Shown here: one piece after another, positions 1 to 64,000 of the stretch
How positions within the stretch are numbered: the stretch's first letter is position 1
Layout of the letters: the number at the start of each line of letters is the position of its first letter
Assembly (NCBI GenBank): GCA_026874595.1
Contig: CM049307.1
Span: 48,333,678-48,397,677 of the forward strand
Direction of reading: 5' to 3'
Length of the DNA: 64,000 bases
Source of the DNA: Sipunculus nudus
Taxonomy: Eukaryota > Annelida > Sipuncula > Golfingiida > Sipunculidae
Notes under the pieces: model-generated
Told to the model about the DNA's origin: nothing
What the model saw: the letters and a program-made list of their open reading frames with translations, nothing else
Database searches by the model: none
Made by a program: the position numbers and the translations under genes

Positions 1-459
1 GCAAGTACGTTCAACATGCAGTAAGATTTTGGTATGTTAAAAACTGTTTCAATCGATTTATAAACCTAAACAAAAAGCCAATAAATGCAAAATTATAATT
101 TTTTTGCAAGTACAACAAACGTAAAAACAGCAATACAGTTAATCTTCTTATTGTATAATTTAAACTGTATGTAAAATAATATTTAGCTTGATCAGATTAC
201 GATCTGGATATTTGATATTTGGATACTCTTTTTTTAACTATATTTTATATACCTAACGATTCAGCAATCAGGAATTTAAAACTAAAAAGCGCACATACTT
301 TAAAGAAAGTCCTCGCAGTCTGAAGAATAAAGTAAAAGTGTTTGTCAACACTGTCATGCCTGAAAAAAATAGTAATGTGTGCCAGTTGTGTTTTCTTATT
401 ATGAGCATGTCATGCTCACCATATATGGGTGAACATTGTTTTAAATGAGAGGCTAGTAC
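1..459. other. AT-rich non-coding flank, nothing recognised
   Basis: I see only AT-rich sequence with short poly-T and poly-A runs. The one open frame here (268-465, minus) has no recognisable domain and the composition expected of chance. Confidence 0.6.
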
Positions 460-794
460 AGCCAAAATAAGAAAGTATGGTTCTCAGGCACTTTTTTTCA
501 GAAATCAATGCGGGCGGGCGGTTTTTTTATTTTTAATTTTTTGCTATGTTTCGATAAAAATGACAAATGATTATAGGGAAAAGCATGATAGTAACAGATT
601 TATTTTGCTAAACAAGTAAAAGCCCTAAATAAAAAAGGAAATTGTATGATTTTTATCTCCTTGAAAGAAATGTCCGAGCGGTTGCAGCACAAAATTGGTA
701 AGTTTCTATTGAAAATCAAAATAAAATTTTTTGATGCGGGGGTTTAAAATTGATGCAGGCGGTGCCTGAGAACCATACCTTTTATTTTTTTGCC
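460..794. mobile_element. Harbinger-like non-autonomous MITE, copy 1
   Basis: The ends are inverted repeats. The left end reads (A/G)GCCAAAA followed by TATGGTTCTCAGGCAC, and the right end is its complement, GTGCCTGAGAACCATA, then TTTTTGCC. A G/C-rich GCGGGCGGGCGG block lies just inside each end. The flanks are TAC on the left and TAA on the right, which fits a decayed 3-bp TAA target duplication. A 3-bp TWA duplication and ends starting GGCC are typical of PIF/Harbinger elements. No transposase is encoded. Copy 2 at 61575-61888 shares both ends and the interior. This copy carries about 40 extra bases near 670-712. Confidence 0.75.
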
Positions 795-853
795 TAATAT
801 ATCTGCTAATGGATAATCGTGGATAACAAAAATCGTGATAGTTTCTGAAAAAA

Positions 854-1058
854 TGCAGTCTGCTCTGTATTAAATTTAGGTAAATGTGCAAGCTGTCTGT
901 ATAGTTTCTGTATACGTATGATAGCTGCCCTGTCTAAACTCTGTATATATATGCAAGCTGCTCTGTATAAACCGTATAAATACGAAGGCTCCTCTGTATA
1001 AACGCTGTATAAATGTGCAGGTTACTCTGTATAAACCGTATGAATACGAACTGTATAA
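854..1058. repeat. Tandem array, about six ~32-bp units
   Basis: About six diverged units follow one another, each with the core CTCTGTATAAA(C) and a tail such as CGTATAAATACG or GTAAATGTG. Units start near 855, 889, 921, 952, 983 and 1017. An open frame on the minus strand (876-1142) reads through the array only because the unit lacks stops in that frame. Confidence 0.75.
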
Positions 1059-1425
1059 TCCATTTTCCATACTAGAAGAGAATTGACAGAGGTTCGGGGT
1101 ATGGCAGCTGTTGGAAATATGCCTGTGCTGAAAGCTCTGCAACTATTTCCTGCAATACATGTTGTGAAGAATTCAGCAGAAAAATTGCGAACGTGACCTT
1201 TGATATAACAACATTTTTATCTAATTTCCGTCTTATCAGCGAAATTTCGTTGAAACAAGTGGACGGAATGCATAAAATTTCCACGAAGTAATCAGCATTT
1301 TATTTAATTTCCGTCCTAACAATAACATTACATGAAAGAAAGGACACGAAATGAAACCAAAACTGCTTGTGACAAGTATGTACAATAAGCATAACCTAAT
1401 CAAAAATGCAGTCTGTAACCGACCA
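1059..1425. other. Non-coding; short direct and inverted copies of AATTTCCGTC
   Basis: AATTTCCGTC occurs at about 1224 and 1304, with a GGACGGAA complement at about 1261. This could be a decayed terminal repeat of a small element, but no target duplication is visible. No gene is seen. Confidence 0.35.
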
Positions 1426-1429
1426 GCGG

Positions 1430-1745
1430 GCGTGACAAAGGTGAACGGCGGGAACTGTCAGAAACAGACCGGTCACGTGATGTCCTCCCTTGTACTCCCG
1501 AGAGGGTAGAAGATTAACCCAACAGTGATCGATTACAGCACCTGTCAAGCGGAGCAGCACCAGAGAAGAACCGCAGCAGGCGAGGGCTGCGCTGAAGCAA
1601 AACCACCAGCATGACGGCCTGCTTCAGCCACGGCGGTGATTAAAGACCCGCCCCGTCAACTTGTTCTGACGTCACTTTACGCTCCCCATCAGTATATCTC
1701 CATACAAACTCCATGGTGGCATATTCACAACGTTACAACCCCTTT
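1430..1745. promoter_or_regulatory. GC-balanced block with E-box and CRE sites, candidate enhancer
   Basis: Base composition rises well above the flanks. The block holds GGTCACGTGA (1471-1480), CACCTG, and a TGACGTCA CRE near 1658, and it lacks microsatellites. This is the look of a conserved regulatory element. An open frame (1636-1854) overlaps it but shows no domain. The call rests on composition and motifs only. Confidence 0.3.
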
Positions 1746-2465
1746 CTGGTTCACTGCCTTGCTTTTCTTTCTTAGTGTAAAAAAAAAACAAATATGGCCT
1801 GATACTGTACCTAAATTTTTACCGTTTCTGACTTCAGTGTTTGCTCGCAATTAAAATGTATGTTTTTTTTCAAAAGACGGAAAGAATTAACTCTGTATTA
1901 CTAATTTTCTCTGTTCACGTATGTAGTCCTGTAAGACTATATATTTGTTATTCTGATTGTTTCTTTAATTTTACTCTGTTTGAAATGGCATTTCTCAATT
2001 AGAATACCTTGATTCATCCAGCGACTCTGACGTTTATGACGTATATGAATTTTATTTGACTGGCCAAATTCTCTAATCCCTCCTCAGCAATACTGAACGT
2101 TTGGTTTAGGTCTAACACCAGACGTGCTCCAACACCGGCGTTACTGTGTAAGCGAGTCATTTGACTGGTTCAACTGCCTTGTTCATAATTCATGAAATAG
2201 ACGCGAGAGCGACTGGAAGAATCATGATCTGTGAAACGGTAGCCATAGACTTGCTAGTATAAAGATGTGAACTCTTACACATCGTGATTTACGTCATTAA
2301 ACCGTTTTTACCTAATTATTTCCCCCTGCTATTTTTTTAGTGGAGGTAACCGCCTCCATTTTTTAAATGCTAACTTAACTACGTATATGTACATATGAAG
2401 AATTCCATTCCGGACTACGTGACAGGGCGGTATCACACGCTTCCTCTCATTTTTATATCCTAAAA
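1746..2465. other. Non-coding, nothing recognised
   Basis: Unique-looking AT-rich sequence. No gene, repeat or RNA structure could be supported. Confidence 0.5.
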
Positions 2466-2707
2466 TCAACAAGGCCCGGTGACTACTGCACCTGCCGGTC
2501 CTGTCTGCTTAATCGTCCCCATTGCAGGGTCATGCCAGTGAGGAACCCGTTTGTGATTGAAACACGGCCGTCGGCACGGCCTTCCCATTAAGCCTGCACC
2601 CTGCGTTAGGACCGACTGTGAAAAATCTCCCCATCTCGGGTGAGATTCGAACTCACGATCTACCGGCTTCGGGTCCTGCGTTCTATCCCTGAGCCACAGA
2701 AGTCCCT
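2466..2707 (-). mobile_element. tRNA-derived SINE, family 1 copy A
   Basis: Read on the minus strand, a tRNA-like head starts near 2707. It has an A-box-like TGGCTCAGGGATAG and a B-box GAGTTCGAATCTC (complement of about 2641-2653). A central domain follows (about 2547-2593) containing CTTAATGGGAAGG and the hairpin GGCCGT-GCCG-ACGGCC. The tail ends near CCTTGTTGA. It aligns from head to tail with the plus-strand copy at 15291-15547, so both belong to one SINE family. The head is too degenerate to be a working tRNA gene. The minus-strand open frame here is a by-product. Confidence 0.8.
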
Positions 2708-3738
2708 CTGCTTGCTCTGCGGCAAATAAGTCCGTACATTTAATCTTTGAAGTTCCCCTGTCTCTGACATGCAGGTACAACACTTCTTAGAGAACATACT
2801 GCAAAACCCCGGTGCAGAAGGTCACAGTAAGTTATATTAATCAAATAGTAAGAGGATTATCAATCTGTGTTCTGTATGAAAAGCGGCCCGACAGGCGAAT
2901 ATTAAGAAGCTTGTTGAGGACCTTAAGCCTGCTGAACATCATAAGTGCAAAAGATGTCTAAATCGGTCAAAGGATATAAAATCTACAAGCCTCAAAAGTA
3001 GTATATATTTCAAATAAAGAATTTATGGAAAAGCCTTACAGTGTGTACTGCAAAAAGACGTCTTAGCGTTTGTAATGAAGGATACCCTACGAGACTGGTA
3101 CTCTTTAGAAAGACGAACCTCATAAGCAGGTAGCTGCAGGTATCAGGAATTAAGAACTGAAACAACAGCTGTAGGTTTTAGAAGGGAAATCAGATACATA
3201 TATGTATTGCATTATACAGTAAAAGGTTATTTTAACTACAGGGACACATGGCATTAAGCACAAGCCTGCAGTGCTAATAATTAAAAAAAACATTTTACCT
3301 ACTAGGGTTTCATATTATCTACTATAAGTGATGTAATTTACTAGGTATAAAAAATGTCAATTAATATTATGAATTAACAAATCTATAAAAAGATGTTGAT
3401 ATCAGTCACTGACAAATGAAAGAGACCTTGTAGGAGCGGAATGCCTTTTTGAAGGCAGCAAAAAATATAAATGTTAAATGGGTAATAGTTCTATATAGGT
3501 ACAGAGTCAATTGAACTGCAGTACTATCTACCTCCGATCTATAAATCTAATTAAGAGAAATGATAAACCTTCATCAATTTCCTCCGTTTAATTATACCAT
3601 GTGTGGATATTTCCTCTACATTTAAGCCGTGTAATTTCGAGATAGTAACAGTGGAATTTGAAATAGGGAAGGACATGATAATACATTTGATATTATCTTA
3701 AACTTATATAAACTGAGTTTAATGTATAGCAGTGGCAC
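2708..3738. other. Non-coding, nothing recognised
   Basis: AT-rich sequence with no supported gene or repeat. Confidence 0.5.
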
Positions 3739-3760
3739 GGGGGGGGGGGGGGGGGGGGGG
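3739..3760. repeat. Poly-G tract (22 bases)
   Basis: An uninterrupted run of G, flanked by GGCAC and AGATACC. It may belong to the poly-G repeat family seen at 8931 and 48109, but the GGGGYGGAT lead is missing here. Its length in the assembly is likely unreliable. Confidence 0.9.
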
Positions 3761-5085
3761 AGATACCGCTGCAATGGGCTCTAATTAAAACCGACCTTCT
3801 ACAGTTTTCAACGAAATGCATCACTCTATAATTATTCTACAAATAGCAAAGAATCAATGAAAATTTAACTTTATTAGGAGAAGTCATGTATTTAGCGCGA
3901 ATGAAAATGGACAAACCGTCAGAAAACTCTTCTCAGTCAAGTATAAACGGCAGGTTTCTCAAAATTAACAAGTGAAGTAATTACACTGCTTCCGTTGGAT
4001 AAAAGTGTGCGCAGGACCTCGATGGGAGCAATCACAGATATCTGACTTAAGCAGACGACATAAACCCAAGAACAATCCGGTCTGTACATAAAGTTACACT
4101 GAAACCTTGATTAGAGTAATCAAGTTGGGTTTCTAAATCACTCCGAGCAATCAGAAAACGTGGACAATGAGGAGAGGAAGAAGAATCGAATCGGCAGGAG
4201 TTAATGTTAATCCAACTCTGCAAGGGACCTAGTAATAAAATCTCAAGTATTCACCCATATTTCTTCAGGATCCATATGACGAAGAATATCCATTAACCTT
4301 TGACCTTCTGTGTGTGTTATGGCATTTCCCCCAGCAGGCCGATGACGTCTCAGAAAGTGTTTCATATGAAAGGCTAACTATACCGAGAGCAGCAGCCTGC
4401 TGTTATCCAAAGGGGGGCTAAAAGTTCGCCTGAAATATCCAGAGCAATGGAAAAAAACAGAAGTCATTTCCTTTAAAGGGTCTTGGTGGCCACAATTTAT
4501 GTGACACTTTTGTCCCTTCAGAAAATAAACGAGTCCCTTTCCCATTACTCTGGAAAATGAGGTCAGGCAATTGGTGGGGACACGGGCAATATTTTTTTTC
4601 TCTGCGGATACAGCGTGTTCTTTAGACAGCACCCCTGGATCCTCTGGTGTATCATAAACTATAGTTCTTCAAAGGAAAGAAAAATGAGTATATTTCTTAA
4701 TCTCTGAGGCAGATGTGACATCGGAGGCGGCTGGGAGTCAATGCCCTTCCCCTTATACATCCGATAAGTGAAGACACTAGCGAACCCGCCACAGTATTTG
4801 CAATAATTCAATTCATGTCTCCTTACGGATTTCTAAGACAAATTTTATATGGCTCTCCGTCCAAAACTCTACTCCCTACTATTTACGAAAAACAAGGTAT
4901 ATCGGGAAATTTCAGTTGACATAAACAGGGTTTTAAAGATTGTTTTCTGTTTATTCTTTTTGGATGTATCACCCGGAACAATGACCTAAGTCACATCCTT
5001 AATCTCCATAAATGAGCAATTATCGGGACCATTTCCCATGTTGACAACTGGAGTAATTTAGTTTTCTTGTCTTCTAAAAAAACCT
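3761..5085. other. Non-coding; one imperfect hairpin near 4102-4132
   Basis: TTGATTA and TAATCAA flank a 3-base spacer, and outer GAAAC/GTTTC arms pair with a four-base bulge, so a bulged hairpin could form. The rest, including the minus-strand frame at 4378-4632, shows no domain. Confidence 0.35.
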
Positions 5086-5089
5086 TTTG

Positions 5090-5270
5090 CTTTGTCTTTT
5101 CTTGAAAGGCTAAAAAGCTTTTCCACGTGCAATCGGAGGCCACATTAAACAGCCCGGAGATAATTACATGTTATTTACTTTTGCTCCGTGCCTTTAATGA
5201 CTGGAGTGTAATTCTGAAGATTAAACCTGTTCTCCTATAAATAAGAATAAGGAATCGTGTTTACCAATAT
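5090..5270. promoter_or_regulatory. Candidate regulatory block with homeodomain-type sites
   Basis: Contains CCACGTG, GATAATTACATG, TTTAATGAC and GTGTAATTC in a balanced-composition stretch without simple repeats. This site density resembles animal developmental enhancers. No conservation data are available. Confidence 0.25.
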
Positions 5271-6396
5271 CTGGAAGAAGTGCATGTAGTTCTGAACGAA
5301 ACAAGGTGATGAAAGTGTGGAGAAAATCAAGGCACGTCGATTTACCATTAAGGGCAGCACGGCAAGCGCATGTTAAGCATATAGAATGCAGCATTGGGAG
5401 GCGATATTGTGATGCCTAAAAACTAAGGGAAAATTACTTTCTTGATGTACTAGTGCGACGTCCAGACAAAGTGAAATAAGAATACAAATAGGTCTGAACT
5501 GTATACTCTATATTTCAGTCTGAAAAAAATGTACAATCTTACTATATATTTCAGAATTAAAATTTGCACACTATTGGTGGGTCTGGACATTTGGTGTCCG
5601 TATCGAATTCCGACAGCTTTTGTTAAGACAGCAGTCTCTGCTCTACATTCTTAAACTTTGTTTCAAAGGCTACGTGCAGATATCGGCTTTCAGGGACAAA
5701 ATCTGACATTTATTTTATAAAGGTTTTGGCAATACCTGGCAATACCTTGTGATTGAAGATGAAGGTAACCGTTTGCCAGAATATGTCATTTTACGCCTTC
5801 TGGAATTCATGGTTAGACGCACAGGACTAGGAATAATTAATAGGTTATAACATGTCGTTAAGACATCGGTGCAAATCTCTTAAACTCAATCGAGATTTTC
5901 ATATTTTGCCTTTGAGGCTATGTAGGCGTTCAAACCGGAAAGTTCAGGCACCAGTAAATGTGCTACTGAGGGGAATATGATCATTCCTAGAAACAAAAAT
6001 TCTAGACTGCACTTCTAAGTGTTAATTACAGACTAATTTCTTCACTTAAAAGACTGGCATCGGGACAGGAAAGAGCTCTGCCTGTATTTTGCTCCATGTC
6101 TTGAAGGCTGGATAGGTATAGAACGAGGCATCTCAGGCCGCGCTGGCAAACATTGAGGCCTCAGAGAGCACCGTGTTAGTGCGTGTCCCGTGGCAGGATT
6201 TAAACACACGCTGGGGGATGGTGAACCATGTTTATATCATTACCTGTCCGTGTATATGACACCCGCCTGTGTTTTATTTCCCATAAAACTATTCTCCCGA
6301 ACACTGACATGGAAACTGTATTAACTGGAGCCAGTCTATTGGTGCATATGGCCCTAAGACTGACGTCCTACACATTCTGTGCATTTCCCTATGTGT

Positions 6397-6398
<2 letters not shown>
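5271..6398. other. Non-coding, nothing recognised
   Basis: No supported gene or repeat. The plus-strand frame at 6228-6506 ends in translated (TA)n and is not a gene. Confidence 0.5.

Positions 6399-6464
<66 letters not shown>
6399..6464. repeat. (TA)n microsatellite
   Basis: About 33 TA units with one G interruption near 6454. Confidence 0.98.
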
Positions 6465-6885
6465 AGGGTTATTCAAATTTATTTAATTTACTTAACAAAG
6501 CAATGAAGATGACAAAGATAAAGGAACGGCACTTCACATCTTAAATCTGTTTTCAGACTATGCAGCTTTTAATATAGTGCGCCCTGGTTGTGGAAAGAGC
6601 ACTAGCTGGATTAAGGACTACTAGTTTCTGTTTTTGTTATTTTGGTGATAATTAAAGGAGCATGATAAAGACTAGACTATAGGGGCGTTTCTCTGGTATG
6701 GTATCCAGTCAAACTGGAGAATTTTCGCTGGTAGTTTCGTTCCCATTTGTTTAAAATGTTTGTCCGCTACATAGATAGTTGATCTCAAACAGAATAAAAA
6801 CGATTCACCGGGGACATTAAGCATATATTCAAAACAATCAAATTATGCATGGAGCCGGAGTTTCAACCATCCATTGTCCAACTTA
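6465..6885. other. Non-coding, nothing recognised
   Basis: AT-rich sequence without a supported feature. Confidence 0.5.
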
Positions 6886-7170
6886 TGTGAACATCAAGCC
6901 GGGTGATTCAGCGTTTAATAACTCTCTCCCTATCTCTTTCTGAACCATCCACACAATTAACGGCTCCGTTTTTCGCCGTTTTTCTGTCACTTAATTAACG
7001 GCAAGTGACGCTGATTGTTTTATATTTCCCGGGAATCAATTAAAAAATAATAAATGGCCATCATTTAATGATAAAGGATTCCGGCACTCTGTTATTGCTT
7101 TACGCCTCTGCGCCTTTAGAATTTTACTGAAATTATTCAAGGTTGAACGGTTTTCGACAGGTTTTGCGTC
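6886..7170. promoter_or_regulatory. Candidate conserved enhancer rich in homeodomain and SOX sites
   Basis: Packed with transcription-factor-like words: CACTTAATTAACGG, GATTGTTTTA (SOX-like), TTCCCGGGAA (Grainyhead/STAT-like palindrome), AATCAATTAAAAAATAATAAATGG and CATTTAATGATAAAGG. There are no repeats and no open frame. Density and order resemble non-coding elements around homeobox genes. This is inferred from motifs only. Confidence 0.4.
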
Positions 7171-7229
7171 ATATAAAGTTAACAGAGAGCAAATATAATC
7201 CTTTCATTTGCGTCCCAAGTACAGCCCTG

Positions 7230-7253
7230 ACTCTCTCTCTCTCTCTCTCTCTC
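7230..7253. repeat. (CT)n microsatellite
   Basis: About twelve CT units. Confidence 0.95.
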
Positions 7254-8930
7254 ATGTTTTCCCTCCTATAGCTACAGCTGTGTCAGCTCTGTCATTTTAT
7301 CAGATTGGGAACCGATATTTTTCCGAGAGTGGCTCTGACAATCTTGTGACAGAAGTTTCATATCGTTAGACATCCATGTCGTAAGATATTATATTAGGTT
7401 CAGTATTGGTCACAGGCTGAAGTAATGGTGTTGCACCGTGTGAGGGTCCGCACTGATCAGATAATATCAGGTCCCTTGGACGAAACGCATGGTGCCATTA
7501 AATATTTTCAAAGAAAGATAATTAATCTCGTCGGTGCTCCTCCTGACAAAAATACCAACTTTTATTTATCCAGACATAGGCTCAGCATATATATGTGTGC
7601 GTGGTTCATGACCTTTGAAACATAAAGGAGAAAGTTCACTGTCAAATACAGTATAAAAACATGGTGTAACACATAATTAGATATCCATATCATTAGGTCC
7701 CTACGATAATGCGAGAAGTTGGCCGTGTTAAAAAAGCCCTAACCCGCACAACCAAACCATCTGCGCGGTTTTATTCTTTTGCGGGTGCTGTCATCGGAGT
7801 ATTTTAGTGTTGCATCCTCGTGGCCTTATCGACTCCAAACCGGTCATGGGGGTGCCATTTTGAGTAACACACTAAAATCCGGATGTTACAGGTTGCATAA
7901 CGGAAACATGGGTACTCCTCTAGCACAAATTGCTAGATCCGAGTTGACAGCAAATATATGTTACCGTTTAACATTTAGATTTGTGTGTGTTTTTTGCCAT
8001 GCAAGAAGATATATGATAATGCCGAATTCCATGTAGTCGCGTAGGTAACACATTATAAATTGATGTGGGAAATTCAGAGGAAGTCTTATTTTGGTTTATA
8101 GATAGGACTTACGGCATTAAATCGCTCTTCCCCGAGCACTATGTTATTTAATGTATGTAAACAGGTCTACGCGATAACCAGGGTATTCCAAGTTCGAATG
8201 TTGAAAAGAGAGAAAAAAATGTTGACGAGCTAAATACATAGGCAGATTTACTGTGGGGTATTTTTTCATGCGATAGATCTTTCTGAATACAAAATGAAAT
8301 GGAACTAGGCATGAATAATGTAGAATAACACAGTGGCTTTAATACTGGCTCCCACCATTAATGAAACCGCCCTGACCATATAGAGCCCACGTTAGAGGGC
8401 TCATTACGTTCTTGTGCATGACCATACACTGGGGTGAGCCACTTCCGCCCTACATCAACCCGGCCTTGTTACACCCTTTGTAAAAAAACACTGCCCGTTT
8501 GAGAAGAAAAATTAAGGGATGGGCTGTGTTTCATGTCTACTGACACTACTGAAGGTTTAAAAGGTTTAAATATTCGCTAATGCTTGCAGCTAGCTTTTAT
8601 TAGGTTTTGCTTCGTGTACTTCTAAAGATGGACCTTTACAATGTACTTTAGAAGGGGAGAGGGGTGCCAGATATCTGATCGTTGGTGCATATTGCATATA
8701 TTTTTAACAATGCAATAATTCTTTAACCACATAAAAAATACATTTTAAATACACTGGTATCACTTATTTAGAACCATAACGATTAATAAACTGTAAGCCT
8801 CGCAGTTATAGGAATTTTACTCGTTTGTCTCCGAAGACAAAGGTCAACGGTTAACCCACCAGAGCCTCGAAGACAAAATGGTGCATAACTTTACAGATTT
8901 GCTCTAATGACTTAACGACAGGTTACAGGG
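7254..8930. other. Non-coding, nothing firm recognised
   Basis: Two plus-strand frames (7425-7625 and 7779-8036) have no domain, no repeated codon pattern and no nearby splice sites of note. GAGCCC and GGGCTC form an inverted pair around 8383-8402. No gene is supported. Confidence 0.45.
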
Positions 8931-8978
8931 GGCGGATAAAGGACTTTATAAGGGGGGGGGGGCGAAATACCCTGGCTC
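8931..8978 (+). repeat. GGGGCGGAT/poly-G dispersed repeat, copy 1
   Basis: CAGGGGGCGGATAAAGGACTT is followed by a run of 12 G and then CGAAATACCCTGG. Lead, G run and ACCCTGG close match the copy at 48109-48163. A complement-like end (GAATCCATCCCTGG) at about 9043-9056 may be the other terminus of a ~130-bp element. Confidence 0.55.
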
Positions 8979-9874
8979 AAATGAAGATCACCGTGAATTG
9001 CAGGAGTTATATAATATATTGTACTCGTCCCCTGCCCGCGTGAATCCATCCCTGGCTTATGACTCCCGGAGTACTGCTAGCTCTGTACATATAAAATACA
9101 AAAAGGCTCAAAAGAACTTAATGCTAATCATTTGGTTACCTAGGTCTTCTTTAAATAGGCAGTGACTATTGGTCGACCTATCCTATAGGGCGTCTGAGTG
9201 GTGCACATATTTCCTTTATAAGGTGAACAATATTTGCTTCCCCTAACAAAAAGAAAAAGAACGTTCTGCACGCAGTATTTGTTAAATTTACTGGCTTTTG
9301 TCATTTAGGATTTTTAACGATTATTAAACGCTATGACTCATGGCCAATAACAAGATCACATGTGTGACCAGTTCCTTATAAATCAGGAGTAAACTGGTAC
9401 TAGTCATGAACGATTGCTGTACGTAGAGCGACTAAACCTAGTTTCTCCGTATAGTGGTGCCCTCCCGGGGGAGATAAAATATAATAAAAAAGAAGGGGTA
9501 AATGATAAAGACCTTTTGGACTGACATCGTCGGTGATAGTAGACCATTACAATCTTCCGTCTAAACCATTCACACCAGTGCTCCTCCTGGTTTCAACATC
9601 ATTCCCTGTTGGTGACCTTTTTCCACGAATGATTTGGTCATAGCTCCTAATTACGGTTTATTTCCGGAGGCGCGGCTCTAATATTTCTTAAGGGGTGTGG
9701 GCTGTTGAATGGATTTCTGGGTACAACAGAGTTCATGAGGAGACCGAGAGGTCTTACTTCACATATAGACGCTGAAAACAAATAGGCGTACCTCCTACTT
9801 TATTTTTCAAACCGATTTGTTCCCGACTGTTAGGCGAATAACTTTCCTGTTGTGTTTGATTGACATATGACATG
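8979..9874. other. Non-coding, possible end of the poly-G element near 9056
   Basis: Apart from the possible terminus described for the preceding repeat, nothing is recognised. Confidence 0.4.
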
Positions 9875-9882
9875 TATATATA

Positions 9883-9955
<73 letters not shown>
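9875..9955. repeat. (TA)n microsatellite
   Basis: About 40 TA units with one TTTA interruption near 9886. The YIYIYI open frame on the minus strand is its translation. Confidence 0.98.
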
Positions 9956-9957
<2 letters not shown>

Positions 9958-10149
9958 TGAAATAAAATTATATACCTTTGCGTTGATGTGGCAGAGAGAA
10001 CAATAGACACACAGAAAACGGATTTTAATTATTTATAAGTGTGAAAGAGAGGGGGAGTCTGTTTAATATGAGAGAGCTTACATTACTCACAAAAAAGAAC
10101 GGTTTATTTTAACACGAGCCTATATTGCTGCAATAAAAGCCGGCATTTA

Positions 10150-10385
10150 GGCATGCAGGCTTTCACAGGCTAGAGTGGCAAGCCGAGCCGAATAGCACTC
10201 CGTGTCGGAACCCTCGCTTGCACTTCACTTGCCGGGCATGGCATATCCAAATGAGCCCTCGGCCGCGGAGAACCACAGGCTATCGGTAAATAAACACCCT
10301 TGCCGTGCACACAATTATCATCTTCAGGCTTAATTAGACACGCAAAATGACTTTTTCTTGTCAAAATAAGCTTCCAGTCGCCTCT
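10150..10385. promoter_or_regulatory. Candidate enhancer with FOX site, GC-balanced block
   Basis: A sharp rise in GC content around 10170-10300 is followed by GGTAAATAAACACCC (an almost ideal forkhead site), ACAATTATCATC and GCTTAATTAGACACGC (homeodomain type). The minus-strand open frame at 10170-10364 follows from the GC content and has no domain. This is a motif-based inference. Confidence 0.4.
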
Positions 10386-10882
10386 TTGCCACTGATTTGT
10401 GTTGTATGTTTCACATTATGTGTTCATATACACGCAAAGAAAATATTACAGCGTGCCACTGGGACTTGCAGCTCACAATTTTAGCGGGCCAATATGAAAA
10501 TTATGCATATATGAATCCATGATATTTATCATATGGACTTATATAGAATGCCACATGCGTGCGTGTTTATTGATATTATTACTTATGATACTGGGTCTAA
10601 CCAGCGGAAAGCAATCTAACTAATGAATAATGTACTATAGCAATTTGTTGTTCCTGTGCAGACAACAGGTTTATAATGAAATATATAGATATTCAAAATA
10701 TTACAATCGATATCAGTGGTATGTCGACCGCATCTCTGTTTTCTGGGAGGTGTTGTCTGGTTTTCCGGTGGCGCTTTTACTATTAATACTATGCTATACG
10801 CGGTTATCTTTGAATTTTCTTCGATTAATGAGATTTTTAGCCAACACAAAAATAAATTTTGTCAAATGTCACGATAACATGT
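10386..10882. other. Non-coding, nothing recognised
   Basis: Overlapping frames on both strands (10616-10962) have biased, non-protein-like composition and run into a microsatellite. Confidence 0.5.
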
Positions 10883-10902
10883 ACACACACACACACACAC
10901 AC
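10883..10902. repeat. (CA)n microsatellite
   Basis: About ten AC units followed by ATATAT. Confidence 0.95.
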
Positions 10903-10988
10903 ATATATTCAGTGTCTCATCAGTTAGGTCAGTTACTTTCGGTAGACCAAAGGGTGGTCTAAATAGACAGGTTGACTTTTTAGACATG

Positions 10989-10990
<2 letters not shown>

Positions 10991-11066
<76 letters not shown>
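10991..11066. repeat. Compound (CT)n(TA)n microsatellite
   Basis: A CT run of about 32 bases passes directly into a TA run of about 42 bases. The same order occurs at 39508-39605. A small hairpin (TAGACCA/TGGTCTA) lies just upstream at about 10943-10961. Confidence 0.97.
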
Positions 11067-11068
<2 letters not shown>

Positions 11069-11870
11069 TATATCATCAGTCAAAATTATATGTCTATGTA
11101 TGTGCTAATGTGTGTATCAGTATTTCAATAAGCAGGAATATGTGGATATGCTGAAAGTTTATAAACACTGTATTTACATTTATATATGTTCTTATACATT
11201 AGTTAAGTACTTAATATGATATATGTTATTTTTAAATTTTTTTAATGAAAAATATAACAATATAATTCTATGGTTATAATTGTAACTGAAAAGAGGAATT
11301 ATTTGAATTAAGAATGCGATAAATTCATGCTTCAACATTGTCAATTTGCTTCTATATAAGCTAAAAAATCCTTATGGTTACTGAACACTCTTGAAGAGAA
11401 GCAATTTCCCTGGCTTAGTGCGATAGCATACTTTACGAAATATAAAAATGCATGGTCCAAGTCACGTGGAAACAGTCTGATGGGAGTAGACGACGAAATT
11501 GGTAATAGCCATAACGACTGTTTTTTTTTATATTAATTCAGTAAAATCGTGGACATGGGCAAAAACCGGCAGGGGTAATATCAAGCTACAACCGACGTTC
11601 CCCATTTCAACGAGTGCAAAAAGCGGCAACAAAAAGACTGTCTCCTCGAGTGTACGTACTGGTCGTATATATTCATCTTAAATCAGAGTATGTTCTCTGG
11701 TGACTAGAGAAAAATATGACAATTCATCGATTTTTTGTGTGATTTACCCGTACAGCAGGGGAACCATAAAAACAGAAGATGTTCTTATCATGTTCGGTAG
11801 TGTATGAGACCCATTCCCGTTTCTTTTCCTTCTTATGCACGCTTTTACGCTGGTCTTCCTCCTACGGATA
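11067..11870. other. Non-coding, nothing recognised
   Basis: Very AT-rich to about 11300, then ordinary. GTCACGTG occurs at 11461. No gene is supported. Confidence 0.45.
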
Positions 11871-12240
11871 TCACCATTAAAGATTAAAATGCCTTTTCTT
11901 TTCGCTTACCAGGTTTTATCATGGCATATATCCTTGGGTGGATATGGGCCTGCCGTTCTGTCACCATGGTTTCTGACCGCAATGATTTAACTGCCAACGC
12001 AGGTTTAGATCCGTTCATCACGCCCAACGGCTAGCCTGATTGGACCGCTTGATCTCCAAAGTAAGGAAAACTCTCGCCGTACATTAATTACTGCATTTTG
12101 GCTTTTTGCATGTACAGGCCAGCAGTGATAGGACGTTCTATGGCTCGCTTCTTTTTGCTGTTAACCAGCCTGTGGGAAGACGTTTTCCACATCCATCTGT
12201 TCTTTAATGAAATGTAAAGTACTGACATTGTGGAGTTACA
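11871..12240. promoter_or_regulatory. Candidate conserved regulatory block
   Basis: Balanced, repeat-free sequence with ACATTAATTACTGCATTTTG, TTTGCATGTAC (octamer-like), TGATTTAAC, TTAATGAAA and CATTGTGG (SOX-like). It contrasts with the repeat-rich flanks. No open frame crosses it. The call is motif-based only. Confidence 0.35.
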
Positions 12241-12461
12241 CATTATTTATTTATTTTTTTGGCCGTGTTACAATTATCTGTATCAAACTTCTTCGAATAA
12301 AGCAAAATTGAACCCATCTCATTAACGTTAAAACGTACATGCGCCGTCTTCAACGACCGGGTGGTATTACACTTACTGTAGGACGCAAGTACGTTCTCTG
12401 TCTGGATAGCGGCAGTCTTGGACAATTTGTAATTTACAAAGCAACCAGCACATAATTTGAT

Positions 12462-12497
12462 TATATATATATATGTGTGTGTGTGTGTGTCTGTGTC
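12462..12497. repeat. (TA)n(TG)n microsatellite
   Basis: Short TA run passing into TG repeats. Confidence 0.95.
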
Positions 12498-12689
12498 TGA
12501 TATTCTAACTTCAAATGAACAATATCAATGCACTCACAAAATAAAAAACTTACATAAAAAAACTGCACTTGATATACTGACAATATCAATGTGAGAGCAA
12601 AATTCTGCATTCTGCACCGGACTTGAGGTGTGACCAGAGGCAGTTTTCTGGTTGCCGATATAGAAGCGTTACTTCGCCGGTGTGTAATT

Positions 12690-12930
12690 AAGTATTGGAC
12701 CCCTCTTGCAGAAGACCTTTAGCAGATGAAAGAGACTGGCAAATGCCTGGCGTTCGGTCCAGGTTCTGCAGGGCGCGCCTGCTGGCTAATCGATGATGAA
12801 TATGAAGGATAGCTTCAGCTATCAGGGACATGTGACAGATACATCTGTCAGACACAGACAGCAGCTCCCAGTCGCAGGATAACTCATATGATCGGGGAAC
12901 AAATTTGGATAACATACCACGCATGCATGA
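12690..12930. promoter_or_regulatory. GC-balanced block with two inverted repeats
   Basis: Two near-palindromes lie nine bases apart: GATAGCT-TC-AGCTATC (12808-12823) and TGACAGAT-AC-ATCTGTCA (12833-12850). Each has a two-base spacer. TGACAG/CTGTCA is the core of TALE-homeodomain (MEIS/TGIF) sites. GGCGCGCC and AATCGATGATGAA lie upstream. The minus-strand frame 12688-12924 covers the block but shows no domain. Confidence 0.35.
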
Positions 12931-14445
12931 ACGAAACTAGAAATTTGAGCAAACAGTAATCTATAAGTGTCAGATCTAAGTATCCATTCATAAGCATTAT
13001 CTAAGGAATATGTATGCCTTTCTCAACGTATTTGCTTCAAGCTACAAGCAAGACAAGCGATAAATGACGGCTTCGTAATAACGGCTTGCGTCCTTTATAA
13101 AGTACATTAGTGTAACATGATAACTTGCATTACGGTTTTGGAACTATCAGTTTCCGTAGTACGTGGATTGAAGGTATTGCAAGGGTGTTAAGTACAAGCT
13201 GCATGACAATAGAAAGTATTCTCTCAAGGCATATTCTCTCAATTACGTGATTGAAAGATGTACAATGATGTTCAAAAAGGGGTTACCATCGGACTGGATC
13301 TGCCCTTTATATATATCAGCATCATAGCTGTCTTTCCTGCCCTTTTGTCTTTTCCTGGAGTCATTCTTTTCCAACCCCTTAACCCTCCCCCCCCCCATGC
13401 ACACACACAATGTTTTGTGAAATTGGATTTGTATTTTTTTGTGAAATCATGCTAACTGACAAACAATCCAGCAAACAGACGCAACTAAAGGCATACACTC
13501 CTTGATGAGGAAACTGGTACCTATTTCCTGTGCAGCAAGGGACCCCAAGACGTCCCAAAACAGGGGGTGATATGCAAGCGACCAAGGTATGTTTTTTTAT
13601 CTGTGTCCAAAAAGGGAGGCGCATCCCACGCCGGAGGGGGCATCTATGACCCAACAGGATGTTTTGCTTAACAGCGGAAACGGTTCAACATTTACATCAT
13701 GGGGACGGGCCTCGTTTAAGCGGCTCAGCGGGTAAACCTGCCTCAGGAGGACTGTTGTGAAGTTCGTTACATGACAGAATCACAGCCCAATCTTGTTGTA
13801 TGTAGGGCATTTTGACCTGACGGGACCATAGCTTTAGGATAAGAGACCAGGCATTGCTTCATTGGAGTTTTTGTCGCATTTCCACACGACAACACCTCAT
13901 TTTGCCGAGTTAAATCGAAGCATCCACTTCCATACGATATCGATTGTTCGCATGCGTTTTAAGCACTGATCTCTTTAAAGTTGGGTATGAGGCCCTTGAC
14001 CAAAAGGCGATGGCCAACTTCACGAGCAACCAGCGGAAGCAAATTTCATTAAATATTAAAGAAAGCCAGAGGAATAGCACGCCAAGTCGGGCTTGTGAAC
14101 TGAGCGGTTCCTGGATTTGTTGGCACTTACCTTACTGATGTGTACCCTAGTATTAAGGTCGAGGAGGTGTGCCGGTTTTCAATGGTGTTCTGACAATGTC
14201 TATCTTATAATAATCCGCAAAATGTTTAGTGAAAGAGCTTCGGTGTATAGCCACCTGATATCTCATTTAAAGTTGCATGTAGTCCTTTCATTTTGCGTTT
14301 CCATGAATTTGATACTTAAAATATCAGCATTCATGATGACGATGACATTTCTGGAATTCTGAATGGAATTCTCAGAATGAATGTATTTCTTAATAATCCT
14401 TGAGACATATGAATTTGCAGTTTCCGTTTTGTGTACTTTTAATAT
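12931..14445. other. Non-coding, includes a short C tract near 13387
   Basis: CCCTCCCCCCCCCCATG at about 13385-13400 is the only simple repeat. The frames at 13258, 13379, 13944 and 14117 have no recognisable domains. No gene is supported. Confidence 0.45.
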
Positions 14446-14449
14446 ATCA

Positions 14450-14760
14450 TATTGACATGAAATTAAGCTTGTATCAGCCTCTCTCCGATAGAAAGCCTAG
14501 CTGCAGTAACCAATTATTCTAGTATACAGAAATTATCTTAATAAAAATACCCATGGGGCAGGTGTGTTAGTATTTCCTTGCACAGGGAAACGTGGTTGGT
14601 TATGTCTTTATATTGGCGCCGTGGGTGTCAAATGAATAGCTATAGATTAATGGGTTGTACAGAACACAACAGGCAATTTAATCTCCATCATGAGTCTTCC
14701 AATTAAGTTTATTTCGTTTTTGTCGAGACGAAATGCATAAGCTGAAGCGGGACAATTACA
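14450..14760. promoter_or_regulatory. Candidate conserved regulatory block
   Basis: Contains TAACCAATTATT, AGATTAATGGG, GGCAATTTAATCTCC, TTCCAATTAAGTTTATTTCG and CAGGTGTG, with no repeats or open frames. The density of TAAT-type sites suggests a homeodomain-input enhancer. Conservation is unknown. Confidence 0.3.
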
Positions 14761-15290
14761 ATATACTGACAAAGGCGCAGAATTTTTTTCTTAAATTATA
14801 ATGTCTCAAATGATTAAACTATCAGGATGGTGCATTATCGAGCTGAGATCGTGATGAAATCAAACTATGAGATTAAAAAGAGAGTTTTCCTTTGGGTACA
14901 TGTATATGTATAGTTATTTAAAGATTAACCAGTGTTAAAGGAAAAGGTCAGGTGTGAAAAAATGAAAATAACGAAGGTAACGAAACAGAGAGATTAATGA
15001 TTTTGGGAGTTTTCGCTGAGAGCGAAACCAAAGTGTACGGACACGCGTCACAATCAGTTAAAGGACTTTTCACATGTATCTATATTTTATATAACACTTT
15101 TTTTCATGACAAATGAATGGCACCTATATTCATCATAGGGCTTTGGCGTCGATTCCAAAGTGATGCGCTTATCAGCTAATTTTTGAGTCGGCAATACAGT
15201 TCACCTTTCACTTATTATCGTTCTCTTTTTCCCAGTGGTCCAGGGCCCTCCCATATATATGTAAATACCAAGTTTGTAGGTTAAAAACCC
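14761..15290. other. Non-coding, nothing recognised
   Basis: No supported gene or repeat. Confidence 0.5.
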
Positions 15291-15547
15291 ATTTCTGTTG
15301 CTCGGGGGTACAGCACAGGACCCAAAACCGGGTGGTCGTGAGTTCAAATCTCTGCCGAAGAGCAGTGAGATTTTCTCGGTAGGCCCCAACCAAGGGTGAG
15401 TGCTCTCCAGACTTAATGGGAAGGCTGTGTCCGACAGCCGTGTATCACTCACAAACGAGTGCGTCTTTGGAAGGTTCTTCGGTATGACCCAGCACAAGGG
15501 TTGATTCCACACCCTGCGCCTGCAGTTGCGATAGACGTTGATTCGCA
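15291..15547 (+). mobile_element. tRNA-derived SINE, family 1 copy B
   Basis: A degenerate tRNA-like head (TTGCTCGGGGGTACAGCAC as A-box region, GAGTTCAAATCTC as B-box near 15339) leads into a central domain at 15411-15460 with ACTTAATGGGAAGG and the hairpin GGCTGT-GTCCG-ACAGCC. The tail ends near GACGTTGATTC. It aligns along its length with the minus-strand copy at 2466-2707, with one base pair of the hairpin changed on both sides. The overlapping minus-strand frames are shadows. No poly-A tail is visible. Confidence 0.8.
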
Positions 15548-16204
15548 TTAGTTGAATTCTTAAACTACAAGATAGTTAAGAATTTTGTTATACATGGCAC
15601 GGTTTTACCTTACAAGACGTTATGTGGAATGCAACAGAAAAGATCCACACAAAGAAGATATATGAATATACATAAACCTGTTTAACATGTGTATAACATA
15701 GGAAAGTTCTGTAAAATCGTTACGGATATGGCCGTGGTTACAGGAATGGTTGACGTCAGTACGGTACCTATACAAATAACCTTTTAAAGACGTAGCCGTA
15801 ACTGCAGCCGTGTCCGTTTTGGTATGATATCCCTATCCGACCCCGGATATACAATACTATGACAGACATAATTTTTCTCAATCAAGGTTGAGACTATCAA
15901 GTTTCCATTTATGTATGATGCGATGAATGTCAGCCTGTTAACACAACAAACAAAACCACTGCTGCAGATCTCTTGAATTGATAAGCCTACCGTGGTCCCC
16001 ATCCTGTATATTTTATCTAAGACTTACGAGTTTTGAATGTTGAAATTCATTTTGCATCTCAAAGTTGAGTTTTGTAATAAGTGTAACGTTTTCTGTATGT
16101 GCGAAGTCTCCAGAGTTACAGTTTTTCCTCCATGAAACTTCGTCAAAGCACTTACAAGAAAAGGATATCGATTTGAAGTCTTCTCTTTGATGACACATGC
16201 TCTA
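15548..16204. other. Non-coding, nothing recognised
   Basis: Contains one TTGACGTCAG CRE-like site near 15751. The two minus-strand frames have no domain. Confidence 0.45.
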
Positions 16205-16480
16205 ATTACAGCTGTTTTCTAGAAGAGTTTAATCAATTTATTAAGAGTTGCTCATAAATTATTTATAAATCACATCAAAGCCAATAGAATTATGTATGGT
16301 GCAAAATTCAATTAATTCTTAAGGTCTTCATAAAATCTTTCACAAAATCATCAAAGTCGGCAGAATAATGTATGGTTAATCCAGTTATACTGACCTTATT
16401 TACCTAATTAGAAGAGATGGTTGGAACTCTAATGATCATCGTATAATGATGGAATATTTCTTCTCTGGTGTAATTTTTGC
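16205..16480. repeat. Diverged tandem duplication with paired TCF-like sites
   Basis: Two related segments, about 16251-16300 and 16328-16376, share CATAAA(T/A) then CATCAAAG(C/T), a short GGCAGAAT-type stretch and AATGTATGGT. ATCAAAG is the TCF/LEF core. Downstream are CCTAATTAGAAG and CTAATGATCATCG. It could be an enhancer with an internal duplication or a relic repeat. Confidence 0.45.
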
Positions 16481-18780
16481 TTTTAATATAGAGAATTGGG
16501 ATCGGAGAGTGTATTTAAAACTGATATGAACGGGGCTTTTATACTTTTATGCTTTGTCTATAATTAGAGTAATAAATACCCAAATAATGAAAAAAAAATC
16601 GTTCATCATTTTATGTGTAACTTACGCAATCACAGAGACTTCCTGGTACAACCAAGTGAATGACTTTTAAGGCCAACAAAAATTTGATGAGAGCGGGCGA
16701 ATGTTTTTCTCTTCTTTTTACCAATATGTGGAAAATTGCTAGATTGTCTAGAAAATACAACAAAAGCTCCAGTTCTTGAAATGCTGTGTATGACCAACAC
16801 AATATTTAGTCAATTGTACATACCTTTAAGAATTCTTTGTGATTTTTTTGTGCCACAGCACAAGTTAGGACCATTACAAAGGACCTGCTCTTTTGTTGCA
16901 AAAAAAAAAAAAAAACATCCACGAAAAATGGGAGCAGTGAATCCTCTGAACAAAAATTGTTTTTGTATGACCTTAAGAAAGCAGATTTTGCAGTCGTTTT
17001 AGTAAAACCATCATAGAAAATAAAGGAAATACCAACCCTCTTTATTACCGTAAAGGATTAGAACCTTGCTTTTATGTAAACCTTCTTACATGTACAGCTG
17101 GGAACAATTTTAAACTTTCTGTAAAGCAGTCGATAACAAATCTAGATTGTACCGTGTATGTAAAAATAAACTTCACATCTTTAGTTATTCGGTGTATGTA
17201 TACACAAATCTAACACAAAAGATGTCAGAACAACATGTCGTCGTCTCAAGAAAACCAAATTTGGATTACGGATCACAAATGCCCCAGATATATAAACGGC
17301 AACACTTGACGTGCAATACCGTTCCAGGACATTTTTAACATTTTATTAAAGCAAAGAGATCTGCCAAAGTTTCCGAATGTGGGCTGCATATTTTAAAAGA
17401 TATTAAAGAAAATATGCTGGATGACTATTTTTATATACAAATCTCTATGTCGTAAATTATATTTTGATCATAAGAGGGACGAATGGGAAAAGGCAGTTGT
17501 CCCCTAATAAAAAGGAAGGGACATGTTCCTCTGTTTCCCCACGATGTAAGGCCTGTGGATTAAATATAACGGTTCTACGATAACAATACGATGTTTTCGT
17601 TGATGGTTCGTTTTAGGGCTCACGTGACATACCCCAGGCGTATTGGAGTAAAAGCACTGCTGAGTGCACTACGTCCCCACGGGCTTGATCTATTCCTGGG
17701 GAGACAGATTTGAAAAATGTCTTCATTGTGCAATATTCCCTATGGCTTATATAGCATTCTCTGGGCCATACAGCTGAGAAACACGTGTCCGTGTGTAATC
17801 CGGCCCTTTAAGACCTTGACTGCAAAATCATAAACATGATTTTTTGACGAAATGAGGCGCAATCTGTGATATCCAGTTTTGAAATGTGGATTTTTTTTTT
17901 CAACGGTTTAGTTTTATTTTTTTACTATACAATATCATGACGGGTTGCATTAGTGTGGATTATTTTACAGTAGTAAGTCTTATGTTAATGGTATATATTC
18001 AATGATACATGCAAAGGGATCCTGGCTGAGCGGTTTTAAATTTCCATGAGAGGTAAATAGCTGAGCCAACTACTACTAACTATAGTGCAGCTTAAGTAAC
18101 TGTCGAATTTTCCTACCAAGAAATCATCTGTCTGAACGAAATAAAACAAAATAAAATAAAATTACAAAAAAAAAAAAGAATTTTGGAGCATAAATGTAGA
18201 AGTCCTCGTAGAAGCCAGCGGAGTTCACATTTAGAAAAAGTATTTTGTTTCTATCTTGCAGTTGACCCAACTTCACCTTGGCTTATGCTGTCCAAATTCT
18301 TAGCTTAAAAGGGGAAGAGTTTTCCTCAAGTAACGGGCTTGTCAATCCGACAAATATTGAACCCCGCCCAGAAGTATCTGAGTTATTCAAGACAGAGACC
18401 GGGGACAAGTTGTATTTAAAATGACACCATAACCATAAACAGTAGGCCCCCAAGATAATGGATGCCCTGGACAAGAATATGTTCCGATGATGACAAAGAA
18501 GCTCACTACAATACTATATAATTCCTTTGATCCATTAAGAAGGGCAGCGTAAAAACCCAATGAAACTTCGGAGCCATCCTTCGGGCGTCTAGATGGTCCA
18601 TAGAACATTATCGTTCATAGCATAATGGATAATATAAACAACGGAAAGCCCGGCTTGCACTTTGATCCGAAAGCATAATATTGACGACTTAAATTGGAAT
18701 TGTTGGGATAGAAATTTAGGATACATTAGTTAAACCGGTGGATGTAATTGTAACAGAAACAGAAAGGGATTGTTTAAATA
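16481..18780. other. Non-coding; poly-A run near 16901
   Basis: An A-rich run interrupts a meaningless frame at about 16900. TCACGTGAC occurs at 17620-17628. Segment 18250-18620 is less AT-rich and open on the minus strand, but no domain is recognised. No gene is supported. Confidence 0.45.
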
Positions 18781-18781
18781 A

Positions 18782-18832
<51 letters not shown>

Positions 18833-18840
18833 TTATATAT
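18781..18840. repeat. (TA)n microsatellite with ATTTAT interruptions
   Basis: TA repeat with symmetrically placed TTTA/TAAA interruptions, so it is nearly self-complementary. Confidence 0.97.
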
Positions 18841-19069
18841 TACACGTATAAAATATTAAATATATTATACTATTATATGCTAATATTACAAAAGTGCTAG
18901 AAGAAAAGAACTTCATATAAACCTAATATAACGAAGACATGGATATATTATTAAGAAAAACATAAAATAAATACAAATTATAATTGCAAATAATGTATTT
19001 ACTTGTTAACAATTTGCATGTAGCTGAGTGTATAGACTAAATTATGTATCACGTAAAGGGCTGAGGTGA

Positions 19070-19345
19070 TCTTTTACAAAGCTGCAAACTCCTCACTCGT
19101 GTATTATAGAGGAGTTGTAACATTTTTCACATTGAAAATAACTAATACGTGCTACCATGTCACAGTGGCTTTCCCCCTATGTATATTAATTAAGCATGCA
19201 GTTACCTCAGCACGCCAGAACCTCATTTTATCATGGAGTTTTTACCTTGAGACCATGATTAATGTTGCATTGCCAATATCCCCGGGTCCTCTCACGGAAT
19301 TTTCTTTGATGTTAATATCATCGCCACCGATGGAGAGATTATAAA
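19070..19345. promoter_or_regulatory. Candidate regulatory block
   Basis: Balanced composition with TATTAATTAAGCATGCAG, CATGATTAATGTTGCATTG and TGATGTTAATATCATC. A 92-codon frame overlaps but ends without any domain. Motif-based and weak. Confidence 0.25.
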
Positions 19346-19799
19346 AATGTTTGCAAATCGGACGGACCTTTTGGGAGTTCATGAACGTGTAATTTGAAAA
19401 CAAGGTCTCCCAGTGGGTTGTGTAACAAACCGCCAGAATATTTCACATATATCGCTATGAGGTATACTAATTTTGGAGATGTGAAGGACATCCATTAGTA
19501 CGGAAATAACCACAATTGGTATGGACTTACTATCTACAAACTATGGCCTCAGGCTAATTACTGTTGTTAGGAAAATATAACATATATGTAGCTTGTTTAT
19601 GTTGACAAAAAGCATGGAAGGAATCTCTTGATCTGGAGGATTTTGGGAAAACTTAAATAGTGCTAAGCTAATGTTAGGTTTTGGTTATAAGTGTCAATGT
19701 ATATAAGAGCTGTTGACACAAAACATGTAATTGGAGTCGTTTTAATCACACTTGTGGTCTTTGTATATGAGTTTCCTTAGCTTTTAACTCTTACACTTG
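19346..19799. other. Non-coding, nothing recognised
   Basis: AT-rich, no supported feature. Confidence 0.5.
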
Positions 19800-20587
19800 C
19801 ACTCTTTTCAATCAACAGATTGGTTGAAATGACCAATATATTGGTTATTTTTAACAAATCTTTTTGGTAGATAATCTCTTGGTCACAGACACCAATCTCT
19901 TTTTGGTTGAATTTTTAACGTATCTAGGTTGGTTACATACTAACCAACTAGTTTTGGTCTGTTTTACTAATATCTTGATTAATCTATCATTAACAAATTG
20001 GTTAAATCAGGTAAGAAATTTGTCATTTAAACCAATTCAAGTTGGTTAGACCAGTGGACACGTTTACGTGTGCACTGCTAGCTAATTTCACTCCTCTTTT
20101 CAGTTGTCTTATTCTCGGGATTTGGCGAAAGTCTTGTTACAAGCCATTCTTCATATTCGAGTTTCTTTGCTGCGGGTTTCAAGCTGGAAACACACGTTCA
20201 GCCTGATTGTCGAATCGAACCAGTGACCCATCGCAAAAAAATCAGACGTTTTGCCCCTCATCTAGTAAAGCTTGCTTCACTTGCAACTCTCCAGGAGCCC
20301 TTTTGTGTCTGATGTGAAACTGACCAATATGTTTCGTCAGTGCTTAACCAATCAATCGGTGAAAATAGCCAATATGTTGGTAAAATCAACCAATTTTTTA
20401 CTCAATCTAATTGGTTAAATAAATGCAACCAAATGGTTGACCAATCAGAATGGTCATAATGACATATCCTTTTGGTAATTGCATGACCAACGAGTTTGTG
20501 GAAATAACCAATGGGTTGGTTAAATCTAACAATATCATCCAAACCAACTAAATTGGTCAAATATTTAACCAATCTGTTTTTAGAGTG
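19800..20587. mobile_element. Non-autonomous DNA element with long TTGGTT-rich inverted ends
   Basis: The left end reads CACTCT...AACAGATTGGTTGAAATGACCAAT. The complement of the right end reads CACTCTAAAAACAGATTGG followed by TTAAATATTTGACCAAT. The inverted arms reach about 250 bases each and are built of repeated (A/T)TTGGTT and AACCAA words, at least seven per arm. The middle (about 20050-20320) is unrelated and contains a tRNA-like segment. No transposase is present. A target duplication is not clear, so the superfamily is open. Frames crossing the arms (for example 20402-20860, minus) are artefacts of the repeat. Confidence 0.7.
20205..20290 (-). mobile_element. tRNA-like SINE head inside the TTGGTT element
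   Basis: On the minus strand an A-box-like CTAGATGAGGGGCAAAACGT is followed about 35 bases later by the B-box-like CTGGTTCGATTC (complement of about 20212-20223). Spacing and motifs fit a polymerase III promoter. Sequence around it shows no similarity to the two other SINE types in the window. It may be a SINE captured by the element, or the element's own interior. Confidence 0.45.
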
Positions 20588-22134
20588 TAGTGTTTGACAT
20601 TTATAATAAGGGATACAGTCGGACCCAGTTAAATGATTTATTTTTATTATTCTTATCATGATATTTACCATAAGTGTTACAAGGATCAATTCATTTCCCT
20701 TTGTCCCGACAACATCCCATAGATATAAGATTATCGAAGGTCCAGTACCGGGTCTATCATTTAATAAGACGTGGATTATTGACAGTAAACTTTGTAGGCG
20801 GGGATAACGCGCGCTTAACAGACATCTCTTCAACACAAGAATCTTGATTACACTCCACACTTCCGCCAGAGGTCGTTTCTATTTAAAAAAACGAACTTAT
20901 TCCAGTTCGGGAGTGTGGGAGGGCCGGGACTCCTTGTCTCAATTGTCAAACTTTAAAACAAAATTTGTTATATTTGGAGGTAGCACCTTCTCTTAACATT
21001 TTACATGCGTATGCTTACAAAATATTACTTGTTCCGTGAAATCCTTTCCACAAACCACCTTTTTATATGTATTTTTCATTGAAACAATATTTATCCAGCA
21101 TATAAGAACGGACTTTAATACCCTCTTCACTATATTTATACCTACGCCGTTTGTGTATTTAGATACCCTGGTGATTTGTGGGTGGACGATTTTGAAGCCC
21201 ACAAACCTTAACCTGCAGAGTCGTAATCTTGTGAGTCCGATTCTGCGCAGTGTGTGGCATTCCCTCAAGATCAAACCTCCTATGTAAAAACTTCATCGTT
21301 TTAAAGGTGCCCATCCATCTGCCTTTTGAAAAAGAATTTATGTGATTTCTGGCTTCCTCTATGTATCTAAGGGTAATTTTGGTTATCAAAGTTCTTATCA
21401 GGCCTTCGTGAAGGATATGTGAACTTGTTTATCAACACATTGATTGTAAACACAGCAATGTTGACAAACGGTAAAAAACATGTAACGCAAGGTGGTAGGT
21501 TGCATATATGCGGAGGTAGAAAGGTCACTTGTTGCAAAACACCATTTGCAAAGCTCTGGATTATCTGACTTGGTGCCAAATGCCCTTGATGAATTTATTT
21601 TGATTATTTTGGCGGGCCAACACCTATTATAAAATCGTTGATTTAACAAAACAAGCAGCCTGTGTGCCGTGATATCCACGTTTTCTCGTCTTTTTTTATA
21701 AAAGCTCCAAGGGATTACCTTTAGTTTATAAAGGTCAGATAGGTGATTGGAACCCTTTTAGTGGTAAAAAGCGAAAGTTTAAGAGAAATCCATGCTGCAT
21801 AGCCTCATAAGTATTGATGTACACAGAAAAAACTTTGGGATCATTAAATAATATTCGAATCAGAAATTCCCAGCATACCGTCTCGGCGGCCCAGAGTACT
21901 TTTTATTCAGGTCACACCGCACGATGTTCTCATTCAAAAATAGAACGTCATCTTTATCCGGCTTGGCCGTCGATCACCCGGGTTTGAAGACCTGTGTGTG
22001 GGTCCCGTTATAGAATACCTGTAATTACGCTCCTGTAAGATATGTATTCTTACGCCGTTAACCCGTATCCCAAAGGTCTGCATTAATCATATTTCTGGAA
22101 ACGAATCGGTGGTACGTAAGTGGCACCTCGGTGA
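20588..22134. other. Non-coding, nothing firm recognised
   Basis: Several overlapping frames at 20993-21679 have no domain. GTGAGTCCGATTCTGC near 21230 is a weak B-box look-alike without an A-box. No gene is supported. Confidence 0.45.
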
Positions 22135-22400
22135 TAAATGGGTTCAGTGGGTCCGCAATTAGCATGGACTCTACAGATCATTCTGACCGATATCTCACAG
22201 GAGAAACGGGTATCTACAGAAAGGCCTGTAATGAGGAATAGAACTACTGCGATTTATCGGAAAGCGTTAAGGTTGGCAATAATTAATCAAAGATTATTTT
22301 TAAATGATAAATCATTCGTAGCACCATTAGATTACGTCACTCCCCTAAATAAGAGGAGGGTTTTTAAATGGCATTTAATCTCATAATCTTCGGCAGCTGA
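22135..22400. promoter_or_regulatory. Candidate conserved enhancer
   Basis: GGCAATAATTAATCAAAGATT (homeodomain plus TCF-like), TAAATGATAAATCATTCG, ACCATTAGATTACGTCAC and TTTTTAAATGGCATTTAATC lie close together in repeat-free sequence. The 82-codon frame here has no domain. Motif-based. Confidence 0.3.
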
Positions 22401-24105
22401 ATGATTCTTTGGCATATATTGTCGATTAAACGTTAAGGGGATAAGTTTCACCTAAAAATGTTTTATGTCTACGATAAAATAACAGTTCAACCCATGCAGG
22501 GAGTCTCTCAATTCTCAGAATACCTATAGCAATTAATAACCGGAAGTGAAAATAGCGCACCGGCAGGGCGCATGGAGAAGAGAACACTAAACTCAAATTT
22601 AGTTATTTATTACATCAATAAATTTCTCTTGGTGAAAACAGTAATGAATATTGCATTTAGTAGTCGGGCTTTTTCTCGCTGAACCTTTTAAGACCTTACC
22701 TCCAGCGTTTTACACAGCCCGATATGGGTTCTGTACATTTTACACAGCACGCCAGGGAAACAGAACAGTCTGATAAAAACCCTGCCAGTCGCCCTGGTTG
22801 TAACGAAACATCCATCTTCCAAAACAACGCAGTCACCATGCAGAAAACACAATAATTGACTCAGCTGCGAACCAATCTGTGCTGCTGGACCTCAAAGCCC
22901 GTCCCTGCTTTGAATTTGAAAATAACCCATGAGATTTGGCAGATTTGACATTTTAAATAAATACATACAAGGATGTTAAACTTCCAAACCTGATGAGTAA
23001 GTTCTCAGAAATCTATTAATCATAAAATTTGTCAGACGGGAACGCTTCTGTTTTTTTAACCGGACTGGACTTTCATTGGAACAAAAACTGAGACTAAAAC
23101 ATATATAACATTTTCCCTTGAGTGGAATCTTGGTTTGTCTCTTGGATGATTGCTTACCATATGCAATAACATTATTAAAAGATGTGTATTCTAATCCTAT
23201 ATAGATACCTTCCCAATTTCTATTAATCAAATTTATTTTAAATCAAAATGTTTATATGTTTTCATGAAAACTATGTTCTTTAGATAGTGCTTCGCTTCAG
23301 TAATACGCTTTCAACTGGTGAGCTGCAGACAAACTCTGCCCAAAATACCAACGAATGGGCGGCCTCTATCTTGGAAAAATAAATCGCCCTGTGTCGCATT
23401 GGCATAGATATTTTTAAAGTATACAGATACCTCTAAAATGTAATTGCTCATCCCCGGGTTCTTACCCGAACCCTCCACAAAATGTCATAAAAATTCGTTC
23501 ATCGCTGTGAAAATTTGTGTAAATTAAGTTACAAAATAAAACATCTTACGTGACCACAGAGAAAATAGAATTTCTAACCACCTAGGTCTACCATAAGAAC
23601 CCTGACCAAACGTTTGCACTTGTTAAGAGATGTCTGTCCGTATAAAATGTCTACCATCTTGTTAAAAATATAAAACTGCATGACCCGTAAAAGATATAAT
23701 GTTATTGTAGATATAAACATTCATAATCGCTTTTCCCGTGACCACCTGAGTAAAGTTCCACACTAGGGTACCGGGCATGTGGGACCAGTTATGATTGGAC
23801 ACATGCATCGTAAATCAGAACCTGGTGATATAAAATTTAAACGTAAAAAAATAGCATATGAAATGTCAGTAACCACGTGCCTCCCGAAAAGACATGCCGA
23901 AAGCAACACACTATTTCCAATGACAGACATATGTATTATCCCAAGTATTAATGCTTAGTTCATGTGGGTCTGTTTCGTTAGGTCTTGTTTATAGGGGTTG
24001 CATTCTGAGATGGTCTTTTCCGATAGGTTCAGCATTTCGTTAAGATTCTTCACGCTGTTTTCTTTATGAATCCCGTACATTATCCTCAGTCATTTATGAC
24101 ATCGT
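22401..24105. other. Non-coding; Maf/AP-1-like site near 22858
   Basis: Segment 22740-22930 is relatively GC-balanced and holds AATTGACTCAGCTGCG, a Maf/AP-1-like site. The remainder is AT-rich with no supported feature. Confidence 0.4.
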
Positions 24106-24109
24106 GCAG

Positions 24110-24565
24110 AAATCCTCACTCAGGGCGCGTGGCGCATTTGCGTTACAGCGGCGGATACGGGTTAGTATTGTCAATACAGCGTGACCGATCTCTCTCCCTT
24201 AAAACTTGCTAACAATGATGAATGACCGCTTGGAGGGTGGTCGTACGCGGCCTCCGCTAGCGGGCGTGTATGACTGATGGGGCCTTCCCATCATCCTCTT
24301 GTCATTACATTCTTTACGGCAGTGATGCTTCGATAAGCCGTAACACCCCATTGTCCAGCGGCGCCAATGAAGCAGTCGCCAGCGCCGAAAGGGGCATGGA
24401 ACCACTGGCGTGAGAAATCCTTGTGTGACATGAGTAGCTTGCAAGATGACCATTCACCTTTAGTGTGTAACTTTTGTTCTTGACGTATGTTTCGGGGCGG
24501 CGGTATCCAAAGTCTGTTTTAACCCTACATGCGACCCGCCACTGACTAATGTGCATATATACTTA
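24110..24565. other. GC-rich block with open minus-strand frames and a donor-like site
   Basis: Two overlapping minus-strand frames (24199-24453 and 24314-24556) lie in a GC-rich island. On the minus strand ACG|GTAAGTATA (about 24560-24572) is a good donor consensus, but it lies upstream of these frames rather than at their end. No domain is recognised. A conserved non-coding element is at least as likely as an exon. Confidence 0.25.
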
Positions 24566-26040
24566 CCGTTATACGTTATTTCTCCAGGCGATAAACAGTT
24601 CTATTGATTTATCTTATGTATGCCCTTTTTGTAACAGCAGGGGTTTGATACAATGGAGCCTGCCCCGAGGTCCATCTTTTTTGTTCCTCTTTGATCCTCA
24701 ATACAAGTAAGAGTGCCTGGTTTTATATTATTAAAAGCTCTCTCCTGATTATGATGTGCTAAATGAGTGGCTGCCTGTTTTATATAATAAAACGCTTGCC
24801 TTGCCTAAAACTGAAAGCACAAGTAGATTAACAACCATAGTAAAAAAAATGATCCCTCGCATATATATAATCTTTTTTTTCTTTTAAGATTTGTTCATCG
24901 AGCGACGTTTGCATTACTGATAGATTGAAAGTACCTATTTTTACTGTGTTAAGATACAATACGCAATCGTAAAATATACCATTTAAGAATTTATTCTAGA
25001 AACCTATACACTTTGATTTATCGACTGTCAAATTTGTATGACAATCTGAGAGGTAATGGTTTCCATTATGGTTATATCTAAATATACAATCATAATTAAT
25101 CATCATTTTTTCAAAGTCATCATTATACAACGTTCCTGTATACTAAAATTCCGTGATCCTTTATATGAAAAACTAACCTTGGATATTTCATTTACTTTAT
25201 TAGTTATGTATTACTTCCGCTAAGGAGGTTATGTTCTCACCTGTGTCTGTTTGTTCGTTTGTTTGTAAGTCTGTCTGTTGCAGGATCTCTAATGCAGTTG
25301 GGATATATAACTTGGCGGAGGTCTGCGCTCCTTATGTTCAATTCTATTTATAGGCTTAGAATTGCTTTAATTGGACTTTACTGACATGATGGCGTCTAAG
25401 TGCCTTTTAACTCACAATCCCTAGTTACTTATTAAGTAGCCTGTTAATTGGCACTATTGCCCAAGTAACATTGTTTGTTGAACCTATCACGCGTTTAGAT
25501 AGTTATTATTGAAATATAGGACAAATACAATATGGAAAGATTTGTCTGGAAGATTGAATGCAAGATGTTTTAAAGGGCCTATCCTGATATCTAGCCTCAA
25601 TTAACTAAAAATAATCACTGGAACCTTCCATAAAAATAAGCCAGATTTCGCCGAACTCAGGTACACTGGTTGTTCGTTTTGTTTATAACCCCTAAATAAT
25701 AATAAACATATTCAGGAAGGACACCTAGCGGTAACTTGTTTTTTTTTTCAACTTGGGCGCATGTAACATGATTACTGATAGCTTATAGATAGGTCATATT
25801 TCCGTCACCGAGGCATTATACGAATCTTTCTTAGCCGCAGTTAGCCGAAGTTTATGACTATATATGCACGCATAGTAAGCCAGAAATCACATTAATTCGA
25901 CAGATAAAGCAGGTGAATAGCTGGCTTTAAAATAATCTATCACCAAAGGGGTTTCGAAAAAGAAGGGTATGAAAACCATATTATGAGCTAGCAGTTCGGT
26001 GGCTCAGGGACAAACATTCGATTAAAATTGTTATGGGGTG
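24566..26040. other. Non-coding, nothing recognised
   Basis: Short GTTTGTTCGTTTGTTTGT-like run near 25247 only. No gene is supported. Confidence 0.5.
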
Positions 26041-26118
26041 ACTTGTGCGCCACCGACATGGGTTCGAATCCCGGATCGGCCCAGAATTTTCCCCTGAATA
26101 ATTTGTCTTCGTAACAAA
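26041..26118 (+). mobile_element. tRNA-like SINE, family 2 copy 1
   Basis: GACTTGTGCGCCACCGACAT, then the B-box GGGTTCGAATCCC, then GGATCGGCCCAGAATTTTCC and a TTTGTCTTCGTAAC tail. This matches copy 2 280 bases downstream with only a few substitutions. A clear A-box at the expected distance is missing, so this copy is truncated or rearranged. Confidence 0.65.
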
Positions 26119-26227
26119 ATGGGGGTTTGTCCAATGTGACGGTAAACTTTGTGGCCAAGGGAATAAGCTCACCAGTGTGACTCCTGGGATAATTAGTCTT
26201 GTTCTGATAGCAGAACGTTCATAAGAA

Positions 26228-26241
26228 GGGGGGGGGGGGGG
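26228..26241. repeat. Poly-G tract (14 bases)
   Basis: G run between the two family-2 SINE copies. Confidence 0.9.
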
Positions 26242-26295
26242 TGTTACGGGGTGACATAAAAGCCGACAGAACTGTTTCGCTATTGAAGCTTGCTT

Positions 26296-26398
26296 TTCTA
26301 GCGAAGCGGTTGGTACGCATGACTTGTGCGCCACCGACATGGGTTCGAGTCCCGGATCGGCCCAGAATTTTCCCCTCAACAATTTGTCTTCGTAACAA
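26296..26398 (+). mobile_element. tRNA-like SINE, family 2 copy 2
   Basis: An A-box-like TAGCGAAGCGGTTGGTACGC (about 26299) is followed by the same GACTTGTGCGCC unit and B-box GGGTTCGAGTCCC as copy 1, giving tRNA-like spacing. The shared 78 bases run 26321-26398. The nearby minus-strand frames are shadows of these copies. Confidence 0.7.
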
Positions 26399-28561
26399 CA
26401 TGCTGTTCGTAAACAACAAAGACTCTTATATTATAAGAAGCTACTAGTAAAAACTAGGACATTTAATCTAGAGATATCTCAACAATCGTCGCAAGAAGGC
26501 TAAAACATCTGAGTGTAAATTTTGTTTGTCTAAAAAAATTCTCCTACCTCATCAAAGCCAAAATTTACTGGAAAAATTGCAAAACGTATGGTACCTGAGG
26601 ATAGAGTTTTTTAAAAACAGTTTCGCATGTTCGAGGTTAAGAATTGTTCGAGAACATATATACAGTTGTCTCGCTTATCTTGAAGTCATAATTTTTTAAA
26701 ACACTGTAGTACAAAAACATAAGTTTAGAATGACTAAGGAACTATGATGAGTCGCGATATAGTCCGCGGCAATCAACCACTTAATATCCAAGTAAATAAG
26801 GAAATTATGAAATTCGACAGAACTGTAAATGTTAAATTTTTAAACAGTCAAATTTCAAAAACTAGCTTTGAAATGGTTAAAAGAGAAACCATGGTACATA
26901 TTAAATCGTAGAAAGGACTGTATCAGCTGCTTACTCTGCCTTATTCCCAGTAATTTCCACTGCCAACTCTACCGATGGCATTTTCACTTCCGCTAATTGC
27001 AGCTGCTTTTCTACGTAGAGAGGTTTCGCCCGGGTTGTGCCTGCTAGCTATTTTTGTAAACTAAGTGCAGTAGGCACTTTTGCTGCCAATTAACCTAGTA
27101 TCAATGGAACGACAATAAAAATCACGTTGAATGAAATTACATGACTTACATAAATTAACTTTCACTGTTCCCTAGGTTTGATAGCATTAGCCTTAAAATA
27201 AATCTTTATCCATATTTTCTCCGAAAGAAGGGTTTCGTTGAATCAAAATGCACCTGCATTATCGGTAATTTGATGAAACTTTAAATATTTAAAAATGAAA
27301 TAACTGACACACGGTTACTCTAGATTAATAAAATACTCTTCCTTCATTTGAGGAGGTACATTTCCCTCTTGACTAGGAACTGTATACTTTCACGTCATGC
27401 ACTCAGTGAGGTGTAAATTCCTCTTCGATAAACGAAAAACGATACTTACATCAATATATAAAATATTAGATGAGGTATCATAAAAATCCTACATTTGGTA
27501 TCTTGTTGAATATTGTACGATAGACTTATTGAGAAATGTAAAGCAGATTACAGAATTCTATTGGTCTTATACCAAAGAAAGTATTCTTAACAAATATATA
27601 TATGGGATATATAACTAAAACAAATATGTATTTGCAGGATTCTAACACCTTTGTAAATGCAATCTCATCCTCCTCTTCTCTCTCATATAATGAGGTATTA
27701 TTTAAAAAGGCTTACATACCCCTCTCCTTACCTTTTTATTCACTTTCAAATTTTTTTCTCTTAAGTATATCAAATAATGCATCTTCTTCTCTCTAATGTT
27801 TATAACACAAATGTGGACACAGAGAATAAACAATTTTATCATGTTTGTTAAAAAAATACTTGTGGAAATATTTAATGCCAATGTAAACCGACTTGAAATA
27901 TCCAAAAACATACTAAAATTATGGATATAGATAAGAATATCCGCAAATATTGAAAAAAATGTGTGGTCAGTGCCTACAGGTGTGCCTCCGCCAAGAGTCC
28001 AGTCAAACTTTCTATACCCTACACAGAATAGGCCTATGTGTGTCACGGTTCACCACGTTTGGACAACAGCTAAGTAAAAGACGTCAAAGACTGTCCTTAT
28101 TTATGTGACTGCAAACAGACGAACCAACCAAGCAAGTAACCAACCAAATGAAAAACATTCCCTCGCCACCTGGCGCAGCTATTATTTTGTAAACGTCCAA
28201 GAATTCATTTAAGCTTCAGAACGATGCCTGAATAAGCAAAGGTCAGCCATGTGGAAGAATGAACCTGCATGGCTCATAGGCTAATTGCAGCTGCTTTTGA
28301 AAAGTTAAAGAATTTATTATTTCATAATTATACATAATTCATAATTAACTTCAAAGGAAAAACTCTTTGTGAAGAAAAAAACAACTAGTCCTTTGGTCTA
28401 TTAGTTATATTTATGTGAGTAAAACTGGTAATAAATAACTTCAAAGCCCGTAGCGTTATGTCTGCCCGACTAATTCCACTATTCGGACTTATTTACCTGG
28501 AAAGATGAAAAGATCGGGGAATTAATAAGCACCAGTAGAGATTATCAAATGTTCCACTCGG
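26399..28561. other. AT-rich non-coding, nothing recognised
   Basis: No domain in the frames at 27602-28046. No repeats beyond short A/T runs. Confidence 0.5.
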
Positions 28562-28569
28562 ATCTGTAC

Positions 28570-29345
28570 CAGACATGCGGTGATTACGTGGTATATGTAA
28601 TCGATTACGATTACGATTACTCTGACAATAAATGATTACGATTACAATTACGATTACCAAAATAAATTCATGTAATCGATTACGATTACGATTAGTTTAT
28701 GATTACATCAAAAAGTAATCATGATTACAGCCGCGATTACAAACCATAATATTGTCATAAGGTTATGCAAGAATTGTATACTCTAACCTTTATTCAATGC
28801 ATCAAAGAAAAAAAACACAGTATACAGATCCAATAGTTAGTCTCATCAAGATATGAGACAGATAAAATAGTCTGAAGAATATGATTTATATCATTTCAAA
28901 TGCTTGTTGCACATTATAAACATAAGTCTTGATTTTATGATTTCGCAGGGTTGGTCAAAGAAATTTCAACTGCGGGGTAGGGGCGGGTCTTGGCTAAATG
29001 CTGGTTATGCGGGGCAGGGCGTGCTACATGATTGAAATAGGGTTTCTGCGAGTCAAAAATATGATTGTAGTAACAGTGATCACCTTTACCAAAATATAAT
29101 GTCCATGTAATCATCCTCCGCCCTCCCCCACTATTCAGAGAATGATAGTTATATATTGTAAATGAAAAATATTTAAAAGAAATTACAAACTTTGGTTCCA
29201 TTTATGAGTTTACAATAAAATATATCTAAACCTGCTTTAAAATTAACTTATACTGGAAACATACCTTATTCTCTAAAATTTTATACTTAATTGTAATATA
29301 TGTGAAATGTGATGAAGAATATATATTTGAAATATGTCATGCAGA

Positions 29346-29421
<76 letters not shown>

Positions 29422-29953
29422 ATGTATGTGTGTCCCCTGTCATCTCCTCACCCTGGATGATAAATGGACGCCACTGTCAGGAGGTAATTAGCAGGTGAAT
29501 ATTACCTGCCTTTCTATAACTGCTCAGTTGAGCACTTCACCATAGTCTTGACCAAGTTATGATGACTCTACTAAATATGATAGAAATTTAATTTAAAAAT
29601 GCTGATTTTATCTATTCCTCTCTTATTTCACCTCAGAATGCTCACACAAAAAATCCACCTAGCTTCCATTAGATACATGTATTACCTAAGTATGCTATGG
29701 TTGCTGTCAGGAGTCACAACAGCTGCATACTTCAGTTTTTAATCAGTTTTAAACATGAAAGATAAGTGATTAAGGAAACATTAACTGTAGCTCTTTAAAA
29801 TTGGAAAATACAAAAGTAATCAATGTAATCATATCTAATTATCTTGATTACGATTACATTGGGAGAGTAACTGATTACAATTACTTTCCTTTCAAAATAA
29901 ATGTAATCGATTGTAATCAATTACGATTACTGATTACGATTACCCCATGTCTG
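28570..29953. mobile_element. hAT-type non-autonomous transposon with GATTAC end arrays
   Basis: The 1384-bp element is bounded by an exact 8-bp target duplication ATCTGTAC (28562-28569 and 29954-29961). Termini are inverted: CAGACATGCGGTGAT at left and, on the other strand, CAGACATGGGGTAAT at right. An 8-bp duplication and CAG-starting ends are hallmarks of hAT elements. The left 175 bases hold 12 GATTAC and 3 GTAATC words. The right 140 hold 6 and 4. In hAT elements such subterminal repeats are usually transposase-binding sites. The interior has a (TA)n run and no transposase frame, so it depends on another element for movement. Confidence 0.9.
29349..29414. repeat. (TA)n microsatellite inside the hAT element
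   Basis: About 33 TA units. Confidence 0.98.
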
Positions 29954-29961
29954 ATCTGTAC

Positions 29962-31415
29962 ATTTATTTAGTAGTGAATGTAATAACCATCATAGATTCG
30001 CAAACACTAAGTTTACTTCAAGCGCTCACATGCATTAATATGTTTTTATTTATGACCAATCACCGCCGGTCATCATGAGGTCGCAGCCAATCAGATAACT
30101 CTAAACGACCTTACGCCATTTCATGCTCATCCTGCAAAACGTGAAGTATTTATCGTGTTTTTTAAAGTAACCTGTTACCGCCCTGTAGAGCGGCTACATC
30201 TTAATTCATTTTGTTGAAAGTAAACGGGTTATAAATATCATCAAATACATTCAATGTGAGTATGAGAGGGTATATTTAAATTAATCCCTCCTGTAATGAA
30301 GACGAGCTTGATGATACTGGTTTAAAAAAATTATGAGGGAACAGCCATCCAAGCTAACACTTACTCGCTCCACAGGCGCGTCAAATATGGGGACAAACGC
30401 ATTTAAGAAAAGTCGGTTTTTATCAAATATCAAATTTGAAATAATAACGATTTTAGTAAACCGCTCAAATGGTTTACATGAAATAATATCATAAGATAAA
30501 CAGACAAGTAGCAAGCAATCAATGAGTTATGGAAATATATTTATATATATTAATGTCTGACTCATTGGATTTTATGCCATTAGGCCAGTATATACAAAAG
30601 ACCCTTTTTTCGTTGACGCAGATGTAAATTTCATTCCTATTTTTAAAGATTACATTAACAAACCCAGGAAAAGCAAATTTACTTGTTTTCGTCAACCTAA
30701 CAATATTGACATCACTGCCACACGACCTTTAAGAAAAGGTAATAGACCAATGCATGTTATCGCCAGCGGTGCTCAATTGCATATTGTCTCCTCACAGACG
30801 TCGCCTGGGCTCGCCCAGACATGCTAAAATAATTTGCTACTGCTTCTTCAAGCCGGACTGGGAGGATTAGTCGGCGAGTCGTTAGGTGCGGAACTGTAAT
30901 ATATTGAATCAACAATAAAAACGGAAAGAGAAAGCCATGAGAACTGTTTTAGCTGAAACGAAGACTGACGCGAAATCAAATAAACCATTAAAGCATGAAC
31001 GCACAGTGAATATGGGAAAATATTAACCCTTTTTATTTCTTGTTTCAAAGCTTATATAGCTTATATATATGGTATTCGGCTCGGGACTCAAACATGGGTT
31101 TATCAGCTTATGTCTGGGCTGGCTTGCCCGCAGATTTCAGATACTAACATCGCTGTTTGTGACCACACACATGCTTTGTTGTCCAATTTCTGATCGAACA
31201 AAAGAAACACCTATTTCAGGTACATTATACTTAAAACTGCGGGCCTGTATAATATAAACAAGGCTGGATTTAGATGGACACGGAGCGCGCCCTCTGCGAT
31301 TAAAACATCATAGAGAGAGAATAGTGTACGTTTTATACCGAAAGGCAGGGCCGGGTTTTGCGTATCGCACGGTTTTGTTTCCAAAACTTCTGGAAGCGAG
31401 AGACAGCAGTTCTAC
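29962..31415. other. Non-coding; CCAAT pair and a CTGGGC palindrome
   Basis: GACCAATCACC (about 30056) and GCCAATCAGA (about 30088) are two CCAAT boxes 32 bases apart, as in promoters or enhancers, but no TATA or open frame follows. CTGGGC-TC-GCCCAG is at 30805-30818. No gene is supported. Confidence 0.35.
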
Positions 31416-31470
31416 CAGACCCCCCCCCCCCCCCCAAAAAAAAAAAAAAAAGATTTTGTATCCACCCCTT
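31416..31470 (-). repeat. GGGGYGGAT/poly-G dispersed repeat, copy 2
   Basis: Read on the minus strand: AGGGGTGGATACAAAATCTT, a T run, then a long run of G and TCTGG. Lead and G run follow the layout of the copies at 8931 and 48109. Confidence 0.5.
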
Positions 31471-32828
31471 ATAAATGTTTCAGGCGCTACCCGTCATCCC
31501 TGGCCGCCCTTCATATATCACACTGGTAGACTGACAAGAATCGGGATCTCTCTGGTGACAGGGTTATTTTCAACACGCAAGTGGCAGTTGTGTTGATACT
31601 GTTAACAAGCCTTCGCTACCTTCATTAGAAAACATCGGTCACCTTGCGCTGCCGTTCAAATGATTAGCTCCCTTATTATCATGACAAACCCTGCATAATT
31701 CCGCAGATTTCTAATGCCATGTCTACACGAATGTATTTTTGAAGCACTCAGCTTGTGGCTTATTTAATGGACCACAAACAGCGGTGGTCACTGACGGTCG
31801 ACATTTTCCAATACCCTTGATGTCAGTTTATCCGTGAGCGAAAGCCCTCCATATTTTCAAGAGTCTGATTGCTAGGTCTCCCTGTTTGCTTTGGATTGCA
31901 GAACATTCAAGCGTTCATTTCCATACGCCACTTACAATATATTTGGGGTGTTACAGGACCTACTGCCAGAGGGCCTAGACCAGTTTACTTTCCTTGCGTT
32001 GTCTTTGATCAGGCGACAGCTCCCCTGAGTGCCAGTTCCACACACGAACATGTAACTTGTCACATTTAGATTCGGAATATAAAACTTCGGGCCTATGCTG
32101 TATCGTGAAATTAACATTGCATGAATGGAGCACTAGCATTTTATTTTGCTAACGTCGGTATGTATACCCAATTCAGGACATGAGACAAAATTAACGGTTT
32201 TAAAGATACTCAGGTATACATCGATGGAAAAAATTAAAAATCCAGTTATTAATTTCAGCAGCGTCATGCATGCAAGAACGAAGCAAATGATGTTATCAAT
32301 GCAAATCATTTCTAGTTTAGTAAAAAAATAAATAATGATATAAGATGAGCTCCTATTTCCCTTTTAAGTAGTTTTAAGCTGCTTTGGGTAATTTGCAGCG
32401 TGATGGTAACTGCAATCCCTTGATTGTGATATTTTTTTTTAAAACCACTCACATCTAGCATAAAATTGGCTATAACAGTAGGGATTCTCCACATCAAAAC
32501 GCTTTTTATCACTCCTTTATCGATGTATATTTTTGCCTCTCTTGGTACGCAAGGGAAGTTAATGAAAGTCAAGTGATATTAATAATAGAACACCTTGAAT
32601 AATGCATCATGAAAACAGGCAAATCCCAAGGGGGTAAGGTCGGCTGCTCCCTCTCTCGTGGAGTGAAATAGCCTTCAGGGTGAATTGACCTATCCATGAA
32701 CTCTATATGACCTCAATCGCATATTCATTCCATGAATAATCATAAGCATTGGACTAACGATCAACCAATCAGGTGACCTTAAACATTGTCAAGCGTCAAT
32801 CATCCGACAAAAACGAAATTTTGCATAA
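31471..32828. other. Non-coding; balanced stretch at 31730-32070
   Basis: The 31730-32070 part is repeat-free with balanced composition and could be regulatory, but it holds no strong motif cluster. CAACCAATCAGGTGACC near 32763 is a CCAAT/E-box pair. No gene is supported. Confidence 0.35.
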
Positions 32829-32848
32829 TTTGACAGAGCTCTGTCAAA
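32829..32848. promoter_or_regulatory. Perfect 20-bp palindrome
   Basis: TTTGACAGAGCTCTGTCAAA is fully self-complementary. Each half carries TGACAG, the TALE-homeodomain core. A perfect 20-mer palindrome is expected by chance less than once in ten windows of this size. Confidence 0.6.
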
Positions 32849-33101
32849 CAGAACACGTGTAGTCTGTAAATACTACCAGTACCCATGTCGGCATGTTTTC
32901 CGGAATATTTTATTATACGAAGGAGATAGTATAAAAAGTTTCTAGGCTATCGGTTTCGGGAGCCACTCCTCCGACTACCGAGTGAATAATAATGTCTTAC
33001 CTGGCACATAATTCGTATGGGACAAATAATCCAATATATATTGCAACACAGTTCATATATGACTGCGATATAGTAAACAATAGTCAGGTGATACAAGTTG
33101 A

Positions 33102-33149
33102 TGACGTCAGTCAATACGACGTCATGCGCCATCGCCCTTTGTGACGTCA
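33102..33149. promoter_or_regulatory. Cluster of three CRE-type sites
   Basis: TGACGTCA (33102-33109), CGACGTCA (33117-33124) and TGACGTCA (33142-33149) lie within 48 bases. TGACGTCA is the CREB/ATF consensus. A cluster like this is typical of cAMP-responsive promoters or enhancers, though no transcript start is evident nearby. An open minus-strand frame (32947-33186) overlaps without a domain. Confidence 0.5.
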
Positions 33150-36100
33150 TTATTATGTTATAATCAGCTCTCGCTACCATGGGCATGGAAGTCCATACGA
33201 GTAGGAGCGTTTTGGGGGCTCATTAAAATAATAAGTTAAAAGGGCGGAGCATTTGGGCTGTGGTGGATCGGTCAATTGGAGAGTTATGCATTGGCAAACA
33301 TAAACTAAAGTAGGAACCATTAAAGAAACACCATGAAACTTCCATAACAAACATTGACAAAACTTAAGAGTCTCAATATTTGAGCCGTTTTGAATGAAGA
33401 CTCCATACTCACAACAATGGTGGTTTCAATGAATGTGCAAAATGAATTTTTAAGAGGTCTACCACTAGAGCGCATACATCCGCCAGGACAAAACAGCATA
33501 CATTCTACTAGATCTGACCCCTGTATCCGGATATGCACCAAAGATTAATAAGGTCTTCTCATGGAACATGTTCAAACCCTCCGAAACAGGTACATTGTGT
33601 TTTTTTTTTCACAATCCTGACCACAGGAACAATCAAACAGACAAATGGACACAGATGAAAACATAACCTCATTTGCGGAAGTAATATTTATATTATAAAC
33701 CAAAAAGGAAAAAGGAAAACATTACACACGAAATTAGTAAAATTTATGGTCTATTAATTACAGGAATTGATTCAATGAGAACCAGGACAAACATGCAGAC
33801 ACGGGTATAACATAACCATCCAGGCAGCGTTAATTAATAAGCGGAGAATGAGTTATAGAGAAAATAAATTAGCATGAAGCTTAAAAGTATGGTACATCCT
33901 CGAACGGAGTGCAAAATGCTGACTTGAAGCCTTTTGCGTTTAATATAGAACGTGGGCGAGAACCCTCATGCGGCACTTTGTTGTTGACTGAACGGGAAGC
34001 CTTGTTCCCAATTGGTGTTTTATAAACCGTCAACCATAGTTACAAGACATTCAAATTGTATGAAAATTAAACATATAATAAACTGGCATCAAGAGTTAAT
34101 AATACATTTTCTCAACAACAGTAGGTTATGGATATTAGGTATACCGAGTTAACGATGGGTTTTCTTTCGATAGGATCTTGCTTGCTTCCGCCCTGTATTG
34201 TGAACAGTGTACAGGAAGGAGTGCGGTATAAAATCGACAGTCCATAAAATATAAGATAACCTATAGTCTAGCTTATATATCACCAATATACTTTAGAAGT
34301 ATCTCGTGGCTGCTAAGACCAGAATTCATTCTTCAGTGTCACATTGAGTACAAAGGTGATTTAATTTCAACAAAGCCAGACAGAGGTCTAAACACAATTG
34401 TAATGAAAATAAACTTTGTTTTATGTCCAAGGGTATGTTTTGTGGGACAAGACGAGTTCAGTGTCTTTTCGATTTCGCTCGATAGTCTGTAACAATACAG
34501 AAATAGGATAAATTGTAAGCCAGCTGGGTATACCCTATTGTTATATGCTTCGGTCATCCGACGAACCTTCCAACGCATTTGCAACCCCTTCCTTGTACGT
34601 ACAATACGGGGTATCAGTATGCATGGCAGAATAAAGCTCCATTCCTTAAGATGAAGAGAGATATTTATTTTGCGAAAAAAATATTTGTGTATAGCTAACG
34701 TGCTATATTAAATTGATATTATCATTGAAAAAAATGCCATTTGGTATAAGCGTAATGATTAAACTGCAAGATTATGAAAACCAGCATTTAGCATAATGTC
34801 CAATCGTAATTTGTGCTGCCTGAATATTAAACAGGATGCACTGGACAACAGAACTAATCACATCCAATCTAAATAGCAATCTGAAAACGAATAAAAGGAA
34901 AAACAAAGATAGCTTGTAACAAGTTGAATGGACATAGTTGATGTATTAACCTCATGTATACTGAAACAAGCAATTTGATGTATTGAGACTTTTTCCCTTG
35001 AAACATCAGATTCTTTCTATTTAGAAAATGTTGTCTTAAATGATTGATGTTTAACCTTCGGGTTACAGATAACCCACGTAATACACGGTTAAGGCATCAG
35101 AGGGGATATTAATAGTGGAATACCATGACTTTGTTTCTCATGTTGAATGGTTGCGGAAGTGGGACGATGAATCACAATGCTCAGCGTCAAAGTCAAGGTC
35201 GAAACATGCAGGGCAGAAGAAGTTTCTCCAAGTTAACTATAGTGGCGTTGGTTCATTATTGAACGCTGCGAGTTAGAGGATGAAACAAAACTGAAAAAAT
35301 GTGTCCGTGACGTCAGGGTGTTTTTTTAACCGGACTGTCGGCCCCTCGGGCCAGCCAATACTACTCTCGTTTAGTTGGCGGGGGCCAGGGAGTAAGATTA
35401 CATTCTTTTTCGTCGGGAATGACAAAGTTGGAGGCCAGGGCAACTTGTTTTATTGCAAATACCTGATTATATCAAAAGCAAAGGGAGGGATATTGAGCTT
35501 CACTAACAGTAAACTTTTCCTTGAGGGCTAGGCATTAGATAATATCGACTTCGCACCCTCAAGCGCTTACTATTGATACAGACAAGGATGGGTTGACTTC
35601 CCTTTATTACAGAGAGAACTTTCGTCTATGCCCCCGCTATACTGATGCATTTCTTCACTTACTCTTTGCCGTTCTCCATGCGTGTGTTCAAAATGAAGTA
35701 GGGGGCCTTCAATGTGATAAACTATTGTCAAATTTACTTCATAAAATAATTCACCAGATGACAAGGATCCCATGCGAAAATAAAACGGGACCTAGCGTCA
35801 AATACGTCGACCTGAATGGACTCGTGTTTTTTTAGGTATCTAACATTACATATATGATTGAAAATCATTCAAAGGCTTCAGGATCGTGCTCACTGGCGTC
35901 TTAACCTACCTCAAGGGTTCATTATTATACAGTTTGCCATCCCCGAGTGGCCTTTTAATTACGTATCCAATGACATTCGACGTGGTCTCTGCCCCTTAGC
36001 CATATAGGACAAGGACGTAAATCTTTATTTAACGTATCCGTACATGCCATTGACTCTGTTTTCACCGATTACTCATACAATCTGCTATATTATTTAATGT

Positions 36101-36640
36101 GTCTTTTATTAAATACATTACAATGTGTTATTACCTGTTTTGTACCTTTGGCCTTGCTGCTAATAGTTCCTTAACTTTACGGGGTTATATTATATTTTTA
36201 TTGCGGCTACGGTCACGTATTTAATATTACTAAATTATTTGCATCCATGCTTAAAGATTTTTATTCACTGTCCCTTTACCTGTAAACCGTTGTAAATAAC
36301 CATTAGCGATTTTATAAAACATCAATCACTGTTTCTTAATCCACGGTAACACATAAATGGGGCTCTTGCTCTGAAATGTCGGCTGATTCCGCTGCTGAAT
36401 TATCAGCCAGCAGTCGACGTGCCCTATAAATAATGTCATTATTCAGTACTTTAAATTTTGGCCATGCCATTTATAACGAATGCCAGTGCCTCGCCAGATA
36501 TAATCACACAAGTTTTAAAAGAAATACTGAAAGAATTAACACATTTACGTTCTTGTCGCATTGTTCTAGTGTTCGGCTTTTCCATCTCAGCTCGGATATG
36601 ATTTATGTTGGCTCATAGAAATAGGATATAGGCTGGCTCA
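33150..36640. other. Non-coding, nothing firm recognised
   Basis: Contains a CCACTAGAGCGC word (33462-33473), one base from the CTCF core, and GTGACGTCAGG near 35308. Frames at 33320, 34339, 35301, 35570 and 35593 have no domain. No gene is supported. Confidence 0.4.
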
Positions 36641-37085
36641 TTAATTGCGCTGCTACGTAACCGTACCATTTGATTAACAATGGGCGTGATGGCACCATTG
36701 GGGTGTTGTGCCGGCAAATTACAGCGACCTTTAGCGGCAAGGCACCCCAGCGTCAGCTAGTCAAACAAGCCATACCCACGTGGTCAGATCTTTACAAGAC
36801 GAACATTCACCCGCATCAATGTAGTTTATCCTTTTTTCGTTCCGAACGGATAAATATCTGGCAGCTCTGCAAGGATTCATTTTGTTTATCTGAGAAAGCT
36901 TGGGGCGCAGACGAGCGGAAAACTTCACTAATTGTAGACCCCCCACTATAAGATATATTATCTTTTACCTGGAAAAACCTGGTAACCCAAACCCCTTTTT
37001 CGGTGGCTTCGGTCTTTATGCCTCGTTTAACTGACTCTGTAACAACACAGATTGTGTGAGGTATCCTGTATCTGTGGCTCGTCAA
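36641..37085. other. GC-balanced block open in three frames
   Basis: Three overlapping frames (36670-36951 plus, 36761-36946 minus, 36816-37085 minus) reflect relatively high GC. None shows a known domain or splice signals at both ends. A conserved non-coding element is the simpler reading. Confidence 0.25.
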
Positions 37086-39507
37086 TTAAGTTGCCGAAGA
37101 GAGACCTTATGGGTTTTATGTTATTTGAGGAATAACTAGCCATATTCACATAAAGCAATATAGTTTCTTGACATTTACTAGGAAAACAAAAACCACAAAA
37201 AATGAAGCCATATCGAACAAATTAATACACATTGCTTTCTTATAATTTCTCGTTTATACCACCGGCCCCTTCGAGTTCAATGATCTTGCATTAATAAATA
37301 TTAAATTTTCTTAAATAGAACTTGTCAGAAAATTCAGCGTTACACTTAGGTGTGTGTCCAATTAGTTCTGCTCTCTTGTAAATGCGAACATATTTTGTCA
37401 TGTTTTACCTATGTTACATTGCTTTAACATAAATACAGCCCTTATTCGTTAATTAAAGCTATAAATGTGTCACTTTCTCACACTAAAATCTGCATTTTAG
37501 ATATATTTATATATATAAATCTTTATGTTTATATAATATAAAAAGCCGATATAGTAAGCTGACCCGAATGGAGTAAGCGCACAGTCTAATTACCATTACA
37601 GCCAGGGCGACCAGTAATTTATCTCGTTAGGTTGCGGTCATGTCATACATAAATAAATAATGACTGTTGATTGACACGGCTTCGGGGGTGACGCCAATGA
37701 CCATTGGTACTCCAGTCAAGTCAATCAAAATTCGGGATTATCAAGAAGGCTCTGAACTCAAATTCAAATGGGGTCATGCTAAGCATTATAAAAACTATTA
37801 TAACTTATACAAATCGGCTGATAATAAGAGTCTTAAAATTATCCCTGTCTTGAATGTCAGGCGCTTAATCGAAGATTTTGTCCAAATACTGAAAATATTC
37901 AACAAAAAAATGTTCTAAAGAATATAAATAACGAAACGTGACGTTCAGACGCACGAAAAAACCCCACCAGATTATTCCCTAAAAAGATCGGATGGGATTA
38001 AGTAAAACGTTTGAATATTCCAACTTTCTTATTCAAAGACGGCAGTGCATGGACTGGGCGGTAAAAAGGCTTCAAGTATTGGACTTATACATTAACATAT
38101 TCATCATACCCTCTAGCTGGAAGACGCCAAATTAAAGAGTTTTATTATCAAAAGACTTCCAATGCCCATCGGATATTCCGTTATCAGAGATTGGACAATT
38201 AGCGAGTGCATGAAAAACAGCATCTTTATCCAGGCTGCCTACTCTTCTCAAAACACTTTTGTGTTCATGTTCAAAAGATCTCTCTTTGGTTCCCGGATAC
38301 AAGGATTTTAATAACAGCTGTATTGTCGCGTGCGAAAGATCCTGTTGGTGCCTCTTGGGTTAGCCACGGCTGGTTTAATCACCACCAGTATATTGGTCTA
38401 TTTGGTTGTTACCAGCTAATGGGAAAGTGTTAGAAAGTTCCTGTAAGCCGACCGGATCGTGTTACAGACATTTGGCCGTACCTTCTCCACAATGAGTCAC
38501 AACAGTACTTCAACCTGCTCTGTAAAGACTAAAGGCTGATGGTTAACGAACGGACAACTGCTTTCTGAGGCCCTGCGGAAATTACTATTCATTCAGTGCA
38601 AGGTCTGTTTGTTGACTCAGGTCACAGAACAGTTGCACTAGTACTAAAGAAACATCCAATGCCATGGAAGGCAAGCTTTAACAGTGATTAAGTGAGTACG
38701 TCCGATATGGAGTCTATTACATCAGAACCTGTCACGGAGTGGTAGTGCTGAGGGGTCACGTGATACCAGCTCAGCTGGAACCTTATTCTATTTTGGTTGC
38801 TTCCATTTGTAAATTAGGCCACATGCAATTTCTGTTCATAGAGAAAATTTTGCTATTATATTATCCGGTCCCAGCAAATGGACTACACACACTAGGGTGC
38901 GACGGCAGTATTTGCAGCAATATTCCAGGAAAGCAGGGTTGCAGAGAGGGAACTCGTTTTTTTTTTTCAAGAAATACCCCATTATTCCACTTTGACGATG
39001 ACAGCAATAGTTTTAAGCATAGGTCAGTTCACCACAAGTCATATAAGCATATAATGTCTACACACCGGGCTTAGTAATAAAAAGGCGACCCACGTCCCAT
39101 CAATACTAATACAGATGCAGTCCTCCGGCGGTTTATAATGACATAATGTTCTCCTCCATCAATAATCCATTGCCTCTTATTGTGAAAGTAGAAGAGCAAA
39201 TAAATTTATGTTGATAAATGCTGTCCCTGTGATTATACCACCAGCCAGTCAACTTTCAGTCGTGGCTGAGGCGTGCACAAGCATCTGTATCTCACGTAAA
39301 ATTCTGACCAAAGCAACGTCAATGCTACGACGTTTTATTTTTTTTACATTTATTCCTACCCTGGATTCTGGTGAAAATGTATTGATGACATATATATCAA
39401 ATTACTTTGATGCATCTTTTTCATATGATGAAAATACCCATCTCCAAAGACATAAAATTTCATGTTTTTCCATGAAATATAACTTCCATACTTGCAATGC
39501 AGGTTCA
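37086..39507. other. Non-coding; possible regulatory part 39080-39330
   Basis: GGTTTATAATGAC, CATCAATAATCCATTGCC and AATAAATTTATGTTGATAAATG at 39130-39220 resemble a homeodomain site cluster. GGTCACGTGAT lies at 38754-38764. Frames at 37667, 38206, 38739 and 39208 have no domain. Confidence 0.35.
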
Positions 39508-39549
39508 TCTCTCTCTCTCTCCCTTTCTTTCTCTCTCTCTTTCTTTCTT

Positions 39550-39605
<56 letters not shown>
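39508..39605. repeat. Compound (CT)n(TA)n microsatellite
   Basis: Interrupted CT/CTTT repeats followed directly by TA repeats, in the same order and orientation as at 10991-11066. The SLSLSL...YIYIYI frame is its translation. Confidence 0.98.
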
Positions 39606-39609
<4 letters not shown>

Positions 39610-40594
39610 TTCAAACACCTTTTAAAGAAAAAAACTGTTATTAACCGATAAAAACTATAGATTTTAATAGTTGTTCAGACATATTATATATTCTAACTAT
39701 GTACTATATATTAAACCCTTGCCAACTCAAGACTATAAGACTATAAATACACCTACCTGATATGTGTTGCATTATCAATATGGCCATCGCCCACTTCAAC
39801 TGTGCCTTGATGGCCATTCCCAATTTTGTAGAAGGCATGATGCTTATTTAGCGGTACGATCCGTTACTTTACTCTTTGTAAGGAATAAATGTTTAAAACA
39901 AAGGCTCAATATAAGTCAATCCCGTCATCACGCTTTCAATGGCAAGTTATTGGATCTATATAAAACTGTAAGGTTGAGAATCCACGTAACAAGGTAGCAT
40001 CCACCACGTGCTTTTTCTCTGCTTCCGGTGGAACAGACAGATGTAAGGTCAATTCGTACGATTATTTCACTGAATCCCTCACTCTGCATTTATACCTGTA
40101 GACTTAAGCCGACCGTTCACGTCACCTGCAAAAAAGAGAGAAAAAATCCTGCATAACATCGTGAAACATTCATGCGGCAGCGTTCTGTATTCAGTCATTC
40201 GGTTGCTATAGTTTCAAAGGTATTACGTGACTATTCATTCACTGTTGTCCCAAGGAATATCCTTTAGACACATATTCAAGTCAGGAAGTTTTCAAATCCT
40301 TAACAAATCCATCTAGGTGTCTTCGTTTTTCTAGAGACGGGAAACCATTTCCGTGCTATCTTTCACTGATTGTTATCACACCCTTAATCTAAGGCAGTCT
40401 TACTGGCAGAAAGACAAATTACTAGATCCAATGTCTGGCTTTTATGCCCGGAAGACAAGGGGGCTACAACTATCTTATATCGTTCATCACCGTAAATTGC
40501 TACTTTTCTGTATCCATCAGTTCAGTCCGGCAGATAGATTATAGGACACTGCAAATTATCCAGTTCTTCTATCTAATTTCTGTTCCTGTTCCAG
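39606..40594. other. Non-coding, nothing recognised
   Basis: No supported gene or repeat. Confidence 0.45.
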
Positions 40595-40924
40595 ATCCAT
40601 TATTTGCTATCACTCTGTGAATTGTCCCCCTTTTATCAGTGTGCCTCCCACGAGTCCTGCCTCGTGTTAGCGAACAACAAAGTCATCCAGATGAAAGACA
40701 CGCGGAGAGTGAATCTCCATATCTCACATAATGCCGAACACCTTCTAAGTATTTGTATGAATTACACGTCTTGTGAACACGTCTGGATCCGGGGAAAATT
40801 AAAGGTAACACACGGCAATGTTCCAATAAGCTGTGCCTCGCTCGAGGAAGCTTGCAAGAAGCTGGGCCTTGCGGGTTACGTGTTCTTTACAGCCTTCTCT
40901 GGAGGTGATCTTTTAATTACATGA
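40595..40924 (+). other. Candidate coding exon, no family recognised
   Basis: A frame open from 40577 to the stop at 40922-40924 begins right after an acceptor-like TTCCTGTTCCAG (ending 40594). AAAG|GTAACA at 40804/40805 gives a donor. The segment between them is 210 bp, exactly 70 codons, phase 0 at both ends. The conceptual peptide has five cysteines in the first 70 residues and mixed, protein-like composition, for example SCLVLANNKVIQMKDTRRVN. I recognise no domain and see no partner exon nearby. It could equally be a chance frame in a GC-balanced regulatory block. No start codon is assigned. Confidence 0.25.
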
Positions 40925-41490
40925 TGGGCGGGTGATACCGCCCCACACGACGTGCACTTGCATGGCTACATACCCAAACTATCTGCGGCAGTATGGGTCC
41001 GATGGTAAGGCCATCGGGGATGTTGTAGCAACCAGTATGGTGTATTGGCGGAGAGGGAAGTTGGCAGGCGGGCGACACGCTACGGCTTAAGGCGCCACCA
41101 GCTTCACAACACCCACGGGACCCACCTTAATAAATGCATGTCTTACATGTCTTACGAGCCATCTTGTTTGCGGCAACTTCAGAGCAGGGCTCGGCAAGCG
41201 GAGCATCACGCATGTGAAGACTAAATCACCCTCCCTGATTTAGGCAGCTGATTGATCGCATATATCGACCACTCGGCCCGAGAATTTGGAGCTCATCCCG
41301 CTTACTACATCCAAAGAACTGAGTCAACGGGACAGGATAAATTAAACTTATCAGGGTTAATGCCGAGCCCTAGTCGTTACTGTAAAGGTATCTCAAATGA
41401 ATCGGGAGAACCTTCCAGCTCTTACAAACCCCCGAGGCATTCATGCGGCTCCACGGCAGAAGCCGAATGACCAGGCAGTTCCAGCCCCCA
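40925..41490. promoter_or_regulatory. GC-rich block, candidate regulatory element
   Basis: The longest stretch of near-even base composition in the window. It includes GGTACTGTAAAG-type unique sequence, ACGTGCACTTGCATGG, and a tandem ATGTCTTACATGTCTTACG near 41139. A 72-codon frame (41252-41470) overlaps. No promoter elements in order are visible. Confidence 0.25.
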
Positions 41491-42956
41491 AACGTGGCAC
41501 CATAAATAAGAAATTGACTCATATTAAGGTTCATTAAACGCCTTAGCGCATCATGCCGTTCATAGGGAATAACGTTTAACGGATTTGATTGTATTACACG
41601 GGGTAACACGGTTCACTGACAAAAAGAAGAAAAGGACCAAATTCAACGATTATTATCCTTTTGTAGTATACTTTGAACCTGTTTCTATTCTTTGAGGTCG
41701 TAAAAAACACTTTCAATAAGTGAACTTGTGTGTATTGATTTTACCGTTTTTGGTTCTTTTTCACTACAAAAGAGAAAAGGAAAGATTTGGATCAAAACTT
41801 CACTAAAACAAAATTTTCTAAATATTGAAATTATTTGAATTATATAATAGGGGAACTTTTTAATATCAATATAATTTAATAAGGTTTTCGGGGTACTTAA
41901 GACAAACATATTTTAAAGGACACGTATTAGGCCTATTGAGCGAAAATAATTATACGAGGCTTGATGTTCGGCAAGTTGAAAGTGAAAGAGGGAGGTTTAA
42001 GAGGACTAATGTTTGACAGAAAATAAATACAATGTTGAATGATGTCCGTTGTAAAAAGTGTAGAAAAAAGGCAGAGCTAATGCTGTTTTTTTTCATGAGG
42101 AAAAACGAATACCTTTGCCCAAGAATTCTTTTCTTGTTGAAAGAAGAGCAGATCCGTGATATGAGGGAGAAATATTTAAAAAATCATATCTGCAATAGGA
42201 TGTTACAAAGATAATAAATATGCAAGGAAACCAATGTACGGTGAATTGCATGATAAGAAATATATTAGGACTGATGCTTTGTGTACCTGTAAAAAGATCA
42301 AAGAATTTTGGTGGGCGATGTCTTGTGTAATGAGGGAAAAGGAATATAAGATTTTTTATGTTCAATGTAATGGAGAAAAGGACATATTAGAAGATTTATG
42401 TACAAAGAAAGAATGGTCGACATTATTAGGGGGAAAAACCAAAGCCCAGACATCTGATGCAATGACCATGATCACGTATTCAGGGAACCAGGGTTCGCCG
42501 ATTAATGCCTCTCATATTGTCTCGCTTCTTGAAATAGCGGCATCTTTGTTATATATCACTGAGCTGATTTTGTTATATGACAAAAAACCATCATCAGTAT
42601 CTGACACCATTTTCTGACACCAAAACCATCGGGATCTGTACACAAAATTCTGATGCAAGTAGGACAAATACTGGTGAGGCAGCTTTCACGTTTCATTTTC
42701 TCCGTGGGCTGCAATATTAGCCAAACATCAATGACACATATCCAACTGATATATCTAATCACTAGTGGCGTATCAAACGACCAAATAATTCCAGCGACTA
42801 CGGCATATGATTACCTTAGAATCGTTAGCCTAATCGAAAAAGAAGCGAAAGAGCGATATAACGTTAAACTACTTGCCTGGGTGTTTAGACGACCACATAT
42901 TATGCGACAACCGGAACAGGGAGACAAATACTCCCCAAGACCGGTGCATGGGACTG
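41491..42956. other. Non-coding, nothing firm recognised
   Basis: Plus-strand frames at 42032-42214 and 42234-42617 follow one another but have no domain, no linking splice sites and an A-rich composition. No gene is supported. Confidence 0.4.
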
Positions 42957-42970
42957 CTGTCACGTGACAG
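42957..42970. promoter_or_regulatory. Palindromic E-box CTGTCACGTGACAG
   Basis: A perfect 14-bp palindrome centred on CACGTG. GTCACGTGAC is the site bound by MiT/TFE and USF-type bHLH-zip factors (CLEAR-type element). Confidence 0.5.
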
Positions 42971-43691
42971 TGGTCATTGGGTGCAATAAAAAACGACATT
43001 CATCCGAGTTATGTCTCCCTGAGTCACACACTAGGTGGTCGTGAAGCACAATTCAATTATTATGAGTTAGAAAACGCGTGGTACTATTACAGCGAGGTGA
43101 ATCCCCAGTGTTGTACACATCTAATTAATCTTCGGCCTTATTACCGTGCATGGAATAATGGTGATGCGAGGATATAGTTTTTGTTATTTTTTTCTAAAAT
43201 CTCTTCAAGAAGTGAACAAAGATGACTGTTGCCCAGCAGTACAAAAGGGTCAGTCATTTCTCTTAACTCGTTTAAAAAAGTATCTGATTTTTATTTATAT
43301 TTACCAAATTTGAGTAGAAATTCCTGGGAAGAATAGACTCAAGATTTTTTTCGGTGAAGTTTATAAATTACGACCCCGGAGGCCCTGATAACATGACGTT
43401 TTACAAATGTTGGACGTGGACTACTTGATATCGTAAAATGTCATCAAGCACAGAAGAAATGCTGCTTTATGTAAACGAGACAAAGAAAAAGGTTAAATTC
43501 ACTGCAGGGGTAAAAAAAAATTTACTGTGTTGTAAAAACCAATGTTATGTAGACTGGTAAACATGTTGATTGGAGATACTTCAACAGAGCAGACGACCCG
43601 AGCCGCGACCCGCCTTTTTAGGGTCTCCTGGGTGAAAGAAACGGTAGTGGTCATTACCTATTAAGGAATATCAGTGTACAAACAGGACCAA
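42971..43691. other. Non-coding, nothing recognised
   Basis: One short plus-strand frame without a domain. Confidence 0.45.
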
Positions 43692-43707
43692 AGCGTCACG
43701 TGACGCT
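43692..43707. promoter_or_regulatory. Palindromic E-box AGCGTCACGTGACGCT
   Basis: A perfect 16-bp palindrome with the same GTCACGTGAC core as at 42957, 735 bases away. CAGATGTGG and CACCTGG E-boxes follow within 80 bases, in a locally GC-rich stretch (43590-43830). This suggests a bHLH-bound regulatory element. Confidence 0.5.
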
Positions 43708-46038
43708 AAAGTAAAAAGGCCCGAGCTAGACACCAGATGTGGCACATTGAAATGGACATATGGACACCTGGGGCTTGCGGGGTCAGCCAGGTACGACTGC
43801 GTAAATAAGACAAATGCAGGGTTGTTAAGTACATGGGCTTGTTACCGAAACATCCTCAAATGTTGTATAAAATATGAAGGCGGGGGTAAGCGAGGCGTAT
43901 TGTCGGTGAAATAATTGATCAATCCTGTCATTTTTGTTTCAGGTTAATCAACTGTATCAACGTGATACATCAGGCATATACAGGTAACCAAGTACGGACA
44001 TATAGTAAACATATAAACCAACTGAAATATTTATCAGGACAGGGAAGACTACATTTTATAACTTGATCTGTACATCTAACAAACATATACATAATTAAAT
44101 TCAATGTTTGTTTGAACCCACAGACATTGATAGTTTTCCATAAACCTATATGTCATATTCTAGTCGTTATACATAAATTTATTAATTATTCGGTATCAAG
44201 GGAAAAATCATGTTACCATCGTCGTTTAATGCAGAAATACCCATTTTCCTTATGTTAAGTAATAATAATCAAATAAATGAATATATGAAATGTAATCAAA
44301 ATTTAATCACCATGATAACTGAATGCCAAAAAAAAAGATATATTTTCAAAAATGGCGCCGGTCAACTTCTATAACTATAAAACTGTTTAATGAATATTCC
44401 TTTTGGGCAACGCTCAATCCAAATCAAAATATACGAGGATGACATCCAGTCATGTTCTAAAATGGTGCTAATAAATGGGAAATCAACTTCGGTCGCAACC
44501 CCAAACCACAAGCCCGGGACGGAGTACTGTACACAGTAGTTAGGGATCGATTCACGTGTAAATGGCACACAATAACAATGCGAGTGTGGGTGATGGGTAT
44601 GGTAAAAGGATTGGGACAGGCCATCAGTTCATAACTCAGGCTTATGAAGATGCTTTTCTGAGGGGTGCTTTGGCATGTTTCCCGATGAGTTTCTCTGAAG
44701 AACTCGACGTAATGTGTCTGGCTGTACGTTAAGGAACGAAGGGGTTGGATTAAATCCTATATCTTGTGAAAAAAATGTTAACCTGATAACGTCTTTTTGA
44801 GACAGTTATGTGTTTAAATGCATATTTCATTTCATAATACGAATTAAGGCTTACTATTATATGATAAGCTCCATGATCAAAACAAAAAAAAAATGTATTT
44901 TTTTACAACCTTCTTGGTTCCTTCTAGGTTTGTTATGGAAAATTTATCTTCCATGGCGTAGAAAAGGTTTTTTTTTTTCATTTGGGGGATATGATTTGCG
45001 CAATAGCCCCAATATTCACGCTAGCGCGGTAAGAGGGGTGTCTGAGGGGGAGATGTGCCCGCCTCCCTTGAAGCTGGATTTTTTTAAAAGTTAATTGGTG
45101 CAATTTGATGAATACTTTTAGAAAATTTTGATGAAAATGAACATACCAATTACCATTGAAATATTTGTAGGATAATGAATGATTACCGTATATGATTCAT
45201 AATTTTTTGGCCTTTGTTTTATAGCACCTTACATTTTAAACTAAATACTAGTATACATAGACCGCTTTCAATGGCATTTTGTATAGGACAGAACACAGTT
45301 GTTTCGACTTAGCATATTTGCGATTTCTGTCATGTTCACGTCCTGTCCTCCCCGTTTAATACCCTCTGTCCCTTCTTTTCCGGTTCAGGGTCGTTATACT
45401 AACATTAAGTTAATCCTTGTCAGGCGACATCCCACTAATGTCCTCCAAGGCCCTATCAAGGCACACGATGAAAATGTAATGTAAGTAGCCTAATGGAGCC
45501 GAAGGTCCCGGGGTCAGACCCGGCTACCGTCAAAGTGTTTGCTGAAAGTGTGACCTGTAACCTGGCAACGAAGATAAAACCCAGCTCTTCGCTTAGAGAC
45601 CCATCGTGCAGATCCTATGGTTTTCTTCATTACATAGACAATATCATATATAAGCTATTAACGTTTCCATTATAAAAAAAAACAGTTGTGGCCTTAACTT
45701 TATCTGCAAACTATATAGTCGTATACTTTACTGCAAGCTTAGGTCTCTATCTCTTCTGATACTTTTTTCATGTTGTTGTAATATGGTCATCAGGTTTACA
45801 CAAGGTGTCACGATACGAAATATTTACACAGATCGGTCTTTGCGTCTTAACAAATTGTCCACCTTCATCAGAAATGCATGTAGACTATGTCGTACAATAT
45901 AACCGATGGAAACTACGTTATTAGAGAAAAAAGTTATACTTGTCTTGCATTTGCAACGGCGAGGGATTCTTGGTGCACCATATTGTCGAACTCTAAAGTT
46001 AAACCATGACATGATGATTTTTCAGGTAGAAATTACTG
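43708..46038. other. Non-coding; fragment resembling the G-rich repeat near 45030
   Basis: GGGGTGTCTGAGGGGGAGATG followed by CCCGCCTCCC at about 45034-45066 resembles the distal part of the G-rich dispersed repeat seen near 56970. AGCCTAATGGAGCC with GGGGTCAGACCC near 45488-45527 is a weak tRNA-like look-alike. No gene is supported. Confidence 0.35.
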
Positions 46039-46262
46039 TTGCTTAATATATTATCCCTTCCTGTGTTGGGACAGGTCTGTGGAACTTCGGCCAGGTCTGT
46101 GCGGGACGAATTTTCTATGGGCAGAGGCGACATCGGCTTGAGTTTCACTGGTGGGCCAGTTTTGTTGAAAGATGCAGCAGCGATAGCCCATGCGCAAAGT
46201 AATGTCAAATTCCTCAGGATATATGGGATGGTTTAATGCCATCACCTTTAATTATAAGGTAA
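46039..46262. other. Exon-like segment open in three frames, unidentified
   Basis: Plus frame 46039-46236 and minus frames 45999-46208 and 46051-46245 are all open. On the plus strand a good acceptor (CCCTTCCTGTGTTGGGACAG, ending 46074) precedes the segment, and AAGGTAAGCTT (near 46257-46267) would be a donor, but an in-frame stop precedes it. CAGGTCTGTG occurs twice, 17-20 bases apart. Composition is clearly higher in GC than the flanks. It may be an exon of a non-coding transcript, a gene fragment or a conserved repeat. I cannot name it. Confidence 0.3.
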
Positions 46263-46899
46263 GCTTCCATCTGCAAGCGCGAATTTAGCTGTCCAATAAT
46301 AACATTCTTTATTGTATGCCAATTTGCTAATATCTTGTAGGTTGATTATACCCAAAATCAAACATATATCTGTAGTGTTTAAAATTTATCGTTTATATGC
46401 GATATTCAGGTAAAGGTCCGTTACCCGCAGGATGGCTGGGAAATAGAGATTAAATATGGCTGTATTTGTAATCATTACTATCCTGAGAATGAGGAAACCT
46501 CGCTTTATCTAAAAAAATCTAATCTAATTATATTTTTAATATTGGTTATGGCACAGGCCTATCAGAAGCACTCAACCCAAATAAGGGCATAGGAGCTTTT
46601 TTATGCTAGGCTTATTAAGGCTAGTATAGACTACTGCATAACCAGTGCCTAAATTTGGCGTCGGCTTTAACAGGAATTGAATTGTCTTGGGCTATTAACG
46701 ACCAAGAGACCAAATTAGACCGGTTCTGTTGTCTGCATTGTCCCTCTGGACAACCTTATCTTTTTTTGGTAACACGAGTATGAAAAGATTTCAACTCCCT
46801 AAATTATACTGTATGAGCAACACGTGTTTATAACATATGCAACTGCATGCTTACCTTCCCAAAGCGAGGTTATACATTTTTCTGGATGATAAAGGTGAA
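46263..46899. other. Non-coding, nothing recognised
   Basis: No supported gene or repeat. Confidence 0.5.
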
Positions 46900-47300
46900 A
46901 TCTGTGAGATCGCGGAATTGAAAATGAAATTGCATTGAATGATCAGTTAAATAATGAATTTAATCAATTAATTAAATGAAGTTCAATTATTTTATCATCC
47001 TCTGCAGATTATGGAATCCTTCACATTCCGCCTGTCATAATTCACGTATTACTGCATGTTGTAATTGTCCTTCGTGATCGATTGATTAATGCTGATAGAT
47101 ATGAATGGTATGCGAGTAAAACAAACATCCAATTGTGATCTTTTAATTACAGAACACTTTCCAAATTATTCATTAAATTACATTAAAAGAATTAAGCTCT
47201 TCCGTTCAATTCCGAATGAGATTTTTTGATAAATTTTAAATGGATGTTACACTTAATTAGCTTTAAACCTCACCATTTCAGTCATTATAACAAAATAAAG
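46900..47300. promoter_or_regulatory. Dense homeodomain-site block, candidate developmental enhancer
   Basis: Contains GAATTTAATCAATTAATTAA, CGATTGATTAATGCTG, CTTTTAATTACAG, TTATTCATTAAATTACATTA and CACTTAATTAGCTTTAAACC in 400 bases, with no simple repeat and no open frame. The word content is too ordered for AT-rich drift and closely resembles conserved elements beside homeobox genes. Conservation must be tested. Confidence 0.4.
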
Positions 47301-48108
47301 AAAAAGGACGCAATATTAGATTTATAACGCTTAATGGATAATATGTTGAGTATGCATGTTTTACAAACTGTACCCTTCTTTAATGGCCAGGAAATCGGCC
47401 ATTTTAATAGGGAATGTCTGACTGGGTACCTTTACATGTTGGGTTAATTCTGATATTGTTAAATACAATTAATTACTAACACTCAATTATTCCAACGTTA
47501 CAGAGAAAGTGGTACAGAGAAATGTGACAGCTGTATCTTCTTCATTAAAAATGATATATCATTATAATATACGTCATTATTGATTCGAAAAATATACATT
47601 TTCTGTTACTGATTTATTTCTTCGAGCACCACAATATTAGTCATTCGACGATAATAGATAATAGATCATCGAATATAAATCATAAATGACCAGAGATCCT
47701 TTCTATGAATGTCATAATCTCATTACACGATGAAGGACTCGTCCCCGCTGTCAACGTTAATGAGCTGATGGAAGGAAAATTAATAAACCGACACAAATAA
47801 TGATATTAAAATCAACAGGTGTCTTCACGAAAGCAAAAAAAAGATCCTACACGCAGAACCAGTATAGAACCATCAAGCCTCAAATAGGACGCTGAAATTT
47901 GTTTGACAAAAGCTGAAAGATAGTTAATGCACCACTTGAAAGTCGAGTTGCAAACTACTGCTTGTTCTAACAGAGCTGTTTATATAAAGTGAAGCAGAGA
48001 TGGAAGTTTAACATTATTTAGGAAAATAAGGAACATGATAAAACAAAGTTAATCGCCCAAGTTTACAACTGCTTATTACTTCAATAGAAGTAGCAACTGG
48101 GCGGTGTG
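47301..48108. other. Non-coding; possible regulatory part 47690-47840
   Basis: AACGTTAATGAGCTGATGG, AAAATTAATAAACCG and CAACAGGTGTC at 47754-47825 may extend the adjacent homeodomain-rich region. No gene is supported. Confidence 0.3.
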
Positions 48109-48163
48109 TAGGGGCGGATACGAGATTTGAGAAAGGGGGAGGGGGGGGGGGGGGACACCCTGG
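48109..48163 (+). repeat. GGGGYGGAT/poly-G dispersed repeat, copy 3
   Basis: AGGGGCGGATACGAGATTTG, then a G run of about 20 with one A, then ACACCCTGG. The same lead, spacing and close as at 8931-8978. Confidence 0.55.
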
Positions 48164-49498
48164 AACAGTTTAACAAGTGTACCGGGAGTGCTTGTAGACT
48201 TTGGATATAACTCTCGCATGCAGGAGTATAATGAGGAAAACCGCAAAACTTTTGCCGCTTTTCGGTATTAAACGTTACTTATTCTATTTCCAATATTTTG
48301 TTGGTATAAACTAACAGGGACGCCCCTCGTAATCCGCTCCTGGTTTGCGTCGACTCTTATACAACAACGTGGAACTTGTCCGTTAGTTACCCATTGCAGA
48401 TACTTTTTCATTAAGTTAGAGAAAAGTATATATATATTATAAAGTATATTATATTTATATATAACGGGTTTAATATTAATACAACGCATTTTGTAACATG
48501 TAGTATATCCTCAATATTTATAAAGTATCGCTTTGGTTTAAGTCATTTTAATACGTATTTTACCATAAGGGGAACACTGATATCCAGCTGTGTAGGCATA
48601 CGGAAAAGCCGGGCAATCCGAATAAGCAACACAAGTGATATTAACATTCTCTTGTTCAGCATGAACTTCGTGTTATCAAAAGATTACGCGAACGAAAATA
48701 TAATCCACTGCGGTATACTTAGCAGTTAAGTGCTTAATATAAGTGGCATTACTTAGCTCGAAACAAGTTTCCATTGCATTATATATTCCAGATCGTTTGC
48801 TTACGTGTGCAATATACCAGTTACCTTGTTTGCTATTTGCCCGATACACCTGAGGTTGAATTACAGCTACGCCAGGAGAATTGATCAATAAAATATTTGT
48901 ACTAGAATATATCGCCATTTTATTTCGCACTTAAAGACAGTTTCAATTCAAATGCGATATATGGAGCTCAACATGATACCCTCACTTTATCAACCGCTGG
49001 ATACTCTTTCTTAGTTTCTGATTTTTGAGGATTTGTGGGGACTAATCTATGAAAAATGACCCCACTTAGGACACATTGGCATCGTTTCTAACTTAAAAAA
49101 AAACAGGTAGGACTCCGGTTGAGTGCCATAATGCATCGTCAATAAATAAAAATAAATCGTCAATAAATAAAATAAATAAACCAATTCATTTTTCAGTTTT
49201 GCTGCCTTTCTTGTCACCGGTTTATTCACATATGTAAACGCCGTTATTCATTACCTATGATCTTTTTGAACCGTTATAATCCCGTAAGAGTTTTCCCCAT
49301 CTCCTCTGGGAGACATACACATGATGTGATCGACAGTTTCAGGAATTATGTGTTATTAGTATAGTACCAGCCATCAATAACCCAGTTAACTACATCTTGT
49401 AGCAAGCAGAGGATACCTAGGAAAAGCTGTACCAGTATTGATTTAAAAAAATGGCCAAAAAAGGTTGTTTCCAAAGCACCTTGCCTATCTATTTTGAC
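48164..49498. other. AT-rich non-coding; short TAAATAAA tandem near 49139
   Basis: CGTCAATAAATAAAAATAAAT is repeated once at 49137-49175. Otherwise nothing is recognised. Confidence 0.45.
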
Positions 49499-49537
49499 CC
49501 CCCCCCCCTTTCAAACCTCCCCCCCCCCCACCCCCCG
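49499..49537. repeat. C-rich tract
   Basis: Two poly-C runs separated by TTTCAAACCT. On the minus strand this could be a decayed member of the poly-G family, but the lead sequence is not clear. Confidence 0.8.
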
Positions 49538-49984
49538 GCATCACCAGTTTTATTTCTATTTTCGTAGAAATTGACCGACTTTTATATCCACGCGCTCGGA
49601 CATTTCTTTAAAAATTGTTATATTTCTTTCATTTTTCTATCAATTATGTAATCATCATATTTTCCCATATTCCATATAAAATTTGTATGAAAAAAAAAAA
49701 TAAATAAAAAGCTGTAAAAATTGCTCGTCCACATATTTTTTTAAAAAGGGGCTATGAAACTTGCAGTTTTAAGAAACATAATGTTAATTTTATACAAAGT
49801 ACGTATACTTGACATAATTTATATTTTATATATATGTAGACTATTTATAATGTGGTATATATGTAGACTATGTATACATACAAACCACAACACATACACA
49901 TACATATATAACTATTTACCATTAACTTAATTTATTTTACATGGATTGTTTAATTAGCTTTAATAGATAATACCAATCACTGTC
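49538..49984. other. AT-rich non-coding; small TATATGTAGACTAT duplication
   Basis: TATATGTAGACTAT occurs twice near 49832 and 49858. No gene is seen. Confidence 0.45.
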
Positions 49985-50100
49985 GATGGTGGCATTATAT
50001 AAAAACCGATAAAACCGGAGGACCCTGAGAAAACCACCGACCTTTGACGGGTCACTACAACATACTCTCATGGCGACTTTGGGGATCGAACGCGTTCATT
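49985..50100 (-). mobile_element. SINE fragment with V-SINE-like central motif
   Basis: On the minus strand, a B-box-like GCGTTCGATCCCC (complement of about 50082-50094) leads to GTCGGTGGTTTTCTCAGGGT and CCTCCGGTTTTATC (about 50045-50004). The GGTTT(T/C)CTC-CGGGT-CTCCGGTTT word order is the conserved centre of the V-SINE/HE1 type known from fishes, with related forms in invertebrates. The tRNA-like head is too decayed to place an A-box, so this is a partial copy. The two overlapping minus-strand frames are not genes. Confidence 0.6.
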
Positions 50101-51150
50101 TATGCAACAGGTGCCAGCAGTACGTAGTATATATTCAAATCGCGCCCAGCATCGTAGTTTGCACAAACAGGTTTTGTCAGTGATCCATATAGCTGCCAAA
50201 AGTAAATGTTTCGGCGACAGGTACGGTAAATGTAATCCTGACAAGTATTGAACCATTGGGGAAAAGTAATATCCAACGTCACGCGAGCACAGTGGCACGA
50301 CCTCCACATTGTTTCCCTTAGCTGGTTCGTTTCTTCTATGCCACAAAAGAATATAAAACCAGCCTCAGACTTTCATTTTTAATTAACTAAAATGTCACCC
50401 TACTATTTATAACTATTAACGTTATGCGAACGGTTTATGAGAGTGAAACAGAACCCGGGTGAATGAACCTTTGAGACTTTGAGTTATGTGTCAGCGTAAC
50501 ACCGACGTAAACGAGCTGGCATAGCATCAGAGAGTGGTGATTACAGAAGCAGACATTGAAAAATAACCTGGGCTATACAGACACGTACAGATAATACATT
50601 GGTCAAACCCAGAATTTGTGGTCATGCAAAGGAGGACCTAGGGACATGAAGTTCTGGCAGGGTATAGTGTGGTAGTTTACATCTAGACTTTATTGGTTTG
50701 TTCCTTTTTTTCTTGCCAAATGCATAGTAAATGTGTATAACAATGGGCCATGTGTATTTTGTTGTCCCGAGCTTTTCAGACTCATTCAAACATGCCAGTA
50801 ATGGGTCCTATATTGGTTTAGAAATAGGTACATATATTGGTTTCCACAGCAAAGCACGCAAGCTCCGGCTCGATCAAGCCAGTCACCCAGTGGTTTTTGA
50901 TCTGTTCCAAACAAAACGTATGGGTATGAGGTGCTTACTGTAGAAAGTATTAATTAAAGAAGCTTAAATTATTCCCCCTCTGTAGAAGTTCTATTGAAAA
51001 GGTTGAATTAGCTATTGAAAAGGTTGAAAAGCGCTATGTTGTCAGATACACTAAACAAAACACTCTCACAGTACATCTATTTAGAACAGCCTACACTTGA
51101 TTTTCAAGGGCGGAGAGCAAAATATCTATGCAAAACTAAAGATCCGGATT
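50101..51150. other. Non-coding; small CTATTGAAAAGGTTGAA duplication
   Basis: CTATTGAAAAGGTTGAA occurs twice at about 50991-51028. Nothing else is supported. Confidence 0.45.
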
Positions 51151-51598
51151 AAACAAGAGAAGATAAAATGAGAACAAGAAAACATCCAGGGTCAACAAGA
51201 GCAACTAGGGAGAATACGAGGAAATCAATGGTAAACAAGAGAAGGACGAGGGAGAATAAGAGAATATCTAGAGAGAACAAGAGAAAATTCAGAAAGAATA
51301 GGAGAATATTATGGCAGAACATAAGAAAATTCCAATGGGGAAAAGAGGGCATCAAGACAGAACAAAAGTTCCACGGAGAATAAGGGAATATCTAGAGAGA
51401 ACAAGAGAAAATCCAGGGAGAACAGGAGAACATCAAGGCACCACCTTAGAAGACCCAGTGAGGAAAAAAGGTCATCAAGGCAGATCAAAACATGCAAGGA
51501 GAATAAGAGAATATCTAGAGAAAACAAGAGAAAATCCAGGGAGAACAGAAGACCCTGGGAGAATGAGAGAAGATCTAGGTACAACAAGAGAACCAGTT
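51151..51598. repeat. Purine-rich minisatellite with ~123-bp higher-order units
   Basis: An A/G-biased stretch built from variants of AGAGAACAAGAGAAAATCCA. A longer unit containing GAATATCTAGAGA repeats at 51267, 51391 and 51514, a period of 123-124 bases (41 codons). Frames are therefore open on both strands, giving arginine/glutamate/asparagine repeats on plus and leucine/phenylalanine/serine repeats on minus. This is a satellite signature rather than proof of a protein, though a highly charged repeat protein cannot be excluded. Confidence 0.8.
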
Positions 51599-52147
51599 AA
51601 TGGGGATCATTTATTTAGAAACAGAAAGTGCACTTAACTGGCCTATCTTTACAATGCAACTTCTGATACGATTAGTTGTCGACGAACGCTTCAATAAAAA
51701 GACCAGTTTTCTTTCATAATGAACTCAAAAGTTAATGATGGCTGATATGTAGTCGACATAACGTGCACTATATTCCTGTAAATATGTTTGATGTTACGGC
51801 ACATATGGTAAGTCATTTGATCCAATGTATTTTCTAAATAAAAATGCCACTCCAAATGTTTGTTTTTTCAATTTACGGCCATATCCGTTTCGTTTCCTGG
51901 ATTCTTTATTTTACAGTCATATCCTATCAATTTCCAGATTTTTTATTTGACGTTTTCTACACTGTCAGTAGAGAAGGAAAAGGAAACAGATTATTTTGAT
52001 CTGAGCTAGGTATTTTTTTTCATTCAACTTGATGGCACATGCTTATATAACAATTGGAATTCATAGCCGAAGCCTATTCCCAGTTCTAATTTTACAATAT
52101 AATAAATATAAAATAAACATTTAATAAATAAACAATATATAAATATT

Positions 52148-52150
<3 letters not shown>
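51599..52150. other. Non-coding, nothing recognised
   Basis: No supported gene or repeat. Confidence 0.5.

Positions 52151-52222
<72 letters not shown>
52151..52222. repeat. (TA)n microsatellite
   Basis: About 35 TA units. Confidence 0.98.
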
Positions 52223-52223
<1 letters not shown>

Positions 52224-52815
52224 TATGTATTATTGCAAAAACCTGTGACACAGAATGACCAGGCAAAACGTTTTACTGGACTATTAACAGTACACGAGAA
52301 GGAGAATACAGAATCTTACAATATAAATGCAAAATAATTGTTGATTGTAGAATACAATGTAATTGAGCTTGAAATTAGGGAAATTTAAGTTCAAGCCTGG
52401 AAATTTTGTTTCAAAGATATTTTACAAGGATAACCTATTCAGCACATTATGCTGATTTTCAATAGGGTCGTTGGTCCAGTGAACATTTCAATTGTATACA
52501 CATAAAAGGCAAATTTACTACACTCATCCTATATGAACCAAACTCGCCATGAGATAGTGGCAACGCCATGTCCCTCAGCACTGCAGTGAGAGAGAGCTAC
52601 CCGAACTGGTAAGTCTGCCGAGCGGATCCTCGTTATGGATGAGTAAGTGAGCACGGTGAATATGGAACACATATAAAATAAAAATATAAAATGCTGAACA
52701 TATAGCATGAAGATAAATACATAATTAGTACGCGAATATTGAGGTCTAAGATAAATGTACACTGTAGGATAGTTACTAAAACATATACAATAATATGTAA
52801 ACGAGAATATGCCAA
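52223..52815. other. AT-rich non-coding, nothing recognised
   Basis: Frames at 52529-52840 have no domain. Confidence 0.45.
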
Positions 52816-53830
52816 TGGCAAATATTAGGTAAGTATACATAGATTATAAAATGTTCTGTTTAATTAAACTCTGTATAAGGGCTTAAAAAGTCTTTGTCGA
52901 AGTTGGAAATCCAACCAAGTGACAACTGATCCCTATAACAAGGGCAAGCATAATATGTAGCAAATATATGTTAGTGGTGGGCCGATCATCGAGCTTTATC
53001 GAAAGTCAGTCGGTTTGCTGCCACTTTCAAGCGCTCGATTACCAAAGGCAACTATCGATTACATCGTAATCATAATAATGAGTCTGTGTTCCCAAATAAG
53101 TTCCTTATGTTACTGAGTATGACACGGTAGATGTGAGAACGGAGGACGTAATAAACCTCTGTGAACTGGCAGGGAGCTGCAGAATTAGCGGGGAGTTTTG
53201 TAACGAGTATATTGCACAACATGGACTGTATGGCGTTAAAATGCTCCATAAATTTTCCGGGTCTATGCAGCAAGTAGATTTCCTGGATTGTCGTTTAATT
53301 CTTGGTTATTATAAATAATTAAAATGAAACTTTTTCAAGCTTATTTTACCAATAATAGGAAAATATAAAGAAGGCAAACTGCAAGTTTTTTTTATATTTG
53401 CCTGAACCGATTATTAATCGATCATCAATCGGTTTGCTCGAACCGATGATCGATTATGAAAAAGGAACCGACTCCCACCACTAATATATGTATAAGTATA
53501 CATCTAATTATAAAATATTAGGTGGCATCGATAAAATGTTTACTATCCGAGGCTGACTTGAAGATAAGCTGATTCAAGACAGGGATAGGAATAATAAAAA
53601 ATAGACAAAACACAAAAACGAAAATACAAATCATGATAATCGTGAACTCATTGCCTAAATAAAAAGAAATAAACTAAAACAATACAGTACATATCTAAAT
53701 TACTAGAAATCTAATAAAATGGCGAATATTAAGTAAGAATACATATAATTATAAAATGTTCTGCATCGAATTTTTGTACAAGTGCTTAATATGATCGTTA
53801 TCTGAGGCGGTCTTTAAACTAAATCACAGG
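52816..53830. repeat. Three diverged repeat units, the middle one split by a hAT element
   Basis: GGCAAATATTAGGTAAGTATACATAG (52816), AGCAAATATATGT joined to ATAAGTATACATCTAATTATAAAAT (52960 and 53491) and GGCGAATATTAAGTAAGAATACATATAATT (53721) are related. Each is followed by ATTATAAAAT and, further on, by variants of GTATAAGTGCTTAA and TCCGAGG-TTGACTTGAAG. Removing the hAT insertion restores the middle unit. Confidence 0.55.
52972..53483. mobile_element. Short non-autonomous hAT element
   Basis: The 512-bp element has perfect 10-bp inverted ends TAGTGGTGGG / CCCACCACTA and an exact 8-bp target duplication ATATATGT (52964-52971 and 53484-53491). Both features are diagnostic for the hAT superfamily. 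Subterminal zones are rich in CGATCATCGA, AATCGATCATCAATCGG and ACCGATGATCGATTA words. The 61-codon frame inside (53133-53318) shows no transposase domain. It inserted into an older repeat. Confidence 0.9.
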
Positions 53831-54918
53831 TGATTCCGAAGAAAGGGGACAGCGTAACAAAAACTGGACTTGAAACATTTTCTTCTGGGTATAGGTAAGG
53901 TTAAACTGTAGTTAGCAGAAGATCTTGTTTTGTATGGAATCTCTTGATAATTAAGAGCATTTTTTTTTAATTCAGGTACGCCTTCAGACAAACATTTATA
54001 TACACACATAATGTAGCAATATCTTTACTCCACAGTCAGATTATGATTTAAAAATGGCTTGTATTTTTTCACGAGCATGCATAGTACGTATACGTAATGA
54101 TCGTTCACTGTGTTCGGGTCAAGTGGATCAAGTTTTGACGGTTTGTCAGGCGAAATATAAGGCAAATCATAAGTCGATCTTACCCATGGGCAGATTGGTT
54201 TGCATCATTAGTTGATAAGAAAATAAAGCATTTAAAGTTGAAAAAAACCTCCAAAGGTCATATCAAATATACCAGTATAGGCATATTGAAACACGTCATG
54301 ACATATTATTGGATGATTAGGCCCTGTATTAGGTTCAGTCTTTATAATCATGATTACAGTAGGTTTGATTTATACATCCTCATAAATCACAAATATGCCT
54401 GAACCTGACAGGGTCGTTAGGTACAACGTACGTACGGTGCTTTCTTAAATACACGAGGCATTTCGTGCGAACATTATAAATAACAATCAGATGTTAAGCG
54501 GTGATTTCTGCCCAATATTCCCATGTTGTTTATCTGCAGGTATATCGATACACAAACCAATCCCCCAGGGGCCAGTAAACAGAAACCCCGGGGAGGTAGG
54601 AATCGTGAGCTGGATATATATCTATTTCATACCTAGTTACGTGGGAGCTCTCCTCACGTCATGAGCAACAAAGAAATCTCTGCTCACATGGCAAGCAGGT
54701 GATCTAAGTCGGGTTAACCAAAGGCGCAATGTTTCTACCTGCCAGTTTCTTTCCTTGTTGTATATATTCATGTTATATCTTATGTGTAATTTATAACGTG
54801 CCACCAGGGAGAGATGAAGGTCTCTATAAAAGGATTTACATCTTTTCAGTTCGTAGAATAAGGACCATGGGCATTACAATTTACATCCACAAAAAATACA
54901 CTTGTACTTTGTTAAAAG

Positions 54919-54921
<3 letters not shown>
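53831..54921. other. Non-coding, nothing firm recognised
   Basis: A GC-rich patch at 54555-54600 includes GTAAACA between CCCCAGGGG and CCCCGGGG. No gene is supported. Confidence 0.4.

Positions 54922-54966
<45 letters not shown>
54922..54966. repeat. (TA)n microsatellite
   Basis: About 22 TA units. Confidence 0.98.
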
Positions 54967-54968
<2 letters not shown>

Positions 54969-55624
54969 CGCATATGTATGAAATGGATTTAAATTACTTT
55001 TAGCAATGGTAATCTTTAGCTCTACTGGAGAAGGTAGACATGGTGTCTCCATCTATTATTTTGTATACTGTTTATTTAATATGAGCAAATATAATAAGGC
55101 ACATTTATTTTTTTAATACAGTGGTAGATAATGTAATAAATATACTGCAGAATACAATTTTACAAACATTCCACTGTATAAAGAAGTGCCATGGCTACTA
55201 AAAGATCATACTGACTGATGATAGTAACAACGGTTACAAAAACAGTTTAACTGTAAATATTTTGCATACCCAAAATTTCCGGGTCCACTTAATATCTGCT
55301 TTGTGTTTTACCATTACAAATAAATATTCAATATTTATTGATTATTAACTGTTTATTAGGACACCCATGCTACGTGTTCAATCCTTTTCCAAAATAAAAA
55401 TATATCCCGTCCATCTGAAGAAATGGAACCATTTTTCGGTAACCTATTTTGGTGAAACTAATTATAATAAAGATTTGGTGTTCAAAATAAATTGACAGGT
55501 GGATTTGTCTTTCTGGATAATCTTGTATGGTGGATATGGCGTTTATATTTGCGCCAACCACATATACGTTTTGATTGATAGGATAATACCTCTGCAAAAG
55601 TATACTGTAGCTTAAATGAGCGTG
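54967..55624. other. AT-rich non-coding, nothing recognised
   Basis: No supported gene or repeat. Confidence 0.5.
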
Positions 55625-55762
55625 ATCATGGCGGCGGGATGGTTTGTACCTGGATTATCCTATGATGGATCAGGCGTTAATATATTTAAGTTATATCATG
55701 GCGGCGGGATGGTTTGTACCTGGATTATCCTATGATGGATCAGGCGTTAATATATTTAAGTT
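55625..55762. repeat. Perfect 68-bp tandem duplication, period 70
   Basis: Two identical 68-base units (55625-55692 and 55695-55762) start ATCATGGCGGCGGGATGG and end AATATATTTAAGTT, separated by AT. Complete identity points to a very recent event or an assembly artefact. Confidence 0.97.
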
Positions 55763-56070
55763 CCTTAGAAAAGATAATACTGAGATCAGAAGGGATATAT
55801 ATCATTAGAGCGAATCTCTTTTTATGGGGAAAGGGAGGGGTAGTATATGTGTCTGTTCGAGTAGCATGTAAATTTCCATACTAGAAAAGAATTAATTAAT
55901 ACGCATGAATTGGTAAATAGTATTTATACCTTTTTAAAAAGATCCTTTCATCACAAGCTCTGTATCTTAGACGTATATGTGCTTTGTTGATAGATGTTTA
56001 TGTCCAATTCAATTTCAGGTCATTTTCTGCCTCTTAGTACAAGTGTAGCATGGATGTGTATTATCCATAT
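55763..56070. other. Non-coding, nothing recognised
   Basis: No supported feature. Confidence 0.5.
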
Positions 56071-56828
56071 TGTTACAGATGTCTCTTTTATTGTGGTACA
56101 TCTGTCTGTAGGCTTCAGTTTCGTGTTAGGCTCAAGCCCTGGGCGTTGCTATGGCGTGTAGAGGCAAAGCGCACGGTTAAATCCGTACTGGTTGAACTCT
56201 CGCGGAGTGTAATAACAGCGATAGCTCTCGTGCTAGTCTGGATTGTTCAAGTGCATGTGTATTGTTCTCTCGATTGTCCGTGAAATAGAAGTGTCTAGAA
56301 TTTTCGGATGAGAAGTTATAAATAGGGGCTGTGTTTTAGAGCAGAGAGAGAGAGGGGAGAGAAATATTCCAGCGGACACAGAAGGGTGTGTGTCAGTTTG
56401 TGGACCTTTTCCGATAACTGCAGCAGTTATAGGTCTTCTTCGAATTTGTGACGGATTTTAAATAGTCTTCAGTTTGCCTTTGGGATCACTGTCAGAACTT
56501 CACTTTTGGATTACAACAAATTTATTTTGTGATTGAACTGGACTGTTTTTCTCTGAGAAGATTTATGTTAACTGTTCATCTGGATTATATGCTCTAGAGG
56601 ACTTATTGTTCTGTGACAGTGGTGGTATCCAGGTAGTGTACATTTTATGTTTTATACTGTGCAATTGTATTGATTTGCTGATGTACTGTTGTTATACTGT
56701 GTAATTGTATTGATTTTGTGTATTGTAATCTTATTGTTGTTTTAAGAATAATTATAGTTATTTGTTAACAAAAAACCACTGACTTCTTTATTCATTCCCC
56801 TAGACAATTCACGCTGCCTAGTGTTACA
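56071..56828 (+). mobile_element. Probable solo LTR, Ty3/Gypsy-like
   Basis: The segment begins TGTTACAGATG and ends TAGTGTTACA, so it has TG...CA termini. A clear TATA box (TTATAAATAGGGG, about 56317) is followed by a purine-rich leader and a T/G-rich downstream part, as in LTR U3-R-U5. ACTGTG(C/T)AATTGTATTGATTT is repeated 35 bases apart near 56662 and 56697. No coding region or second LTR flanks it. No target duplication is visible (CATAT versus GAATG), so the borders may be eroded. Confidence 0.5.
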
Positions 56829-56939
56829 GAATGTGATTTTTTTTTTATCTCGATAACAAAATTTATGCTCTTCACGACTACATGATCTTTTGATATTAGG
56901 TTCCGTAACAATATCTACGAACAGACAACTGTCCTGCGC

Positions 56940-57405
56940 ACACTCGTTTTTCTCTAAAGGAGTAAGGAGGGTGTCGCAGGGGGCAAGGCTCCATCCCCGC
57001 TCCCACCTTTCGTGTTTTATTGAGGAAAAGCTTTCCAGACAATAAAAGTATAACAATGAAATTGTAGTATATGACTAATTATGAAACATGAAAATATCAG
57101 TCATTTTAATATTAACTGTAATACTCCATCTGCAAGACATTGATATTTATAATTATACAATTTATACATAGAGAAATACATATCTAGGAGACGTTTTTTC
57201 TCAAATTGTCATATTATTACTAAGGAAACTGAAGATAATGAATCATGCATCTCAGACATAAATGATTAATAAGATTCTCTTGTTGTGAGTTTTAACATGT
57301 TGAAATGACAATTATGAAGTTATTAACTGATTATATATTTATCTTTTGCCAGTGGGTATATTGCATAACCTAACCCCCTTCCGTCAATTGCGGCTACACC
57401 CCTGT
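56940..57405 (-). mobile_element. Degenerate G-rich dispersed element
   Basis: On the minus strand the head CAGGGGTGTAGCCGCAATTG, GACGGAAGGGGGTTAGG (57405-57366) matches the GGGGYG-GA/poly-G layout. The distal part (complement of about 56960-57003), with GGGAGCGGGGATGG and GCCCCCTGCGACACCC, is also typical of the G-rich family. The interior is AT-rich and non-coding. Borders are approximate. Confidence 0.4.
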
Positions 57406-57943
57406 GGGATAAATGGATTCAAGATCCCCGCCATCTCTAATCTTAAATTTAATGTCCTAATTGTATAGGGAAACAAGTGTATGTTTTTATCAGTATAGTC
57501 ATGGAACCATTCCGTTTTCGATTTGTTTGCCACAACTATGGAAGCTATTGCTGTTGGGTATTAGCAAGTATAAAAAGATAAACCGTTCCATCAGAACTAT
57601 GTTATTCTTATATCCTTTTGATTTGAATTTTTTACCCGTTAGGTTTGAAAATATTAAACTTTTGTGATCTATGACATGGATGTCAAAGGTATCGTTACAT
57701 GTTGTTTGATTTTCAAAAGGATAAAGGTCCGCTGATTATTGATGAAATCGAATCATAAAATGATGCATGAGGGTAGATTGATAGTGAACATCCGCTTTCT
57801 GAGCTTTTTCTCAAAAAGGAACTCAGAAAAAACAGATCAATACTGATATAAATCATGTGCCATGTCATATTATTAGCCTAACTGGATAATTATGATAAAT
57901 TATACAATTAAACTAATTTGTATTATAATGTATTATTTTCTAC
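57406..57943. other. Non-coding; short inverted repeat near 57799
   Basis: TCTGAGCTTTTTCTC and a complementary GAACTCAGAAAAA about ten bases later (57796-57830) could form a small hairpin. No gene is supported. Confidence 0.35.
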
Positions 57944-58180
57944 TGGATAAAATCCAAAGCCCCCACATAATGCCAAATTGGGAACTTTAGATAGCAGGAA
58001 TGATGGAGTGGAAATCACAGTCACCATTGGAAGAAATGACAACCTCTCCGTAATGGGCCATTTTCCATGGGTAAAACCAACAGTTTTTCTAGCCCATGAT
58101 GTCAAATGGTCAATTCTAGATAACAGGAATGAAATACTGGAAAAGCGAGAAGCACCATTAAAAAAAGGGTAATTTGCCTA
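57944..58180. repeat. Imperfect 129-bp tandem repeat, in frame
   Basis: GG(A/G)TAAAA-CCAA...ATG(C/T)CAAAT...TTAGATAGCAGGAATGA at 57944-58030 recurs at about 58069-58160 with period 129 (43 codons). Frames are open across the repeat on both strands (57978-58172 plus, 57923-58105 minus). On the plus strand LDSRNDGVEI and LDNRNEILEK correspond. Period divisible by three and roughly 70 percent identity could mean decay from a repeat-containing coding sequence, or a simple satellite. Confidence 0.55.
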
Positions 58181-60350
58181 CCAGGGCCGGGAAGTCCTCG
58201 TCTGAAGAGATTCAATTTCCGGAAGTCAGAAATGCTGGGTAAATTTACGGCTTCGGAATAAATCTGAGCGATATCTAGCAAGGGTTAATTGAGGTCAAAT
58301 TCTTACAGATGAATATCAGTGTTATTAGATCTTGCCGCACAAAACCGATATGTCCTAATTAAGAAATTTCGTTAACATTGAGAACACGAAGATCTTATCT
58401 CAGTTTGCTGGAGAGATGTAGCCAGAAGGGTGTTATTTGAGATGATGGCAGACTCGCTCTCGACCCTGTATGATCGGATTTTAATGCCGTTTGAGACAGG
58501 TTTACAATTTGTGCATAGAAGAAACCCCAGAAATTAAGTTTTATTGTTTAAGCACTATAGAAAACAAGTTTATACTTTTGATGAGTATCACATTTGCAAC
58601 AAAATAAGCGAGCATGTGAATCATGTGTGAACATTTCTTAAGGGTAAGGTTCGTAACTTATCTAAATCTAACATAATTTTAGTTCAGGATTAATAGACCA
58701 ATAAACCTCTCAGATATGAAGACATTACCATTTTACAAAGAGTTTTCTGACGTATCAGTGTCTACATCTTATCAGATCATTGTCTATCCGCGAATTCGGA
58801 CAAGAAATATCTGTATTTGATTAATATTACAGTCTGGTTTGATTCAGAAGTTGACATTTCTTGGCACACGTATAAGGTATGGCCAAGGAGGAGTGGAAAT
58901 CTAGTTAGTCCGGTTGGCCATCGCAACGAGAGGATATTATGACGTCATTCTCATTTACCCAAATGCCATGATGCCGAACCTATAGAGAGTCAGGTCTTCA
59001 CTTTAGCACATGGACGTAGGAGGTAACTTCATTGTGCACAGAACATCTCAAAATATTCTAAGTTGATTTTAATGAAACGTTGAGGAAAAGTGGACCATAG
59101 CACAACTTTTATGGCGGATCGGTTATTCGTCATATGTCGTGCAGGAAAAAAAACACGCAGAATAAAAAGTTTGGTTGAATCTTTATCGCGATCCGTATAA
59201 CAATTTCAACGACCAAATAATCATTTATTTTTTCCCTCCACGACTCATCATTAACCAAATTTCATCAAAATTCATGGAGAACTTTCAAAGATTCTACTTG
59301 AACACAAATAGAAACAACCACAGCTGATCAAAAAGCCTTTGCTACCTTCATTGGTGGATATTAACAGGTCAAGACACGGATACTGAATAAAAAGAAAGCG
59401 GCATAACCGAAAGTAACGAGAGACTATCAAATAAGACTAATTAAATGACGGGATATTTTCTTGAGTAAAATCTATCATACATCATTCAATAGGCCGCGAG
59501 AACTAATGCGGAAATGTAATCAAGCTTATAAGAAATTGCTTCACATTATCATATAGTGTAACTGTTCACTTCACGATACAGTTTTGGTTCCGGTGAAATT
59601 ATTTTTTTAATAAACGGTTTAGCGATCGGCAGACTCTCCTTTTACCTATATGTCTTCAAACTATACCGATACTTGACATTTTTTATACTTGTACAATTTA
59701 GTCCAAGTAACTACAAAAATAACCGAAGCAGTAACCCATCTGGCCAAATTTACCGAAATTAGTTGTTGAGATATTATACCAGACGTAGTCTAGTCGTTTA
59801 GACATTGAACGCCGAAGATGAATATCCTGTCTATACTCGAGGCGTCAAGGAGTCTGCTGAAATTTAAGCCTGTCGGTCCCTAATCTGTATAATGTTTAAA
59901 TAATAATGATTTTTGTTATTTCTGGAATCATCCTAACCCTCTATCGGAAAGAAGTCTGTCTTGTCACATGGAGACGATTAGGATAAAAACATTTCATTTA
60001 TGTCATAAAGACACACTCAATCTAACAAGTTAGACGACCCTAATTCAAAGCTATAGAAGTTTAAAATCAAACTTCTTTGAAAATGGTAAATATTAGAGTA
60101 TGTGACCTACGCAGTATATTATAAGCTCCGTAAGTCGCGGTAAATTTTCTCCATTACACCATTTGAGGCACTCGATGGTCGGATGTTTCCAGTAATGCTT
60201 CAAAATACCATACCCAAAATCAATGAGGTTTAGTCAGAACACATTATCTATCACCATAACACATTTAGTAACTGTCATCATTTTCCAGCACACAGGACCA
60301 ACCATCTAACCTTTAAAATCCGTAACTTTTATGAGCTAACAAGTCCTTTT
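58181..60350. other. Non-coding, nothing firm recognised
   Basis: ATGACGTCATTC near 58939 is a single CRE. A balanced stretch lies at 58400-58510. No gene or repeat is supported. Confidence 0.4.
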
Positions 60351-60354
60351 GGAG

Positions 60355-60790
60355 GAGCAGGTCAATGAAGTCAGCACCGAGGCCTATTCCACACTGAGAC
60401 TTCAGCGCTGATACAGAATTCAGGCTCGGGACGCAGACGGATGATGCAATTTACCGCTTAATGCTGCATTCGAAATTCAGCGAAGACGGTGGTGACAGAA
60501 GAAATTCCCATGCTCTAACGCGATCTTTTGTGCGGAAGCGGTCCTTTAGCGTTTTCCCCCAAGCTGCTAATTTTTAAACCAGACGCAGCGTTTTATCTCT
60601 GTTGCCTGTCTGTACGGGTCTTGTCCCCAGGCAAAGCACGGACTCCTACCAAGGTGCTTTTACCAGGGGAAGTTCTGCTGGTGAATTCTTTATCTGCAAG
60701 GATATGAGCCGATGACTGATGTAGTTACTGACAGGCAGTCTCACCAAGACAACCATTACAACGGGCAGAGGTAGTGTTGCATGTCAGACA
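60355..60790. promoter_or_regulatory. GC-balanced block, candidate regulatory element
   Basis: A repeat-free stretch of even composition with GGATGATGCAATTTACCGC, CTTAATGCTGCATTCG and GCTGATACAG. No open frame of note. The composition contrast with the flanks is the main evidence. Confidence 0.25.
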
Positions 60791-61574
60791 AATATTATTA
60801 GGGCCACGTCTGCAATGTCGTGAACACTATGGGCGGGCCTGTCATAACCAGCTCGTTGAGATTCAAAGTCAGAAACGTCCCCAAGGAAAACGCTCTGCAG
60901 CTTAAATATGCTACTTTCAAATATACCGTAGTTTGTATCTTTATGGAATCCGAAAGTAGATTTTTACATGTTATTAGGTAAAGCATGCTGTAAACCGACA
61001 TGAAGGGTGTTGTCATAGAAATCCGATCCGTGAATCCGAGGAGGAAAATTTAAAAGATATCGTTAAGTACTGTCAGGCAGCGTCCACTGAGATTTAATTA
61101 ATACCTCCCCTTAAGTAAATTAATAATTCGGGTATATGATTCATTTTCATGTTTCAATTGTTTCTTCACTCGTTTGACCATATATTACACATCCAATCAT
61201 GCAGTGCCATGATCTATGTTTTCTGTCCTATTCTTTAGAGAATCATACAATGTACGCTTTGGAAAAATTGGCATTGAAATCACTTCAGTTTGTGATACGC
61301 AAAGATGCATGCCCTTATAAAATGACGGGCAAATATAACGCATAAATATGGGAGAAAATCAGATAAATAGTAACTGTACACTTGACAGGGAAACATAAAT
61401 AAGAGGTTACTTTTATAATAAGAAATAAAAGTATTCTTTTATATAAATAAACCATTTAATGTCTCGTATGTCTGTCCTTGTCACATTCTGTCACAATTAA
61501 TCCATATGCTCATTGACTTATATTCTACCTCCATGGTATGAACAAGGAAAAATAGTTTCAAAGAGTAATGTTAA
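60791..61574. other. Non-coding, nothing recognised
   Basis: One minus-strand frame (60798-61016) without a domain. Confidence 0.45.
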
Positions 61575-61888
61575 GGCCAAAAAATAAAGGTATGGTTCTC
61601 AGGCACTTTTTTTCGGAAATCTGTGCGGGTGGGCGGGCGGGCGAATTTTCGTTTTTTCCCCTTTTTTGTATGTTCCAAAAAAATGTCATATGATCAGCGA
61701 AATGCTTGAAAATAACAAAATGTTTTTGCTAAATAGGTAAAAGCACATAACAAAGGAAATCTTATCCAAATTGTATTATTTTTTATTCTTGAAAGATGAA
61801 AATCAAAATACAAATTTTGATGCGGGCGGTTAAAATTGACGCGGGCGGTGCCTGAGAACCATATCTTTTATTCTTTATTTTTTTGGCC
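61575..61888. mobile_element. Harbinger-like non-autonomous MITE, copy 2
   Basis: The cleaner copy: TAA | GGCCAAAAAATAAAGGTATGG ... and ... ATTTTTTTGGCC | TAA, giving an exact 3-bp duplication and TIRs of about 35 bases with small gaps. GGTTCTCAGGCAC and GTGCCTGAGAACC are identical arms. The interior aligns with 460-794 in the same orientation. No coding capacity. Confidence 0.85.
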
Positions 61889-63225
61889 TAATATAAAGAT
61901 TCTTTTAATCAATCTTAGATGGAATAGTATCCCTTTTCTCCTTTTCTTTTATTTCTTCTAACTCGTAATAACGTAATAATATTATGTATGGTTTTATATT
62001 AATTTATGGTCTTTTCAACCATTCATATAAATTGAATTGTTTTTCCACTTTTTATGCATTTTATTCATACATCCCACATATATGCAGTATGATATATTTT
62101 TTTGCATTATGAGTGCTATTATGAAACCAGTTCAATGAAGACAACACCATATATATGAATAACACAATAGAAATTTGGATTTATATTCACATGAGATGTT
62201 TGAATCAAACGTACGTTTCCATACTGCAGTCTAAAAGACGCTAATAGCTCACATGATTTCTACCCAATTATCACGTTGTTTGAACATTAACGTTTCTGTT
62301 ATAATTGACTTTATCATAACAAGTAAGCCTTTTTAAAGTGGCAGTTATCATTTACTTTAAAATAAACAAAAACGAGTTTGAAAACAAAACAGCTCAGAAG
62401 CTTGCTTTTACTTTGTTCTGATCGAACACTTGTGAATTGTAACACATTCTAGATGTTTTAGGGGACACTCTGTCGAACAGATCTTTTTATGTGTCTCAGA
62501 AGGTCGTAAACTGTCAATGTGCTGAAACTTTAAGAGACAGAAAATCTGTTGTAGAAAACAGTACCAGTATTTTAAGTAATTTTCTCGGCCTAGCAGGTAA
62601 TATGCTGAAAACAAGAGGCTTGGTGTTGTAAGTGACTCCTTGACACGTGGTAGTCTACATAACACTGAACACAGATTTGATTTTTCAAAGAAACCAACAG
62701 GTACAGTTTACAGATGAAACTGGGACTTATTGCAAAGAACTAAAGAAATATAAATTTCTAAATCCTCGCAAATGTGACAGCTGTCAAACAGAAATGATAA
62801 ACTTTATTTATAGATAAAAAGTAAATCTGCAGTTTTATTAACTCATGATTTTCAACTGTTATAGCCAAACGACAATCCTTTTGTAAAACCCCATTCTATA
62901 CATAGCGATCACGACCAGGAAGGCTGCGTTTCTGCTATTTTAGTTGCATGAAGGGAAATGTTACAGAGTAATTATAATAACAAATCGTTATAATATTCAT
63001 AGTAACAACAACATTCCAATAAAATGCAATAAAATGAAAATAAATCAGTATCATTATCAAATAAGGACTTGCTATACATGTATCTCCAGCATAGGTTCAT
63101 GGATTCAAGCAAAATAACATGAACTGAAGTACCTTTACGGCTGAGAAAAGAGACATTGTATCACTGGCGACGGGAAGTACACCTAAAAAAGTGTTAAAAC
63201 AAGTACACTCACCGAAGTAGAGATG
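61889..63225. other. AT-rich non-coding, nothing recognised
   Basis: The minus-strand frame 62408-62665 has no domain. Confidence 0.5.
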
Positions 63226-64000
63226 AAACCCCAATCGAAGTACTTAATGATCCTAAAGCGCGATTTGCTATCCCGTTAGCCAGGCTTACGGGCTACATTT
63301 GGACGGTGGGCGTTACATGAAGGAAATTCCAACCGGACCGTGAGCGGGACGCTAGTTGGTTATATTATATAACAGACAAGGGGGACTGTTCACACGCTAG
63401 TCTGCGTGCGCATGATGCTTCCGTGGAATGTGGGATGCAACACACCGGTTACGCGTTTATACTTTAGTATCTGCTGACACATTTTGCAATACTAGTTCGA
63501 CCATTTTCTGTTGAGGTATTTTACAATACCATCTACGGGACCGTGCGGTTTTATTCCTTTGGTATCATCAGAAAAATAGAAGATCACATCGCCATGAAAA
63601 CCGGGCAAGTCTGCATTTATGAATTCATAAATGGCTGGGCCTTATACTTCTAGTTCTCTAATGATCCTTCAGCAATCTCAGGCAGCGCGCACCTGCCCTT
63701 CGAGGACTCATTTCCTTAGTTTGTGATGTTCTGAGCCCGACAAATTCTGCATGCTCCATTAAACTACAAGCTTTATTGTCTCTTGGCTTCCTATGATAGC
63801 TGCCTGCCATGCTTGGTAACGAGTTGGGGACCACTCTAACTCCACAAATCCCAACGTTACAAAGCCATTGAGGCCTGTATTAAATATTAAAGCAATATCG
63901 TAGAATATGGGTACAGAACAAGATGAAAGATGGAACCATGGTCCTTGAAAGCAAATCTGGATGAAGAAAAATTCGATGACGAGAGTATATCACTGTACCT
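63226..64000. other. GC-balanced right flank, nothing firm recognised
   Basis: 63230-63480 is relatively GC-rich and repeat-free. GGTATT-TTAC-AATACC forms a small hairpin near 63515. It could be regulatory, but no motif cluster stands out. Confidence 0.35.

Follow-up and report, generated by a model that had tools for sequence, protein, structure and literature searches.

A putative non-autonomous hAT-type transposon with GATTAC word arrays at both ends in Sipunculus nudus

A 64,000-bp stretch of Sipunculus nudus DNA (termed here the window; 37.3% G+C) contains a 1384-bp element that has matching inverted ends, is flanked by an exact 8-bp duplication, carries arrays of the word GATTAC and its complement GTAATC at both ends and holds no recognisable coding region. 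This element is very probably a non-autonomous DNA transposon of the hAT superfamily--and probably of the Ac-family type--that was inserted by cut-and-paste and mobilised by a transposase encoded elsewhere; we infer from its sequence that it belongs to hAT, that the transposase binds GATTAC and that the element is mobilised in trans. Every feature seen in the element is standard for that superfamily. Mobilisation in trans by a GATTAC-reading hAT transposase appears likeliest because the element has the plan of described hAT elements, in which each end carries inverted and subterminal repeats and the duplications are 8 bp long (PMC4890040).

The proposed mechanism is as follows. The transposase would come from an autonomous relative located elsewhere in the genome, and the N-terminal BED zinc finger of this enzyme would bind the numerous GATTAC words in both ends; the transposase would gather the two ends and cut at the CAGACATG tips, and insertion across a staggered 8-bp target would give rise to the ATCTGTAC duplication. 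The Hermes transposase is described as binding its subterminal repeats through an N-terminal BED finger (PMC10368747). In the Hermes structure, the right-end repeats did not engage BED domains, and mutation of putative left-end sites further in left about 70% of activity (PMC10368747); therefore not every subterminal word need be bound.

Boundaries of the element

The element extends from 28570 to 29953 and is flanked on both sides by an exact copy of ATCTGTAC. Its features are listed below in window coordinates, with the strand where one applies:

28562-28569: left target-site duplication, ATCTGTAC; exact match to 29954-29961; its second base is T and its seventh A (nTnnnnAn)
28570-29953: whole non-autonomous hAT-type element, 1384 bp, delimited by the inverted ends and the duplications
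28570-28581, plus strand: left terminal inverted repeat, CAGACATGCGGT; agrees with the right end on the other strand at 11 of 12 positions, the first 8 exactly
28582-28740: left subterminal array, 12 GATTAC and 3 GTAATC (word count), with 6-bp tandem units at 28602-28657 (Tandem Repeats Finder)
28751-29810: interior without recognisable coding sequence and with a single stray GTAATC at 29107 (word count, Pfam, open frames)
29349-29415: (TA)33.5 microsatellite within the element (Tandem Repeats Finder)
29816-29943: right subterminal array, 6 GATTAC and 4 GTAATC; the word nearest the tip runs into the innermost two bases of the 12-bp inverted repeat
29942-29953, minus strand: right terminal inverted repeat, reading CAGACATGGGGT on that strand (sequence comparison with the left end)
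29954-29961: right target-site duplication, ATCTGTAC; exact match to the left copy

The original prediction held that an 8-bp duplication and matching ends delimit a 1384-bp element, and both the coordinates and the exact matches are confirmed. The tip 8-mers are CAGACATG on the left (28570-28577) and, on the right (29946-29953), its complement CATGTCTG; the inverted match extends to 11 of 12 bases, after which the ends diverge. These 8-mers are not unique to the element: ATCTGTAC occurs four times in the whole window and CAGACATG or CATGTCTG three times.

How often such boundaries arise by chance was gauged by simulation. An exact 8-bp duplication accompanied by an exact 8-bp inverted repeat within 5 kb occurs twice in the real window and 10 times in 40 simulated windows, that is, 0.25 times per window; taken alone, the termini of the 1384-bp element are therefore only moderately unlikely to be due to chance. 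When a 5-bp inverted repeat is accepted, 17 boundary matches are found in the real window versus 438 in the 40 simulated ones (11 per window), so that these looser matches are mostly chance. What secures the element is that the outer edges of the two word arrays fall at both of its boundaries, the first words lying 13 bp (left) and 11 bp (right) from the tips.

The GATTAC/GTAATC arrays

At the left end, 12 GATTAC and 3 GTAATC words lie 13-171 bp from the tip and, at the right end (in window orientation), 6 GATTAC and 4 GTAATC words lie 11-138 bp from the tip; on recount, these numbers are exactly those first reported. This corresponds to 8.8 words per 100 bp at the left end and 7.2 at the right, with words covering 57% and 47% of the respective array spans. 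The window as a whole contains 59 such words, 26 of them inside the element (25 in the ends and one in the interior) and 33 outside it. The densest 175 bp hold 15 words inside the element versus 3 elsewhere in the window; among 100 first-order Markov simulations of the window, which contained 37 words on average, the densest 175 bp never held more than 4.

The left array is partly tandem, with a period of 6 over 28602-28657 according to Tandem Repeats Finder, and it contains a 25-base stretch that is exactly repeated 75 bp apart (at 28595 and 28670); local duplication therefore probably helped to build it. Because adjoining words create GATTACGATTAC, the left end is also rich in CpG for its surroundings: the observed/expected ratio is 2.77 in the left end (28570-28750), 1.38 in the right end, 0.31 in the interior and 0.83 in the window.

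Some words are paired as palindromes: two copies of GTAATCGATTAC start at 28597 and 28672 in the left array, and one palindrome with a single mismatch occupies 29913-29924 in the right array. Counted from the tips, the palindromic pairs start at 28 bp on the left and at 30 bp on the right. Similar placement at both ends is only suggestive, arising by chance 7% of the time in a simple placement model, and was set aside as too weak to use as evidence.

Coding content and copies

The longest stop-to-stop frame within the element is 88 codons, and a Pfam search of all six frames of the element yielded no match at an E-value of 1 or less; the element is non-autonomous. Over 21001-35999 (15 of the 64 kb, around the element), a six-frame Pfam search at an E-value of 0.01 or less likewise found nothing, and within the window no match was obtained to Rfam at gathering scores and no tRNA was detected. 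The 64-kb window contains no second copy of the element by blastn, the other matches being either TA-rich repeat or at most 43 bp long; further TA/AT arrays are present elsewhere in the window. Together with remains of mobile elements and a scarcity of long coding frames, such microsatellites are in keeping with eukaryotic DNA. Published titles on CAGACATG transposons or on GATTAC hAT elements were also searched, and none among the matches listed names the family of this element, which is not proof that the family is unpublished.

Classification

The proposed superfamily assignment draws on the ends, the arrays and the duplication, no transposase having been found in the element. The duplication is of hAT length, ATCTGTAC being exact on both sides. 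The arrays occupy only the outermost 171 bp on the left (15 words) and 138 bp on the right (10 words), with words in both orientations, as in described hAT subterminal repeats. The terminal inverted repeats are short, as in hAT elements; at 8 exact bases, or 11 of 12, they lie towards the lower limit of the range quoted for the superfamily, 10-25 bp (PMC8961557). Their shortness counts against the assignment, as do the absence of a second copy from the 64-kb window, the rate at which 8+8 boundaries arise in simulated windows and the 9-bp reading of the flanks described below.

Within the superfamily, ATCTGTAC fits nTnnnnAn, a pattern given as the target preference of Hermes (PMC10368747) and cited for hobo as an indicator of the Ac family (PMC8961557), although only one site is available here, the pattern is a consensus for the family and, at equal base frequencies, a random 8-mer would fit it in 1 case out of 16. 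It does not fit nnnTAnnn, the duplication pattern of Buster elements (PMC3517528), positions 4-5 of this single site being TG. One duplication site cannot settle the hAT family.

Two other kinds of DNA transposon were weighed, each of them improbable. The first is a non-autonomous relative of the P element: P elements and P-MITEs of Anopheles gambiae also have perfect 8-bp duplications, but as described there (PMC1562414) their inverted repeats are 27-31 bp long, some with several mismatches, and subterminal hexamer arrays form no part of that description. Here the inverted match stops after 12 bp, of which 11 agree, and the ends then diverge. The second is a member of some other superfamily, such as a Mutator-like, Merlin or Zisupton-type element, the duplications of which are about 8-9 bp long. 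The flanks of the 1384-bp element can indeed be read as a 9-bp direct repeat, GATCTGTAC, but this reading fits the ends worse, its price being the terminal C/G match of the inverted repeats; moreover, the arrays and the nTnnnnAn pattern favour a hAT transposon. Chances for this second kind are no better than for the first.

Comparison with described hAT elements

Among the closest described systems are the maize Ac/Ds elements, above all the short Ds members; Ac/Ds elements likewise have an 8-bp duplication and the Ac transposase binds multiple copies of a hexamer located within 200 bp of either end (PMC3260210). The Ac/Ds inverted ends are 11 bp long, and the maize Ds-l4 elements are, like the present one, non-autonomous and of similar size, with a modal length of about 1 kb. 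The Ac/Ds hexamer, however, is AAACGG rather than GATTAC, and the tips are C/TAGGGATGAAA rather than CAGACATG (PMC3260210). A second likeness is to goldfish Tgf2 (and to Tol2): Tgf2 starts with CAGA, has an 11-bp inverted repeat and carries subterminal repeats at both ends, and its left 50 bp, as printed, hold one GATTAC; unlike the element described here, Tgf2 is autonomous and has the tip CAGAGGTGTAA (PMC4890040).

Hermes shares 8-bp nTnnnnAn targets and BED-bound subterminal repeats in both orientations, and the quasi-palindrome formed by its STR1 and STR2 near the left tip is loosely like the palindromic pairs seen here; it differs in its AAG(T/C) motif, its ends of about 450 bp and its 17-bp inverted repeats (PMC10368747). 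Finally, hoboVA, which is 1.2 kb long and non-autonomous, shares the 8-bp duplications; it differs in having 12-bp inverted repeats and predicted sites for hunchback and even-skipped (PMC5913719).

These comparisons bear on the original prediction, which proposed an intact-ended hAT-type element with an unusual density of probable transposase-binding repeats. The first part stands, and the GATTAC arrays are probably transposase-binding subterminal repeats, as judged from their position and form; that their density is unusual is not established. For Tgf2, 17 subterminal repeats have been reported on the left and 18 on the right (PMC4890040), and for Hermes 17 and 14 motif copies in its two ends (PMC10368747), which are of the same order as the 15 and 10 words counted here, this being a comparison of repeat numbers rather than of density per base. 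For Ac, the source speaks of multiple AAACGG copies (PMC3260210). Because the motif of Hermes has only 4 bases and occurs in ends of about 450 bp (PMC10368747), the exact-hexamer density of the 1384-bp element may lie at the dense end of the known range. Word-rich ends as such are normal for the non-autonomous hAT-type class.

A second hAT-like element and other repeats in the window

The same boundary scan identified a second hAT-like non-autonomous element, 512 bp long, at 52972-53483. It has TAGTGGTGGG at both ends (10 of 10 bases) and is flanked by an exact 8-bp duplication, ATATATGT (with flanks, 52964-53491), which fits the Buster-type pattern nnnTAnnn. It contains five copies each of AACCGA and CGATTA, all of the latter within 90 bp of the tips, and its left end holds three GATTAC/GTAATC words, the densest such cluster outside the 1384-bp element. 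The two elements have no similarity by blastn, the best match being 20 bp at 85% with an E-value of 4. As one further case, the 512-bp element points to word-rich ends being ordinary among such elements of this genome.

Several other repeats occur in the window. Two copies of a dispersed repeat, about 67% identical, lie at 461-801 and 61576-61895; this repeat contains GCCTGAGAACCATA and is rich in GCGGGCGG. Two 83-bp copies that are 95% identical lie at 26039-26121 and 26320-26402, their starts 281 bp apart; they contain GGTTCGAATCCCGG / GGTTCGAGTCCCGG, which we take to resemble a tRNA-derived promoter box, so that these copies are perhaps a SINE. At 55625-55762, a 70-bp unit is perfectly duplicated in tandem (2.0 copies, 100% match), and a degenerate purine-rich tandem array with periods of 21, 42 and 123 occupies 51234-51552, over which stop-to-stop frames run to between 91 and 111 codons.

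Possible host regulatory sites within the arrays

Bicoid/Otx-type homeodomains prefer the site TAATCC, and ATCGAT suits cut-type homeodomains. Taken together, the two ends (28570-28750 and 29811-29953) contain 15 copies of TAATCG and 11 of TAATCA, and no copy of either TAATCC or TAATCT; TAATCC occurs 38 times in the window. The ends also hold three of the window's six TAATNNATTA palindromes and three of its 19 ATCGAT sites. The arrays had been said to resemble homeodomain sites, and the three TAATNNATTA palindromes give some such resemblance, though not to the classical TAATCC, which the ends lack; the homeodomain idea is weak on these word counts.

A related reading would make the arrays exapted host regulatory modules--that is, homeodomain platforms carried about by the transposon--and would add to, rather than replace, the explanation preferred here. 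The share of TAATNNATTA palindromes found in the ends speaks for it, as does the precedent of hoboVA, with its predicted even-skipped and hunchback sites (PMC5913719); the absence of TAATCC from the ends, the placement of the arrays just where hAT transposase sites belong and the lack of any Pfam domain over 21001-35999 (six frames, E-value of 0.01 or less) speak against it, and such exaptation is very unlikely. Just as unlikely is the notion that host homeodomain or cut-type factors, besides the transposase, read the GATTAC arrays and that the family has been kept or targeted through this binding. Were it true, each insertion would equip the host genome with a preformed group of TAATCG and TAATCGATTA sites. 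That a hAT MITE may spread developmental factor sites is not a new idea, having been proposed in print for hoboVA (PMC5913719).

Similar words in unrelated genomes

The 23-base array pattern was also searched for in public genome contigs of viruses and prokaryotes, where it was found in two contigs filed as bacterial. In these metagenome-assembled contigs (L001, 6119-6141; L002, 1467-1489), tandem GATTAC runs follow GTAATC at apparently intergenic positions, and a second GATTAC run is present at each locus. Both loci were rejected as relatives of the 1384-bp element: at each, a hexamer is simply repeated in tandem, the DNA has a G+C content of 63% and 57%, respectively, and CAGACATG is absent. 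Searches of viral contigs with two element patterns returned 0 loci each, virus and prokaryote collections saying little about an animal or plant transposon.

Short (GATTAC)n runs can thus arise independently of CAGACATG, as in the two bacterial contigs, and 8+8 boundaries turn up in simulated windows at the rate given above, but that the element is a mere tandem (GATTAC)n expansion with coincidental flanking repeats is scarcely credible, given two separate arrays of mixed orientation, each flush against one of the matching boundaries, and 15 words in 175 bp versus at most 4 in the simulations.

Conclusions

Knowledge of hAT transposons in general is unchanged by the 1384-bp element. If its interpretation as a non-autonomous hAT-type transposon holds, it is one more of its kind, and its subterminal word is clear, exact and regular. 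It could then be used, as a clean case, to predict from the ends of an element alone the DNA word that a transposase BED finger recognises.
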